Positions 1 through 64,000 of a stretch of 64,000 nt of DNA are shown here, piece by piece. The stretch covers positions 37,582-101,581 of the forward strand of contig JAHDEL010000005.1 in assembly GCA_020628855.1 (NCBI GenBank). Direction: 5' to 3'. The translations under genes and the position numbers were made by a program. The notes beneath the pieces were generated by a model. That model was not told where the DNA came from. It searched no databases and saw only the letters and a list, made by a program, of their open reading frames with translations. This DNA is from Saprospiraceae bacterium. GTDB taxonomy: Bacteria; Bacteroidota; Bacteroidia; Chitinophagales; Saprospiraceae. The stretch's first letter is position 1, and each line of letters begins with the position of its first letter.

Positions 1-2
1 CA

Positions 3-863
3 AAAACCAGAATTGAAGAATCTGCAGCTCGTGCTCAAGCAAGAATAGATTCAGGGCTAGAGAAAGTTGTTGGTGTTAATATCTTCAGACAAGAAAAGGA
101 ATCTCTCAATTTCGAAATTCTTGAAGTGGATACGCAAAAAGTAAGAGAAAGTCAGATAGCTAAATTGAAAAGTATTCGAAAGCGCCGAGATAATACTAAA
201 GTTGATAGTTTGCTTGATAGGTTGACAGCAGCTTGCAAATCAAAGAAAGAAAATATACTATCATTAGCAGTAGAAGCGGCAAGAGAGCGTGCTACCCTTG
301 GAGAAATCTCGATGGCAATGGAGAAGGTATTTAAAAGGCATAAAGCTCAAAACAAGACTGTATCTGGAGTATATTCATCAACTATTATGGATGACAAATC
401 ATTTATAAGAGCTCAAGAACTTTCTGATAAAGTTGCTTATCATCTTGGTAGAAGAGCAAGAATTTTAATAGCAAAACTCGGACAAGATGGGCATGATAGA
501 GGTGCGAGAGTGATTGCAACAGGATTTGCTGATCTTGGTTTTGATGTTGATATTGGTCCTCTTTTTCAAACTCCAGAGGAAGCAGTAAAACAAGCCATCG
601 AGAACGATGTACACCTTCTTGGAATAAGTTCACTCGCGGCAGGACACAAGACACTCGTCCCTCAAGTTATAGAAGAACTCAAAAAAAGAGGTAGAGAAGA
701 TATTGCAGTCATTGTCGGAGGTGTCATTCCACCTGCTGATTATGATATTCTCTTTGGTCACGGTGTATTAGGTATCTTTGGGCCTGGCACTATATTGTCA
801 GAAGCTGCAAGTCAAATTCTATCTTTAATGTTAAATCAATTAGAAAACTCAGAAAATACTTAG
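3..863 (+). CDS. scpA: methylmalonyl-CoA mutase, C-terminal part (5' truncated by window)
   Basis: The reading frame is open from base 3 without an in-frame start, so this is the 3' end of a gene that begins before the window. The visible 286 residues hold the end of the TIM-barrel catalytic domain, a linker, and the cobalamin-binding domain. That domain carries the DxHxxG motif as GQDGHDRGA, followed by PLFQTPEEA, SSLAAGHKTL and VGGVIPP, which are hallmarks of the large or fused mutase subunit. The enzyme interconverts succinyl-CoA and (R)-methylmalonyl-CoA with adenosylcobalamin in the cytoplasm. An internal ATG at 126 is not the true start because homology clearly continues upstream of it. 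The next gene on the same strand starts 42 bases downstream. Family assignment is very secure; the N-terminal half cannot be judged. Confidence 0.95.
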   Translation, partial: KTRIEESAARAQARIDSGLEKVVGVNIFRQEKESLNFEILEVDTQKVRESQIAKLKSIRKRRDNTKVDSLLDRLTAACKSKKENILSLAVEAARERATLGEISMAMEKVFKRHKAQNKTVSGVYSSTIMDDKSFIRAQELSDKVAYHLGRRARILIAKLGQDGHDRGARVIATGFADLGFDVDIGPLFQTPEEAVKQAIENDVHLLGISSLAAGHKTLVPQVIEELKKRGREDIAVIVGGVIPPADYDILFGHGVLGIFGPGTILSEAASQILSLMLNQLENSENT

Positions 864-905
864 TTGTAAGAGTTAAAAGTGGTGTCTTCTAGTTAGAACA
901 CAGAA

Positions 906-1670
906 ATGAATATTTACCAAGACATAGCAAAAAGTAAACAGCGCAAAGAGAAAAAGCTGGCTGTGCTAATAGATCCAGATAAGATAAAATTGAAAAATTT
1001 GGATGCTGTTATCACTCAAGCAGTCAATGCAAATGTTGATTATTTTCTAGTTGGTGGTAGCTTAATCATGGATGATGCCTTAGATCATGTGATACACCAA
1101 ATTCAACGTCTCTCAAACATCCCCGCTATACTTTTTCCTGGAAATACAATGCAAATCAATCGGCATGCCGATGCGATTTTACTGTTAAGTCTAATTTCAG
1201 GACGTAACCCAGAGCACCTTATTGGCAATCATGTTATTGCTGCACCATACTTAAGGTCATCAAACTTAGAAGTAATCTCAACAGGCTATATCTTAATTGA
1301 CGGAGGTGTTGAGACCACTGTATCTTATATCAGCGGAACAAAACCAATCCCAGCTGACAAGGCAGAAATAATAATTAGCACAGCTTTAGCAGGACAGATG
1401 TTAGGCTTGAAGCAAGTCTATCTTGACGCAGGTAGTGGTGCAAAACATCCAATCCATCCGGATATTGTATCGCAGCTAGCACAAGAGATTACAATTCCTA
1501 TAATCGTTGGTGGAGGAATTAGAACGCCAGAAATTGCAAATAGATTAGCAAAGTCGGGAGCAGATATTATTGTGGTAGGTAATGCTTTCGAAAGCCATCC
1601 TGAACTCATTTTGGATATGTCTTTAGCAGTACACCAAGAGAGCAGAAATTCAATTAGCACAAATGACTAA
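906..1670 (+). CDS. geranylgeranylglyceryl/heptaprenylglyceryl phosphate synthase family protein
   Basis: This 254-residue TIM-barrel prenyltransferase is predicted to join a polyprenyl diphosphate to sn-glycerol-1-phosphate, making an ether lipid precursor in the cytoplasm. Supporting motifs are the N-terminal VLIDPDK (Mg/diphosphate site), FLVGGSLI, LFPGN, the YLDAGSG stretch, and the C-terminal phosphate-binding segments GGGIRTPEIA and VVGNAFE. Length and motif order fit the group II GGGPS enzymes known from Bacteroidota rather than the PcrB type of Firmicutes. The product chain length cannot be told from sequence by eye. The gene overlaps rsgA by 8 bases (1663-1670), so the two are probably translated from one message. 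Confidence 0.9.
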   Translation: MNIYQDIAKSKQRKEKKLAVLIDPDKIKLKNLDAVITQAVNANVDYFLVGGSLIMDDALDHVIHQIQRLSNIPAILFPGNTMQINRHADAILLLSLISGRNPEHLIGNHVIAAPYLRSSNLEVISTGYILIDGGVETTVSYISGTKPIPADKAEIIISTALAGQMLGLKQVYLDAGSGAKHPIHPDIVSQLAQEITIPIIVGGGIRTPEIANRLAKSGADIIVVGNAFESHPELILDMSLAVHQESRNSISTND

Positions 1671-2610
1671 AGGAGTTGTTATCAGGTCCACTGGAAGCTG
1701 GTATGATATTCAACTGGAAGATGGAAAAGTTGTTCCAGGCAGAATTGTTGGAAAATTTCGCCTCTTAGAAAAGCCGGTAACAAACCCTGTTGCTGTTGGT
1801 GATTATGTTACAGTCAATGTAGTGAATGGAGAGGAGACAGTCATGATAACAGATATCTTGGAAAGAAAAAACTATGTTGTCAGGCAGTCACCTAGAAAGA
1901 AGCACCAACTCCACATTCTTGCAGCAAATATTGACCAAGCTGTCCTCGTCATCACAATTGTCAACCCTAACCTTAAACAAGGATTTATTGATAGGTTTCT
2001 GATGATGACTGAACCTTATGATATCCCGGTCCACATTGTTTTTAACAAATCTGACACATATACCGAAGGAGATATAGCTATTTATGACTATCTCAAACAG
2101 ATTTATGAAACCATTGGATATAGTTGCTCCTTAGTCTCGGCTAAAGAAAAACAAGGTATAGAAGGAGTAAGATCATTGTTGAAGGATAAAAGGACCTTGT
2201 TTAGCGGTCAATCTGGAGTAGGTAAATCAACTCTTATCAATTCCTTGCAGGAAGGTTTAGAGCTTCGTACAGCTGATATTTCAGAGTATACCGGAAAAGG
2301 TCAGCACACTACAACATTTGCAGAAATGTTTCAACTCTCAGAAGGAGGAGAAATTATTGATACTCCAGGTATAAAAACATTGGGTTTCAACCATTTTGAT
2401 AAAATGGACGTGGCACATAATTTCAAGGAAATCTTTGCTGCTTCGGATGGCTGCAAGTTTAACAATTGTTTCCATGGAGACGAACCGAAGTGTAACGTAA
2501 AGCAACTTGTTGAAAGTGGAGAAATCAGCGAACTTCGCTACTTTAATTACGCCCAATTAATCGATGAAGTAGAACAGCAAAACTATTGGGAGCGCAAAAA
2601 AGAATATTGA
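1663..2610 (+). CDS. rsgA: ribosome small subunit-dependent GTPase RsgA
   Basis: RsgA is a circularly permuted GTPase that helps late maturation of the 30S subunit. The 315-residue protein starts with an OB fold (about residues 1-75). The G motifs follow in permuted order: G4 NKSD (128-131), G1 GQSGVGKST (182-190) and G3 DTPG (233-236). A C-terminal zinc knuckle has C264, C269, H271 and C277. All expected elements are present and the length is normal. It overlaps the end of the preceding prenyltransferase gene, which suggests translational coupling, although the two functions are unrelated. 174 bases separate it from the next gene on the same strand. Confidence 0.97.
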   Translation: MTKGVVIRSTGSWYDIQLEDGKVVPGRIVGKFRLLEKPVTNPVAVGDYVTVNVVNGEETVMITDILERKNYVVRQSPRKKHQLHILAANIDQAVLVITIVNPNLKQGFIDRFLMMTEPYDIPVHIVFNKSDTYTEGDIAIYDYLKQIYETIGYSCSLVSAKEKQGIEGVRSLLKDKRTLFSGQSGVGKSTLINSLQEGLELRTADISEYTGKGQHTTTFAEMFQLSEGGEIIDTPGIKTLGFNHFDKMDVAHNFKEIFAASDGCKFNNCFHGDEPKCNVKQLVESGEISELRYFNYAQLIDEVEQQNYWERKKEY

Positions 2611-2784
2611 TATAACTATCAAGCTTAATGTATAATCTACTCTCTTCTACGTAAAGTGGATTTCACACTTATTGAAATAACATTAATGTAAAATATTCTC
2701 ACTATTTTACTAAGCTTTTCATCATGAGAAGCACACCTTATTAGCGAAATTACCGACTCCCATCACTCTAGATAATTGATTGAG

Positions 2785-5700
2785 ATGAATTGGGGATTTA
2801 CAATTAGTGGGATGATGTTAAGGATCACAGTTCTTGTGATTTTTTGGGTTTTCTCGACAACAGCTCTGTTTGCGCAGCCTTCGAATGATGACTGTGCAAA
2901 TGCAATAGAACTCTTTAGCACAGATCCATGTAGTCCTGTGGTAGGAACAGTTGACGATGCTACATCTTCTGGTACGGATGACTGCGTTGGAACTGCTGAT
3001 GATGATGTCTGGTACTTCTTTGTAGCAAACTCAGCATCTTATGACATAGAAGTTGATGGATATGGTAATTTCATAAATGGTATTGATGTAGTTATTGGTG
3101 TGTATTCGGGCAATTGTAGCTCCTTAACAAATATAGATTGCGAAGATGGTACTCTTGCTGGAGGAACAGAAACACTAACTGTAGGTGGCTTAACGATTGG
3201 TAATACTTACTATATTCAAATCTATGATTATTTTACGGGGGAACCAGGTAATCCAGATTTTGATATTTGTATTACAGAAAATATGCCACCACCAAATGAT
3301 GAGTGTATAGATGCTATTGACTTGACACAAAATCCAAACTGTAGTTATACAGCTGGATTTACTGGAGGGGCAACAGACTCAGGTATTGACAATTGTACAG
3401 GTACAGAGAATGATGATGTCTGGTATTGCTTCACTGCTACAGGGTCTTCTGCAGCAATTGATGTCGATGGGGCAAGCGGTTTTGATGCTGTAATCGGTGT
3501 CTATAGTGGCACATGTGGAAGTTTGACATTGCTTGATTGTGAAGATGGTGGAGGTTCAGGAGCTGTTGAATCAACAATTATTGGAGGGTTGACACCAGGG
3601 CAAAAATATTTTATTCAAGTTTATCATTGGTCATCAGCTGATCCGTCTAACGATAACTTTGATATTTGTGTCTACGATCCACCTACTGGTGACTGTGGAC
3701 AATCCAACGTTCAGGCTACAGTCTTGAGCTGTAATAACTGTACGATTAACGATGGCTCAGCACAAGGTAATCAGTTTGGTGACCCAAACTTGGAAGTAAC
3801 TGCTGACGGATGCGGTCCTGTAACAATCTTGGTTGAATATGCTTTTGATTGGGATCAAGGATCAGGAGCGAATTGGATTCATGGTATATCATATACAGCA
3901 GGACCACTCTGGACTGGCTTTGAAGAATTGCCGCCTACAGGTTGGATATTTATGCCAAATGGAGTTACTGGAGATTGTAGTGGAATAAGTTATGGTCCAG
4001 GATATTACTATGATACTAATGGGGATGATGGTTCTAGTTTTTGCAATGGAGGAGATTCTCCTGGAGATCCATCTGATAACTTCGGTGTGAACTGTGATGG
4101 TAGTGCTTGTCCATCTTTCCAATTTGAACTTACATACTGTGCGACTAATTCTACTCCTTCACAATTTGTAGAATCAATTAGCTTTTCAGTAACAGAAGAT
4201 GGAGCATCAGGTGGGTGGAATATTTATGGTAACTGTAATCTTGAAAACTTCTTCAATATCACAATTAATAATTCATGTGGTCCAGAAGCGGCATTCTTAG
4301 ATCCACCTATAGATTTTTGCACGGCACCTGACTTCAATCTTATGAACTCAACAGGTGGTTATGATATGGGAGATGAGTGGACCGGGAGTGTAGTTAATGG
4401 TGCTGGTAGTCCAAATGCTACCCTGAGCTATTGTGACAATCTTGACAATACATCAATCTCACATACCGTAGGAGAAAATGGTTGTGAAGACGGACCATTT
4501 ATTGAATTTTACGAAGTGTATAAGCCCGCAATTCAAAATGTGATGGTCAGTGCTACAGAAGGATGTGGAAACACTGATGTTACTTTATCCGCGGATGTGG
4601 ATATTGATAATATGGCTGGTTTTCAAGATTGGTTTACGACGGTCTCCGAAGGAGGAAATATGGGAGGCGGCACATTAGTATTCGAGGATCAAGATGGTAA
4701 TATCTATTCTCCAGGTATGAATACACTACCTGCAGAGGCTTGTGCAGAAAAGGTCTATACATTGACACCAAAACTTCAAACAGGGTGTGATGCCTGTGAT
4801 GTTGAAGGTCCACCCGTGATGGTGACTGTCTATCCAACCTTTACACTTGATCTAGTGCCAATGGCAGAATGTGGTACAGCTCATGCCCATGTGTTAGGAA
4901 CAGATGGGACAATCTGTGATATGGTGGAAGTGAGTTGTCCTAATCCAGGCGATATTGGCAGTGCCACTTATGATTTCATGGAGGCCGTAGGTACTGCTTG
5001 TGAGTTAACAGCTAATGGAATGATTGAGTGTTCTTGCTATGTATGTAACGCTGATGCTGGGACAGTCGATCCAATCCCAACAGGATGTGTAGGTACACCT
5101 GTGAACATTGATGCATCTAATTATTATGTTGATCCAGATTATCAAGAATACATTCTGGTTGTAGATGATTCAGGTGTGATTATTGAATTCGGACCTCCTC
5201 CACATAGTTTTACACCAACGGACTGTGATGATTATTTTTTCTTCAGTTACAATTATGATATCAATGACCCACTTGTTGTAATTCCTGTTGCAGGAACGAC
5301 GCTCATCAGTGATATTGACTGCACAGTAGCTTGTTGCGACTTGGAAGGACCTGAAAGTGCCAATTTTGGAGAGATGGGCACAGTAACAATAAATGTCCCT
5401 GCAGACATGACTTTTCAATGTGACATGGCTCCGACTGAAGATGGGAGTGGAGCTAGTGTTAGTGGTAATACCTGCCCAGTCAACCTAGTCTATGATGGTG
5501 AAACGATTGTAGCTGGTTCGTGTCCTAACGCCTATCAAGCTACTTATCAATGGACTGCTACTGATGTGTGTGGAAATGTATTTGTCGAAGATTACACAAT
5601 CACGGTTGAAGACACTATGGCACCTACTTTTGATAATCCTCCTTCTCCAGTACCAGACATAACATGCGGAGGGATGGTGCCACCACAAGAAACATTGACT

Positions 5701-8700
5701 GCAACAGATAACTGCAGTACCCCAACTATCACTGAGTCAACCCAGCCATTTACACCTGATGATTGCGCAGGATATGCTATTACCTATGTGTGGGATGTTG
5801 AAGATGATTGTATGAATACTGATCAGACAACACTAACTATTACTATTCTCGGCGATACAGATCCCCCAATGTTGGTTATTCCCATGGATGCCACTGTGAG
5901 TTGTGAAATGATTCCTTCGGAAGATGGAAGCGGGGCAACTGCCACAGATAATTGTACAGCTGATAATGATATAACTCTTAACTACTTAGGAGAAACGGAC
6001 AATAGTGATATGGGTTGCCCATATCAGATTATTCGAACATGGCAGGCCGTTGACCTCTGTGGAAATGATACAGGCCCTGTATCACAAACAATAACAGTAG
6101 AGGATAATATATTTCCTATGATTGCTGCAGTTCCAGGAGATGAAACATTGAATTGTTATACAGAGTTTAATCCTGCCATTCCAGATTTGACGTGGAGTGA
6201 TAATTGTACCACAGGAGGCACTGTTGTGGGTACACAGAACCCTACAGATGCCAGCTCTATGACATGCCCAGGAGGTTCGATTGTGAGAACTTGGACAGTC
6301 ATGGACGATTGTGGAAATGTTACTACAGAGACCCAAACTATCACAATACTTCCTTACCCTCTGGTCGATTGGATAAATCCTCCGGCAGATATTACTCTAG
6401 GATGTACTGATCCCATTCCGTCTACAGATTCAATGGACCACCCATTATCTTATATGAGTTCTGGAACTGCATGTACGGAGTCAGGAATGGTAACACCGAT
6501 AATCACTGGTGCTATCACAGGCTGTAACACATCTATGACTTTAGATTGGACATACACAGATATGTTAGCCTGTAATACCATTACACATACACAAACTATA
6601 ACATTAGAAGATACAGAAGAACCTCAATTACAAAACGAACCCGGTGACCTTACTTACAATTGTGCAGGAGAAGTGCCACCTATTGCAGATCTCGCATGGA
6701 TAGATAATTGTGACGGTACAGGTATGGTTCCTGGACAAGAATCAGGAAGTATTGATAATTGTATAGGTGGTTCAATTACCAGAGCATGGACATATACTGA
6801 TGCTTGTGGTAATACGGATACGCACATCCAGATAATTACTGTAAATCCAGTGCCAGACTTGATGTGGACTACATCACTACCACCAGATATTACTTTAAGC
6901 TGTACTGATCCTATTCCTCCAGTATTTGATCTTGATTATTCTAATAATGCCAGTAGTATGTCTTGTCTTGAAAACGGCACTGTTTCACCAACAGAAAGTG
7001 GAACACTCAATGTTTGTGGCGATATGATAACTCGGCTATGGGAAGTACCTAACCCTGTTTGTGGACCACCGCTTTCATTTACTCAAACACTTACATTAGA
7101 AGATACAGAATTGCCAGAACTACAGAATGAACCGCTGGACTTGACATTTGATTGCGCATCAGATCTGACACCAATGGGAGACTTGACTTGGACAGATAAT
7201 TGTGATGGTACTGGGGTTGTTTCAGGAGTTGAAGATGGAACGATTGACAACTGTACAGGTGGAGCAATAACAAGAACTTGGACATATACCGATATGTGTG
7301 GTAATACAGATACCCATGTTCAAAATATAACAGTAAATCCTGTGCCAGATATTGTTTGGACATCTACACTGCCTCCTTCTAATGTCATACTAGACTGTGA
7401 TGATCCTCTACCACCACTTGAGGACTTGATGTATTCTAATAATGCAACCAATATGAATTGCGAAGAAATGGGTACAGTTTCTCCGGTTGAGAATGGAAGT
7501 TTAGTTATGTGTGGCGATGTTTTGACTAGAGTTTGGACTACACCAATACCAGCTTGTGGTCCTGGTTTGGTCTATATTCAAACAATCACATTAGATGATG
7601 TAACTCCACCTCAGTTCACAAACCCACCGAGCTCTAGTTTGACACTCACTTGCATCACTGATTTGCCACCATTGGTTGATTTAGATTGGACAGACAATTG
7701 TGATGGTATGGGTACAACACCAGGTGTTGAGTCAGGCTCTTTGGAAGCTTGTCAAGGAGGAAGTATTACAAGAACTTGGGAAATTACGGATGCTTGTGGC
7801 AATGGTCCAGTCACCTTTACTCAAATTATTACGGTTAGTGCTCCTGTACCAACACCTTGCGATGATATGGATGCTTGTACCATCAATGATATGGAGACGA
7901 TTGCCTGTGATGGTACTGTTTGCATACCTTGTGCAGGAGTAATCACTGATTGTTCAGGAGTTACCGAAATGTTGCCATGCGATGATATGGACGATTGTAC
8001 TATCAATGATATGGAAGAAGTAGCCTGTGATGGAAGTGTTTGTGTGCCATGTCAAGGTGAGATAACGGACTGTACCAATGGATTAACATTTGATGAACCA
8101 TGTTCAGATGGAGATCCTTGCACAATCAATGATATGAGAACTATAGATTGTCAGGGTCAAGTATGCGTGCCTTGTGCAGGAACACCGACAACTACACCAG
8201 ACCCAATGCTTCAAGGTCCAGAATTAACGTGTGAAGGTGAAACAGCAACTTTGACTGCTACGGGTTGTTCTGGAGATGTTATTTGGTACTCAGATCCCGC
8301 AGGCATCAATATTGTCAATGTGGGACCGAGTTTCCAAACACCAATTATTACTACTAACACAACGTATTATGCAGTTTGTGACATCAATGGATGTCTGTCG
8401 AACATTGTAGGTATTCCTGTGAATGTCACAACTCCTATTGACCCTACAATTACAGGTGATGATACTATTTGTCAAGGAGAAACCACAGTATTAGATGCAG
8501 GCCCTGGTTATAGTACTTATGGTTGGGGTAGTTCGTCTGATCAAACATTAACTGTGTTTAGTTCAGGGACTTATACTGTAACAGTCACTGATAGTAATGG
8601 TTGTACCAGCACGGACGACTTCAATGTATCGGTTATTTCACCTGAAGAACCTGAAATAAGTGGCTCATTAACCTATTGTATTGGTGGCGATACAGAACTT

Positions 8701-11700
8701 TCTGTTGATCCTTCATTTACAGGCATTCAATGGGCTCCGAATGGTGAAATGACACCAAGCATCATTGTAAATTCTGAAGGTACATATGCAGTAACGGTGA
8801 CTGACAACAATGGATGTACTTCCTCGACCTCTGTTGAAGTCATGGAGTCTACATCACTTAACCCGCAAATAATTGGAGATCTTATTTACTGTCAAGGAGG
8901 GACAACTAACTTAACTGCCGGAAACTTTGCGATGTATTCATGGGCTCCAAATGGAGAAACCACATCTTCGATAAATGTAGGTAGTGAGGGCACTTATTCA
9001 GTCACAGTTACAGATAGTAATGGCTGTACAGGAGAGTCATCAGTAGAAGTGTTTGAAAATACAATTCCACCTGTTACAATTTCTGGTGATGATCTCATTT
9101 GTGAAGGAGATGATACAACATTAGATGCCTTTAATATTGACTATGGTAATTATATCTGGTCAACTGGAAGTGTGAACTCCAGTATTACAATTAATCAAGC
9201 TGATATTTACAGTGTCACTGTGTTTGATATTAATGGTTGTACATCTTCTACTTCTATAGATGTTGGATATTTTCCATCCACAGATTTGACAATCTCTGGA
9301 GACTTGGCAATCTGTGATGGGTTAGCCACTACACTGAGTGCTCAGACAGGATATGCCTCCTATGTCTGGTCTCCAGGAGGAGAGAATACTTCAAGCATTT
9401 CAGTGAGTTCAGCAGGAACATATAGTTTGACCACAACAGACAACAATGGTTGCACTTTTAGTTCTTCAGTAAATGTGGTGTCTTTAAACGATTTAGAGTT
9501 ATTTATTGACGGAAGCTTGTCTTATTGTGAAGGAGGCTTTACAGAACTTAATGCAGGCTCCTGGGATACTTATGTTTGGTCGCCAAATGGAGAAATGTCT
9601 CAAACTATAACAGTGAATACTCCAGGTAACTATGGAGTTACAGTGAGTGATAGTAATGGATGTACAACATCCTCAAGTGTAATGATTCAAGAAGATACCG
9701 AACTCTCTCCAATGATTAACGGAGATATGATAGTTTGCCCTGATGAGCTTGCGAGCATATTTGTTCAAGGTGCATTTACTGACATTCTATGGAGTGATAA
9801 TACAACCAATAACTTCAATACTGTTTTTGCAGGTACGTATTCGGTAACTGTGACTGATAATTCAGGCTGCACAGGATCATCAGAGATTACAGTGGTTGAG
9901 CAAGCTGCAGAACAGGTAATCATATCTGGAACTCTCGATATCTGTAGTGGTACAACAACAGACTTGGCGGCTTCAGATGGATTTGACAGTTATTCTTGGT
10001 CCAATGGATTGAGCACTCAAAGCGTAACGGTCAATACAGCAGAAACTTTTGAAGTAGTTGCTACGGATAGCAATGGATGTACAAGTAGCAGTGCGGTAAT
10101 GGTAAATGTTTCATCTATAGATCCTCCAGAAATAAATGGAACACCAGTAATTTGCGCTGGAGAGGCTACTGAATTATCAGCAGGAGGATTTGTTCAATAT
10201 GAATGGAGTACTGGAGAAATGACTCCAAGCATTACTGTTACTTCTGGAGACAATTATCTTTTGACGGTTACAGATGCCTTTGGATGTACAAACAGTAGTG
10301 TTGTTTCAGTAACTGAAAACACACCACCAAATGTAATTATTCTTGGTTCGACAAGTTATTGCATAGGAGGATTTACTGATCTATCAGTTGATGGGGATTT
10401 TACTCAAATCACATGGAGCACTACTGAGTCCACTGCAACGATAAGTATTGCTTCAGAAGGTGCAGTATCGGTTACAGTCACAGATGCCAATGGATGTACT
10501 GCTTCATCAAATGTTACGATTCAAGAGGATAGTGAATTATCACCTTCAATTTCAGGTGATCTACTGGTTTGTGAGAATGGCAATACAGACCTTTCAGTAG
10601 TTGGTAATTACCCAATAATTAGTTGGAGTAACAATGCCACTGAGAATAGTATTTCTGTCGGTATAGGTACTTATAGTGTTACTGTAACTGATAATTCAGG
10701 ATGTACAGGTTCTTCACAAGTCGAGGTTACTCAACAGGCAAACCAAGTTGTTTCTATTCTTGGTCAGACAGAATTTTGTCAGGGCTCAAGTACAGACTTA
10801 ACGGCATCAGATGGTTTTGATTCTTATCTCTGGTCTACAGGAATTAATGGTCAGATCCTAACAGTTACCATGACAGGGATGTATTCAGTAACAGCCACAG
10901 ATATGCTGGGATGTACGGCTAGTAGCACATTGATGATTACAGCACAAGATGTCACTCCGCCAGAAATAGAGGGGCCAAGCATGCTATGTACTGGTGAAAC
11001 AATCACATTATCAACAATGGGTTACTCCATTTATGAGTGGAGTACTGGAGATATGTCTTCCTCAATAACAATAGATGATAATGGTAATTATAGCGTGACC
11101 GTGACGGATGATTTAGGGTGTACAAGCAGCTCTTCAGTTATTATCACTGAGAATAATCTTCCTATGGTTACAATTGTTGGTTCTACCTCTTTTTGTATAG
11201 GAGGATTTACCGAACTCAGCTTAAATGATGATTATGACCAAGTTCTGTGGAGCACAGGCGATAATACTCCTCAGGTTTCAGTAATGATGACTGGACCTAT
11301 CTCTGTCACTGTTACTGATGCCAATGGATGTACTGGCAGCTCTGATGTTATGATAACTCAAGAAGAGTTTTTGAGCCCAAATATTGGCGGTAACCTCACT
11401 CTTTGTAATGGTGAGAGTACCACCCTAGATGCTGGAGCAGCTTTTGTGAGTTGGGTATGGAGTACTGGAGATATGACACAAACTCTAACTACTGACGTCA
11501 GTGGTCCATATAGTGTTACTGTAAGTGACAATTCAGGCTGTACAGGTGAATCAACAGTTGAAGTAATTGTTAATGCAAACCCAGAACCTAACATAGTTGG
11601 AGACCTTATGCTTTGTCAAGATGAAACTACCATTGTAAGCCTTGATGCCGACTTTGATGAATATCTCTGGAGTACAGGAGATGCTTCCCCAACTCTCGAT

Positions 11701-13779
11701 GTATTGGGTCCAGAACTCGTTTCAGTAACTGTTACTGATAGTAATGGATGTACAGGCGTGTCTGCTGTTGATATAACTTTAGTTCTTTCACCTCAGATAG
11801 TTAGTGTAATGACTGACTGTAATGATGATATGACTGCTTATACAATTGCATTAGTCACTTCGGGAGATAATGTTGTAGCAGATCCATACACTGTAAATTT
11901 TGATGGAACAAGCTTCTCTATTGAAGACATTGATGTGGCCACAGGCGTTGATATTACAATTAGTAATACGACAACAGGATGTGATACTTTGATAAATATT
12001 CAACCGCCAAATTGTGATTGTCTTGCTGTATCAGATGCAGGAAATAATCAAGAAATAGATTGTATCAATACTTCGGCTACTTTGTCTGGTCCACTTACCT
12101 CCAGTGGTATGGGTTTTGAATACGCATGGTTTGATGATGAAGGAAACCAAATAGGGAATGATGAATCAATTACTGTAATGGAAGGTGGGGAATATACCTT
12201 AGAAGTCATTGATCTTTCTAATGGATGCTCCGACTTTAGTAACGTCACAGTATTGGATATGTCTAATGATCCAGTAGCCATCATTCAAGCTGATCCGGAT
12301 AATATTATTGATTGTGTTATTGATGTCGTTATGTTATCGACAGAAGAACAGACAAATGTGGAATATACTTGGACATTCAATAAATTGGAAAGCAGCGAAC
12401 TTTTTATAGAAGTATCAGACCAAGGTGAAGCAATGCTTGTAGCTGTTGATACGATTACAGGATGTTCGGACATAGCAACGCTTTTTATTGAAGATCAAGA
12501 AGAATATCCGCTCATCATTATTGCTGATCCAGCTGACCTTAACTGTACGACAGGTGAGCTTACCCTCGATGCATCAGCTTCACAATCAGGAACTGATATT
12601 CTCTATCAATGGTATGACGAAAATGGTCCAATAGATTTAGAGACATCTAGTACGTTAGACATCTCAAACCCTGGAATGTACTACTTCGAAGCAATTGATA
12701 CCTCTAATAATTGTATAAATACAGACACCGTAGAAGTTATAGAAATAATTAATTATCCAGAGATTACTACAGAAGAGGACTTTACTCTTCCATGTGACAT
12801 CAATAGCGTTACTATTACAGTGGATATTGTTAGCCAATTTTCTACTAGCTCCACATGGTCTACATCTGATGGCAATATCCTTTCAAATGTTAATTTGGAA
12901 TCCATAGAAGTAAACGCACCTGGGTGGTACTATGTGAGTGTAGCTGATCAGTTATCTGGATGTATAACAAATGATTCAATTCAAATTTTTCCAAATCTTG
13001 GTCCTCAAGCATTCATGGGACAAGTGAACCAACCCTCTTGTGAATTTGTGGATGGAGGAGTTATAGACTTGACTGTCTCCGCAGGTGGAGTAGAGCCGTT
13101 TGTGTATTATATCAATGGTCAAGAAAGTCAAGACGGACAATTTAATGGCCTTACGGCAGATGAATATCTCATCGAAGTGGTGGATGCATTAGGTTGCACA
13201 CATGATACTTTAATTATATTGGATGAGCCCGCAATGGTAGAATTATCTATCTCAGATCCAATCATCAATAGCACATTTGGAGCAAGTGAGACAGTAACAT
13301 TGATGACTAATGTCGATGAGAATATGATAGCTGATATTAATTGGCTTCCAGAGTTAGAAATACCTTGTCAAAATTGCTTAGAAATAACCATTGATAATAT
13401 CATGAGTAATCAGTCTTATCTCATTACTCTAATAGATGAGAATGGCTGTCAGGATACTACAACATTCCAGCTGATTATCGAACAAAAAGAAGACATTTAT
13501 ATTCCGAATATAATCATAACCTCGGATGATGAAAATGGAAAGTTTTATCCTCAATCTGGAACAGATGGTGTGATAGCTGAAGAAATGTACATTTTTGATC
13601 GTTGGGGTAACCTTGTATATTCTGATTCTATGTTTCCTACTAATGATCCACAATATGGTTGGGATGCTACATTTAATGGAGAACAAGTACAAGCTGGTGT
13701 CTATGTATACGCATTTGTATTTGATGTTCCAGGTCTTGGAAGAGTACTCAAATCTGGGGATGTCACTGTGATTTACTAA
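2785..13779 (+). CDS. giant repeat-rich secreted protein with T9SS type B sorting domain
   Basis: About 3,664 residues, among the largest genes expected in such a genome. I prefer the ATG at 2785 over an in-frame TTG at 2776. A hydrophobic signal peptide ends near LFAQ. Counting from the TTG, the order is: two PPC-like beta-sandwich modules with the NDxC...DDVWY pattern (about 37-300); a unique Cys-rich region; a series of HYR-like units, each with DNC and CGN/TDxCG motifs (about 870-1690); three 40-residue Cys-rich units with CTINDM (1694-1805); sixteen units of about 70 residues ending in a VTVTDxNGCT-like strand (1890-3002); four units beginning DAGNNQxIDC-like; and a C-terminal gliding-motility-associated domain with FDRWGNLVY and GWDATFNG. 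The last is the type B T9SS signal, so the protein should cross the outer membrane. Function is probably adhesion, matrix or motility; no enzyme domain is visible. A shorter paralogue follows directly. Confidence 0.93.
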   Translation: MNWGFTISGMMLRITVLVIFWVFSTTALFAQPSNDDCANAIELFSTDPCSPVVGTVDDATSSGTDDCVGTADDDVWYFFVANSASYDIEVDGYGNFINGIDVVIGVYSGNCSSLTNIDCEDGTLAGGTETLTVGGLTIGNTYYIQIYDYFTGEPGNPDFDICITENMPPPNDECIDAIDLTQNPNCSYTAGFTGGATDSGIDNCTGTENDDVWYCFTATGSSAAIDVDGASGFDAVIGVYSGTCGSLTLLDCEDGGGSGAVESTIIGGLTPGQKYFIQVYHWSSADPSNDNFDICVYDPPTGDCGQSNVQATVLSCNNCTINDGSAQGNQFGDPNLEVTADGCGPVTILVEYAFDWDQGSGANWIHGISYTAGPLWTGFEELPPTGWIFMPNGVTGDCSGISYGPGYYYDTNGDDGSSFCNGGDSPGDPSDNFGVNCDGSACPSFQFELTYCATNSTPSQFVESISFSVTEDGASGGWNIYGNCNLENFFNITINNSCGPEAAFLDPPIDFCTAPDFNLMNSTGGYDMGDEWTGSVVNGAGSPNATLSYCDNLDNTSISHTVGENGCEDGPFIEFYEVYKPAIQNVMVSATEGCGNTDVTLSADVDIDNMAGFQDWFTTVSEGGNMGGGTLVFEDQDGNIYSPGMNTLPAEACAEKVYTLTPKLQTGCDACDVEGPPVMVTVYPTFTLDLVPMAECGTAHAHVLGTDGTICDMVEVSCPNPGDIGSATYDFMEAVGTACELTANGMIECSCYVCNADAGTVDPIPTGCVGTPVNIDASNYYVDPDYQEYILVVDDSGVIIEFGPPPHSFTPTDCDDYFFFSYNYDINDPLVVIPVAGTTLISDIDCTVACCDLEGPESANFGEMGTVTINVPADMTFQCDMAPTEDGSGASVSGNTCPVNLVYDGETIVAGSCPNAYQATYQWTATDVCGNVFVEDYTITVEDTMAPTFDNPPSPVPDITCGGMVPPQETLTATDNCSTPTITESTQPFTPDDCAGYAITYVWDVEDDCMNTDQTTLTITILGDTDPPMLVIPMDATVSCEMIPSEDGSGATATDNCTADNDITLNYLGETDNSDMGCPYQIIRTWQAVDLCGNDTGPVSQTITVEDNIFPMIAAVPGDETLNCYTEFNPAIPDLTWSDNCTTGGTVVGTQNPTDASSMTCPGGSIVRTWTVMDDCGNVTTETQTITILPYPLVDWINPPADITLGCTDPIPSTDSMDHPLSYMSSGTACTESGMVTPIITGAITGCNTSMTLDWTYTDMLACNTITHTQTITLEDTEEPQLQNEPGDLTYNCAGEVPPIADLAWIDNCDGTGMVPGQESGSIDNCIGGSITRAWTYTDACGNTDTHIQIITVNPVPDLMWTTSLPPDITLSCTDPIPPVFDLDYSNNASSMSCLENGTVSPTESGTLNVCGDMITRLWEVPNPVCGPPLSFTQTLTLEDTELPELQNEPLDLTFDCASDLTPMGDLTWTDNCDGTGVVSGVEDGTIDNCTGGAITRTWTYTDMCGNTDTHVQNITVNPVPDIVWTSTLPPSNVILDCDDPLPPLEDLMYSNNATNMNCEEMGTVSPVENGSLVMCGDVLTRVWTTPIPACGPGLVYIQTITLDDVTPPQFTNPPSSSLTLTCITDLPPLVDLDWTDNCDGMGTTPGVESGSLEACQGGSITRTWEITDACGNGPVTFTQIITVSAPVPTPCDDMDACTINDMETIACDGTVCIPCAGVITDCSGVTEMLPCDDMDDCTINDMEEVACDGSVCVPCQGEITDCTNGLTFDEPCSDGDPCTINDMRTIDCQGQVCVPCAGTPTTTPDPMLQGPELTCEGETATLTATGCSGDVIWYSDPAGINIVNVGPSFQTPIITTNTTYYAVCDINGCLSNIVGIPVNVTTPIDPTITGDDTICQGETTVLDAGPGYSTYGWGSSSDQTLTVFSSGTYTVTVTDSNGCTSTDDFNVSVISPEEPEISGSLTYCIGGDTELSVDPSFTGIQWAPNGEMTPSIIVNSEGTYAVTVTDNNGCTSSTSVEVMESTSLNPQIIGDLIYCQGGTTNLTAGNFAMYSWAPNGETTSSINVGSEGTYSVTVTDSNGCTGESSVEVFENTIPPVTISGDDLICEGDDTTLDAFNIDYGNYIWSTGSVNSSITINQADIYSVTVFDINGCTSSTSIDVGYFPSTDLTISGDLAICDGLATTLSAQTGYASYVWSPGGENTSSISVSSAGTYSLTTTDNNGCTFSSSVNVVSLNDLELFIDGSLSYCEGGFTELNAGSWDTYVWSPNGEMSQTITVNTPGNYGVTVSDSNGCTTSSSVMIQEDTELSPMINGDMIVCPDELASIFVQGAFTDILWSDNTTNNFNTVFAGTYSVTVTDNSGCTGSSEITVVEQAAEQVIISGTLDICSGTTTDLAASDGFDSYSWSNGLSTQSVTVNTAETFEVVATDSNGCTSSSAVMVNVSSIDPPEINGTPVICAGEATELSAGGFVQYEWSTGEMTPSITVTSGDNYLLTVTDAFGCTNSSVVSVTENTPPNVIILGSTSYCIGGFTDLSVDGDFTQITWSTTESTATISIASEGAVSVTVTDANGCTASSNVTIQEDSELSPSISGDLLVCENGNTDLSVVGNYPIISWSNNATENSISVGIGTYSVTVTDNSGCTGSSQVEVTQQANQVVSILGQTEFCQGSSTDLTASDGFDSYLWSTGINGQILTVTMTGMYSVTATDMLGCTASSTLMITAQDVTPPEIEGPSMLCTGETITLSTMGYSIYEWSTGDMSSSITIDDNGNYSVTVTDDLGCTSSSSVIITENNLPMVTIVGSTSFCIGGFTELSLNDDYDQVLWSTGDNTPQVSVMMTGPISVTVTDANGCTGSSDVMITQEEFLSPNIGGNLTLCNGESTTLDAGAAFVSWVWSTGDMTQTLTTDVSGPYSVTVSDNSGCTGESTVEVIVNANPEPNIVGDLMLCQDETTIVSLDADFDEYLWSTGDASPTLDVLGPELVSVTVTDSNGCTGVSAVDITLVLSPQIVSVMTDCNDDMTAYTIALVTSGDNVVADPYTVNFDGTSFSIEDIDVATGVDITISNTTTGCDTLINIQPPNCDCLAVSDAGNNQEIDCINTSATLSGPLTSSGMGFEYAWFDDEGNQIGNDESITVMEGGEYTLEVIDLSNGCSDFSNVTVLDMSNDPVAIIQADPDNIIDCVIDVVMLSTEEQTNVEYTWTFNKLESSELFIEVSDQGEAMLVAVDTITGCSDIATLFIEDQEEYPLIIIADPADLNCTTGELTLDASASQSGTDILYQWYDENGPIDLETSSTLDISNPGMYYFEAIDTSNNCINTDTVEVIEIINYPEITTEEDFTLPCDINSVTITVDIVSQFSTSSTWSTSDGNILSNVNLESIEVNAPGWYYVSVADQLSGCITNDSIQIFPNLGPQAFMGQVNQPSCEFVDGGVIDLTVSAGGVEPFVYYINGQESQDGQFNGLTADEYLIEVVDALGCTHDTLIILDEPAMVELSISDPIINSTFGASETVTLMTNVDENMIADINWLPELEIPCQNCLEITIDNIMSNQSYLITLIDENGCQDTTTFQLIIEQKEDIYIPNIIITSDDENGKFYPQSGTDGVIAEEMYIFDRWGNLVYSDSMFPTNDPQYGWDATFNGEQVQAGVYVYAFVFDVPGLGRVLKSGDVTVIY
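5376..7854 (+). repeat. HYR-like domain repeat block in giant gene 1
   Basis: Consecutive beta-sandwich units with DNC, GGSITRTW and TDxCGN signatures. The last part is a two-domain repeat: boundaries starting DTEEP (6610), DTELP (7102) and DVTPP (7597) are spaced 492 and 495 nt apart, and the sequences are closely related. The block resembles HYR (hyaline repeat) modules common in extracellular Bacteroidota proteins. Confidence 0.75.
7855..8200 (+). repeat. three 40-residue Cys-rich CTINDM repeats in giant gene 1
   Basis: Three tandem units begin with PCDDMD, PCDDMD and PCSDGD at 7855, 7975 and 8098 (periods 120 and 123 nt). Each contains CTINDM, a CDG- or CQG-like turn and a CxPC motif. 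Six Cys per unit suggest small disulfide-held modules. A single related unit (CDDGDPCTTNDVE) occurs in the next gene near 15764-15850. Confidence 0.85.
8443..11781 (+). repeat. array of sixteen ~70-residue Ig/PKD-like units in giant gene 1
   Basis: Sixteen consecutive units average 69.6 residues. Each has an I.G....C.G..T.L opening, a central W(S/A) strand, and a closing (S)VTVTD.NGCT.SS.V stretch. Two Cys per unit are regularly placed. Units are not independent: every fourth unit is more alike, and the groups starting at 9484, 10318 and 11152 are spaced exactly 834 nt apart, with an earlier 846-nt group at 8638. Reading frame is preserved throughout. Confidence 0.9.
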
Positions 13780-13824
13780 AGCAGAGAATAAACAAACATG
13801 CAATAATTTGTATTTTCAAATCAG

Positions 13825-16800
13825 GTGAAAGAACGAAGACTACAAAAAATTCTATATACATTCCTTTTTGCAATGATTGCAAATATGGCTTTCACCCAAG
13901 TGAATGGCGCACCAGAACCTTGCACCTCTGGATCAGAAAATACATGTCAGTGCGAGAACTCACCTGTACTTTGTACAATTAATGATTTAGATGGCTATTC
14001 CTATAGCATGACAACCTTTCTTCATCCTAATGATGGACCTGATCCAATGTGTACAGGATCTGAAGGAAATATGACAGAATCTCACAATCCAACATGGTTT
14101 GCATTTTTGGCTTGGTGCGAAGACTTAACTTTTAAGGTAAACTTTAGCAATTGTACAAATGAGGGAAGTCTATTTTTTCCTTGTCAAGGTATTCAAGCTG
14201 CTGTATATGAAGACTGTAGTCTTAATCCAAGCTCTGCAATTGCTTGTGATACAGACACTGGCGGATGCGATAATAATGGCAATAGGATTGTTGATGTTAC
14301 AGGTATGTCAATAGGTTCAACCTATTATTTCTTAGTTGATGGATGCTGTGGTTCAGCTTGTGATATTATTATCGAAGTAATAGGAGATTGCGGTGTCCAA
14401 AGTATAGGTCCATGGGAACAAGAAATACAAGGTCCAGATGTAGTTTGCCCTTCGGAGGTGGGTGACTATTATCTAGAGTTTGAACATCCAGGAGCATTTT
14501 ATTACACCTGGTATCTGGATGGAATTGAGATTGATAACGGTCAAGGATTGCTCAACACTTCTGTAAATTTTCCAGGACCTGGGACATATGAGGTTTGTGT
14601 TGACGTAGATAATGATCCTTGCATTCTGATTACAGAAGACCCTGAACCTCTTTGTAAGACTATAACAGTAATTAAGGCTGAGGCTGAAGCTGGGGATTTA
14701 TTATATTTTCCGACATTTCCCTGTCCAGGAGAACCTGTCAATTTGGAAACAGAAGACTATACAGACCACCCCTTATTTGATCATTGGGTTATTATTACAG
14801 ATTTGGATGGGTGGATAACAGAAGCAATCAATGGACCTGATGGCATATTTACCTTGGATTCCTGCGGTACAATTGAGGCTTATGTCTATAATTTTTACAA
14901 CCAAGGAGATTTTACTATTCCAGAGATAGGCGACAATATCTTTGATTTTGAAGATTGTGAAAATGATTGTTATTGTGACTTGGTACCGATACAAATAGAT
15001 TGGACAGACTTCACTCCACCTCTATTTTTAGAAGAGCGAATGGATACTGTATTAACATGCTATACTCAATTAGCAGAATTAGACTCATTGCTTGAATGGA
15101 GTGATGATTGTCAAGGTAGTGGTTTTGTTCTTGGTATTGACACGGACACACTTGCAAGTTGTTCAGGAGGAACTACTACAAGAGTGTGGACTTATGCAGA
15201 TGGATGCGGAAATATGATTTCTGTATCTCAAATGATTACAATTGAATCTTCTATCACCTTTGAATGGTTAGATACTTTGCCATCTCCTATTCTTGAGGTG
15301 CAATGCGGAGATACAATCCCAGACTTAGATAGCTTAAGATTTACTAATAATGCAACAGATGAGTTGTGCCTTCTTATAGGTGGTATACCTGGGATGGAAG
15401 TTGGTAGCCTCGAACAATGTGGAGATACGTTATTTCGGTCTTGGATATTACCTGAGCCAGTTTGTGATTCGATTATTGAATATCATCAGCTTATCATTTT
15501 GGCTGATACCATTGCACCGATATTTCCGAATCCTCCTCAAGACACACTTGTTTTAGCCTGCATACAAGATTTACCACCTTTAGAAAATCTTACATGGGAA
15601 GACAATTGTGATGGTATGGGAGAGACTGAACCATTGCAAATAGATAACTATGATCCATGTCTAGGAGGTGAGATGATAAGATCATGGACTTATACAGATT
15701 CATGTGGTAGTCTTTCAATTTCGGTTGAACAAGTGATAGTCATAGAACCGCCTTTGATGGTAGCCTGTGACGATGGAGACCCTTGCACAACAAATGATGT
15801 CGAAGTTGTGAATTGTGATGGCACCATTTGCGAGCCATGTCAAGGAGAAATCTTTGAAGTTGACTTACCTGAGGTCGCTGGTAACCTTACTATTTGTGAA
15901 CAAGACTCTACGGAATTAGTCGTGGACAATTGTTTGGGTACAACAATTTGGTTAGATGGGACTAATACAACCCTCTATGAAGGAGACACCTTACAAAGTG
16001 GGAGCTTAACATCTGACCTCCTACTTTGGGTCTTTTGCTTAGATCAAAACTGTCCTTCTGATACGGTCAGTATACCAATAACCGTAAATACTTTACCAGT
16101 ACCATCAATAGTTGGCGATGCTGTTATTTGTGTTGGAGAAAGTACTGAACTCACAGTTTCGAGTCCTTTCGATCAGTATCTCTGGAATACAGGAGAAGAA
16201 GGCAATGAGATTATTGCTACTACTGCTGATATTTATAGCGTTACAGTAACAGATAGTTTTGGGTGTACTAACTCAACAAGCTTTGATCTGCAAGTAATTA
16301 CAGATCTTCCTCAGGTGGAAATCTTAGGTTCACAATCCTTTTGTATTGGAGGATCAACACAATTGACAGCTGAGACAACTGAAAGTGTAATTGAGTGGTC
16401 AACGGCTGAAACAATGCAGACAATTACAGTAGCTTCAGAAGGTCTCATAAGTGTTACAGTCACAGATAGTGATGGTTGTACAGGTAGCTCTCAGCTCATG
16501 ATCACGGAGCAAACATTCCTAGAACCTAGTATTGGTGGAGACACACAGTTTTGTCCTGGTACATCTACTATTCTTGATGCAGGAGTATTTAATAGTTGGC
16601 TGTGGAATACTGGAAGTATAGAGCAAACTCTTGAAGTTGATGAAGCAGGAGTATTTACAGTTACAGTTTCAGATTTATCTGGATGCACAGGAACCTCTCA
16701 AGTTACAGTTTCAGAATATACTCCCCCTACGCCAGAAATGCAAGGACTAACGGATATCTGCCTAGGAGATAGTACTGAGTTAAGTCTCTTGCTAAACTAT

Positions 16801-18918
16801 GAGGACTATATTTGGAACACGAGTGATACGACAGCAGTACTCCAAGCGTCACAGGCAAATCAATACTCAGTAACTGTTTCTGATAGCAATGGTTGTACGG
16901 GAGCTACTAGTCAGTCTATAGCATATTTACCAGCTCCTCTTATAGATAATACAGTGCCAACTTGTGATATTGAAAATGGGGAATACCAAATGGATATCAC
17001 CACATCCGCTTCGGATTTGATATCGGAGTATCCGACCAACATGAATCAGGCAGGAGTCTTTTCCATTTCTTCGGTACCACTTGACTCAATATTGAGTGTG
17101 ACATTGATCAACAGCGAGACAGGTTGTGATACCACTATCTTGATTAATCCACCGACTTGTGATTGTACCGCAGTTGCAGATGCAGGTCCTGACCAAATAA
17201 TTAACTGTGCAACTACAGCTGTTACTTTAGGGGGTGACCAAACCTCTCAAGGAACTGCTTTTGACTATGCTTGGCTTGATTCAGATGGTAATATTCTTAG
17301 CGAAGATCCTTCTTTTGATGCAGAAATTGAGGGTACTTATCTATTACAAGTTATTGACCTGATAAACAATTGCACGATTGAAGATGAAGTAGAAGTCTTG
17401 GATCAAACCAATCAACCTGTTGCCGTGATCTTAGCAAGTCCCACTGATGCCTTTGACTGTACGATACAATCCATTGAATTAAGTGCACAGGTAGAACAAG
17501 ATGTTGCTTATTCATGGCAGTTTAACAAACTGACAGAAGAAGGAAATACTTTTTTAGTCGAATCAGCAGGGGAAGCTTTTTTATACGCAATAGATACTAT
17601 TACAGGATGTGGAGACACTACCTCATTAATCATACAGGATTTGAGTGAATATCCTTTTATTACTATAAATGAGCCGGCAATTCTCACTTGCACTAATAAC
17701 ACTATTATGTTAGATGCATCTCCCTCTCAATCAGGAAGTACAATAGAATATCAATGGAGTGATGTGAATGGAGAAGTGTTATCAACAGATGCAGTAGTTT
17801 CTGATATAACCCAACCAGGATTGTATGTTTTCGAATCAACAGATACAGCTAATGACTGCTTGAACTCAGATACAATAGAAGTTATCCAGTTAGAGCAATA
17901 TCCTGAAATAACACTTGACGAATCATTACTTCTTGCATGTGATTTATCAAATAATACAATTACCGTAGAAGTATTGTCTGGAGAGTTGGTTCAAGCAACT
18001 TGGTCGGAGTTAAATACAACTACTAATCTCTCAGATACAGAAGTACTCCAAATCACAGATTCAGGTCAATTTGTAGTTGAAGTTCAAGATATCTTGACTG
18101 GCTGCATTACATCCGATACTATTATTGTAGACCTTGCTACTGGTCCAGAGACATTAGAGGTGGACCCTATCAATCCGAATTGCATCACTCAAGCATCTGG
18201 CGAAATCACGTTGTTAGAAATTTCAGGTGGAAATCCTCCATTTAACTACAGTATAGGAGGTGAGACAAATACTACAGGTGAATTTTCAAGCCTTGAAGCA
18301 GACACATACACTTATCTTGTCACGGATAGCTTAGGGTGTACCTTTGAAACTCAAGTGATCCTTGAAGATCCTGAACCTGTTGATTTAACAGCAAGCCCAG
18401 CTATTCAGTCAGTCACATTTGGAAGTTCTGCTTCTGTTGAGTTAATCACTGATATTGACAATAACGTAATAACCCAAATTACTTGGGACCCACCTCTTGA
18501 AGACCCTTGTCCGCTTTGTTTGGTAGTTGAATTTGAAAATGTCACCTCGCCACAAGAATACATAGTAGAAATAGAGAACATTTATGGTTGTACAGATACA
18601 ACTCTAGTAGCGTTGCTGGTGACACAACAAGAAGACATTTTTGTGCCAAATATCTTTAACCCATTGGATGAAAATGAAACCTTCTACCCTCAATCAGGTA
18701 CAGAAGGTGTGATCGTTAATACCATGCAGGTCTATGACCGTTGGGGCAATATAGTGTTCATGGCTACAGACTTTGAGACGAATGATCCTACAGCAGGATG
18801 GAACGGTACTTTTAATGGCGCACAAGCTGAATCAGGAGTCTATGTCTATGTTTTCGAATTTGATTTTCCTGGCTTAGGTCTCATTGTCAAATCAGGAGAT
18901 ATTACTCTGGTATATTGA
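13825..18918 (+). CDS. large repeat-rich secreted protein with T9SS type B sorting domain (paralogue of upstream giant)
   Basis: 1,697 residues from a GTG start, with a signal peptide ending near MAFTQ. The N-terminal third is Cys-rich and unlike its neighbour. Then come HYR-like units (about 15016-15750), one Cys-rich CDDGDPCTTND unit, four Ig/PKD-like units (16096-16926), four DAGPDQxINC-type units, and a C-terminal type B sorting domain with YDRWGNIVF and GWNGTFNG. From the last three Ig/PKD-like units to the end, domain order parallels the upstream gene. Only 45 bases separate the two genes, so they may share a transcript. The product is expected on the cell surface or in the medium. The last 17 bases overlap the convergent aminopeptidase gene. 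Function unknown; adhesion or matrix roles are the usual guess. Confidence 0.92.
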   Translation: MKERRLQKILYTFLFAMIANMAFTQVNGAPEPCTSGSENTCQCENSPVLCTINDLDGYSYSMTTFLHPNDGPDPMCTGSEGNMTESHNPTWFAFLAWCEDLTFKVNFSNCTNEGSLFFPCQGIQAAVYEDCSLNPSSAIACDTDTGGCDNNGNRIVDVTGMSIGSTYYFLVDGCCGSACDIIIEVIGDCGVQSIGPWEQEIQGPDVVCPSEVGDYYLEFEHPGAFYYTWYLDGIEIDNGQGLLNTSVNFPGPGTYEVCVDVDNDPCILITEDPEPLCKTITVIKAEAEAGDLLYFPTFPCPGEPVNLETEDYTDHPLFDHWVIITDLDGWITEAINGPDGIFTLDSCGTIEAYVYNFYNQGDFTIPEIGDNIFDFEDCENDCYCDLVPIQIDWTDFTPPLFLEERMDTVLTCYTQLAELDSLLEWSDDCQGSGFVLGIDTDTLASCSGGTTTRVWTYADGCGNMISVSQMITIESSITFEWLDTLPSPILEVQCGDTIPDLDSLRFTNNATDELCLLIGGIPGMEVGSLEQCGDTLFRSWILPEPVCDSIIEYHQLIILADTIAPIFPNPPQDTLVLACIQDLPPLENLTWEDNCDGMGETEPLQIDNYDPCLGGEMIRSWTYTDSCGSLSISVEQVIVIEPPLMVACDDGDPCTTNDVEVVNCDGTICEPCQGEIFEVDLPEVAGNLTICEQDSTELVVDNCLGTTIWLDGTNTTLYEGDTLQSGSLTSDLLLWVFCLDQNCPSDTVSIPITVNTLPVPSIVGDAVICVGESTELTVSSPFDQYLWNTGEEGNEIIATTADIYSVTVTDSFGCTNSTSFDLQVITDLPQVEILGSQSFCIGGSTQLTAETTESVIEWSTAETMQTITVASEGLISVTVTDSDGCTGSSQLMITEQTFLEPSIGGDTQFCPGTSTILDAGVFNSWLWNTGSIEQTLEVDEAGVFTVTVSDLSGCTGTSQVTVSEYTPPTPEMQGLTDICLGDSTELSLLLNYEDYIWNTSDTTAVLQASQANQYSVTVSDSNGCTGATSQSIAYLPAPLIDNTVPTCDIENGEYQMDITTSASDLISEYPTNMNQAGVFSISSVPLDSILSVTLINSETGCDTTILINPPTCDCTAVADAGPDQIINCATTAVTLGGDQTSQGTAFDYAWLDSDGNILSEDPSFDAEIEGTYLLQVIDLINNCTIEDEVEVLDQTNQPVAVILASPTDAFDCTIQSIELSAQVEQDVAYSWQFNKLTEEGNTFLVESAGEAFLYAIDTITGCGDTTSLIIQDLSEYPFITINEPAILTCTNNTIMLDASPSQSGSTIEYQWSDVNGEVLSTDAVVSDITQPGLYVFESTDTANDCLNSDTIEVIQLEQYPEITLDESLLLACDLSNNTITVEVLSGELVQATWSELNTTTNLSDTEVLQITDSGQFVVEVQDILTGCITSDTIIVDLATGPETLEVDPINPNCITQASGEITLLEISGGNPPFNYSIGGETNTTGEFSSLEADTYTYLVTDSLGCTFETQVILEDPEPVDLTASPAIQSVTFGSSASVELITDIDNNVITQITWDPPLEDPCPLCLVVEFENVTSPQEYIVEIENIYGCTDTTLVALLVTQQEDIFVPNIFNPLDENETFYPQSGTEGVIVNTMQVYDRWGNIVFMATDFETNDPTAGWNGTFNGAQAESGVYVYVFEFDFPGLGLIVKSGDITLVY
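16096..16926 (+). repeat. four Ig/PKD-like units in giant gene 2
   Basis: Four units of about 70 residues, with the same VTVTDS.GCT ending and central WNTG/WSTA strand as the sixteen-unit array in the preceding gene. Units 2, 3 and 4 match most closely units 14, 15 and 16 of that array: CIGG-type opening, then GG..FC...T.LDAG type, then a unit before the Asp/Cys-rich transition. Confidence 0.85.
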
Positions 18919-21406
18919 GTTCGGCTCTATATTTCAATTGAGCCTCCTCGGGCATTTTTTCTAGAGTCTCTGTACAAAATTCTAATAACTCATCCTCAGC
19001 TTTTGTATAAACATAGTTTTTATAATAATCTGTGCTCTGACCTTTTAATTTTCGAATGTGCTGCAGAGTTTGGATTGCCGTATCTAGACCACCTTTTTTG
19101 GATAGGCTGATATAATCAGTCAGGATGTAATAAATATCATTATCAATAGCTCTACTCACATAAGTGTTGTAGAAGCTTAAGTCTTCAAGCGTTGGATTGG
19201 CTGATTTGATGTCTCCAATAACTGCTAAATATGGCATTGGGTTAGCCGCTAACAAAGAATCAATTATCTCAAAACTTCGATTTTGGTCAACTGCATAGGT
19301 AATGTAGAGTGCTTCTTCTTGCACAAAATAGGATTGATCTTGCATTCCGATTTTTGCCACGTTACTTGCCTGGCTTTTTGACTCTAATGCTAAGGATTCT
19401 AATGCTTTTTTTCTAAGCAAATAATGTGGGTCTGATGTCAGAATATTCATCAATTCTGAGTCAGAGTAGTAGCTACCATACTTAGAAAGTGTCATAAGAC
19501 GGATCTCATAAAATGGATGTTTTTTGAGTGAACTTATAACTTCTTCAGAAAGTGATTTGCATTGTGTGATTGCACCTGTAAGGTCTACATATTCATTAGA
19601 ATTGCGGAGGAGATGTTCATGCCATTCATCGGATTGTCTTTCTTCATTGATTTGACCAAGAAGATTATGATTTCCATCAAATACAATTGCTCCTACTATA
19701 CTTTTATTTTGTATCAGCAAGGTGTCTCTTTTCTTATTGATATCCCAAATCAATTGCTCACTTGTACCATCCACATAGTATATTCTTGGGTTAACGGTAA
19801 AGGCAAAAACTGGAAGGTGGTCGGGAGCTTCTTGGGTTTGCTCCATAATTATTTGTGATGTTTCTTCTTCAACGACATAAGAGACATTAAGTAGTGGATG
19901 ACCGGAGCTAAAATACCATTGATCAAAAAAAGTGGTCAGATCTAGTCCAGTAACTTCTTCTACAGCTAACCTCAGGTCATCTGCCTCAACACTTGAGTAT
20001 TCATATTTTTTTAAGTAATGTTGAAGACTTGCAAAGAATGCTTCATCACCGATCAGATTTCGAAGCATATGTAGGACTAACCCACCCTTATTATAACTAT
20101 GCACATCAAACATGTCTTCTTTATCAACATATTGATAATCTATCAAATCATGGGTCCCGTTTGTCTCTGTGGTCGTCAGATAGCTTTGTAATTCTGAGAC
20201 CCGATGCTGTTCGGCAGCAAAGGCTCCATATTTATGTTCAAGCCACAAATATTCTCCATAGTTTGCGAAACCTTCATTCATCGTCAGATTAGACCAGCTT
20301 TCGCAGGTTACAAGATCTCCAAACCAGTGATGAAAAAGTTCGTGAGCAACAATTTTGTCATTTGGGACATCATGCACATATCTGTTATCCTGTTGTACAA
20401 ACTCACCAAAAATAACCGCACCAGTATTTTCCATTGCACCAGAGACATAATCCGAAGCGATAACTTGACTATACTTATCCCAAGGATAATCATAATCAAG
20501 TATATTTTGAAAAAAATCCATCATCTCCGGTGTATGGTTGAAAATAGCTTTAGCACTGTTTTTGTATTCGGGATAGACTAAGTATTGATAATCCAAACCG
20601 TCAACGAACTCTTCAACAACAGCATAGTCACCAATAGCAAGCATAAACAAGTAAGGTGCATGTGGTTTTTCTTGATACCAATGATCTTGACGCATACCAT
20701 TTTCAAGTTGTTTTTGACTGAGGAGTTTTCCATTAGATAAGCTGACTAATGTATCTGGTATAGTCAGTAGTATTTCTTGACTACAACGTTCATTTGGTTT
20801 GTCAATAGTAGGAAACCACCTAGAGTTGTATTCTGTTTCTCCTTGAGTCCAAATCTGTGTGGGTTTATCTGGGTAGATACCTAATGGATCAATGAAAAAC
20901 AAACCTTGATCAGAGGTAATTGCAGTACTCTTAGTATCCCCTCTGCTTGGATGAGCTATATAATCGATTACAACTTCTACTTTTTCCTCTTTGGTGTATG
21001 TTTTTTCTAGGTCGATAGTAAGATACTTCTTTGTGAGAGTGTATGGTACTTTTTTCCCAGAGCACATGACACTGCTTATGTCAAAGTTCTTGGCATCTAA
21101 TGTGATTTCCTTTGATGCATAGAAATATGGAGACATTGTAAGAGTAGCAACACCAATGACATCTTGATTCTCCCAATCAAAACTCAAATCTAATTTTGTA
21201 TGATGAATATCCCATGTCCGCTCTGCAGTACTTCTATGCAAAGGCGCAGTTGTCTTGAGAGATGCGGGACGGGGTGCTGTTACTACTAAAGTATCCAAGA
21301 ATTGTTGGTCAAATTCCTCGAGAGAAAAAGTCTTCTTACTACAAGAAATACAAAGGAAACAACAGAATATGGTCCAGAATGAAAGGTGTAAACTATATTT
21401 TATCAA
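18902..21406 (-). CDS. M1 family metallopeptidase, predicted lipoprotein
   Basis: 834 residues. A zinc aminopeptidase of the M1 (gluzincin) family: the exopeptidase motif GAMEN lies at 323-327 and the zinc site HELFH at 355-359 with the third ligand E378, spaced HExxHx18E. A lipobox-like end of the signal peptide (CISC, residues 19-22) predicts a lipid-anchored envelope protein. The region after the catalytic domain resembles the HEAT-like tail of these enzymes. Translation starts at a TTG that overlaps the recQ stop (TTGA), indicating coupling to the upstream gene. Its 3' end overlaps the convergent giant gene by 17 bases. Likely role: trimming peptides in the periplasm or at the surface. 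The exact substrate is unknown. Confidence 0.93.
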   Translation of the reverse strand: MIKYSLHLSFWTIFCCFLCISCSKKTFSLEEFDQQFLDTLVVTAPRPASLKTTAPLHRSTAERTWDIHHTKLDLSFDWENQDVIGVATLTMSPYFYASKEITLDAKNFDISSVMCSGKKVPYTLTKKYLTIDLEKTYTKEEKVEVVIDYIAHPSRGDTKSTAITSDQGLFFIDPLGIYPDKPTQIWTQGETEYNSRWFPTIDKPNERCSQEILLTIPDTLVSLSNGKLLSQKQLENGMRQDHWYQEKPHAPYLFMLAIGDYAVVEEFVDGLDYQYLVYPEYKNSAKAIFNHTPEMMDFFQNILDYDYPWDKYSQVIASDYVSGAMENTGAVIFGEFVQQDNRYVHDVPNDKIVAHELFHHWFGDLVTCESWSNLTMNEGFANYGEYLWLEHKYGAFAAEQHRVSELQSYLTTTETNGTHDLIDYQYVDKEDMFDVHSYNKGGLVLHMLRNLIGDEAFFASLQHYLKKYEYSSVEADDLRLAVEEVTGLDLTTFFDQWYFSSGHPLLNVSYVVEEETSQIIMEQTQEAPDHLPVFAFTVNPRIYYVDGTSEQLIWDINKKRDTLLIQNKSIVGAIVFDGNHNLLGQINEERQSDEWHEHLLRNSNEYVDLTGAITQCKSLSEEVISSLKKHPFYEIRLMTLSKYGSYYSDSELMNILTSDPHYLLRKKALESLALESKSQASNVAKIGMQDQSYFVQEEALYITYAVDQNRSFEIIDSLLAANPMPYLAVIGDIKSANPTLEDLSFYNTYVSRAIDNDIYYILTDYISLSKKGGLDTAIQTLQHIRKLKGQSTDYYKNYVYTKAEDELLEFCTETLEKMPEEAQLKYRAELNIPE

Positions 21407-23217
21407 GGTGTCAATGTTTCGAGGTGATCTTCAATAATTGAAAGTAAGGCCTTGCCAAAACGGCTTTGTTTGGCTTTGCCTATCCCTTCTATGCTCAAGA
21501 GTTGTGATGCAGTTGTTGGTTTGGCTGATGCTAAATGTTTAAGTGTTCTATCATTGAGAATAACAAAAGCAGGAACATTATTTTCTTTTGCCAACTCAAT
21601 TCGCCATTCTCTCAATTTATCAAACAAAACAGTATCTATATCTAGAGCGTTTAGCGTGATTTTTTTATTTGGCTTTGGCGTTGTTTTGAATGTTTGTTTA
21701 ACAAACTGACTCAGAGGAACCTCTTGTTCGGACTTCAAAACTGCATTGCTTAACGGTGTAAGTTTTAATCGAGAATTATCAGTTAAATCTAATTGAATCA
21801 AACCTTGATTTATAAGTTGTGTGATATAGTGACTCCAGGTCAAAAAGTCTGTTTGTCTGCCTACACCAAAAGTCTTTACTCTATCATAACCATGGTTGCG
21901 GATTTCGGCTTTATGGGACCCTCTTAGGATATCTATGAGGGTATTAACTCCAACTTGTTCTTTAGTCCTTACTATTGCTGACAATGCCATTTGTGCAAAG
22001 GTAGTTCCATCAATTGTTTTCGGTGGATTTAAGCAGTTGTCACAATGTCCACAAGCTACTTTCTTGTATTCACCAAAGTAGTTCAATACTGTGTTAGTTC
22101 TACAATGCACCGATGAAGCGAATTGCCACATTCTATCGAGCTTGACACTCTGAACCTGTTTGAAAGTCTCATGGGAAGAGGCGTCATCAATAAATTTTTG
22201 AAGATTCAGCTTATCACCCCATGAATAGAATAGAAGTGCTTCTGACTCCTCACCATCCCGACCGGCTCTTCCGATTTCTTGATAATAACCTTCAATGTTT
22301 TTTGGGAGATTATAATGGATAACATACCGGATGTTGGGTTTGTCTATACCCATACCGAATGCGATAGTGGCACAGATAATATCTATGTCATCATCTTGAA
22401 AGTGACGCTGTATTTGACTTCTTTTATGTGGTGCAAGTCCAGCATGATAAGCTTCTGCTTTTAGTCCTTTTTTCTGGAGTTTCTCCGCAACACTCTCTGT
22501 ACTCTTCCTGCTCAGACAATAGATAATTCCTGCTTGGCCTTCTTTGGTGTTTATAAAATCGAAGATTTGTTGGATTCTTCCTTGTCCTGGTCTGCAATGT
22601 GTAGTAATGTTTTTTCTTTCGAATGAACTAACAAACTTCTGTTCACCATTGAGTCGCAGTTGCTTGATAATATCTTCTTGAGTATTTGCATCGGCAGTAG
22701 CTGTGAGCGCAATAGTTGGAACAGTAGTAAAATGGTCTTTAAGCTTGCCAAGCTGCACGTAATCTGGTCTAAAATCATTACCCCAGACCGAAACACAATG
22801 TGCTTCATCAATAGCAAATAAACACACGGAGGTGGTTTTCAGCCAGTCAATGAAATGTAGCGACATTAATTTTTCCGGAGAGACATAGAGTAGGTTTAAA
22901 TTACCTGTTTCAACAGCCGTGATAACCTGTTGATTTTCGCTTGAAGAAAGATTACTGTGTAGTGCAGCTGCTTGAACTCCATGCTGCCTCAGTGCATTCA
23001 CTTGGTCATTCATCAGTGCTATCAAAGGAGACACAACAACGGTAAGGCCAGAATTTACTAATGCAGGTATTTGATAACAAAGTGATTTACCACCACCGGT
23101 AGGCATGATAACTAAACTATCGTTACCCTCTAGGGTATGTTGAATTATTTCTTCCTGCTGACCTCGAAATGAAGTATAGCCAAAAGTGCTTTGTAATATT
23201 TCATGAATATCCTTCAA
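21403..23217 (-). CDS. recQ: ATP-dependent DNA helicase RecQ
   Basis: 604 residues, normal RecQ length. SF2 helicase core with Walker A PTGGGKS (39-45), DEAH box (137-140), and the RecQ aromatic-rich loop in slightly altered form (CVSVWGNDFRPDY instead of the usual SQWGHDFRPEY). The RQC zinc site is seen as CR...CGHCDNC, and a C-terminal HRDC domain covers roughly the last 80 residues. It unwinds DNA 3' to 5' in recombinational repair. It sits between dsbD (3 bases apart) and the M1 peptidase (4-base overlap), an operon by spacing, although the products act in different compartments. Confidence 0.97.
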   Translation of the reverse strand: MKDIHEILQSTFGYTSFRGQQEEIIQHTLEGNDSLVIMPTGGGKSLCYQIPALVNSGLTVVVSPLIALMNDQVNALRQHGVQAAALHSNLSSSENQQVITAVETGNLNLLYVSPEKLMSLHFIDWLKTTSVCLFAIDEAHCVSVWGNDFRPDYVQLGKLKDHFTTVPTIALTATADANTQEDIIKQLRLNGEQKFVSSFERKNITTHCRPGQGRIQQIFDFINTKEGQAGIIYCLSRKSTESVAEKLQKKGLKAEAYHAGLAPHKRSQIQRHFQDDDIDIICATIAFGMGIDKPNIRYVIHYNLPKNIEGYYQEIGRAGRDGEESEALLFYSWGDKLNLQKFIDDASSHETFKQVQSVKLDRMWQFASSVHCRTNTVLNYFGEYKKVACGHCDNCLNPPKTIDGTTFAQMALSAIVRTKEQVGVNTLIDILRGSHKAEIRNHGYDRVKTFGVGRQTDFLTWSHYITQLINQGLIQLDLTDNSRLKLTPLSNAVLKSEQEVPLSQFVKQTFKTTPKPNKKITLNALDIDTVLFDKLREWRIELAKENNVPAFVILNDRTLKHLASAKPTTASQLLSIEGIGKAKQSRFGKALLSIIEDHLETLTP

Positions 23218-23220
23218 TAA

Positions 23221-25734
23221 TTACTTCACAGCGTTCAATCCACATTCGAGGTATTCATTATACTCAGAAATCTCATCAAATTCTGGTACAAATGCAATAG
23301 GCTTAGCAATGACTTTTTCATCATTAGTCATCATTACGTAGAGAGGTTGAGAATTTTGCTGAAAATTGGTCACTTGAAAATCAGCCCATTTATTTCCAAT
23401 GTTTCTCATCTTTTTATAATTGCTTTCCTTACCAGCATAAGTAAGTTCTTCAATTTTCTCATCGTCATCAACATAGAGAGAGACTAGAACAAAGTCGTTA
23501 TTTAGTTTATTTCTAATTGGGTCTCCAACCCAAATTTTATCTTCCACTTTTCTACAATTTACACATCCGTGACCTGTAAAATCTAAGAATACTGGTTTGT
23601 TTACTTCTTTAGCATATGCCAATCCATCATAGTAATCTTTAAAGCAATTGATGTTTTGAGCACATTTTGTGTAAGATGGGTATTTTGCTTTAATTGACTT
23701 ATCCACAGCTGGTGGTGGATTGAAGAAATTATAATGTGCAGGTGGTGTAATACCACTAATTTCTTTAGGCGTCATATAGTTTCCAGTGTCAGGATTAATT
23801 CTGAAACCCATTGCTAAATACACAATAATACCTGCGGTAATTAATATTCCTAACCACCTTGAAGGCTTAATATCTTTCACCTTTAATGGTGCATCATGAG
23901 GAAACCGAATGAAGCCCATTAAGTAGAGCAATAGTCCAATGGCAATTAAGATCCATAACCCTAAGAATAGCTCATACTTTAAGAAGCCCCAATGATTTGT
24001 CATATCAGCAACTGATAAGAATTTAAGGGCAAGTGCCAACTCTAAAAACCCGAGCACCACTTTTACAGTTGTCATCCACCCACCAGATCTAGGTAATGAG
24101 TTCAGCCAACTTGGAAATGCCGCAAACAATCCAAAGGGGAGGGCAAGCGCTGAAGAGAAGCCAAACATTACCATGAACGGTCCGAGATAGTTGCCACTCG
24201 AGGCTACTTGCACTAAGGCAGTTCCGATGATTGGGCCAGTACAAGAGAATGAAACTAACGCCAAAGTAAAGGCCATGAAAAAAATGCCAAGCAAGCCTCC
24301 TTTGTCGGCCATTTGATCACTTTTTGTTGACCAGGAACTTGGTAAGGCTATTTCATAATAACCGAAGAACGAAATGGCGAAGGCGACAAAGATTAAGAAG
24401 AATAGAGTATTTGAAATCCAATTTGTTGAAAGCCGATTCAGTGCATCTGGACCAAGAAGAGCAGTAACAGCCAAGCCAATTGAGACAAAAATGATGATTA
24501 TAGAAAGCCCATAAATTAAACCATTCACCCAGCCTTTTCGCTTAGTATCTTTAGTAAAGAAACTTACTGTGATAGGAATCATAGGAAAAATACAGGGAAG
24601 AAGAATGGCAATTAAGCCACCCAAGAAACCTCCTATGAAAATTCCTAAAAGACCACTATCTTCTTCAACCACTTCACCACCACAATCGGCTTTAGGATCT
24701 GCGTAACTGGATACTATACTAGGTATTCGTTGGTCCAGAACTATTCCATCAGTGGGAGCATCTTTCGGTGTTGCTACTGCAGAAGCATCGGCAAGACCAG
24801 AGGACAGATTTTTGAAGTCAAATGCAAACTCAACATCAGTAGGGGGGAGACACGTCTTGTCATTACATGTCATGTAGGAGAGATACCCCGGATAAACTTT
24901 CGTATTGTCATCTACCTTGACTGTCTGTGTGATGGTAAATGGTTGGTCATCAAGAAACTTAATGACATTAACACCATCAAAGAGTTTGTCAGGTCCTTCC
25001 TTTCGATGCCCTTCTTCTTTTGCTTTCCCTTGGAATGTTAGACCACTAGGATCTTCAAAAGTAATAGTAGTTGGTAGGGGTCCGCCATCATCAGTAAATT
25101 GAGAATAGACATTCCATCCTTTTTCCATTGTTGCAGTGTAGACTAAGTCGTAGTTTCCGCCTTTATCCACAACTTTGATGTCCCATGTCACTGGACTCAA
25201 CATGCCACCTTTAACATCAGTAATGTCTCCAGTGCCAGAAACTGCAGCAATACTCCCAGCACTTTCACTACCTCCTTTTAGCTCGTTGAGATCAAAAGTG
25301 AACTCTACAAACTCTGGCGGAAGACACCGTTTTGCATCACAAGTCATGTACTCAAGTTCACCTTTCACAGGTGCTGAATAATCAAGAGCTTTAACCTTCT
25401 GTCTGATAATGAATGGTCTTTTTGAAGTGAACTTGGTGACTTCCATTTGGAAGATTGGATCCATTCCTGTTTTCTTCTTTCCAAGCTCTTTTGCTTCTCC
25501 TATCTTCACAAAAGCATCTTCATTAGTATAATAAATGCTAGTCGGAACAGGTCCGCCTTCATCTACATGTTGAGAATACACAGTCCACCCTTCATCAATA
25601 TCAGCTCTATAAATGAACATGAATTCATCACCTTCGAGGTGTTCTGCAGTAATCTTCCATTTGACTGGTGTGAGAATTTGACTTGACAAAGTCAGGGTTA
25701 TAAATAGAGCCAATAGGGTAGATAGGATTCTCAT
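23221..25734 (-). CDS. dsbD: protein-disulfide reductase DsbD family protein with duplicated N-terminal domain
   Basis: 837 residues with a signal peptide. Two consecutive DsbD-alpha-like beta-sandwich domains (about 20-150 and 180-310) each carry a Cys pair before a PPE/PPT turn (CDAKRCLPP and CNDKTCLPP). An eight-helix DsbD/CcdA-type membrane domain follows (about 365-640; PCIFPMIP and SCTGPIIG Cys segments). A C-terminal thioredoxin-like domain has GCVNCRK near residue 723. The protein should carry electrons from cytoplasmic thioredoxin across the inner membrane to periplasmic partners. The doubled alpha domain is longer than in E. coli DsbD. It is the first gene of the dsbD-recQ-M1 peptidase cluster; the 196-base gap to cutC on the other side would hold its promoter, but no clear -7 box was seen there. 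Confidence 0.92.
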
Positions 25735-25930
25735 AATATTTCTTTTCTTGAATGCTTGGTAAGAATGCCAAATACTTTGAATTTGGCGAAACTACGAAAA
25801 TATTCGTGATTAGAATACGCACGGATTATTTCAGAGTTGTCAGTTAGGTTACCATTAACGGAGTTTTAACAACCGGTCAAGGTAGTGACAACCACAAATT
25901 AAAATCTATTTTTATGATAATTTCAAGCAT

Positions 25931-26641
25931 ATGCTAATTGAAATCTGTTGTGAGAATCTTCAGTATGCCATTGATGCACATTCTGCAGGCGTTAAGCGAA
26001 TAGAGTATTGTTCAGGTCTTGCTATTGGTGGATTATCACCTCAGGCTTCAGAGATCAAATATCTGAAGCAAAACACAGGCCTAGAGCTTATGGCTTTAGT
26101 CAGACCGCATTCTGGAGGTTTTGACTATTCAACTGATGAGCAAAAGATGATGTTAGAAACGATTGAGTCTTTTTTAAAAGCAGGTGCAGATGGCATTGTT
26201 GTTGGAGCCTTGAATCCAGAGAAGACCATTAACCAATCTTTTATGAGTGCTGTGACTGCACTTTGTGAAGATGTCTCAATTACTTTTCATCGAGCTTTTG
26301 ACTTTGTTGAAGACCCATTATTGTCAATGAAAGTATTACAGGAACTTGGTGTAGATCGGATACTCACATCAGGACATTCTCCAAGTGCAATTGAAGGACA
26401 AGAACGGTTACAGAGTTTGCTTGATTGTGCAGAAGGTAACATTATCATTTTGCCTGGAGCTGGAATTACAAGCACCAATGTGAAAATACTCTTGAGATTA
26501 GATGGCCTTGAGGAGATACATTTATCTGCAAAACAAGTGAAGCGTTTGTCTAGTCTACCGTTCGAGACCTTCGAGTATTCTTTTGATCAGAAAGAGTATA
26601 AAAAGATTCTGGAGATAATACAGGAAGCACCACAGCGCTAG
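25931..26641 (+). CDS. cutC: CutC family protein
   Basis: 236 residues, typical size. A TIM barrel with family signatures IEICCENLQYA at the N terminus, GGLSPQ, MALVRPHSGGFDYS, the FHRAFD motif, DRILTSG, and IILPGAGI. CutC was first linked to copper tolerance; the direct biochemical role is still disputed, so the name is by family only. A single-gene unit: preceded by a divergent gene and followed by a convergent one, with a strong hairpin at its stop codon. Confidence 0.95.
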   Translation: MLIEICCENLQYAIDAHSAGVKRIEYCSGLAIGGLSPQASEIKYLKQNTGLELMALVRPHSGGFDYSTDEQKMMLETIESFLKAGADGIVVGALNPEKTINQSFMSAVTALCEDVSITFHRAFDFVEDPLLSMKVLQELGVDRILTSGHSPSAIEGQERLQSLLDCAEGNIIILPGAGITSTNVKILLRLDGLEEIHLSAKQVKRLSSLPFETFEYSFDQKEYKKILEIIQEAPQR

Positions 26642-26653
26642 AGCACTGTGGTG
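26628..26653. terminator. hairpin between convergent cutC and DUF4097 genes
   Basis: Perfect 8-bp arms CACCACAG and CTGTGGTG enclose 10 bases, whose inner GCT/AGC can also pair. The hairpin spans the cutC stop codon (26639-26641) and lies 16 bases from the end of the convergent gene. Neither strand has a good T-run, so it may act as a bidirectional transcript end or a 3'-protecting structure. Confidence 0.6.
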
Positions 26654-26668
26654 AACATATTGTTATGA

Positions 26669-27586
26669 TTACTGGATTTCTACACTACCGTCTTCAGTGC
26701 TGAGCACAATCATGTTGTTGCCTTTACAAGAGGTATGTAGTGTTTTTGCATTATCACTTTCGCTTGCTACTTCGTATTTGTCTTTGTTATGTTTGACCTT
26801 CGCATCTTCGTGTGAGACTACGATACTGCCACAAACATTTCTAAACTCAAGGTTGTGATCACCATCTTCTGAACTCAGAGCAACACGATAATCATCAAGA
26901 AGATCAGCATCTATGTTGATGTCTCCATCTATGGAGGAAACAGAAATATTTCCAAGGGTAGATTCTACAATATTAACGTCACCATCTTCTGTTGATAGAG
27001 AGAAGTTATGGAGGTGACAATTTTGCATTGTGACATCACCATCCTCATTTGTAATTGCAATTCTAGAGTCAACATCCTTCAATCGAATATCACCATCTTC
27101 AGCTGTAATAGCTATTTGCTCTCCTGTCACATTGAACATTGTAATATCGCCATCTGAACAAGAAATAGCCACATTGTTATTAATTGCTGTTATGTTGTAG
27201 TCATCATCATCTCCTTTGAGCACAAGTTTAGTTGAATGCGGCACCTTAACAACAATGGTGTATGTCAAAGAACCGTTGATCATGATATTCAGATTGTTGT
27301 CTGAAGTAGACTCAGCTCTATCATTAATAACAAGCTGCTGCTCATTTGACTCGACAGTGACATCAAACTTCTGATTACTCCAATATTTACCAGTGACAAT
27401 GCGACTAATCGATACTTCTGCAGTTGGTTGATCATGACCTAGGATTGTAACATCAGCATCGTTTGTATTGAGTACTAGACTCCCATTTGGATTCAAAGGA
27501 TAGCTTTCTTCGAGAGTAAAATTGTCTTGGGCATAGGTTGGAATAAAAGAAAGGAAGAAGAGTAAAAGTGAAATTAAGAGTTTCAT
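26669..27586 (-). CDS. DUF4097 family beta-strand repeat protein, secreted
   Basis: 305 residues with a clear signal peptide ending TYAQ. The body is a right-handed beta-solenoid of the DUF4097 (putative adhesin) type. At about 20-residue spacing there are turns reading SDGD, EDGD, EDGD, EDGD, IDGD, EDGD, EDAK and EDGS. Such proteins are common in Bacteroidota; some are encoded near anti-sigma factors, but here none is present. No catalytic motif is visible. It lies between cutC (convergent) and the GH92 gene (divergent, 94 bases away). Location is probably periplasm or outer surface; there is no T9SS tail. Confidence 0.85.
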   Translation of the reverse strand: MKLLISLLLFFLSFIPTYAQDNFTLEESYPLNPNGSLVLNTNDADVTILGHDQPTAEVSISRIVTGKYWSNQKFDVTVESNEQQLVINDRAESTSDNNLNIMINGSLTYTIVVKVPHSTKLVLKGDDDDYNITAINNNVAISCSDGDITMFNVTGEQIAITAEDGDIRLKDVDSRIAITNEDGDVTMQNCHLHNFSLSTEDGDVNIVESTLGNISVSSIDGDINIDADLLDDYRVALSSEDGDHNLEFRNVCGSIVVSHEDAKVKHNKDKYEVASESDNAKTLHTSCKGNNMIVLSTEDGSVEIQ

Positions 27587-27680
27587 AGTGTTAGATTATG
27601 TGTTGTTTTGACATGAAGACGGATTTGAGAAATCAAAAGTTACAACCAAAGGAGAATATTTATTTTATTAAGTTTAACTA

Positions 27681-30617
27681 ATGATCAATAGACACGTTTT
27701 TTTACCCATTGTACTAGCGTTTTCATGCATTGCCTTCACAGTCGAAGCACAGGATGACTTTGTACAATATGTGGATCCATTTATTGGGACAGGTGGACAT
27801 GGTCACACATTCCCTGGTGCCACAGTACCATTTGGTATGGTGCAGCTGAGTCCAGATACTAGGCTTACAGGATGGGATGGTTGTGGAGGCTATCACTATA
27901 CAGATACCATTGTCTATGGATTTAGTCATACACACCTGAGCGGCACTGGAGTATCTGACTATGGAGATATATTGTTAATGCCATATTCTGGCAGAACTGT
28001 TTTCAATAATGGAGCAGATGGTAAAGCAGGATATAGCTCTTCTTTCTCGAAAGAACAAGAAATAGCAGAAGCGGGCTATTATAAGACTACCTTAAATAAG
28101 GACAACATTCAGGTTGAACTCACGGCTACGGAGCGTACGGGATTGCATCGTTATACTTATCCTAAAGACAGCCCGCAAAATGTCATTGTGGACCTGGTTC
28201 ATAGAGACATGGTAACAAAGGCATATATCAAGAAAGTACACGACCAAAGAATTGAAGGTTATAGGTATTCTAAAGCTTGGGCGGAAGATCAAAGATTACA
28301 TTTTGTGATAAGTTTCAGCAAACCGATGACCAACCTCATGCTCGAAGTAAATAATCAGATAGCCATAGGGATGGAAGAAGCAGTGTCGAAATCCTTAAGA
28401 GCAGCACTTTCATTTGAAGAAAGTGAAGAGCCACTGATAGTACAAGTTGGTATTTCTTTTGTTGATATCGAAGGTGCAAGGCAAAACTTACATGCAGAGA
28501 GTAGTATTAGGGACTTTGATTCTACAAAAGCACAATGTCAAGCAAAATGGGACCAAGCACTTTCTAAGATTAAAGTAACAAGCGAAGATGATAAAAAGAA
28601 ACGTATCTTTTATTCAGCGCTGTATCACACGATGATTGCTCCTAACAGTTTTACTGATGTCGATGGAAGATATCTCGGTACTGACCTTGAAATACATAAA
28701 GCCGAACCAGGTCATAAACAATATACCATCTTTTCTCTGTGGGATACGTATCGTGCAACTCATCCCTTGTATACGATTATCGAACAAAAGAGGACGACTG
28801 ACTTCATCAACACCTTTCTTAACCAATATAATCAAGGTGGGCAGTTGCCTATGTGGGAGCTCGCCGCAAACTATACTGGCTGTATGATAGGCTATCACGC
28901 GGTACCTGTAATCAGCGATGCTTATATCAAAGGTATAAGAGGCTTTGATGCAGAAGCCGCTTTACAAGCTATGCAAGCGAGTGCAAAAGCAGATAAATTA
29001 GGTATTCCATATTACGCAGAGCATGGTCTCCTCAATGTGGAAACCGAAGCAGAGTGTGTCTCGAAAACACTTGAATATGCATATGACGATTGGACAATAG
29101 CTGTGATGGCAGACTCTATGGGTAACCAAGACCTTGCTGAAGAGTTTTATTTACGGGCCCAAAACTATCAGAATGTCATGGACCCTGAGACAAAATTCAT
29201 GCGTGCAAGACTCAATAATAGATGGTTCCATCCATTTGATCCATCTGAAGTAAATTACAATTACACGGAGGCTAACTCTTGGCAATATAGCTACTATGTT
29301 CCGCAGGATATTTCTTATTGGAAAGGATTGCTTGGAGGAGATGTAGCACTTGAGCAAAAGTTGGATGCACTATTTAAGGCAGATAGTTCAAGCTCAGGCC
29401 GTCATCAAGTAGATATTACTGGGTTGATTGGACAATATGCTCATGGTAATGAACCGAGTCATCACATCGCCTATCTCTACAATGCATGCGGTAGGCCTGA
29501 TAAGACGCAGTATTATGTGAGGAAAATAATGAATGAGCTCTATAGTGATCAACCAGATGGATATTCGGGCAATGAGGATTGTGGTCAGATGTCTGCATGG
29601 TTAGTGATGAGTGCGATGGGATTTTATCCTGTGACCCCTGGTTCGACGCAGTATGTGATAGGGTCCCCTTGGTTCGAGAAGGTGGAGATTGACTTGGAGA
29701 ATGGTAAGACATTTAGCCTTACGGCGAATAGAAACAGTGAAGAAAACATGTACGTCGATGCTGTTTCAATTGACGGTAAATCTTATGCAAAGAATTACCT
29801 AGAACACAAGGATATACTTTCCGGCAGTAAAGTAGAAATGGAGATGTCCTCGAAGCCAAACAGTACACTTGGCAGAATTGGAAATTTTGCTGATTTTAGT
29901 CAGATAACAAGCCAAAGACGTGTTGCTGTTCCAGCTATATTAGAAGGAAAGAAAGCATTCTTTGATGAGACAGAAATAGTCATAGCCACACTCACTCCTG
30001 ATGCTCAGATTTATTATCAACTCAATGCTGGTCAACCCATCCAATACCAAGGTCCTTTCACTATCTCCACAAATACAGAGCTGGATGTTTGGGCAGAAAA
30101 AGCGGAATATTTACCAAGCCAAAAAGCGAGAAGTACTTTTCTTAAGATAGAGCAAGACAGAAGCATCGAGTTAGCAACAAAATATGCCAACCATTATGCA
30201 GCAGGTGGAGATAATGCATTGATAGATTATATCAAAGGAAGTAATGACTACAGAACAGGAGCATGGCAAGGTTATGAAGGTGTGGACCTCATTGCAACAG
30301 TGGATCTTGGGAAGAAGGTGAAATTTGATCAGGTAGGTATCCGATTCTTACAAGACGAGAACAGTTGGATTTTCTTGCCAACAGAAGTAACAATATCCAT
30401 ATCTAAGAACGGTAAGGAATTCGAAGAGCTACAGACCTTATTCCCAACAGCAACACCGAAAGATAAAGGCTCAATAATAGAGGAATATGTTGTGAAGAAA
30501 ACAAGCAAAGCCCGTTATATAAAAGTGGTAGGAAAGAATAGAGGAATCTGTCCAGATTATCACAAGGGAGCAGGAGGAAAGAGCTGGATATTTGCGGATG
30601 AAATTGTAATTGACTGA
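27681..30617 (+). CDS. GH92 family glycosyl hydrolase (alpha-mannosidase) with C-terminal carbohydrate-binding-like domains
   Basis: 978 residues with a signal peptide (ends VEAQ). The GH92 core begins YVDPFIGTGGHGHTFPGA and holds PFGMVQLSPDT, HTHLSGTG, the GNEPSH segment (about 590) with a conserved Glu, and NEDCGQMSAW (about 631). These match Ca-dependent exo-acting alpha-mannosidases that trim eukaryotic N-glycans. After the core comes a chitobiase-type C-terminal fold (about 735-825) and an F5/8 type C (discoidin)-like domain (about 840-978), making it longer than a minimal GH92. Two bases separate it from glycosylasparaginase, so the pair is almost certainly co-transcribed and probably acts on one glycoprotein substrate. 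Linkage preference (1,2; 1,3; 1,4; 1,6) cannot be read from sequence. Confidence 0.95.
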   Translation: MINRHVFLPIVLAFSCIAFTVEAQDDFVQYVDPFIGTGGHGHTFPGATVPFGMVQLSPDTRLTGWDGCGGYHYTDTIVYGFSHTHLSGTGVSDYGDILLMPYSGRTVFNNGADGKAGYSSSFSKEQEIAEAGYYKTTLNKDNIQVELTATERTGLHRYTYPKDSPQNVIVDLVHRDMVTKAYIKKVHDQRIEGYRYSKAWAEDQRLHFVISFSKPMTNLMLEVNNQIAIGMEEAVSKSLRAALSFEESEEPLIVQVGISFVDIEGARQNLHAESSIRDFDSTKAQCQAKWDQALSKIKVTSEDDKKKRIFYSALYHTMIAPNSFTDVDGRYLGTDLEIHKAEPGHKQYTIFSLWDTYRATHPLYTIIEQKRTTDFINTFLNQYNQGGQLPMWELAANYTGCMIGYHAVPVISDAYIKGIRGFDAEAALQAMQASAKADKLGIPYYAEHGLLNVETEAECVSKTLEYAYDDWTIAVMADSMGNQDLAEEFYLRAQNYQNVMDPETKFMRARLNNRWFHPFDPSEVNYNYTEANSWQYSYYVPQDISYWKGLLGGDVALEQKLDALFKADSSSSGRHQVDITGLIGQYAHGNEPSHHIAYLYNACGRPDKTQYYVRKIMNELYSDQPDGYSGNEDCGQMSAWLVMSAMGFYPVTPGSTQYVIGSPWFEKVEIDLENGKTFSLTANRNSEENMYVDAVSIDGKSYAKNYLEHKDILSGSKVEMEMSSKPNSTLGRIGNFADFSQITSQRRVAVPAILEGKKAFFDETEIVIATLTPDAQIYYQLNAGQPIQYQGPFTISTNTELDVWAEKAEYLPSQKARSTFLKIEQDRSIELATKYANHYAAGGDNALIDYIKGSNDYRTGAWQGYEGVDLIATVDLGKKVKFDQVGIRFLQDENSWIFLPTEVTISISKNGKEFEELQTLFPTATPKDKGSIIEEYVVKKTSKARYIKVVGKNRGICPDYHKGAGGKSWIFADEIVID

Positions 30618-30619
30618 TT

Positions 30620-31588
30620 ATGGCAAAGAGTAAATCAAGAAGAGACTTTATTAAGTCGACAGCCTTACTTGCTTCAGCTAGTATTCTTAGTACAGAAGCA
30701 GGTTGTCAGGACCCACAACTAACACAGCCAGTTGTCATCAGTACTTGGAATCATGGTATTCCTGCAAATGCAGCAGCATGGGAGACTCTGAGTAAAGGAG
30801 GGAGTGCAATAGATGCTGTGGAAGCTGGTGTCAAAGTTGTAGAGGCGGACCCAGAGTCGATGTCAGTTGGTTATGGCGGTCTTCCAGACAGAGATGGTAA
30901 TGTAACATTAGACGCATGTATTATGGATCACACTGGCAATGCAGGTGCGGTCTGTTTCCTGCAACATATCATGCACCCTATAGCTGTGGCCAGAAAGGTC
31001 ATGGATGATACGCCACATGTGATGTTAGCAGGAGAAGGAGCACTTCGGTTTGCTTTGGATAAGGGGTTTGCCAAACAAAACTTACTTACCGATAAGGCAA
31101 AGCAGGCATGGAAAGATTGGCAAAAGACAAGTAATTATAAGCCACTCATCAATGCAGAAAACCATGACACCATCGGTCTACTCGCTCTGGATACAAAAGG
31201 TAATCTTTCCGGAGCCTGTACGACGAGTGGTCTCGCGTATAAAATGCATGGAAGAGTAGGGGACTCTCCAATCATCGGTGCTGGACTGTATGTCGATAAT
31301 GAAGTTGGAGGGGCTACAGCTACAGGTATGGGTGAACTGATGATGAAAACACTCGGTTCCTTTTTAGTAGTGGAGCTGATGCGTCAAGGCGCAAGTCCTC
31401 AAGAAGCATGCAAGGAAGCCGTGATGCGAATAGTGCGCAAGCTAGATTACAAAGACCTCCAAGTAGGTTATTTGGCAATGGACCCGAAAGGTAATCATGG
31501 AGCCTATAGTCTACAGAAAGGCTTTAACTATGCTTTGATGAAGCAAGGAGAGAACCAAATGTATGATGCAGAGAGTTATATTCTGTAA
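30620..31588 (+). CDS. N4-(beta-N-acetylglucosaminyl)-L-asparaginase (glycosylasparaginase), Tat-exported
   Basis: 322 residues. An Ntn-hydrolase that cleaves the GlcNAc-Asn bond of N-glycans after the peptide is removed. The signatures GYGGLPDRDG, DACIMD and TPHVMLAGEGA are followed by the self-processing site HDTIGLLALD, where T184 becomes the N-terminal nucleophile. GACTTSGLAYKMHGRVGDSPIIGAG follows, written here only as a family hallmark. The N terminus has a twin-arginine motif (SRRDFIK, 6-12), so the folded precursor should be exported by Tat; a Cys at 29 after EAG might be lipidated but is a poor lipobox. It follows the GH92 gene by two bases. A diverged copy of its last 25 codons occurs again at 32150-32227. 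Confidence 0.96.
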   Translation: MAKSKSRRDFIKSTALLASASILSTEAGCQDPQLTQPVVISTWNHGIPANAAAWETLSKGGSAIDAVEAGVKVVEADPESMSVGYGGLPDRDGNVTLDACIMDHTGNAGAVCFLQHIMHPIAVARKVMDDTPHVMLAGEGALRFALDKGFAKQNLLTDKAKQAWKDWQKTSNYKPLINAENHDTIGLLALDTKGNLSGACTTSGLAYKMHGRVGDSPIIGAGLYVDNEVGGATATGMGELMMKTLGSFLVVELMRQGASPQEACKEAVMRIVRKLDYKDLQVGYLAMDPKGNHGAYSLQKGFNYALMKQGENQMYDAESYIL

Positions 31589-31597
31589 GTAAATATC

Positions 31598-32053
31598 ATG
31601 ACTCGGAGAGTTGAAAATGCTGTTTCAAATCGTTTCAGGAATCCGTTTCCCTTTAAAGAGTATTGCACTGTTATTCTATTGATACTAGTTATTTGCTTTT
31701 TTAAACCACTTGTTTTGGAAACAAGAATATTATTATCAGCTGATGAATATAGATTAGAAGCAATGAGTATTGATTCTTTAGAGATTTCAAGCGGTCGTTC
31801 GAGATCTTCATTAACTGGTTTTTGTTTTAAATATCCCAATAAGAACATAAGGATTCGAGATAGATCAAAAATCAAGAACTACTCAAAGAGAACATATGAT
31901 TTGTATGTACATGAAAACTTGAAGCCTATTCTTTTTCCAAACACTAAAGGGGAGTTTCCTTTTAGATGGTATTTTGTTAGATATCTCATTTTCTTGTTTT
32001 TTTATATTTCATGCACTTTGTTAATGATTAAGATTTGGAAAAACAGGTCCTAG
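31598..32053 (+). CDS. hypothetical membrane protein (151 aa)
   Basis: I do not recognise a family. Residues about 20-42 and 127-146 are hydrophobic, leaving an outer loop of about 80 residues rich in Arg, Lys and Ser, and a short basic C-terminal tail (IWKNRS). It begins 9 bases after the glycosylasparaginase stop, on the same strand. The topology (helix, soluble loop, helix) is the same as in the 166-residue protein at 32249, with no convincing sequence match. The soluble part starts after ILLSADEYR. Codons look native. Expression as part of the upstream operon is likely from spacing. Confidence 0.6.
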   Translation: MTRRVENAVSNRFRNPFPFKEYCTVILLILVICFFKPLVLETRILLSADEYRLEAMSIDSLEISSGRSRSSLTGFCFKYPNKNIRIRDRSKIKNYSKRTYDLYVHENLKPILFPNTKGEFPFRWYFVRYLIFLFFYISCTLLMIKIWKNRS

Positions 32054-32089
32054 ATATCCTATTAGTATTCGGGTTAAAACAGTGTAACA

Positions 32090-32227
32090 ATGATGAAGAG
32101 ATACCAATTTGATAATAAAAAATTGGGAAAACCAGAGCTTTTTCTAGCTCAAATTCAGAAGGGTTTTAACCATGCTTTAATGAAGCAAGGTGAGAATGTT
32201 CTATTTGATGCGGAAGCATATCTTTAA
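32090..32227 (+). pseudogene. orphan C-terminal tail of a glycosylasparaginase gene
   Basis: An open frame from an ATG at 32090 gives 45 residues. Its last 25 codons (32150-32224) match the C-terminus of the complete enzyme at 30620-31588: QKGFN(H)ALMKQGEN, then DAE(A)YL and stop, 18 of 25 residues the same. Eight of those 18 residues use a different synonymous codon. The 20 codons before it do not resemble the enzyme. It is most simply a leftover 3' end from recombination or partial duplication; whether the 45-residue frame is translated is unknown. Confidence 0.7.
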
Positions 32228-32248
32228 ATTGTTGTTTATTAAAGTAAA

Positions 32249-32749
32249 ATGGTCAATAGAATTTTGTGGTGCATTTTGTTAGTAGGTTTGTGGTGTTTCA
32301 TAGGCATTTTTCATGTTGCAATTTGGCCAGATTTGAAATTTAGAATTTTTGAAGAAGAAACTCTTATATCTGCAGAGTTCTTAGGGAAGAAACAATACTC
32401 GCATACCGAACCAGGAAAGTCAGTCTACCCTTTGACTGTGTTTTATTTCTTAAACCTGACTAAAGCGAAGCCTTTTGCAGATACTCTGATACAAAAGAAA
32501 CATCTCGGTGGTGGGACGACAGATTATATCACTGATTTTGTTTTAAAAGTAAAGAGAGGGGATACACTAATAGTAAAAGGAACATCATATGATAAGTGCA
32601 TTGTTCATGAGTATGGTGGAAAGATGATTTCTACCAAAACAATGAGGAAGGGGTTACCCCTCTGGTTAAAGACGGCATTTCTATTGTTCGTAGAATTGAT
32701 TTTGCTCTTTCTTACCTATAGATACATTAGGCTTATTACTAACAGATAA
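32249..32749 (+). CDS. hypothetical membrane protein (166 aa)
   Basis: Not assigned to a named family with certainty. Hydrophobic segments lie at about 5-25 and 140-160, flanking an exported domain of about 110 residues with a beta-rich look (SAEFLGKKQYSHT, VYPLTVFYFLNL, LKVKRGDTLIVKGTSYDK). The layout recalls DUF3592-like small membrane proteins, but motifs are not clear enough. It starts 21 bases after the orphan asparaginase tail, mirroring how the 151-residue gene follows the intact asparaginase. The next gene is convergent (its 3' end is at 32777), so this is the end of the GH92 transcription unit if they are co-transcribed. Confidence 0.6.
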   Translation: MVNRILWCILLVGLWCFIGIFHVAIWPDLKFRIFEEETLISAEFLGKKQYSHTEPGKSVYPLTVFYFLNLTKAKPFADTLIQKKHLGGGTTDYITDFVLKVKRGDTLIVKGTSYDKCIVHEYGGKMISTKTMRKGLPLWLKTAFLLFVELILLFLTYRYIRLITNR

Positions 32750-32776
32750 TACTGAAAAGACCGTTTTTGAAGTAAT

Positions 32777-33943
32777 CTAATCATAACACCCAACCCCAGC
32801 TGGTCCCATCAAGTATTTGACACCAATGGTTCCCCAAAGATTACTTTGTTTGAATGGCGATTTGAACTCAGAAGTTCTCCAATTCAAGGCATAGGAAAAT
32901 TCTACCGTTTGGAGAATTTGGATTTTCATTCCTACATAAGCTTCGTAGACCAGTTTGCGTGTATCGGCGAAGGTATAGTAGTGGCCTTTGCTTTTTCCAT
33001 ATAAGCCATTGAGATGATAGTTGTACAAGACTGCTCTTGCAGTAGCACCACCGACAAGTGAAAAACCAAAGTCTTCATCATTGACATGAATGGAGCTGGG
33101 GTTATTAGTGTCTGTGTATGCCATATGATCAATCACTCGCTCCACACTCATCACTTTTCCTAGATCAATTCCGAATGCAAAGTCTGTATAGTAACCTAGA
33201 TTGATTTCTGGCCTGACTTGTATTACGAATTTTTTGATCGGCTTCCAGACTGCTACTTCAGTAGAGAGCGAATAGAGGAATAGTGGAAAGATGTTTTTTA
33301 GCACTTGACCAGTCGGGTATGGTTTGTTTTCATCTCGCTTCCACAGATTTGCTTTTGGTCGTTTTCTACCAAAAAGATTATCCACTGATCTAGAAAGGCC
33401 AATACCTCCTATCCCAAACACAAAGGAAGTGTTGACACCCATATCGTAGAGTTTAGCACTATGAACAAACCGCTTCGTACCCTCTAGCCTTCGTGTGCTT
33501 CGGAACCCAGTAAAACTTGAGAAGGGCCTATCATTGAAGAGGCTATAACCATCAGTCACTGCTTCCGCATATTCTTCGACTTCATCAGAAATGTGCGTAG
33601 GACCAAAGCCATTGACAGTAAAGACAAAATTGTGGGATTCATTCTTGCGACGAAAGTCAGAAGAGTAGAGAAGGTTATCTATGAGAAAACCATCTATCTT
33701 CTCTCTGACCCAAGGCAATCCGAGATAGTAGGAATTAGCATAATTGCCATAGATGCCAATGCGGAGAGCTATGTTATAATTATCGTCATAAAAGGGATTT
33801 TCTTGGCCTTCTGGTTTGTCCCTTAACCAATCGACAAAACCATCTTGATCCACATTAATTTCTATTCCAGAAAGATCAATTTGAGGTTGAGCAATAACAA
33901 GACTTGCCAGTGCTAAACAAATGATGAGGGTTAAATACTTCAT
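32777..33943 (-). CDS. outer-membrane beta-barrel protein, LpxR/DUF2219-like
   Basis: 388 residues with a signal peptide ending VIAQ. Features recall the LpxR (DUF2219) lipid A deacylase family: an N-terminal stretch, FTVNGFGPTHISD, then NDRPFSSFTG (compare DRPYAG), an internal GIGGIGLSR segment, PTGQVLKN, and many amphipathic strands to the end. The family's catalytic His/Ser are not confirmed by eye, so enzymatic activity is open. The very last residues do not end in the usual aromatic of a barrel but in GCYD. Single-gene unit; a TAnnTTTG box sits 24 bases upstream of the start. An alternative is a lineage-specific porin-like protein. Confidence 0.55.
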   Translation of the reverse strand: MKYLTLIICLALASLVIAQPQIDLSGIEINVDQDGFVDWLRDKPEGQENPFYDDNYNIALRIGIYGNYANSYYLGLPWVREKIDGFLIDNLLYSSDFRRKNESHNFVFTVNGFGPTHISDEVEEYAEAVTDGYSLFNDRPFSSFTGFRSTRRLEGTKRFVHSAKLYDMGVNTSFVFGIGGIGLSRSVDNLFGRKRPKANLWKRDENKPYPTGQVLKNIFPLFLYSLSTEVAVWKPIKKFVIQVRPEINLGYYTDFAFGIDLGKVMSVERVIDHMAYTDTNNPSSIHVNDEDFGFSLVGGATARAVLYNYHLNGLYGKSKGHYYTFADTRKLVYEAYVGMKIQILQTVEFSYALNWRTSEFKSPFKQSNLWGTIGVKYLMGPAGVGCYD

Positions 33944-33966
33944 GGAGTCAGATTCAAAGATGAGGA

Positions 33967-33974
33967 CAAAGGTA
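33967..33974 (-). promoter_or_regulatory. Bacteroidota -7 box upstream of LpxR-like gene
   Basis: TACCTTTG on the minus strand matches the TAnnTTTG consensus exactly, 24 bases before the ATG. No TTTG -33 box is evident at the right distance, so support is from the -7 element only. Confidence 0.45.
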
Positions 33975-34019
33975 ACATGTTGCTATGTAGAACGCTCACT
34001 TACCCCTTTGTCAGTATTT

Positions 34020-34043
34020 ATAGGGAAAAGTAATTCTCCCTAT
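34020..34043. promoter_or_regulatory. inverted repeat in divergent promoter region
   Basis: Arms ATAGGGA and TCCCTAT (7 bp, perfect) flank a 10-base spacer in the 156-base region between the divergent LpxR-like and beta-helix-like genes. It is a candidate binding site for a dimeric regulator; no regulator gene is adjacent. Confidence 0.35.
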
Positions 34044-34099
34044 TTATTGAAATGTAAGAAAGGTCAGTCCTTATTAACTTTAATAAAAATCAAAACAGT

Positions 34100-35185
34100 A
34101 TGAAAAATGTATTTCTGTTCTCAATAGGAATGCTATTAGCATTGTCAGCTTATAGTCAAATGGAAGGAGTTGCATTCAAGACCAAAAAATTGAAAAATCC
34201 TCAAGCTCATATTGATTACTCAGAATCACTCAATTGTCTTTTTAATAGCTTCAATTGTGGTGGAACAGCTGACACCAGCTATCAAGTTATACTAGGAGCA
34301 GGAGTATGGCGCATTGAGGAGACTGTTTTCATTGGATATTATGACCAGCTCGTTCTCGATCATGGTGCTATCGTTAAAAGGACAGATTGTGTTTGTGGGC
34401 CTGATGATCATGTCGATCCAATATTCCATTTGCGGTCACGCTATGCTTCGATCAAAGGGGTCAATAAGAATCTAATCAAGAGTGATTGTGAGTGTAATGA
34501 CTATGTTATGATCAAAGTTGGCCATGAAGATGTCGAAACTAATGGCAATATCCATTATTGTTCAGTAAAGAATGTGGAGATTCACGGGCCAATAACTGAT
34601 GATGAGTCCAATAACACAACGGGCATTTATTATTATAACAATCAGCACGAACCAGAGAATGATACTTTCAGCACTAAGACATCCTACTTTCACCTTGTAG
34701 ATGATGTTCAATTTTCTTTTCTTTTTAATGGAATCAAGATTTATAATTCAAATGCATGCACCTTCAACAATCTGTTATTTAACAGAGTAGGAATAGGTGG
34801 GGGCAATGCATTTTTATTTGAAGGAGGGATAGAACATAAGATTAGTAATGTCCATCACCATAGTAGTCCTAATTCGAGTAGTTTGACATTCAAGGGCAGG
34901 GAGCACAGCGAATATTTTGCAGCTTATGCGATTTCTAATTATGTGGTTGAAACACACAAAACAAAGATTCATGGTGAGCATGGAGGAGGATGTATTGATG
35001 TCAGAGAAATCGACACATTCGGCATCTATAACTCAACAATTAACCTGATCTGTGTAGATAGTATTCTCTTGCGAGGTGTGAATGGAGAGATCACTGATGT
35101 CAAATCCTATTTCAACGCGAGTAATACTTCAAGGAGTATATTGCATAATCACACGCTGTCACATCAGTATGTCCCAAAGCAGTGA
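34100..35185 (+). CDS. hypothetical secreted protein, probable right-handed beta-helix
   Basis: 361 residues with a signal peptide ending AYSQ. The middle and C-terminal regions have the short-strand, Asn/Gly-rich rhythm of pectate-lyase-like parallel beta-helices, for example GIKIYNSNACTFNNLLFNRV and later ISNVHHHSS. No lyase or hydrolase active-site motif was recognised. There are several Cys in the first half (CLFNSFNC, CVCG, CECN). No T9SS sorting domain is present, so it probably stays in the periplasm. It is divergent from the LpxR-like gene and convergent with the DNA ligase gene, hence a single-gene unit. Confidence 0.6.
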   Translation: MKNVFLFSIGMLLALSAYSQMEGVAFKTKKLKNPQAHIDYSESLNCLFNSFNCGGTADTSYQVILGAGVWRIEETVFIGYYDQLVLDHGAIVKRTDCVCGPDDHVDPIFHLRSRYASIKGVNKNLIKSDCECNDYVMIKVGHEDVETNGNIHYCSVKNVEIHGPITDDESNNTTGIYYYNNQHEPENDTFSTKTSYFHLVDDVQFSFLFNGIKIYNSNACTFNNLLFNRVGIGGGNAFLFEGGIEHKISNVHHHSSPNSSSLTFKGREHSEYFAAYAISNYVVETHKTKIHGEHGGGCIDVREIDTFGIYNSTINLICVDSILLRGVNGEITDVKSYFNASNTSRSILHNHTLSHQYVPKQ

Positions 35186-35197
35186 GACAGGATGTTG

Positions 35198-36787
35198 CTA
35201 GGTTTTATTGATAAGTAGGCCTTCTAGATCTTCCAGAGTATTCGCTTCAGAAGCTTTTTTGTCTTTGCGCCACCTGTGGATGCGTGGAAAACGCAAAGCT
35301 ATCCCTGATTTGTGTCGTTTGCTATAGCTTATACCTTCGAAGGCTACCTCAAAGACTAGCTCTGGCTTCACACTGCGGACTGGGCCAAATCGTTCGAGAG
35401 TATTGGCATTGACGAACTTGGTTACTTCTCTGAATTCAGCATCAGTCAATCCTGAATACGCTTTTGCAAAAGGCACCAGCTTACCTTCTGTATTCCAAAC
35501 TGCAAACGTATAATCAGAATACAAGTTTGATCTTCTACCATGACCTCTTTGAGCATAGAGTAACACAGCATCTATAGTATAAGGGTCCAGTTTCCATTTC
35601 CACCACCCACCTTTTTTTCTACCGATTTGGTAAGGTGTGTGCATGGCTTTAAGCATCAACCCTTCAGCATCATGTGATCTTGCTTCTGATCGAATCTTTG
35701 CCAGCGTCTTCCAATCGTTGAAAATGATGCTTTCTGAAAGAGTAATCAAAGCATGGTTAGCCAATTGAGATTCTTCCAATCTTTGTCTTCTTTTTGACTG
35801 TGTCTCTGCTCTAATGTCTTTGCCATCCCATTCGAGTAAGTCATAGACAATGAGTTGCGCGGGTAGTTTTGCAAGTAGATTCTTTGAGACCTTCTTTCGG
35901 CCTAGCCTGGATTGTAGGTCTTTAAAACTTCCAAGTTTGCCATTGTTGAAGACAATGATTTCACCGTCTACTACAAAGTTATCTGCTGCACAGTCAGCTA
36001 GTGATTGAAACTCTGGAAAAGCATCATTAATAAGTTCTTCTCCACGGGACCAAACGAAGATCTCGCCTTTTCGTTTGATAATCTGTCCTCTTATACCATC
36101 CCATTTGTATTCCGCTAACCAATCTTTTGGCTTACCAAGTTCATCTGGACTAGATTCAAGAGCATAGGCAAGGAAGAATGGGTAAGGTTTTGATAATGAC
36201 TTATCGAACCCTTCAGCGATCAAGAGTTCTTCAAAGGATGTATTGTCAGGTGACCAGTCTCCCATTAATCTATGAGCAATCTCTGTTTCTTCTTTCTCAA
36301 GAAATTTTGATAATGCCTTTGTTATTAGTTTTTTCGAAACACCTAGACGAAAGCCTCCAGTAATCAATTTATTGAACAAGAAACGGGAAGCAAAGTCGAG
36401 TTGGTCCCATGCATTCAAAATGAAGTCTTGCTTCACTTTATCTGCTTCCTTGTGCAGTGCTTTAATTTGTTCAATCCAAGTTGTCAGACTTTGATCAGAT
36501 TGTTTGGTGGCTTGTGGCACAGTGAGAGCGATAGTTTCGGCAAGGTCTCCAACAACATGATAAGTATCTTCAAAAAGCCATTGAGGGATGTTAGCAGATT
36601 GGGCAGCCCACTCACGAAGTAAGGAGGTTTTGATAGTGCGTTTTGGTCTCTTGTGTGTAAATAAGGCAATGGTCCATAAAGCATCCTCAGGACTGACAAT
36701 TTGAAAGTATTGTACCAAGGCAGATACCTTGGCATTTGTGCTAGTGGTACTATCTAGATTCTTGAAAAGTGTTGCGAATGCTTGCAT
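35198..36787 (-). CDS. ATP-dependent DNA ligase (exonuclease-associated type)
   Basis: 529 residues. An N-terminal helical domain (1-200) is followed by the nucleotidyltransferase domain with motif I EYKWDGIRG, K228 being the adenylated Lys. VDGEIIV, EGLMLKA and KWKLD follow, then an OB domain ending with ALRFPRIHRWRKDK. This matches the bacterial ligase class that travels with an MBL exonuclease, an Lhr-type helicase and a phosphoesterase in a repair cassette. Here only the exonuclease is adjacent: its TAA and this gene's ATG share one base (TAATG at 36787), a strong sign of coupling. A role in nick sealing during double-strand-break or crosslink repair is inferred. Confidence 0.93.
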   Translation of the reverse strand: MQAFATLFKNLDSTTSTNAKVSALVQYFQIVSPEDALWTIALFTHKRPKRTIKTSLLREWAAQSANIPQWLFEDTYHVVGDLAETIALTVPQATKQSDQSLTTWIEQIKALHKEADKVKQDFILNAWDQLDFASRFLFNKLITGGFRLGVSKKLITKALSKFLEKEETEIAHRLMGDWSPDNTSFEELLIAEGFDKSLSKPYPFFLAYALESSPDELGKPKDWLAEYKWDGIRGQIIKRKGEIFVWSRGEELINDAFPEFQSLADCAADNFVVDGEIIVFNNGKLGSFKDLQSRLGRKKVSKNLLAKLPAQLIVYDLLEWDGKDIRAETQSKRRQRLEESQLANHALITLSESIIFNDWKTLAKIRSEARSHDAEGLMLKAMHTPYQIGRKKGGWWKWKLDPYTIDAVLLYAQRGHGRRSNLYSDYTFAVWNTEGKLVPFAKAYSGLTDAEFREVTKFVNANTLERFGPVRSVKPELVFEVAFEGISYSKRHKSGIALRFPRIHRWRKDKKASEANTLEDLEGLLINKT

Positions 36788-37803
36788 TAACTTTCTTGAT
36801 TTTGGATAGCAAATTGTTCACCTTCAAAGAGTGTTTTTTCGGACTGAGCTTGATAACCTTGCTCTGACAAATATCGAGTATAAGTGTCTTGATATCCATG
36901 TGTGACAATTACTCGAGATGCTCCGGTTGCCTTGATTGCTGTATTCAGACCATTCCAGTCAGCATGATCACTGAGTACAAATCCTTTGTCGACATTCCTT
37001 CTTCTGCGCATACCTCTAAGCATCATCCATCCAGATGCACTGCCTGTAACAGCGTGTTTGAATTTATTCGACCAAGAACTATTTAAGCCAGAAGGAGGGG
37101 TTAAGATTAAGGCATTTGTATAGTCTGTTGCTGTGTTTTCGGAAACCTCTAGCGTTTTTACATCAAAAAGACCTGCTTCCATAAGTACTTGGTTCGTTTT
37201 TTGAATAGCTCCATGGCAATAGATAGGACCGATACTTTTATCTATGTTTTGCAAAATGTTTTGGGCTTTGCCAAGGCTATAAGCAGTAAGGATTGTTGGT
37301 CTTTTTTGCTTTGCATTTTCTGCCCACCAATCTGAAATGTTTTTGCATGTTTCGTACAAAGGTTTCCATTGATAAACAGGAAGTCCGAAAGTAGACTCAG
37401 TGATAAAAGTATTACAAGTGATTGGTTCAAATGGTTGGCAGACATTATCATGTTGTACTTTGTAATCTCCCGAAACAACCCAAACTTCTCCACGATATTC
37501 TACTCTTATCTGGGCTGAACCTATGATATGCCCTGCAGGATAGAGTGAAAAATTTACACCATTGACTGAAAAGGTATTTCCAAAACTTTCACCTCTGATA
37601 TTGATAGATTTTCCCAACCTATATTTCAAAATAGGCACACTATCTGAGTGACAGATGTAAGATTTGCTGCCAGGTCGAGCATGATCAGAATGACCATGAG
37701 TGATAATAGCGCGTTGTACAGGACGCCATGGATCGATGTAAACATCGGCAATTTTGCAATAGATACCAGACTTGGTAAAGATTAATAGATCTTCTGAACT
37801 CAA
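36787..37803 (-). CDS. ligase-associated DNA exonuclease (metallo-beta-lactamase fold)
   Basis: 338 residues, beginning at a TTG (no ATG is available upstream in frame before the conserved start of the family, FTKSGIYC). The metal site HGHSDH is at 36-41, followed by YPAGHIIGSAQI, VSGDYK and the beta-CASP-type segments TESTFGLP and SDHADW, with a final VTHGY motif. Proteins of this family are related to SNM1/Artemis nucleases and are encoded beside an ATP-dependent ligase. The ligase overlaps by one base. The usual third and fourth members (Lhr-like helicase, metallophosphoesterase) are not in the flanking DNA, which carries an unrelated divergent gene upstream. Confidence 0.93.
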   Translation of the reverse strand: MSSEDLLIFTKSGIYCKIADVYIDPWRPVQRAIITHGHSDHARPGSKSYICHSDSVPILKYRLGKSINIRGESFGNTFSVNGVNFSLYPAGHIIGSAQIRVEYRGEVWVVSGDYKVQHDNVCQPFEPITCNTFITESTFGLPVYQWKPLYETCKNISDWWAENAKQKRPTILTAYSLGKAQNILQNIDKSIGPIYCHGAIQKTNQVLMEAGLFDVKTLEVSENTATDYTNALILTPPSGLNSSWSNKFKHAVTGSASGWMMLRGMRRRRNVDKGFVLSDHADWNGLNTAIKATGASRVIVTHGYQDTYTRYLSEQGYQAQSEKTLFEGEQFAIQNQES

Positions 37804-37847
37804 TCTGCGTAAATTTATTCTTAGAACATAAATCTACAACACGAAGT

Positions 37848-38525
37848 ATGGGAAAACAAGCAGTCTTATTAGGAGCAACAGGTATGGTTGGAAATATTGT
37901 TTTGAAGCATCTCCTTCAGTCTGATGATATAGATCGAGTCATAACTATTGGCCGCAGACCAACAGAAATCCAACATGACAAATTAGTAGAGCACAAGCAT
38001 GCTGACTTTATGGATTTTTCATCTTTTCAGAGTGAGTTAGCTGAATGTGATGTCGCATACTTCTGTATTGGAGTCTATACAGGTGCTGTGAATGATTCTT
38101 TGTTTAAGAAAATTACATTTGACTTCAGTGTTGCTTTTGGAGATGCATACAAAGCTGCTAATCCTAAGGGCACAGTGTGCTTTTTGAGTGGTGCAGGAGC
38201 AGACCAAAGCGAAAAGAGTAAAGTTGCTTTTGCAAAATATAAAGGCATGGCAGAAAACCATTTGATTGGGTTAGACTTTCTTCATCTTAATATATTCAGA
38301 CCAGGTTACATATATCCATCAGAGCGAAGAGAAGAACCTAACCTCATGTATCGAGTCAGTAGATCGCTTTATCCTTTGCTAAAGTTATTTGGTCCAAAGT
38401 ATAGTATCACATCCAACGATTTGGGAGAAGCAATGTTTCTAAGTGGGCTCTATCCATCTACCGAGACTGTGTTAGAAAATGCGGATATTTTGGAGCACCT
38501 GTCCAGCCACAGGGCATTATTATAA
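37848..38525 (+). CDS. NAD(P)H-binding protein, TIP30/HTATIP2-like short-chain reductase
   Basis: 225 residues. A Rossmann fold with the dinucleotide motif GATGMVG at 9-15 and an Arg pair after the second strand (GRRPTE) suggesting NADP(H). FLSGAGAD and the later YKGMAE with FRPGYIYP match the atypical SDR subgroup of HTATIP2/YbjT proteins. The substrate is unknown. The gene starts 44 bases from the divergent exonuclease and is followed 8 bases later by the alpha/beta hydrolase gene, probably forming a two-gene operon. Confidence 0.85.
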   Translation: MGKQAVLLGATGMVGNIVLKHLLQSDDIDRVITIGRRPTEIQHDKLVEHKHADFMDFSSFQSELAECDVAYFCIGVYTGAVNDSLFKKITFDFSVAFGDAYKAANPKGTVCFLSGAGADQSEKSKVAFAKYKGMAENHLIGLDFLHLNIFRPGYIYPSERREEPNLMYRVSRSLYPLLKLFGPKYSITSNDLGEAMFLSGLYPSTETVLENADILEHLSSHRALL

Positions 38526-38533
38526 TTTCGATT

Positions 38534-39475
38534 ATGTACAGAGTTATTAAAGTCCTTATTCTTTTTTGTTTCATTGGCTTATTGGCAATACTGGGTTTGG
38601 TGATTGGGTTCTTTATAGCAAATGATGCTCCTATCTTACATGGTGATATAGAGTATAATCTTCACTATAAGCCTGGACAGCACATTGACCTCTATCTTCC
38701 TACTACTGAGAAATATAGTCAACGACCAGTGCTGTTGTACTTCCACGGAGGAGCATGGATTGTTGGTAGAAAAGAGTCAATTAATAATGCGCGATTTAAT
38801 ACTGCGATCAATAGACTAAGATCACAAGGGTATGCTATTGTCAGCCCGTCATATACTCTTGCAGAGGAAGAGAGTTCTCCATTTCCTGCTTGTATTGAAG
38901 ACGCCTATGCTGCTTCTGATTGGATAATTGAGAATGCAGATGTGTACAACTTTGATTTGTCGAATGTTGGAGTAATGGGTGAGTCCGCAGGAGGTCACTT
39001 AGCTATGATGACTGGATTTAACTCTAATCAACACGATGTAAGCTTTGACTACATTGTTGATGTCTATGGACCTACAGATCTCTATCGTCTGTACAAGGAC
39101 ATGATACCATTTATGGATACTATAAAGCAGAGGATTCCTTTTCTAGGAGACATGGATATTCCGAAGATGCTGTTTGGATTTGATCCAGAGTCCGATACAT
39201 TAAAGGCGAAGGCATTAGCTAAAGCCTATTCACCAGTTGAATACATTAATGAAGATTCTCCTCCGTTGCTTATCATACATGGAGAAGAAGATAGAGTAGT
39301 ACCAGTCAGTCAATCTCATGAGCTAGTTGACTCTATGCTGAAGTTTAATCTGAATACTCAGACTCATTACATTGAGGGAATGGATCATGCTTTCAGGGGA
39401 GCAACAGATGTGCAAAAAGAGAAAACTCAAAAGTGGATTGAGGAATTCATACTAGATCAATATGGGGATAGATGA
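38534..39475 (+). CDS. alpha/beta hydrolase, esterase/carboxylesterase-like, membrane-anchored
   Basis: 313 residues. An N-terminal hydrophobic segment (about 5-28) anchors or exports it. The catalytic domain has the oxyanion motif HGGAW, the nucleophile elbow GESAGG, an Asp in HGEEDRVVP and a His in GMDHAFRG, all in the order of the BD-FAE / hormone-sensitive-lipase-like families. It probably hydrolyses ester bonds of carbohydrates or lipids in the envelope. It follows the NAD(P)-binding protein by 8 bases. The 92 bases after it hold the promoter/operator of the DUF2975 gene. Confidence 0.9.
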   Translation: MYRVIKVLILFCFIGLLAILGLVIGFFIANDAPILHGDIEYNLHYKPGQHIDLYLPTTEKYSQRPVLLYFHGGAWIVGRKESINNARFNTAINRLRSQGYAIVSPSYTLAEEESSPFPACIEDAYAASDWIIENADVYNFDLSNVGVMGESAGGHLAMMTGFNSNQHDVSFDYIVDVYGPTDLYRLYKDMIPFMDTIKQRIPFLGDMDIPKMLFGFDPESDTLKAKALAKAYSPVEYINEDSPPLLIIHGEEDRVVPVSQSHELVDSMLKFNLNTQTHYIEGMDHAFRGATDVQKEKTQKWIEEFILDQYGDR

Positions 39476-39516
39476 TGGTGAGCAACATAAAATTATCGTA
39501 AAACAATAAAAAAATA

Positions 39517-39558
39517 TTGATTAACATAGATTTTGTTATTATATTGCAATAACAAAAT
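39517..39558 (+). promoter_or_regulatory. promoter with palindromic operator before DUF2975-HTH pair
   Basis: A perfect inverted repeat, ATTTTGTTATT (39530-39540), 7 bases, AATAACAAAAT (39548-39558), ends 9 bases before the DUF2975 ATG. A TTG at 39517-39519 and TATATTG at 39540-39546, 20 bases apart, form a near-consensus Bacteroidota promoter (one T short in the -7 box). The palindrome covers the -7 element, as expected for repression by a dimer, most simply the HTH protein encoded two genes on. Confidence 0.65.
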
Positions 39559-39567
39559 GTATATGTT

Positions 39568-40113
39568 ATGAAAGTATTGTTGACTTTAAAGCATCTGATA
39601 AATTTCTTCTTCTTTCTCTTTCTTGTCCTTGCGGTACTTTGGATGATTCCGCCACTTTATGGAGCCTTAGGTCACGACTTTATTGCTGTTATTAAAGAAA
39701 TATTGACGAATGGTGCTGGTACTATTGAGCGCGCAGAGGGAGCTTATTATTGGTATTTATTGATTTGGTTTTCATTTCACATAATTATGTTTTTCATGAT
39801 TATTTATTATTTGCGAAGGTTTGTATTAGAGTCTATAGTCCAAGGAGCTTTTGATAGAGGTACGAGGAAATATCTAAGACTTGCGGGAATACTCTTTGTC
39901 ATATATGGTGTAGTGCGGATACCATCCAACTTGATTGCACCATTATTTTTCTATTGGTCAGGTGGCGAGAATTATCTTTCATTTATCACTATGGATTTGA
40001 TGGGGTTTGACTCGCCTTTATTTATGACCCTAATAGGACTATTTTTTATCTACATTGCTAAGACTTTAGAGCTTAGTGAGATGCTTCAAGAAGAAAATAG
40101 ATTGACGATATGA
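39568..40113 (+). CDS. DUF2975 domain-containing membrane protein
   Basis: 181 residues with four predicted membrane helices (about 8-30, 65-87, 108-130, 145-168) and the family's closing motif of an acidic helix ending QEENRLTI. DUF2975 proteins are usually paired with a tiny Cro/C1-type regulator, as here: the next gene overlaps by 4 bases (ATGA). The function is unknown; a membrane sensor or a sequestering partner for the regulator is the usual guess. Transcription probably starts at the palindrome-covered promoter just upstream. Confidence 0.88.
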   Translation: MKVLLTLKHLINFFFFLFLVLAVLWMIPPLYGALGHDFIAVIKEILTNGAGTIERAEGAYYWYLLIWFSFHIIMFFMIIYYLRRFVLESIVQGAFDRGTRKYLRLAGILFVIYGVVRIPSNLIAPLFFYWSGGENYLSFITMDLMGFDSPLFMTLIGLFFIYIAKTLELSEMLQEENRLTI

Positions 40114-40322
40114 GCATAGTTGTAAACATTGATGTGATGCTTGCCGTCAGAAAAATGCGGAGCAATGAGTTAGCTGAGAAGGTAGGTATAACCAAAGCTA
40201 ACCTTTCGATATTGAAGACAGGGAAAGCAAAAGCAATTCGCTTCGCTACATTGGAAAAAATTTGTGCAGCCCTGGAATGTCAACCTGGAGATATACTTGA
40301 GTATAGAGAGGGTGATGCTTAG
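40110..40322 (+). CDS. XRE-family helix-turn-helix regulator (YozG-like)
   Basis: 70 residues, a bare Cro/C1-type HTH. The recognition region reads SNELAEKVGITKANLSILKT, followed by the typical FATLEKICAALECQPGDILEY. There is no other domain. Its start overlaps the stop of the DUF2975 gene by 4 bases, so the two are translationally coupled. The perfect palindrome at the operon's promoter is a likely autoregulatory site. Downstream there is a 222-base gap before the next gene. Confidence 0.93.
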   Translation: MSIVVNIDVMLAVRKMRSNELAEKVGITKANLSILKTGKAKAIRFATLEKICAALECQPGDILEYREGDA

Positions 40323-40544
40323 AAAATGACCCCTTTTGTAACCTAAGATCAACTAAAGGTATCTAACTACTATAATTGTGAAATATGAATATTGCTGCTA
40401 TAGTTGTAGGCTTATTGATTGCGCTTGTGTTTTCTCAACATGTTCCAATAAGAGAGCTTTAAGTTTGAGAATACAATTATGTGAAATAGAGTAATCTGGT
40501 TCAATACTCTTAAAAAATCCTATCTTGGCAAAAAGCTTAGATAC

Positions 40545-41129
40545 ATGAGAGTCTGTATGTTTTTGTTTGCGATGCTGATGGGATTAGGGTTTTGTTCAGC
40601 ACAAAATTATCTGTTTGAAGATGGGCAAAGTGGCACCCACATTGGTTTAGGTGGGAGTGTTAACGGAGGTACTGTCTTACTTGCTTTGGTCCCTGGGTTT
40701 ACAGTAAATGGAAGATATACTGCCGAAGCAGGTTTTGCTACAACACTCAATGCAATTGGAAGCAATAATCTTATCCTCACTTCTTCACTGAGTGCACTTC
40801 TATTAAAGCAAGGTGAGGTTAGCCCTGTAAGCCTTGGTGGTTCAATAGGATTGCAGAATGTTTTTCTTAGAGGTGAAGATTTGAGAACGTTTGTCTATGG
40901 TCCATCCATTCATTATGAAATACAGTTTAATGAATGGATTTCAGTGATCCCAACTGCTAGAGTATTATTTAATAATGAGTTAGGTAATAGTATAAGAAGT
41001 ACATTTTCGACGACGTCTCTTTCAGCAGCTTTTAAGGTTGATTCTTTCTACTTTGAGCCAACGTTTAACATCAATAGAGGCTTTAATCAATTGTTTCTCA
41101 GCCTAGGATATCTGTTTCCAAGATCTTGA
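40545..41129 (+). CDS. hypothetical small outer-membrane beta-barrel-like protein
   Basis: 194 residues with a signal peptide ending CSAQ. The rest is alternating amphipathic strands (GTHIGLGGSVNGG, LILTSSLSALLL, FYFEPTFNI, LFLSLGYLF), fitting an eight- to ten-stranded barrel, but with no family I can name. The final residues after the last strand are PRS. Its last 43 bases overlap the 3' end of the convergent DUF5916 gene, so the two coding sequences share DNA on opposite strands. Single-gene unit by orientation. Confidence 0.65.
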   Translation: MRVCMFLFAMLMGLGFCSAQNYLFEDGQSGTHIGLGGSVNGGTVLLALVPGFTVNGRYTAEAGFATTLNAIGSNNLILTSSLSALLLKQGEVSPVSLGGSIGLQNVFLRGEDLRTFVYGPSIHYEIQFNEWISVIPTARVLFNNELGNSIRSTFSTTSLSAAFKVDSFYFEPTFNINRGFNQLFLSLGYLFPRS

Positions 41130-43582
41130 TTTGATGATTTACTTTTATTCATATTAGATCCAACAGATAATGCATTCCAATCCAAAAAGTATAGAATCTT
41201 TAGAGACACAAGGTGGTTACTTCTTTGCTGAAAAATGCTATTAAAGTTTTCAGTATAGCGATCCAATTCTGGATCAGTAAACGCATTGTTTTTATAGGTC
41301 AGAATCAAATCACTTCCAGGTGCAAACCTCCAGATGTAATTTAAGTCAATATTAAAGAAGTTGAAGTTGCCTTTGTAGACTTCATTACCTTCTTCATCAA
41401 ATCCGTCAAATGGGAATGCTGTTAGACTACCATCGTCATTAAGTTTGTAATACTCTGTGTAATTGACCTTATCCCAATAGTGTCTCACTCTAATGTTGGC
41501 AGACATCTTATTGGTGAAAATGTAGTTCAGTCTAAAAGAGTTATTGACTACTTGACGATTCCGTAGACCGAATGCTACATCTTCATCAAGTAGACCATAA
41601 TCACTATAATCGATTAAGTCCTTGTCAATGTATGCTTCTTTATCCTTAAACCAATTAATACCAGTGGTCAAAAAGAGGAAACAACTTGGGTTTACCTGTA
41701 TTCTTGGAGATATCTCGATCCCTGTTTCTTTACGCGGATTATTGAAGTTGTGGAAATGAGAGAACCGAATGTCTATAGCATACTTTTTACTCCAGTCTGT
41801 AGAAATGAAGGGACTAAAGCCAAAATAACTAGGAAAGGCATAATACTTAGAAAAGTCAGAAGTACGTGGTTCGAAATAGTCTCTTGAACGTGGTTGGTAA
41901 CTCATGAATCCACCGAAAGCAAAAAACTTCTTAGTAAACCAGAACCCTCCGGCATTAAAGCTCCAGCTTGTAAGGACTGATGGTTTATACAATCCATTTA
42001 CACCAACGTAGCTCCAGACATTCCACCGTGTAAAATTTTTGGGCTCAAACTCTTGGTATTGAATATTATAGTAAGCACCTCTTTCATTTGGACTAAAAAG
42101 AAAACCTAAATCATTAGGATCATAATTAGCACTCTCTTCACTATAGCCTAGTGTGGATGTCCACTTGCCATTAATGTCACTGATGTCTACTCCTGCCTTG
42201 TGTCCATATTCTGTACCAGTAGAAAAAAACTTCTGGTTAACAGCAGCATCACCAGATATTTCAAACTTTTGGTTTTTATCCCTGACCTGGAACTCAGTAC
42301 CTGTAACATTGGCATCATACGCTGATCCTTTTCGAAGTACATTGGTGTTGACAATGCTAACATAGCTGTTGTTATTCAAGGCATGTTCATAGACTATCAC
42401 ATTATAGTTTGTAAATGGATGGACCTCAATCTCTGAGATATTACCAAGGCTATCTTCTGCTGTAATCGTGGATCTTCCTTCAAATGCATTGAACATACCT
42501 AGACCAGAACCATTTGCAAACCGTCCAGAGACTTTGCTGGCGTTCAACAATTGAGCTTTAGATGGTACACCAGAAAGTGTGAGATCTTCGCCTGCATCAT
42601 CAATCCTGTCTTGATAAAACAAATTACCTCCAATCCTTCTTGAGTAGAAAAGGTTAGCTCTATTAAAGAGCTCTGTACCCTCGGTAAAAAATTGTCTTCT
42701 CTCTTCGAAGAACACCTCAAATGGACCAAGATTGACAACTTGATCATCAGACTGAACTTGATTAAAGTCGGGTATTAACGTCATATCAAGCGTAAATGCT
42801 TCATTAATACCATACTTTAAGTCCATCCCAGCACTAAATGTTGTCGTGCCATCGCCTTCAAGATTAGCATGATTACCGACGACAAATGGTGTTAATGATA
42901 GTCTCAAAGGTGACGTGATATTATTTAAGCCTGATAAGACCCCTGATTGGCGAATTATTCCATCTTGATTGGGATCAATAGCATTCCAGTGAGCAAATTC
43001 TCTGCTTCTTCGAACATATCTTGCGAATTGAATAAACCATTCTTGCTCTTCTGCCTCTGAAAATCGAAGAGCTGCATAAGGAATTTTGTATTCAACTACC
43101 CATTTGTCATCATAATGTTTTACCTCACTATCCCAGACGGCGTCCCAGTTAGAATCATCAGAATCCCCTGACCACCTTTCATCTAATTGTACCCCAGCAG
43201 CAGTTACCCTAAATGATGTTCCAGTCAAGCCATTCTTATAAGTATCGATGAGCACTCCGAACCAATCAGCATTAATTAATTCATCACGAGGCGAGAGATC
43301 AGACCTAATTAATGACATGGTATCATACACTTCAGCTGCGATGTAGATCGCTTGATCATCATAGACTACCGCCACTTTGGTTTGGTACTTAGATGGTAAT
43401 CCTGGCTTAGGCTCAAACTGGGTAAAATCCTCGGTGAATGGAATAGTAGTCCAATCCTCCAGGTTGCCATCGATGGTGATAGAAGTAGAGCTTCTTTGGG
43501 TGACGAGATTCCTTGCCTGCGAAAAGACATTCTTTAATAAACAAAGGAATAAGAAAGCAAGAAGACAGTTTCGTTTTAACAT
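41087..43582 (-). CDS. DUF5916 outer-membrane protein with N-terminal CBM9-like domain
   Basis: 831 residues. A signal peptide is followed by a carbohydrate-binding-family-9-like sandwich (about 25-215: ITIDGNLEDW, VYDDQAIYIAAEVYD, EYKIPYAALRF). The rest is a long region rich in beta strands typical of DUF5916 proteins (FEVFFEERRQFFTEG is the family hallmark), predicted to form an outer-membrane barrel. DUF5916 proteins are common in Bacteroidota and lack a settled function; links to carbohydrate use are inference from the CBM9 domain. Divergent from odhB, and convergent, with overlap, with the small barrel gene. Confidence 0.9.
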   Translation of the reverse strand: MLKRNCLLAFLFLCLLKNVFSQARNLVTQRSSTSITIDGNLEDWTTIPFTEDFTQFEPKPGLPSKYQTKVAVVYDDQAIYIAAEVYDTMSLIRSDLSPRDELINADWFGVLIDTYKNGLTGTSFRVTAAGVQLDERWSGDSDDSNWDAVWDSEVKHYDDKWVVEYKIPYAALRFSEAEEQEWFIQFARYVRRSREFAHWNAIDPNQDGIIRQSGVLSGLNNITSPLRLSLTPFVVGNHANLEGDGTTTFSAGMDLKYGINEAFTLDMTLIPDFNQVQSDDQVVNLGPFEVFFEERRQFFTEGTELFNRANLFYSRRIGGNLFYQDRIDDAGEDLTLSGVPSKAQLLNASKVSGRFANGSGLGMFNAFEGRSTITAEDSLGNISEIEVHPFTNYNVIVYEHALNNNSYVSIVNTNVLRKGSAYDANVTGTEFQVRDKNQKFEISGDAAVNQKFFSTGTEYGHKAGVDISDINGKWTSTLGYSEESANYDPNDLGFLFSPNERGAYYNIQYQEFEPKNFTRWNVWSYVGVNGLYKPSVLTSWSFNAGGFWFTKKFFAFGGFMSYQPRSRDYFEPRTSDFSKYYAFPSYFGFSPFISTDWSKKYAIDIRFSHFHNFNNPRKETGIEISPRIQVNPSCFLFLTTGINWFKDKEAYIDKDLIDYSDYGLLDEDVAFGLRNRQVVNNSFRLNYIFTNKMSANIRVRHYWDKVNYTEYYKLNDDGSLTAFPFDGFDEEGNEVYKGNFNFFNIDLNYIWRFAPGSDLILTYKNNAFTDPELDRYTENFNSIFQQRSNHLVSLKILYFLDWNALSVGSNMNKSKSSNQDLGNRYPRLRNN

Positions 43583-43678
43583 AACAATATTTAGACATGA
43601 CTAAAAATAAAAATAGGCTTGTCTAATCCAAAGATGCAATTACAATACAAATATATAACATTCACTATGTGACGAAAG

Positions 43679-43686
43679 TATATTTG
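43679..43686 (+). promoter_or_regulatory. Bacteroidota -7 box upstream of odhB
   Basis: TATATTTG is an exact match to TAnnTTTG, 22 bases before the odhB ATG. No clear TTTG was found 19-22 bases further upstream. Confidence 0.5.
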
Positions 43687-43708
43687 TTAGAACAAAAGTT
43701 TCAAGATT

Positions 43709-44938
43709 ATGAGTATTGTCGAAATGAAGGTGCCTACAATAGGTGAGTCAATTACAGAAGTAACATTATCGCAATGGTTAAAGCAGGATGGAGAGTATGT
43801 CAATTTGGACGAACCAATCTGCGAATTCGAATCAGATAAAGCAACGCTCGAATTTCCAGCAGAAGCAGCAGGAAAATTAATCTATGTAGCAGGAGAAGGT
43901 GATGATCTTGAGATTGGAGCATTGGTGGCTAAGATTGATACAAGTGCTGCAGCGCCAGCTAATTCAAGTCCCCAAGCTGAAACGCCAGCACCGGCCGAAC
44001 AAGAGACTAAAGAGGAGAATACTCCACAACCTCAAACAGCAAATTATGCTACGGGACATCCAAGTCCGGCAGCAGGTAAAATATTAAGAGAAGGCAATGT
44101 AAATCCTGGGAATGTTTCAGGAACAGGTAAGGATGGCAGGATAACCAAAGAAGATGCACAAAAAGCAGTACAAACGAAGTCAAGTCCAGCACCATCACCT
44201 GAGGTCGCATCAGTACCATCTCCAACTACAAGTTTTTCGAGAGGGACAAGAAGAGAAAAGATGAGTAGAATGCGAAGAACTATCGCAAGTCGACTTGTAG
44301 CAGCCAAGAACGAAACGGCAATGTTGACTACATTCAATGAAGTAGATCTTTCTAAGATCCAAGCATTGAGAAAACAGGTTCAAGAAGAGTTTGTCGAAAA
44401 GTATGGAGTCAAACTCGGCTATATGTCTTTATTTGCGAAAGCTTGTGCTTCAGCATTAATGCAGTATCCAGAAGTCAATGCCCAGATTGATGGAAATGAA
44501 GTTATCTATCATGATTATGCAGATATCAGTATTGCTATCAGTACACCAACGGGACTCGTAGTTCCGCCCGTGCATAATGTTGAGTCGCTCCATTTTGCTG
44601 ACATCGAGAAAAAGATAAAAGAACTAGCTATAAAGGCAAGAGAAGGAACACTCACTCTAGATGAGATGAAGGGAGGTACATTCACTATTACGAATGGTGG
44701 AGTATTTGGTTCAATGATGAGTACACCTATTATTAACAGACCTCAATCGGCTATACTCGGCATGCATAGCATCATGCAAAGACCAGTTAATGTTGATGGA
44801 GAAGTCAAGATCAGACCTATGATGTATCTTGCAATGTCTTATGACCATAGAATTATTGATGGCTCTTCTTCAGTCACTTTCCTTGTGAAGGTCAAAGAAC
44901 TTCTTGAAGATCCAACAAGATTATTGATGGGATTATAA
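43709..44938 (+). CDS. odhB: 2-oxoglutarate dehydrogenase E2, dihydrolipoyllysine succinyltransferase
   Basis: 409 residues. A lipoyl domain (1-77) has the lipoylated Lys at K44 in ESDKATLE. An Ala/Pro linker follows, then a peripheral-subunit-binding domain (about 114-155) with [10 protein letters not shown], and the catalytic domain ends with the SYDHRIIDG motif. The opening [14 protein letters not shown] fits the succinyltransferase rather than pyruvate E2. The enzyme passes succinyl groups to CoA in the TCA cycle. The E1 gene, often adjacent in relatives, is not here: the upstream neighbour is a divergent DUF5916 gene. Two small genes follow at 7- and 4-base spacing, suggesting one operon. 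Confidence 0.94.
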
Positions 44939-44945
44939 TCGTATT

Positions 44946-45458
44946 ATGACATTAGGAGAAAGCATTCAACTACTATCAAACAATCCGATTTGGGTGATCG
45001 GTTATTGTCTCTTCATACCTGTAATAATATTGGTACTGAATTTTGTGGTATGCAAAGATGAAGGTGAGCAGGAACCGTGGAATTATATCTATAGTGTCCT
45101 CATCTACCTGGTCATGATCCCTGGCATTTTTGCGCTTTTCTTCAGTGTTTACCTCTTCTTATTTGAGCGGAGAAGTATAATGGACACTAATCTCTATATC
45201 CAAGTATTTCCACTATTGCTTATGCTAGTCTCGATCTGGCTAATACGACGTAATGTCGACCTGAGAGACTTGCCAGGATTTGGCAAACTATCTGGCCTAA
45301 TTATGACGATTTCATTAGTTATAATCTTGATGTGGATAGTTGATAGAACGCATTTTGCCATAGTAGCATTCACTTACATGCCTATTCAATATGTAATTCT
45401 GTTTTTCCTAGGGTTACTACTTCTCATTAGATTTGGATTTAAGCGATTGACAAGCTAG
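44946..45458 (+). CDS. hypothetical multi-pass membrane protein (170 aa)
   Basis: No named family recognised. Five hydrophobic segments are visible (about 14-34, 48-70, 84-101, 114-132, 140-162), with a short acidic loop EGEQEPWNY between the first two and an [12 protein letters not shown] loop in the middle. It sits 7 bases after odhB and 4 bases before the pterin dehydratase gene, so it is probably co-transcribed with both. It ends with a basic tail. Confidence 0.75.
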
Positions 45459-45462
45459 CCCT

Positions 45463-45699
45463 ATGCAAGGATGGAATCAAACAAATAATACTTTAGAGCA
45501 GAGTTTTGTATTTAAAGACTTCAAAGAAGCGTTTGCCTTTATGGTAAAAGTAGCAATGCTAGCAGAGCAACAAAATCACCACCCGAACTGGTCTAATGTC
45601 TATAATACAGTAACAATTTCTCTGAGCACACATGATGCTGGTAATGTTGTTACAGAGAAAGACCATGCACTTGCAAAAGCTATTTCAGCATTAATCTAG
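45463..45699 (+). CDS. phhB: 4a-hydroxytetrahydrobiopterin dehydratase
   Basis: 78 residues, the short form frequent in Bacteroidota. Recognised from [15 protein letters not shown], the active-site [14 protein letters not shown] and the [14 protein letters not shown] segment. It dehydrates 4a-hydroxy-tetrahydropterin formed by aromatic amino acid hydroxylases. No hydroxylase gene is nearby. It follows the 170-residue membrane protein by 4 bases and overlaps the stop of the convergent T9SS protein gene by 4 bases. Confidence 0.93.
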
Positions 45700-47717
45700 G
45701 GCTCTACAATGAAGGAGGTTTGTAAGATCTGTTTATCTTCAAATTGTACTAGGGCAAAGTATTGACCACTTATTAAACCATCTAATTGCATTCTGAGGAA
45801 ATTATCATCCAAATGGGTTGAATATATCACCTGTCCCGCGTCATTTTGTATTATAATCCGATGCATCCTTTTCTCTGTTTTAAATTCTATGTATTCAGAT
45901 GCAGGATTTGGGAAAGTAGATAAATGGATAGCTGAGCCCACCTCTTGTGTACTAAAGGCAATCTCTGCTTGTGCAAATAAGCCAACACTGGGATTTAGAT
46001 ATGTACCCGAACCAGTGACCTCTCTTTTAACAGCTCTTACCATGTACCAATAATTAAAATTGTCGAATGTATCGTCCAGATATTCTGTCTCTTCTACTGG
46101 TTCTGATGTTATTCTTTCATAAAACCCAAATTCTGTATCTGCACGATAGATATGATATCCAACGATGTCAGTATCAACAGAAGCATCCCAACCCAAGTGC
46201 AAAAGAGATGATGACCAACTCTCCGCTCGTAGGTTGCTTATTGGCAATACTTGATTTATTCGTAAAGTAGGATCTCCTAATACTTGCATATGGTTCCTAT
46301 TCCACCAATCACGATCGTCCCAATCTGCTTCTGGCTTTTCATAGATTGGGTTATCAATGGCATGGTCCATTATTCTTTTGCATGCATTGCCCAAGGTCTC
46401 TCCAATGCCCATTTGATGAAAGATGTTGACGGCAGTAGTTGTCCAGAGGATAGAGAGGCATTTTGTGGGCTTCGCTAGAAGCCCTCTTATCCTACCTATA
46501 CCTCCTGTCTCTTCAGAACACCAAAAGCCCCAATAACTTTGGTCACTTGAGAAAATAGTAGCATCCATTCCGCTGGTGTTCCACTCAATATGATCGGGAA
46601 CAAAGCGATTTTGCATGAAAATTTGGTAAGGACCGGTAGATTGAATCTGTTGAGGAAAGTTATCATTGGAGTAAAACTCGTAGACTCCATCCTTACCACT
46701 AATTGGTACAAGGGTTCGGAAAGAACCATCATTGGAGTTATTATAACCATAGTAAAAACCTGTCTTTCTCCCCATCCAAGTTTGACCATGTCGATAAGCA
46801 TGCAGCCGATCAAGATAGTTAATTAACAATGTTGATTCAGGGGCGCTGAGTGAATTGAGATCTGCAAAATCAACTCTTCCAAACGCCATTTCTAGTGTGC
46901 TTGGGATATGATCTTGGTCCCATTTAAGATCGTTGGGCAGATTCTGAGCTTCAGGATGATTCAAATTAGCAGCTTCATAGGTATCAACATCGGTAAATTC
47001 ACCATCAATATCCGCATAAAAAGTATCTGCACCTCTAGCACCTAGACTTTCAACGTGTCCATCTGGTGCTTGAAGGTCAAGCCCAGAACGAGGTACAGGC
47101 ACATGACCGAGAAGAAAGAGATGATTTGGTTTGTCCAATTCGTGTGCTTGGTTATATATGGCTTGGATCTCACTTTTAATATCAATAACTTCAGAACCAC
47201 CAAACCAACCTTCTACTCGAGGGACATAAAGCTCTGTCACCAAGTATCCTTCACCTGTGAGATCCTTCTTAAGCTGACGTATTTGAGGAGATAAAGTTTG
47301 CTGAATACTCTCGTCAATTACCAAGATTAACCTGCCTTGATAGTTTGTCTGATCTACATCAATTCCACCTAATAAATATCCTGTGGCGCTATTTCTTTTA
47401 ATTTGGTATTCATAAGCTATTCCAGGAATTATCTCACTATCAATCCAACTTTCTGTCCCGGGATCTAATTCTGCTAGTAAGACCCAATCATCAGCTTCTC
47501 CTCCTTTCTGACGTCTCGAGACTTGTGTCATTGCAGTGGTATTTAGTGCTGCATCTGGAAAACTCAAAACAAAATTTTGAGCGTCTACATGAGCTTCAAC
47601 CAAACACACCCGAGATCCATTATCACTGTAACGATTAGCATCATAAGTAAAATTTTCTTGTGCAATGGAGAGTATGGAAAAGAAACAAAAAGAAATACTA
47701 ACTAAGAGGAATCGCAT
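45696..47717 (-). CDS. secreted C25-peptidase-like protein with T9SS type A sorting domain
   Basis: 673 residues from the ATG at 47717; an in-frame upstream Met at 47768 is less likely because a signal peptide ([10 protein letters not shown]...SIAQ) starts here. A long central region has features of the caspase-like C25 (gingipain/PorU) fold: [18 protein letters not shown], and the family-typical end LGDPTLRI. A candidate His (in LLGH) and Cys (in [10 protein letters not shown]) exist, but whether they form an active dyad is unproven. Then comes a fibronectin type III-like domain ([15 protein letters not shown]) and a C-terminal type A sorting domain ([11 protein letters not shown] ... GQVIYS ... 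GQYFALVQ). It lies downstream of the LptF/G gene, 69 bases from it. Confidence 0.8.
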
Positions 47718-47786
47718 AATTCGATATTTATATAGGAAGATACAGTATTTCAATTCGACTATCAGCAAGAAAAAAACACGAGTAAG

Positions 47787-48878
47787 TTATTTCTGTGCTT
47801 TAGAAATGAGTATTATGGTCAGGATAGCAAAAAGGATGTTCGGAAGCCACATTCCTAGTGCTGGATTAATTGAAAGATTACTGGAGATAGTCATGCTGAA
47901 CCTCGAAATCACAACAAAAAGTGCACCTAGAATTACTCCAGAGGCTAGGTGAATCCCAAGACCTCCACGTACTTTTCTTGAAGCAATAGAAGCTCCCATG
48001 ATGGTAAGTATTAGAATTGTCACAGGATCAGCACTCCTTCGATGGAGTTCTATTAACATAGATTGAGCTGTGTCCAACCCTCTTTGTTTTTCAATGTCTA
48101 TATATTCTCTCAAATCACTGCTGGTCATATTTTCCATGATTTTTGAGTTCCGCATAAAATCATCCGGGCCCAGATTGAGTAAGGTATCCAATGTTTTGCC
48201 TTTCCCATTGAAGACAGATTCTTTTAAGCCATTGAAAGAACGCTTCTCATAGTCGTGCAATCTCCAAGTATTTGGAGCTTCATGCATTGTAATTTTTGCT
48301 GCTTTCAGGATATATGCTAAGTTTTTGTTGTCATCAAAGCGTTCAAAGCGAAAGGTAGTTCCAGTTGTATCTTTTGACCGATAATATCTCAGATAGACTT
48401 TTTCCTGAGGATTCAAAAAGAAGTGGGTGTTATAACCAAGAGACTTTTTAGTCGCCTTGTTGATATATTGTGACTCAAACTCGTTCTTGATTTTTGTACT
48501 CTTGGGTATGACATAATTATTTCCATACCAGAGTAAGGCAGCAAGAAAAGATCCGGCAATAAAATATGGCAACAAAAAACGATAGTAACTGACTCCGGAA
48601 GCTAATATTGAGATTATTTCAGCATTCTTTGCCATCCTGGAGGTAAAGAAAATAACCGATAATAGTGCAAATAATGGCCAAAGAAGACCATTTATCCACG
48701 GGATAAAATTGAGATAATATTCAGTGAGAACCTGACCAAGTGTAAGATTTGGGTTGAGTAGTTTTTCTACTTTTTCACTGAAATCAATCACAACGGCGAT
48801 GAGGCTGATCAGAAGGATAGTATAGAAAAACGTACCCAGATATTTTTTTATAATATAGAGATCAAGCTTCTTCAACAT
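47787..48878 (-). CDS. LptF/LptG family permease
   Basis: 363 residues. Two N-terminal transmembrane helices with KLDLYIIKKYLGTFF, a third and fourth pair, a periplasmic beta-jellyroll stretch (about 130-270), and two to three C-terminal helices. This is the layout of YjgP/YjgQ proteins of the LPS transport complex LptB2FG. One copy cannot be told to be LptF or LptG by eye. It follows tgt by 2 bases; the tgt-lptF/G order is a familiar Bacteroidota arrangement. Confidence 0.93.
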   Translation of the reverse strand: MLKKLDLYIIKKYLGTFFYTILLISLIAVVIDFSEKVEKLLNPNLTLGQVLTEYYLNFIPWINGLLWPLFALLSVIFFTSRMAKNAEIISILASGVSYYRFLLPYFIAGSFLAALLWYGNNYVIPKSTKIKNEFESQYINKATKKSLGYNTHFFLNPQEKVYLRYYRSKDTTGTTFRFERFDDNKNLAYILKAAKITMHEAPNTWRLHDYEKRSFNGLKESVFNGKGKTLDTLLNLGPDDFMRNSKIMENMTSSDLREYIDIEKQRGLDTAQSMLIELHRRSADPVTILILTIMGASIASRKVRGGLGIHLASGVILGALFVVISRFSMTISSNLSINPALGMWLPNILFAILTIILISKAQK

Positions 48879-48880
48879 AC

Positions 48881-50011
48881 CTATAGCTTGGTTCTGAGTT
48901 GAGGTATTATTTTGTCTTTCCAGCTACCAAAAGTGCCTTCTTCGATTTTTTGCTTTGCAAGACGTACCAACTTGAGATAAAATGTCAAATTGTGTAGAGT
49001 GGCAATCTGTGCAGCGAGCAATTCTTTTACATGGAAAAGATGTCTCAAATATGCCTTCGAATAAAAAGAAGAAGTATGATTCTCGAAAGAAGCATCAACG
49101 GGAGTGTAATCATCAGCCCACTTTCTGTTCTTTATGTGAATAACACCTTCAAAAGTGTACAATAAGCCATGTCTAGCATTCCTGCTTGGAAGCACACAAT
49201 CAAACATATCAATTCCTAGCGCAATGCACTCTAGTATATTCTCCGGCAACCCAACACCCATGAGATATCGAGGTTTCTCTTTCGGGAGAATGCTACAACA
49301 AAGGTCTGTCATAGCATACATGTCTTCATGAGGCTCTCCTACAGACAAACCACCAATTGCATTGATAGCTGCATCTTTACTAGCAATATACTCAGAAGAT
49401 GCTTGGCGAAGATCTTTATAAGTAGAGCCTTGCACAATGGGTGCAAGAGTTTGCTCATAGCCATATAACGGCTCAGTAGTATTAAATCTTTCAAAACATC
49501 TATCCACCCAACGATGAGTTAAGCCCATCGATTTTTTAGCATACCTATAATCGCATGGATAAGGAGTACACTCATCAAAAGCCATAATGATATCCGCCCC
49601 TATTTCTCTTTGAATATCCATGATGCTTTCTGGTGTAAAAAAGTGCTTGCTACCATCAATGTGAGATCGGAAATGGACTCCTTCCTCAACAATTTTTCGC
49701 TGACCACTCAATGAGTAGACTTGATATCCACCACTGTCTGTTAGTATTGGTCTATCCCAATGAATAAATTTATGGAGCCCTCCAGCCCCATGAATAATAT
49801 CAGTTTTGGGTCTGAGATATAAGTGATAGGTATTGCCAAGAATGATATCAGCATTGATAGATTCTTTTAGCTCTGCTTGATGAATACCCTTAACAGTCCC
49901 AAGTGTACCCACAGGCATAAAGATGGGCGTCTGTATAATTCCATGTTCAGTTTGAATAGTACCTGAACGTGCATTTGATTGTTTGTCGGTATGTGTAATC
50001 TCAAATTGCAT
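48881..50011 (-). CDS. tgt: tRNA guanine(34) transglycosylase Tgt
   Basis: 376 residues. The enzyme swaps G34 for preQ1 in tRNAs with GUN anticodons. Family motifs: IFMPVGT, NTYHLYLRP, the catalytic region LTDSGGYQVYSLS, QREIGADIIMAFDECTPYP, GGLSVGEP, YLMGVG and GIDMFDCVLPSRNARHG with the second Asp. The C-terminal zinc site CxCxxC...H of E. coli Tgt is absent: the stretch DYTPVDASFENHTSSFYSKAYLRH has no Cys in the expected place. This seems to be a Bacteroidota trait rather than a defect. The ATG overlaps the rodA stop by one base (TAATG). Confidence 0.97.
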   Translation of the reverse strand: MQFEITHTDKQSNARSGTIQTEHGIIQTPIFMPVGTLGTVKGIHQAELKESINADIILGNTYHLYLRPKTDIIHGAGGLHKFIHWDRPILTDSGGYQVYSLSGQRKIVEEGVHFRSHIDGSKHFFTPESIMDIQREIGADIIMAFDECTPYPCDYRYAKKSMGLTHRWVDRCFERFNTTEPLYGYEQTLAPIVQGSTYKDLRQASSEYIASKDAAINAIGGLSVGEPHEDMYAMTDLCCSILPKEKPRYLMGVGLPENILECIALGIDMFDCVLPSRNARHGLLYTFEGVIHIKNRKWADDYTPVDASFENHTSSFYSKAYLRHLFHVKELLAAQIATLHNLTFYLKLVRLAKQKIEEGTFGSWKDKIIPQLRTKL

Positions 50012-51420
50012 TATCTCTTATTTCTGTCCATATCCATTCGTAAAAATGTTCCTATCATAAATGAAAATATAACCAAAGCCGTCCCTCCTTTACTGATAAA
50101 CGGTAAAGGTATCCCAATAACAGGCATTAATCCCATTGTCATTCCAATATTGACAACTATTTGGAAGAATAAATATCCTGCAATTCCATAACCATAATAT
50201 TGAATAAACGTATTCTTCGACCGTTCAGCAAGTACAGTAATCCTGATGAGAAGAATCAAGAATAAGAGCATTACTCCCAGTGATCCAATAAAACCATGTT
50301 CTTCACCAAGAGTACTATAAATAAAGTCAGTAGATTGCTCAGGAACATAATTCAATTTAGTCATTGTGCCCTGAAGGAAGCCTTTGCCAAGTGTGCCTCC
50401 TGAGCCGATGGCTGTCTTGGATTGGATGACATTATAGAGTGAGCCTTGAGGATCACATTTTTCAGGGTGTAACCAGACGTTGATTCTATCTTGTTGGTGA
50501 GGTCTGAGGATATTGTTATAACCAAAATCAGATCCGAAAGCCACAACAATTGCTAATAGAGTAATCAAGGATGCCATGACTACTGGTTGTACTCGATTAC
50601 GAATAGCTGTATATACAGCAAAAGCAAGAAATACCGCAAGCAAAGCTGCTGTGATATACCATGTCTCAACATAACTTCCAAAGGCTACAAAGACTAAGAG
50701 TAGTAAAGCCCAAACAGCAATAAATGGGGTAGTCTGCTTATGTTGAACAATCAACAACAGCATGCTCAATAATAATATGATTGGAACTGTTAGTGCGATG
50801 CCCCAAAGAAGAGCTCCTATGACTACACCAATTAATGAAAACAGAGCTAAGAATACTACTGGATTAAGACCAGCTCTATAGAAAACGAATCCTAATGCTG
50901 TAAACACTAATGCCGAACCAGCATCAGGCTGGAGTAATATGAGCAATATTGGAAGCACAACGATACCTATTGCTATAAACAAACTTCTTCTTTGCTGGAT
51001 GTTTACACCAGCTAGACCTAGATAGCTCGATAGCAGTAAGAGCGTAGACCATTTTGCTAATTCAGAAGGTTGAAAACTGAATCCTCCAAGAGAAAACCAT
51101 GATGTAGCACCCTTGACTTCAATACCGAATATCAATACACCAAGGAGCAATACGATGGCAATAGAATAGATGATGGGAGCGACAGAATTCCAGAATTTGT
51201 AGTCAATAATAAGACCAAGTGAGAATGCACCCAAAGCAAGACCATAGAACAGTGTTGTAGAGTCTTGAAGTGCTTCTAACACAGTAAATCCTTCTCTACC
51301 CACATCGCTGAATCCAACAGAAATCAACATCATCCAACCAATGAATAGTAGAGAGAAAAAAACAGAGGCAGTGATTCCATCAAAGCCTCTTACTGCTCTA
51401 TTTCTTGAATAGCTAGCCAT
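50011..51420 (-). CDS. rodA: rod shape-determining protein RodA (SEDS glycosyltransferase)
   Basis: 469 residues with about ten to twelve membrane helices. SEDS-family hallmarks are SFQPSELAKW, LLQPDAGSALVF, TDFIYSTLGEEHGFIG and the C-terminal GMTMGLMPVIGIPLPFISKGGTALV. It polymerises lipid II glycan strands during sidewall growth with a class B PBP. It is longer than E. coli RodA (about 370), with extra helices in the middle, as in other Bacteroidota. It sits 11 bases after a SPOR-domain gene and overlaps tgt by one base. No PBP2 or mreBCD gene is in the window. Confidence 0.93.
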   Translation of the reverse strand: MASYSRNRAVRGFDGITASVFFSLLFIGWMMLISVGFSDVGREGFTVLEALQDSTTLFYGLALGAFSLGLIIDYKFWNSVAPIIYSIAIVLLLGVLIFGIEVKGATSWFSLGGFSFQPSELAKWSTLLLLSSYLGLAGVNIQQRRSLFIAIGIVVLPILLILLQPDAGSALVFTALGFVFYRAGLNPVVFLALFSLIGVVIGALLWGIALTVPIILLLSMLLLIVQHKQTTPFIAVWALLLLVFVAFGSYVETWYITAALLAVFLAFAVYTAIRNRVQPVVMASLITLLAIVVAFGSDFGYNNILRPHQQDRINVWLHPEKCDPQGSLYNVIQSKTAIGSGGTLGKGFLQGTMTKLNYVPEQSTDFIYSTLGEEHGFIGSLGVMLLFLILLIRITVLAERSKNTFIQYYGYGIAGYLFFQIVVNIGMTMGLMPVIGIPLPFISKGGTALVIFSFMIGTFLRMDMDRNKR

Positions 51421-51431
51421 TGAAGAAAGGA

Positions 51432-51818
51432 CTAAAGTAATTCAGTCTTTTCTATATCATCCATTACTGGAATAGCACTAGGAAAATCTTTCTTTAGTGT
51501 GATCAAGAGATTTTGTAAGTCCTCTTTTTCTTCGAATGCTCCCACCTTCAATTGATAATAAGGACTTGCATGCGTCCAATGATGGTCCAATTGTGGATAG
51601 AGTTGATTTAATTTGGAAATAGCTTGCTCCATATTCCTTCTATCATTGGTAGTAACTACCTGGATTCTCCAAGCTTTCTGAGAAATCTGCTGCTTTTGCA
51701 AACTAGAGAAACGGCTCATGAGAGATTGCACAGAAGCATCTTCTACAAAACGTACTTGAGCATCTAAATTGGTTAAGATACTCAGACTGAAAATTAATCC
51801 TAGGGTTAGTACTTTCAT
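51432..51818 (-). CDS. SPOR domain-containing exported protein
   Basis: 128 residues from the ATG at 51818 (an ATG at 51824 is nearly equivalent; an upstream in-frame Met at 51857 lacks a good signal sequence). A signal peptide ends NLDAQ. The C-terminal 80 residues match the SPOR fold that binds denuded peptidoglycan glycans: WRIQVVTTNDRRNMEQAISKL, then YYQLKVGAFEEKEDLQNLL. It lies between secA and rodA on the same strand, suggesting envelope work during growth or division. Confidence 0.82.
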   Translation of the reverse strand: MKVLTLGLIFSLSILTNLDAQVRFVEDASVQSLMSRFSSLQKQQISQKAWRIQVVTTNDRRNMEQAISKLNQLYPQLDHHWTHASPYYQLKVGAFEEKEDLQNLLITLKKDFPSAIPVMDDIEKTELL

Positions 51819-51861
51819 ATGCATCAATGTAAATATAGTAATATAACGAGATTGCACTCAA

Positions 51862-54800
51862 TTACTTGCCATGACATTGCTTGTATTTTTTGCCACTACC
51901 ACATGGACAAGGCTCATTTCTTCCTACCTTTTTCTCTTCTCTTTTGAATGTTACTGGAGCTTGCCTTTGACTTTGACCAGCTGCTGCCGCTGCAGCTTTT
52001 TGCCTTGCATAATCTCTACCAGCCTTTGATTTCGAGAAATCGGTCTTTTGTGTTTTTGCTTCCTTGACATCTTCAGGGCGAGATATTAAGAGCTTACCTT
52101 TTAATAAATAAGAACAAACATCTTGATTGATATTAAAGACAAGATTTTCAAACTGGTTATAAGCTTCCATTTTGTAGATAACCAGTGGGTCTTTTTGTTC
52201 GAAGGAAGCCGACTGAACAGAATCTTTCAGTTCGTCCATTGACCTCAAATGTTCTTTCCAGTTTTGATCAATAATAGCAAGGCTAATTGCCATTTCGATA
52301 TCTTTCATTATTGAATCACCTTCAGTATCTACTGCTGGTTGTAGTCCAGCAGATACCGGAAGAGCCTTGTCAGATCCATCAGTAAATGGTATAGAAATAC
52401 GCTTATAACGATGTCCTTCATTGGCAAGAACATTATTAATCGTTGGAAGCAACACTTCTTTGATTTGATCTCCTTTGCGTTGATAAGCTTCTAATATCTG
52501 ATTTTGGTATGACTCTACGATGTCATCTATTGGTGCCTCATTATAGAATGCAGCGTCAAAGTCAGGATCAACACCTAGACTTGTTAACGACTGAGTGGCG
52601 AAGTCATCAAAGGAATAGCCTGAATTCTTTGCACCTTCAACAATAGATTCACTGTATGATAGAAACATATTATTGAGGTCTACAGAAAGGCGCTCTCCAG
52701 ATAATGCGTTATTACGTTTTTTATAAATGGCCTCTCTTTGAATGTTCATCACATCATCGTATTCAAGAAGCCTCTTCCGAATTCCGAAGTTGTTTTCTTC
52801 CACTTTTTTCTGGGCTCTTTCAATAGATTTTGTCACCATATTATGCTGGATGACTTCACCATCCTGATGGCCCATGCTGTCCATTAATTTTGCAATTCTT
52901 TCAGAATTAAATAATCGCATAAGTTTGTCTTCCAATGCGACATAAAACTGAGAAGAACCCGGGTCTCCCTGTCTACCAGAACGCCCTCTCAACTGTCTGT
53001 CAACTCGCCTGCTATCATGTCTTTCAGTTGCAATAATAGCAAGACCACCATCACTTTTTACTTGATCAGAAAGCTTGATATCAGTACCTCTTCCAGCCAT
53101 GTTAGTCGCTATCGTAACATTTCCTGGTCTCCCTGCTTCTGTAACAATCTCTGCTTCTCTTTGATGTTGCTTTGCATTCAGTACATTATGTTTGATGTTT
53201 TTCAACTTCAGCATTCGGCTGAGTTTTTCAGAGACATCTACAGATGTTGTACCTACTAGTACTGGTCTTCCAGCGCCAGTCAGTTTCTCTATATCATCAA
53301 TTACTGCATTAAACTTTTCTCTTGCAGTTTTATACACTAAGTCTTCCATGTCATCTCTGACAATGGGCCTATTCGTTGGAATGACGACGACATCTAGTTT
53401 GTAGATTTCCCAGAGTTCTCCAGCTTCTGTCTCTGCAGTACCAGTCATACCAGAAAGTTTGTGGTACATTCTGAAGAGATTCTGGAGTGTTATTGTAGCA
53501 TAAGTTTGAGTGATATCACCAATCTTCACATGTTCTTTTGCCTCAAGCGCTTGGTGAAGCCCATCAGAATACCGACGTCCTTCCATCATTCTTCCCGTTT
53601 GCTCATCTACAATTTTCACTTGACCATCTACAACGATATATTCTTCATCTTTTTCAAAGAGTGTGTAGGCTTTGAGTAACTGGCTCACACCATGCAGCCT
53701 TCTTGACTTAATACTGAAGTCTGTGCTCAGTGCAGTAATTTGTTCAGTAAGCTTTACTCCTTCTTGCTCTTCTCTTTCTCTGAGTAATTGCATTTCTTCA
53801 GTAATGTCGGGCATTACAAAGAAATTAGAATCATTTTCGCCTTTCGAAAGGAATTCTACACCTTTTTCCGTCAGCTCTACATTTCTATTTTTTTCATCAA
53901 TTGTAAATAGGAGAGGTTCATCAACTATATGCATATTTTTTGATTGCTCTTGCATATAGAAGTTCTCAGCTTTTTGAAGCATTACCTTGACACCTTCCTC
54001 ACTTAAGAACTTAATAAGTGGACGATATTTTGGAAGTGCACGATATGCTCTTAAGAGTGCCATCCCAGCTTCTCCTTCTTCATGGCTGATACTCCCATCT
54101 TTGAATAACCGTTTTGCATCAGCTAGATAGTTAGTAGCTAGTTTTCTTTGAGCAGCTACTATCTTTTCTACCTTGGGGTTGAGTTCTTGATACTCTTGTT
54201 CTTCCTCGCCTTTTTCTACAGGTCCAGAGATGATTAATGGAGTTCTTGCGTCATCTATCAAGACAGAATCCACCTCATCAATCATTGCAAAGTGATGCTT
54301 GGCTTGTACTTTTTCTTCTTGAGAACGCACCATGTTATCTCTCAAGTAGTCAAAACCAAATTCATTGTTGGTTCCGTACGTGATGTCTTTTTTGTATGCT
54401 GCTTTTCTTCCTGGACTATGTGGTTTGTACTTATCTATACAATCCACAGTGAGGAACAAAAATTCGAAGATAGGTCCAACCCATTCGCTATCCCTTCTTG
54501 CGAGATAATCATTTACAGTAACTACATGGACGCCTTGGCCTGATAGACCATTAAGATAAGCAGGTAGTGTAGCCACTAATGTCTTACCTTCTCCAGTTTG
54601 CATCTCGGCAATTTTTCCATCATGCAGTACCATTCCTCCAATAAGCTGAACATCATAATGCATCATGTTCCAAGTGATATCGCCTCCTGCTGCCTTCCAA
54701 GTATTAGACCATGTGGCCTGATTTCCATTAATTGTAACATAGGCATTATCAGCAGCCAGATCTCGATCATGATCAGTTGCAGTTACAACTAATTCAGGAT

Positions 54801-55167
54801 TTTCCATAAATCTCCTTGACGCTTCTTTCACCGTGGCGAATGCTTCAGGTAGTATTTCTTTTAAGATATCTTCTAAATGCTTATCGCGTTCTTCCGTAGT
54901 CTTATCTAGCTCATTATATAACTCTTCCTTTGTAAGGAGATTAGTCTCATTGTTAATGTCATTCTTTAATGCAATGATATCATCATCTATTCCTTTCAAG
55001 TGATTCGCTATGCGCTCTCTAAACTCTAGGGTCTTGTTTCTTAGCTCATCGTTGGAGAGAGATTGATAAGATTGGAAGTGTTCGTTGATTTCTTCTATGA
55101 CTGGAGAATATTCTTTTACATCTCTGTCATACTTTGTACCAAAGACTTTCTTTATGAAATTGAACAT
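51862..55167 (-). CDS. secA: preprotein translocase ATPase SecA
   Basis: 1,101 residues, longer than E. coli SecA (901). It has Walker A MQTGEGKT (about 189-196), [34 protein letters not shown], the arginine finger region [14 protein letters not shown], and a C-terminal zinc motif [14 protein letters not shown] that contacts SecB or ribosomes. Two insertions, about residues 60-102 and 122-168, precede the ATPase motif; both are usual in Bacteroidota. It drives secretion through SecYEG, the first step for the many T9SS cargos here. The 89-base region upstream contains a weak TACATTTA box and a TGACA-N3-TGTCA element. Confidence 0.97.
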
Positions 55168-55256
55168 GTGTTATTGTCGATTTGTAAATGTACTATAGGG
55201 TCTGCATAAAGTGTACCACAGGAAATAAACTGACATTCTGTCAATTGAGTATGAAC

Positions 55257-55931
55257 TTACTGTTGTTTTTGCTTAGTTCTGGCATACTTCAACAGTTTTC
55301 TGATACTTCTTTGTGCTTTGAAGTACTCAACTGAAAAGTATATGATTGCCGGCACAAAGCTGAAGATAAGAGCCACAATTTTTGCTTGATCCAAAACTCC
55401 AGACCAGTTTTCAAAAAATGGAGACACAATGAGAAGTTCGCTTATGCTTATCAATATGAAAATGATTACACTAGCTACACAAAGCTTCTTCAATGGTTCA
55501 GGAACAAGGAAGGCTTTTTGTACCGATGCTTGGATGAATGTCTTGATGTAGATTAATTCATTTGCATCAATTTTGATTAATTCAGACAGGATGTATAATC
55601 CTTTGTCTATTTGTTCAAGATTGATGTGACTGCAAGCTTTTTTATAAAGCAGGGAGTTATAGACATTGACATCCCTAATGTGTGTAATGTTATTTTTTAT
55701 GACCGAAGGAATGAGCTCATCGGCAATGTTAATAAACTTGTGATATTCTCCAAGCTCATGACATGCAACACCATAGTCATACCAAATCTCTAATTGATCT
55801 TTATAGTCAAGGTCAATAATATCTTCATATCTACGTTCAAAAAACCTGACTTTCTCCCGCCAGCTAGTGGTCTCGATTTTTAGAAAATCAAAGTAAGTAG
55901 AACGTTGATATGTCTTTTGTATGCCTTTCAC
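55257..55931 (-). CDS. hypothetical membrane protein with helical N-terminal region
   Basis: 224 residues from a GTG start that overlaps the nadK stop (TAGTG, sharing one base), so it is translated after NAD kinase from one message. The N-terminal 130 residues are alpha-helical, TPR-like in rhythm (LEIWYDYGVACHELGEYHKF, KACSHINLEQIDKGLYILS). Two membrane helices follow (about 143-162 and 175-197), then a basic tail. No named family recognised; a soluble domain inside the cell anchored by the C-terminal hairpin is likely. Confidence 0.7.
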   Translation of the reverse strand: MKGIQKTYQRSTYFDFLKIETTSWREKVRFFERRYEDIIDLDYKDQLEIWYDYGVACHELGEYHKFINIADELIPSVIKNNITHIRDVNVYNSLLYKKACSHINLEQIDKGLYILSELIKIDANELIYIKTFIQASVQKAFLVPEPLKKLCVASVIIFILISISELLIVSPFFENWSGVLDQAKIVALIFSFVPAIIYFSVEYFKAQRSIRKLLKYARTKQKQQ

Positions 55932-56815
55932 TAATTTCTTTTGTCCAAGCCCCAGGATAGTTTATTCCTGATGGTCTTCATAAAACTTTCATCCTTTAGA
56001 CTGATCATCTTAGTGTCAAAGTCACCTTTTTTGAGTGTTAAAATGTCACTTTGCGTAATTGTCTCGAATCTAGAGTCTAAAGTACACATAAATGAGTCTG
56101 CACGGCCGTCAACTTCTAATCTTAACTCTACACTGTCTGGAAGTACCATCGGTCTGACATTCAGATTGTGCGGAGCAACTGGTGTCACTACGATATTTCC
56201 CGAGCCAGGGTAGACGATTGGGCCACCACAACTCAGCGAATATCCAGTAGAGCCTGTAGCTGTGCTGACAATTAATCCATCTGCCCAATAACTATTCATC
56301 TCCTCTCCATTCAGATAAGTATGGATTGTTATCATTGATGAGGTATCTTTCTTGTGAATGGTAAAATCATTCAACGCATAGGGAAAGTCAGCAAAAAGTG
56401 CTCTTTCAGTTTTGAGCTCTAGCATACTCCTCTTTTCCAATGTGTAGTTTTCAGAATGCCATAGCTCTATTGCTTCTTTGATCTTTGTATTTTCAATTGA
56501 AGCTAGAAACCCTAATCTCCCCATATTGATACCTAATATTGGGATAGCGCCATTGCGAATCCACTTAGCAGCATTAAGTATTGTACCATCTCCTCCCAAT
56601 GAAAATAACGCTTTGAACTGTTCTTTACTTGGGTCGTCAATGCTTCTAATAGTATACGCTTCAAAGTATGACTTCGTTGCAAGTAATTCATAATATTCTG
56701 CAGAGGTAGCTATCTGATACCCCAATTGAGTTAAGGTATCGACCAGTGTATGGACATAGGTATCGTCCTTCTCTTTCAGACGTTGTCCGTATATGAGAAC
56801 CTTTTGAGTCGACAT
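55931..56815 (-). CDS. nadK: NAD kinase
   Basis: 294 residues, normal size. It phosphorylates NAD to NADP with ATP or polyphosphate. Signatures: SLGGDGTILNAAKWI, GINMGRLGFLA, NDFTIHK, and WADGLIVSTATGSTGYSLSCGGPIVYPG with the late VTPVAPHNLNVRPMV. A perfect 12-bp hairpin with a T-run lies only 5 bases upstream of its ATG, an unusual position that could end the upstream transcript or form part of the nadK leader. The stop overlaps the GTG of the next gene. Confidence 0.96.
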   Translation of the reverse strand: MSTQKVLIYGQRLKEKDDTYVHTLVDTLTQLGYQIATSAEYYELLATKSYFEAYTIRSIDDPSKEQFKALFSLGGDGTILNAAKWIRNGAIPILGINMGRLGFLASIENTKIKEAIELWHSENYTLEKRSMLELKTERALFADFPYALNDFTIHKKDTSSMITIHTYLNGEEMNSYWADGLIVSTATGSTGYSLSCGGPIVYPGSGNIVVTPVAPHNLNVRPMVLPDSVELRLEVDGRADSFMCTLDSRFETITQSDILTLKKGDFDTKMISLKDESFMKTIRNKLSWGLDKRN

Positions 56816-56820
56816 AGAAC

Positions 56821-56852
56821 AAAAATAGAGTTATTATTTCTAATAACTCTAT
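56821..56852 (-). terminator. 12-bp perfect hairpin with GAAA loop and T-run, just before nadK
   Basis: On the minus strand the arms ATAGAGTTATTA and TAATAACTCTAT pair perfectly around a GAAA loop and are followed by TTTT, the form of an intrinsic terminator. It lies 29 bases after the stop of the 134-residue secreted protein gene and 5 bases before the nadK ATG. Confidence 0.75.
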
Positions 56853-56881
56853 CCTCTATTTTGTTTGTTTTTTCTCTGTGT

Positions 56882-57286
56882 TTAGAGGTGTTTTTTTAAC
56901 ACGTAAGCTATCACAGGTTCTTCAGTTTCGTTCGAGATGAGGTGTAGCTTGTAAAGACCACGCTCAAAATTTTTCATATTAATGTAGAGATTGTTAGTAA
57001 ATACAGGCAATCTTTTGAGGTAGAGCTTTTCTCTTTTGTAGATTTCGATATATTCGACAATCTCTCCTGTTGAGAATACGAGCTCACTATTATTTGTGTT
57101 ATAGCCGACTCGAGAGAATTGTATAGAGTTTTCTTCGCTCATTACGGAGAAATACAAATCATCTGTATCATGTAGTATTTGTGGAGATTCTTGTTCTGAT
57201 TGAGTGTTTTGTTCTGTTGCTGCCTGTGCATTAATTGTTACTGAATAGCACAGAAAACTTAGCATAAAAAGTGTTAGTACTCTCAT
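56882..57286 (-). CDS. hypothetical small secreted protein
   Basis: 134 residues with a signal peptide ending TINAQ. A short acidic, Gln/Glu-rich linker (AATEQNTQSEQESPQ) precedes an 85-residue beta-rich domain. The domain's end (IEIYKREKLYLKRLP, then MKNFERGLYKLHLI) resembles the strand-turn pattern of T9SS type A sorting domains, but the protein has little else attached. Not a named family. Followed by a strong terminator-like hairpin. A TAnnTTTG box within a palindrome lies 83 bases upstream. Confidence 0.6.
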   Translation of the reverse strand: MRVLTLFMLSFLCYSVTINAQAATEQNTQSEQESPQILHDTDDLYFSVMSEENSIQFSRVGYNTNNSELVFSTGEIVEYIEIYKREKLYLKRLPVFTNNLYINMKNFERGLYKLHLISNETEEPVIAYVLKKHL

Positions 57287-57360
57287 TTCTTCAAATATTT
57301 CATCGGTTTTCTAAAAAGTCGTCTTGGGGCTATTATCAAATAAAGGTAGCGAAATATTAC

Positions 57361-57386
57361 ACATATTACAAATTTATTTAATATGT
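57361..57386. promoter_or_regulatory. palindrome containing a minus-strand -7 box
   Basis: ACATATTA (57361-57368) and TAATATGT (57379-57386) are perfect 8-bp arms. Between them, on the minus strand, is TAAATTTG (57376-57369), an exact TAnnTTTG, 83 bases upstream of the 134-residue gene. No -33 TTTG was found. It may be an operator over a promoter, or simply an A/T-rich structure after the dnaE stop at 57394. Confidence 0.35.
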
Positions 57387-57393
57387 AATTGTG

Positions 57394-60363
57394 TTAATAT
57401 CTTTCATCACTGACGTAGGGAAGTTTCTGCATGCGAATTACTTCCATGCTTGGAAAGTCGAAGTCTAGGACGATCTTACCTGTGATGAGGTAGACTCCTT
57501 TTCCCCGAAAGGGGTATCGTGCTAGACTTGGTGGAAAGTGAGTAGAGTCGAAGAAGTGTCCTGCTTCATCGAGCCAAGTTCCGAAATTCATCAACTTTTT
57601 ATTGACTGTTGTTACATTCTTACGTGCTACATAGTAACCGACCATATTGACGACTTGCTGAGCATGTGCTTTCATCTGATTAGCAGAGATGTGTTTGGGC
57701 AGTTTTTCCTTAACAAGAGCAAAAGGTGAGCAGAGTGGGAAGCCTAGTAACTCTATTTCGTCGAAGGCTTGTTCATGAGGACCTTCAGCAAGTATTGGCA
57801 GTTCGTAGTGGGTACTTTCTGAATCGAAGAGTCTGCCGACGGCTGCTTGCTGCTTAACCATAGGGTTGTGGACAGCATTCTTTTCCCACATGAGCTCGTA
57901 TTTGTTCTGTCCGGTGAATCGAAATGCTCCAATTCTGATGAGAATCTCTAGTTGTTCGCGCGAGATATCTACTCTAGTGACAAACTCATCAAGGCTTTGG
58001 TACGCTCCATTGTCTAGTCTTTCTTGAATGATAGTCTTTGCGACCTTTCTTTCTAGTTCTGAAATATGTACGAAGCCGATATAGATTGTGGTATCATAAA
58101 TATTGGTCAGATAGGTGCTGTGATTGACGCAGGGTGCTTCGATGTTTGCCCCTGACATCCTTGCTTCATGGACATAGAGTTCGGTATTGTAGAAGCCGCC
58201 GAAATTGTTGATAACTGCCACCATAAACTCGAGTGGGTAGTAGGTCTTGAGGTAGAGACTTTGAAAGGACTCTACGGCGAAGCTTGCCGAGTGGGCTTTG
58301 CAAAAGGAATAGCCGCTAAAACTAGCTACTTGCCTCCATACCTCATTAGCAAGTTCGTCCGGATAACCTCTTGCCTTACAGTTGACGAAGTATTTATCTC
58401 TGAGTTTTTTGAAAGTGTCGGAGGTTTTCTTCTTGCCAGTCATGATTCTCCTCAGCACATCTGACTCATCGAGCTCAAGTCCTGCGAAATGGTGTACTAT
58501 CTTCATCACATCTTCTTGGTAGACCATGACTCCGAATGTCTCTCCAAGGTGTTGTTCGAAGATAGGGTGGATGTAGGTGAAAGACTCGGGGTGGTGGTAG
58601 CGATGAATATATTCTCGCATCATCCCTGATTTGGAGACTCCTGGTCGAATGATCGAACTCGCGGCGACAAGGTGTACGTAGTTGTCACAGCCCAGTTTTG
58701 TAAGGAGCCCACGCATTGCTGGTGACTCGATGTAGAAGCATCCTATACAGTACCCAGCTTTGAGCCTTGCTTTGACATTGAGGTCTTCTTTTATCTCTGC
58801 CACATTATGGATGTCGACAGCCTTTCCTTGATTTCTGGCTACAAGATTGACAGCTTCTTTGATATGTCCCAGACCTCTTTGGCTCAAGATGTCGTATTTA
58901 TGAAACTCTAGATCTTCGGCACCATACATATCGAAGTGTACTATGGGAAACCCCTTTGGCATGAGCTGTAGTGCTGTGTGGTAATTGAGTGGTCTTTCAC
59001 TGATTAGAATGCCACCAGCATGGATGCTTAGATAATTGGGGAATCCTTCGATGAGCTTGCCATATTTAAAGATGTGCTTAGCGTAAGGGTGATGTTTGTC
59101 GGTGGCGTGCGGCTCATGGACAATTGTATCGATATCGTTTTTTGGTAAACCAAGTACCTTACCCAGCTCTCTAATGATAGACTTACCCTTAAACGTATTA
59201 TAGGTGGCGAGCAAGGCAGTGTGGTCTCTACCATATCGCTTAAAAATATAATCAGTCACATCATCTCGCTCATCCCATGAAAAGTCAATGTCAAAATCAG
59301 GCGGTGAACTTCTGTGCGGGTTGATAAATCGTTCGAAGTAGAGATCCAACTCGAGTGGATCAACATCAGTAATATAGAGATTATAAGCAACAATAGAATT
59401 GGCTCCACTACCTCTACCTACATGATGATAACCTGCAGTGTGAGCATAGCGAATGATATCCCAGGTGATGAGAAAATAAGGTGAGTATCCGAGCTTGGCA
59501 ATTACTTTTAGCTCAGCTAGAGTTCGATCCATTGCTTTTTTGTTTCGCTGTCCATAGCGACGGATACAACCATTAATTGCTAACTTATTGAGCAAAGTCA
59601 TATCTCCTTGTTTGCTTCCGGTGAATGTCTTTCTATTATTACTTTTTGCGGAAGACATCTCGAAAGTGCAAGACTCTAAGAGGGTGTTAGTATTGTCAAC
59701 AATCTGAGGATATTGCTGAAATATCTTTTGTATTTCGTCAGGCGAATAACAGTACTCTGAAGCATTGGCACAATAGTTATTTTCTAGTTTGCCAAGGACA
59801 GTATTCAGGTCTATACACCGCAATAACTTATGTGTCTTGTAGCCATCCTGATCGGCAAATGTAATTGGTGCAAAGACAACCAACTTGTCTAAAAAATTCT
59901 TCAGGTATGAGGTGTAGAGCTTGTTGACTTCTGTGGGTCTGACACCAATAAACTCATGATCACGTAGATGCTTTATTCCTTTTGGTATAGATCGATAGAT
60001 GATATAAGTATGCTCCAATGGTGGAGCTTCGACAGGCAGCAATTCTTTGTTTAATGATGCTGAGGTAAGTAGACCATTCAGCTCGCGAATGCCTTCTGCA
60101 TTCTTTGCTATGCCTGTGTAGAGATATTGACTATGGTCAATTTTAGAACTTGTGGGATCTTGGAATTGCCGAAACTCAACTCCATATATAGGAGTTACTC
60201 CGAGTTTGGTACATGCTTGATAGAATGCATAACTACATGATGTATTATTGATGTCAGTGAGGGCAAGACGACGAATACCCTTAGACACTGCTAACGCTAC
60301 CAGTTGTTCGGGCGATAGAGTGCCATACTTTAGTGAGTAGTAAGAGTGACAAGCTAAGTGCAT
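57394..60363 (-). CDS. dnaE: DNA polymerase III alpha subunit, short (995-aa class) DnaE
   Basis: 989 residues from the ATG at 60363; the in-frame Met at 60381 would precede the conserved start HLACHSYYSL. The PHP domain is at the N terminus, but the second metal motif reads ALTDINN instead of ALTDHGN, so a metal ligand is lost. The polymerase core has PDFDIDF and KYDILSQRGL (three catalytic Asp), followed by HhH and OB regions. The C-terminal tau-binding domain of replicative DnaE is missing. Such short DnaEs in Bacteroidota are often damage-inducible and sit with a Y-family polymerase; none is present here. A TATTTTTG box lies just upstream. Confidence 0.93.
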   Translation of the reverse strand: MHLACHSYYSLKYGTLSPEQLVALAVSKGIRRLALTDINNTSCSYAFYQACTKLGVTPIYGVEFRQFQDPTSSKIDHSQYLYTGIAKNAEGIRELNGLLTSASLNKELLPVEAPPLEHTYIIYRSIPKGIKHLRDHEFIGVRPTEVNKLYTSYLKNFLDKLVVFAPITFADQDGYKTHKLLRCIDLNTVLGKLENNYCANASEYCYSPDEIQKIFQQYPQIVDNTNTLLESCTFEMSSAKSNNRKTFTGSKQGDMTLLNKLAINGCIRRYGQRNKKAMDRTLAELKVIAKLGYSPYFLITWDIIRYAHTAGYHHVGRGSGANSIVAYNLYITDVDPLELDLYFERFINPHRSSPPDFDIDFSWDERDDVTDYIFKRYGRDHTALLATYNTFKGKSIIRELGKVLGLPKNDIDTIVHEPHATDKHHPYAKHIFKYGKLIEGFPNYLSIHAGGILISERPLNYHTALQLMPKGFPIVHFDMYGAEDLEFHKYDILSQRGLGHIKEAVNLVARNQGKAVDIHNVAEIKEDLNVKARLKAGYCIGCFYIESPAMRGLLTKLGCDNYVHLVAASSIIRPGVSKSGMMREYIHRYHHPESFTYIHPIFEQHLGETFGVMVYQEDVMKIVHHFAGLELDESDVLRRIMTGKKKTSDTFKKLRDKYFVNCKARGYPDELANEVWRQVASFSGYSFCKAHSASFAVESFQSLYLKTYYPLEFMVAVINNFGGFYNTELYVHEARMSGANIEAPCVNHSTYLTNIYDTTIYIGFVHISELERKVAKTIIQERLDNGAYQSLDEFVTRVDISREQLEILIRIGAFRFTGQNKYELMWEKNAVHNPMVKQQAAVGRLFDSESTHYELPILAEGPHEQAFDEIELLGFPLCSPFALVKEKLPKHISANQMKAHAQQVVNMVGYYVARKNVTTVNKKLMNFGTWLDEAGHFFDSTHFPPSLARYPFRGKGVYLITGKIVLDFDFPSMEVIRMQKLPYVSDERY

Positions 60364-60378
60364 AGACGAATAATACAA

Positions 60379-60386
60379 CAAAAATA
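60379..60386 (-). promoter_or_regulatory. possible -7 box for the short dnaE gene
   Basis: Minus-strand TATTTTTG matches TAnnTTTG, 15 bases before the ATG at 60363. It would give a very short leader and argues against the start at 60381. No -33 element was seen. Confidence 0.35.
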
Positions 60387-60434
60387 TGCTGAAAAAATCG
60401 ACATAACATAAAAATGCTCTTTTTTTTGTTGAAT

Positions 60435-60468
60435 TTTGTGCACTATATTGATAAACACCTTACTTTTG
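60435..60468 (+). promoter_or_regulatory. Bacteroidota promoter of the MerC-HupE-kinase operon
   Basis: TTTG (60435-60438) and TACTTTTG (60461-60468), 22 bases apart, match the -33 and -7 consensus. Transcription would begin near 60475, just before the ATG at 60490, which supports that start over an earlier in-frame ATG at 60436. Confidence 0.6.
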
Positions 60469-60489
60469 AAACACTGTTGCAAAAAGTTA

Positions 60490-60861
60490 ATGTTTACAAG
60501 AATTAGGAAAGACATCATCGGGTTATCGGCTTCGCTACTGTGCTCAGTGCACTGCATGGCTCTACCCGTTATGCTGATATGGTTTGGCGTTGATACGAAC
60601 ATGATGCACAATCATATTTTTGATATGATTTTCTTAGTAATAGGAATAATCTTTATTGCTACTTCTATAGTACCTAGCATTAAGAAGACAGGACATGTTG
60701 GACTAATCTTACTTACTGCCGTAGGCTTTCTCAGTTTTATCACATCATTCTTCTTAGCTTCTGCAGCAGCTCATATTGCTTTTGCAATAGGTGGATTAGC
60801 ATGGGCTACTGCGCACTTCATCAATATCGCTTTGCATAAGAAAGCAATTCCTGTAGTATAA
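60490..60861 (+). CDS. MerC domain-containing membrane protein
   Basis: 123 residues from the ATG at 60490. Four membrane helices and the MerC Cys pair in helix 1 (LLCSVHCMALP) identify the family, whose founders import mercuric ions. A second MerC pair in the cytosol is not seen, and chromosomal members in Bacteroidota usually lack other mer genes, so the ion is unknown. The gene leads a run of four with gaps or overlaps of a few bases: HupE/UreJ-like, histidine kinase and LytTR regulator. An alternative start at 60436 lies inside the promoter. Confidence 0.85.
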   Translation: MFTRIRKDIIGLSASLLCSVHCMALPVMLIWFGVDTNMMHNHIFDMIFLVIGIIFIATSIVPSIKKTGHVGLILLTAVGFLSFITSFFLASAAAHIAFAIGGLAWATAHFINIALHKKAIPVV

Positions 60862-60863
60862 TT

Positions 60864-61430
60864 ATGGATCTCCTCTGGCTATGGATCAAGCAAGGTATTG
60901 GTCATATTATGGATATTGAAGCCTATGACCATCTACTCTACATACTTGCACTAGCCTTACCATTTCTACATAAGAAACTCAAACCACTTATCATCCATAT
61001 CACGGCTTTTACGATAGGCCATAGCTCAGCATTGGTGATTGCTGCCTTAGGTAACACCCCAGTGACACAGCAGTGGGTAGAAATAGGTATTCTATCCTCA
61101 ATAATTATAACATGTATAGCCAATATTGCTATTCCTAACCAGCAAACAAAGCGCTTGACTTACTTAGTGACACTCATCATTGGGTTAATTCATGGTCTTG
61201 GTTTTGGCAACTACTTCAGAGCAATGCATGGTGGATTTAACTCAGAGTTTTTCATAAGCTTAGCAGGGTTTAATATAGGTGTGGAAATAGCACAACTCAT
61301 TATAGTGTTGATTGCGTATCTATTAGTTCAGTGGTTAGAAAAAGCAGCTGTCGTTGACAATAAAAGATTTATCAGAACTTCGAGCGTTATACTAATGTGC
61401 ATCGCATCTTGGTTATTGTATAAATTGTGA
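60864..61430 (+). CDS. HupE/UreJ family membrane protein
   Basis: 188 residues with six to seven membrane helices. The family signature is the N-terminal GIGHIMDIEAYDHLLYILAL with His and Asp in helix 1, HITAFTIGHSSALV in the next, and GLIHGLGFG near the fifth helix. HupE/UreJ proteins are thought to carry nickel or cobalt for hydrogenase or urease, but neither enzyme is encoded here, so the substrate is open. It starts 2 bases after the MerC gene and overlaps the kinase gene by 4 bases (GTGA). Confidence 0.88.
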   Translation: MDLLWLWIKQGIGHIMDIEAYDHLLYILALALPFLHKKLKPLIIHITAFTIGHSSALVIAALGNTPVTQQWVEIGILSSIIITCIANIAIPNQQTKRLTYLVTLIIGLIHGLGFGNYFRAMHGGFNSEFFISLAGFNIGVEIAQLIIVLIAYLLVQWLEKAAVVDNKRFIRTSSVILMCIASWLLYKL

Positions 61431-63379
61431 TCATCGCTTTGAGAGCTGCACTCATTTTATTCTTATTGATTACGAATGCATACCGGGTCTATTCTCAGGA
61501 ATGTAAACTGCTTGTTGCCAAGTCATCACTGCGGGCTGCCGTAATGGATCAGTCCCAATGCATTTGGTATCTAGATGCTGCAGGAAGATTATATAAGCAT
61601 AACAGCATCCTTGAGCATACAATAGAAGGAATTCCTAAAATGCAACAATTGCTGCATGCAAATGGTGATCTCATTGTGCATGATGGTCAGGAAATTTTTC
61701 AAATTATTGGTGATGATATAGAAAGCATAGTCAAATTTTCACAAGCTCCAATACAAGCCATATTTGCAAGAAATGCACAGGATATAATAATTCTTGGCAA
61801 CCATAAACTCTATCATTACTACAAGGGTAACCTTGACCAATGTAGCCAACAGATTAACTCTAATCAGTTCAACAGTCATTTGCCTACAAAGGCATATCCA
61901 TTTTTAGACCAATGGTATCTACTATCTGGAGGAAAAGTGAGTAGAATATGTGGAAGTCAACCCAGGTCAATTGTGTCAACGGAAGTATTTCTTGATCTAG
62001 AAAGCTATCAAGGAGAACTGTATCTTTTGAGTGAGAATGAAGGTCCATTCATTGTCGAAGGTCAATCAGTAAGACCATTGACCTCTCATCACACAGCCTT
62101 TCCATATGCACAATACCTTAGGGTTGCTGACCAAGGACTCCTACTCTTTGATCCTTATTCTTTGCAAGTTGTTAAACACAATGACACCATAGTTCATCAA
62201 TTACGCACTTCTGAAGAATTAGAACCGGTACAACTCATAGATAATAGTATTCTTGCACTCAATACCTCAGGTGTCTCACTATGCAAGTTTGATACTCAGG
62301 CAGATGTAGCGATGACACAGTTAGTTAGGCTGAATATAGGAGAAGCCTCATTACTTGAAAAGTCAACATTTTTACTTGATGAACCCAAAGTGCTAGAGGC
62401 AGAATTAACAAGTACTTATTGGGGAGATGGAGAAAAACCTAAATACTTTTATCGGGCTCCTCCCAAATATGATACTTGGCAACCTTGGGATATTATTCAG
62501 CCTCTTAGCCTGCAAATAGATCAGGATATCAAGTCTTTTGAATTACAGAAAATACACAAAGCGAAAGCTGAAAAGTTACTTTCTAAAACAATTACCTTCC
62601 AGCACTCTACAAAATCTACTCACCTGCCTTGGCTGATTATTCTTGGATTGTTGAGTCTTTTGGGCATAGTACTCTTTACATCTGTTAGAAGATATCGCAA
62701 AGCCCAAGAGTCTCATCGAGAAAAGATTGCAGCGATTACCTTGCAAAAACAATACACTGAGGAGCAACTCAAATCATTACAACTTCAGATGAATCCACAT
62801 TTTATTTTTAATGTGTTGAATTCAATCCAGGGTCTCATTGCGCTTGGAGACAATCAAAAAGCACGTCAGAGCCTCAATAGCTTTTCTCAACTACTCAGGA
62901 CTATGCTTAATCAATCATCTGAAATGGTAACTAGCCTGAAAGATGAACTTAGCTTACTAGAAAAATATCTCCAACTCGAGCAACTCTGTAGACCAGACAA
63001 GTTTACTCACTCAATAGACACCCATCAGTCACTTGACCTCCATCATACAATACCAAGTATGATAATCCAACCATTCCTGGAAAATGCGATAGTGCATGGT
63101 ATCAGATGGAAAGAATCAAAAGGGCAAATAACTTTAAATATTGTCCCAGATGAGGCAGGTGTCAAATGTATTATTGAAGATGACGGTGTGGGCAGGGTAT
63201 TTGCCGAAAGGCAGGCTAAGTCTGCACATAAATCCATCGGACTCTCTATTGTAGAGAAGCGCTTGAAGAAGTACTTTAGATTTAATAAAACGATAGACCC
63301 GATTCTTTTCGAAGACTTATATGATACTGACGGTCGTGCTAAAGGAACTCGAGTTACCGTTATAATTCCAATACTATGA
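61427..63379 (+). CDS. LytS-type sensor histidine kinase with extracytoplasmic propeller-like sensor
   Basis: 650 residues from a GTG overlapping the HupE stop. A signal/anchor helix (1-20) precedes about 340 residues with beta-propeller-like rhythm (DQSQCIWYLDAAGRLYKHN, ILGNHKLYHYYKGN, QLIDNSILALNTSG), then a Y_Y_Y-like segment (EAELTSTYWGDGEKPKYFYRAP) and one membrane helix (about 399-418). A coiled coil leads into the His_kinase domain with phospho-acceptor H458 in MNPHFIFNVLNSIQG and the N box FLENAIVHGI. An ATPase G box GVGRVF follows. It is the partner of the response regulator that overlaps by 4 bases. The sensor domain appears unlike the closest PAS or 7TMR types. Confidence 0.93.
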   Translation: MIIALRAALILFLLITNAYRVYSQECKLLVAKSSLRAAVMDQSQCIWYLDAAGRLYKHNSILEHTIEGIPKMQQLLHANGDLIVHDGQEIFQIIGDDIESIVKFSQAPIQAIFARNAQDIIILGNHKLYHYYKGNLDQCSQQINSNQFNSHLPTKAYPFLDQWYLLSGGKVSRICGSQPRSIVSTEVFLDLESYQGELYLLSENEGPFIVEGQSVRPLTSHHTAFPYAQYLRVADQGLLLFDPYSLQVVKHNDTIVHQLRTSEELEPVQLIDNSILALNTSGVSLCKFDTQADVAMTQLVRLNIGEASLLEKSTFLLDEPKVLEAELTSTYWGDGEKPKYFYRAPPKYDTWQPWDIIQPLSLQIDQDIKSFELQKIHKAKAEKLLSKTITFQHSTKSTHLPWLIILGLLSLLGIVLFTSVRRYRKAQESHREKIAAITLQKQYTEEQLKSLQLQMNPHFIFNVLNSIQGLIALGDNQKARQSLNSFSQLLRTMLNQSSEMVTSLKDELSLLEKYLQLEQLCRPDKFTHSIDTHQSLDLHHTIPSMIIQPFLENAIVHGIRWKESKGQITLNIVPDEAGVKCIIEDDGVGRVFAERQAKSAHKSIGLSIVEKRLKKYFRFNKTIDPILFEDLYDTDGRAKGTRVTVIIPIL

Positions 63380-64000
63380 AAGCAGTAATTATTGATGATA
63401 ATCCATTGGCTATTGCCACATTAAAGGCCGACATAACAACCTATTGCCAAGATGTAGAGCTAGTAGGTGAGGCAGAAGGGGTATTGGAAGCGGCAAAACT
63501 ATTGAATCAGGTCAAAGCTGAGCTTTTATTCTTGGATATCCATATGAATAATGGGACTGGATTTGACCTTTTGGATATCGTTGAAAAATCACGATACAAA
63601 GTCATTTTCACAACAGCTAGCGAAGATTTCGCTTTGAAGGCCTTCGAATATGCGGCTGTCGATTATTTGCTTAAGCCAATAGACCCTGAAAGATTACAAG
63701 AAGCTGTTGGCAAATCCTTGGAGCTTGGAAAACTTTCCGACGAGCAGATAAGTATAATGAAGTCAACTTCCCAATCTAAACTAGCCCTAAGTACGACAGA
63801 AGAAATTAGAATTGTTGGTATCGAACAAATATTAAGGCTCGAGTCTAGCAACAATTACACTACGTTTTATCTAGATGATGGTGAAAAAATTCTTGTTTCA
63901 AAAACAATGAAAGAATATGACTTCTTGACTCAGATGCATTTCATGAGAGTGCATCAATCGCATATAATTAATATGAATAAGGTCAAATCTTTTGTTAGGA
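63376..64000 (+). CDS. LytTR family response regulator (3' truncated by window end)
   Basis: 208 residues are visible and the frame is open at the window edge. The receiver domain begins MKAVIIDDNPLA, with phospho-acceptor D54 in LLFLDIHMNNG, the switch Thr in FTTAS and the Lys in YLLKPID. After a linker the LytTR DNA-binding domain begins (about 140 onward): IRIVGIEQILRLESSNNYTTFYL, then FMRVHQSHIINMNKV, typical of the family. It overlaps the kinase stop by 4 bases (ATGA). Targets are unknown; the adjoining MerC/HupE genes or genes beyond the window are candidates. Confidence 0.95.
   Translation, partial: MKAVIIDDNPLAIATLKADITTYCQDVELVGEAEGVLEAAKLLNQVKAELLFLDIHMNNGTGFDLLDIVEKSRYKVIFTTASEDFALKAFEYAAVDYLLKPIDPERLQEAVGKSLELGKLSDEQISIMKSTSQSKLALSTTEEIRIVGIEQILRLESSNNYTTFYLDDGEKILVSKTMKEYDFLTQMHFMRVHQSHIINMNKVKSFVR

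Follow-up and report, generated by a model that had tools for sequence, protein, structure and literature searches.

The four plus-strand genes at the end of the analyzed window (the whole 64,000-nucleotide stretch of DNA, G000:C41:37582-101581) probably constitute a metal-starvation operon controlled by a Fur-family, likely Zur-type, repressor, and the sensor kinase and response regulator encoded in it would be made only under starvation. The assignment follows from a palindromic operator, consensus TTGCAACAnTGTTGCAA, which is found upstream of MerC genes (50/54 loci) as well as upstream of genes for Fur-family regulators, ZnuD-like receptors, and DUF4625 proteins.

Operon organization and gene content

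The first gene (60490..60861) encodes a 123-aa membrane protein of the MerC family (PF03203, 41.9 bits, cut-off 27.6) with a C18-x-x-H21-C22 motif. It is followed by genes for a 188-aa HupE_UreJ_2-family membrane protein (60864..61430; PF13795, 131 bits, cut-off 24.5), in which the motifs DH, IGH, IHGLGF, and GVE are retained, a 650-aa LytS-type sensor kinase (61427..63379; PF06580, 81 bits), and a LytTR response regulator (63376..64000; Response_reg plus LytTR) that is cut by the window end. On the contig, the complete regulator comprises 239 aa and ends at the window-equivalent position 64095, 95 bases beyond the window (L002:6958-7677), where it directly abuts a convergent comF-like gene; the operon therefore consists of exactly four genes. 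MerC and HupE are separated by a gap of 2 bases, and the HupE/kinase and kinase/regulator frames overlap by 4 bases each, the GTG start codon of the kinase lying within the HupE stop. Because of these overlaps, the kinase/regulator pair is expected to be co-expressed with the membrane proteins. The tight packing of four genes described in the initial annotation is thus borne out, with all genes on the same strand and a Pfam match for each. The start of MerC is most likely the ATG at 60490 and not a TTG near 60436, which lies upstream of the -7 box.

A search of the genome identified this MerC as the only copy, and it returned one more HupE as well as six LytS-type kinases besides that of the operon. 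Among the genes flanking the operon, we found no mer, urease, or hydrogenase genes, as had been noted initially, and no further metal-specific genes. The divergent 5' neighbor (57394-60381, minus strand) encodes a 995-aa DnaE-type polymerase III alpha protein with a PHP domain, which is below the housekeeping DnaE in length.

Promoter and operator

The operon is preceded by a Bacteroidota-type promoter (60434..60468, plus strand) composed of a -33-like TTTTG (60434-60438), a 22-bp spacer, and the -7 box TACTTTTG (60461-60468), which is conserved throughout the genus (four genomes). The type of promoter and the protein families point to a Bacteroidota origin of the DNA. The predicted Fur-family (Zur-like) operator, the palindrome TTGAAACACTGTTGCAA (60466..60482), overlaps the -7 box and the presumed transcription start. 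Overlap with the -7 box is a classical position for a repressor. Alignment of the four upstream regions of the genus revealed a single conserved block, TAC(T/A)TTTGnAACAnTGTTnCA, that is, the -7 box fused to the operator. As this block is the only upstream conservation among the four genomes, the promoter noted earlier can be regarded as real. No conserved LytTR-type paired repeats, or any second site for the regulator, were seen at the operon promoter.

The consensus TTGCAACAnTGTTGCAA was scored in the 250 bp upstream and the 250 bp downstream of MerC with a threshold of at least 13 of 16 matches. It was present upstream at 50 of the 54 loci and in none of the 54 downstream controls; these loci represent related genomes from several families of the order and are not fully independent. 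One of the three lowest-scoring loci is that of genome G227, where MerC lies 3' of a COG0523 GTPase gene and the operator is located ~0.5 kb upstream, at the GTPase gene of a COG0523 GTPase-MerC-ABC cluster. Within the window, one operator match was observed vs. 0.09 expected. The whole genome contains 40 sites with up to three mismatches, compared to 4 for the reversed pattern used as a control, and its two best sites, each with one mismatch, precede the four-gene operon and a Fur/TonB receptor/DUF4625 cluster. Across 119 genomes of the order, sites precede genes for MerC, Fur, Sco1, related TonB receptors, and DUF4625 proteins. Hence the palindrome is, like a Zur operator, situated at the promoter and common to metal-uptake genes. 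The same operator marks a regulon of these five kinds of genes over many genera of the order (e.g., L012-L041 and L220-L265).

A second metal cluster with two operator copies is present on contig 51 of the same genome (L218:4051-8111; G000:C51:111050-115110). It encodes a ZnuD/heme-like TonB receptor, a small Fur-family protein, a DUF4625 lipoprotein with the motif CHGHGGG, and a His-rich lipoprotein of 144 aa. The two best models for the TonB receptor are a heme receptor and ZnuD; both matches are far below their cut-offs and well above that of the copper-receptor model. No gene for MbnP or Sco1 turned up next to the four-gene operon or the contig-51 cluster. The Fur homolog encoded on contig 29 of this genome is 47% identical to the MerC-linked Fur of genome G416. 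Its best match among solved structures is the zinc uptake regulator FurB (E 1e-4), with PerR close behind as the second PDB match, and its NCBIfam assignment is ambiguous.

Conservation of the MerC-HupE module

The other three genomes of the genus (G431, G382, and G307) keep the MerC-HupE-kinase-regulator order, which makes 4/4 with the genome studied here. Within the genus, the kinases are 38-40% identical and the regulators 66-70%. In G307, a 223-aa frame without a known family is inserted between the kinase and regulator genes (L137:3608-4279). Beyond the genus, a compilation from gene coordinates and loci placed MerC next to HupE, or almost so, in another nine genera of this family, often in the arrangement Fur-MerC-HupE with DUF6702 and/or MbnP; the order Fur-MerC-HupE-MbnP occurs in three genera of the family, and Fur adjoins MerC in 26 of 30 loci. 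The core in the relatives is Fur-MerC-HupE-MbnP. At the level of this module, the common operator and the Fur/MerC/HupE/MbnP neighborhoods support the suggestion of a metal-uptake system, and from them the membrane proteins are predicted to act in metal acquisition.

In the HupE tree, the MerC-linked proteins do not form one clade, which indicates that the adjacency was gained or lost several times, and the HupE of the operon's genus forms a fast-evolving branch. A scan of named genomes for HupE returned one distant match, from Tenacibaculum (43%). In genus g6, HupE is located beside a large 2-oxoglutarate dehydrogenase E1-like gene (read by eye), and the distance to MerC is 1.7-2.2 kb (L072:2397-5821; L073:9836-13138). 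In genome G359, Fur-MerC-HupE-MbnP is directly followed by a LytTR-type regulator and a propeller kinase that is distinct from that of the operon and longer (770 aa; L189:1309-6903). In G235, MerC is immediately preceded by a short LytS kinase and a LytTR regulator, and the operator separates the regulator from MerC (L151:7609-9928); this arrangement was rejected as an instance of the same linkage, since the kinase is not orthologous and is upstream of the operator.

Domain structure and origin of the sensor kinase

The kinase comprises a signal peptide, a degenerate propeller, a Y_Y_Y-type domain (residues about 320-395), one transmembrane segment (about 400-420), a PF06580 His_kinase domain with the phospho-acceptor H458 (MNPHF), and an ATPase domain, and it is paired with a receiver-LytTR regulator as in other LytS/LytTR systems. 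The propeller and the Y_Y_Y domain preceding the transmembrane segment were recognized through orthologs. A profile of 25 members aligned with Reg_prop/Y_Y_Y kinases over 214 columns that include Y_Y_Y (prob 98.9, E 2e-17), a second profile alignment covered the N-terminal blades (92.0), and Pfam matched Y_Y_Y directly in two orthologs, G087 and G304; in the operon kinase itself, neither domain gave a direct Pfam match. These alignments show the kinase to be a short, degenerate form of the ordinary propeller/Y_Y_Y/LytS architecture of Bacteroidota. The large exported region that the initial annotation considered unusual is accordingly a decayed propeller plus a Y_Y_Y domain, which are common in the phylum. 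A PDB profile search with four kinases returned matches to the kinase core only, and the AlphaFold2 model from the single sequence (pLDDT 37.5) was unusable. The only invariant His or Cys residues of the sensor across the genus are H58, C139, and C175, a pattern that does not suggest a metal site.

In a tree of 38 kinase cores, the operon kinase belongs to a 26-member group from eleven genera (support 100/98) that is set apart from most long Reg_prop kinases. Its genus is sister to genus g31 (94/96), whose kinase pair is located elsewhere in the genome, beside a TetR regulator-like gene (read by eye). Seventeen of the 26 orthologs lie apart from MerC-HupE together with their regulator, and no operator was found at these free-standing kinases (best match 11/16). 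The kinase/regulator pair thus most likely derives from a widespread free-standing pair, in line with the earlier alternative that two modules had been fused. The free-standing orthologs often adjoin an exported SH3-like gene (L138-L141, L144, L148-L150, and L199; SH3_3 tested in L148 only).

The kinase is found at MerC-HupE in all four genomes of the operon's genus and in all four of genus g139, where it directly follows MerC-HupE in three genomes, is separated from it by one opposite-strand gene in G338, and lacks a regulator beside it. In genus g160, it is 2 kb from MerC-HupE in one of three genomes (G416). By a rough estimate made by hand, assuming ~3,500 genes per genome, the odds of landing within a few genes of MerC-HupE are near 1 in 1,000 per lineage. 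The association in two or three of eleven genera, whether it reflects one old linkage or several, is therefore far beyond chance. A BNR-repeat gene adjoins the kinase pair in g160 and the MerC module in g172, a hint of a single ancestral cluster. As a conserved unit, the proposed set of four genes holds within the genus, and in g139 MerC-HupE is joined by the kinase alone; the regular separation of the kinase/regulator pair from MerC/HupE, which had been expected to speak against such a unit, is observed outside these two genera.

Proposed regulation and alternative explanations

As long as there is enough of the metal, which is most likely zinc, the metal-loaded repressor would occupy TTGAAACACTGTTGCAA and cover the -7 box and start site, and when the metal is scarce, the operon would be transcribed. 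The MerC-like and HupE-like proteins would then help in the transport or handling of the metal at the inner membrane, as a step downstream of the ZnuD-like TonB receptor and the DUF4625 lipoproteins, whose genes have this operator at other places in the genome. The pair of kinase and regulator, inherited from a free-standing ancestor, would now be produced only when the metal is scarce; the exported propeller probably responds to an external signal (a ligand or the state of the envelope), and the LytTR regulator may act on targets in trans. The pair might further recognize an external metal source, such as a metallophore, a metal-protein, or a glycan, and direct its uptake once the Fur-type repressor has freed it, but we consider such a two-tier circuit rather unlikely.

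A possible, though clearly less favored, explanation is that the pair has an unrelated job, e.g., cell-envelope sensing, and merely came to share the MerC-HupE transcript through a rearrangement that took place in the genus ancestor. The 17 separate orthologs, which lack the operator and are often next to the exported SH3-domain gene, would fit this explanation, as would the scarcity of conserved potential metal ligands in the sensor. It accounts less well for the presence of the kinase at MerC-HupE in two complete genera and near it in a third, for the overlapping frames that couple translation in the genus, and for the different propeller pair that follows Fur-MerC-HupE-MbnP in G359. We consider it far less probable still that the kinase itself binds a metal (Ni, Co, Cu, or Hg) and the operon is regulated by its own LytTR regulator. 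Kinase and regulator do share an operon with transport-type proteins, and the HupE of Rhizobium is a nickel transporter according to the title of a reference cited in PMC12183173. However, the -7 box/operator is the only conserved upstream block, paired LytTR repeats were not seen there, invariant metal ligands in the sensor are few, and mer, urease, and hydrogenase genes are absent beside the operon. Metal sensing, which the initial annotation assigned to the system as a whole, is thus more likely performed by the Fur-family repressor, whose site accounts for it, than by the kinase, in which nothing points to metal binding.

Zinc is our first guess for the metal because FurB is the best solved match of the Fur homolog, and copper is still conceivable because of the Sco1 and MbnP neighbors. 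A copper-starvation regulon of MerC-HupE, Sco1, and MbnP would explain why Sco1 lies between MerC and Fur in most loci of the order, the operator being located between MerC and Sco1, and why MbnP follows HupE in several genera. We nevertheless regard it as improbable, considering the preference of the TonB receptor for heme and ZnuD models over the copper-receptor model, the operator-bearing COG0523 GTPase-MerC-ABC cluster of G227, the zinc regulator matched by the Fur homolog, and the absence of MbnP and Sco1 from both clusters of this genome. Either zinc or copper is likelier than nickel, cobalt, or mercury, which had been considered initially.

Relation to known systems

Each part of the operon belongs to a known kind, and the literature search returned no description of MerC with LytTR, MerC with MbnP, or the four-gene arrangement. 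The predicted regulon resembles Zur regulons in its short palindromic operator over the promoter, Fur homolog, TonB receptor, and, in a relative, COG0523 gene; it differs in that the operon includes a two-component pair and that its Zur assignment is a prediction from sequence. Neither TTGCAACAnTGTTGCAA nor any mention of Bacteroidetes occurs in the review of Zur regulons PMC6103462, and the operator may still be recorded elsewhere, e.g., in predicted-regulon databases. With Bacteroidota LytS/LytTR systems of the Reg_prop and Y_Y_Y type, the pair shares the propeller, Y_Y_Y domain, single transmembrane segment, PF06580 His_kinase, and paired LytTR regulator, whereas the operon kinase has a degenerate sensor of about 390 residues without a Reg_prop Pfam match and is linked to MerC-HupE. 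Like the MerC of mercury-resistance operons, the protein is a member of PF03203 with a Cys pair near the first transmembrane segment; in contrast to those operons, no other mer genes were found among the flanking genes, and the operator and neighbors indicate starvation rather than mercury. HupE retains the family motifs of the HupE/UreJ nickel/cobalt permeases (PF13795 branch), but it has no adjacent hydrogenase or urease, is accompanied by MerC, and belongs to a fast-evolving branch. The names MerC and HupE, with their reference to mercury and nickel, mislead annotators in this group, in which the genes around MerC resemble loci for zinc or copper acquisition.

The literature searched has little on how Bacteroidota control their response to metal starvation, and the operator makes a metal regulon directly accessible throughout the order. 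If the two-tier circuit proves true, a Fur-family repressor would command a two-component system encoded in the very uptake operon that it controls. The arrangement suggests that a repressor in the cytoplasm and a sensor facing outward can be connected in series.
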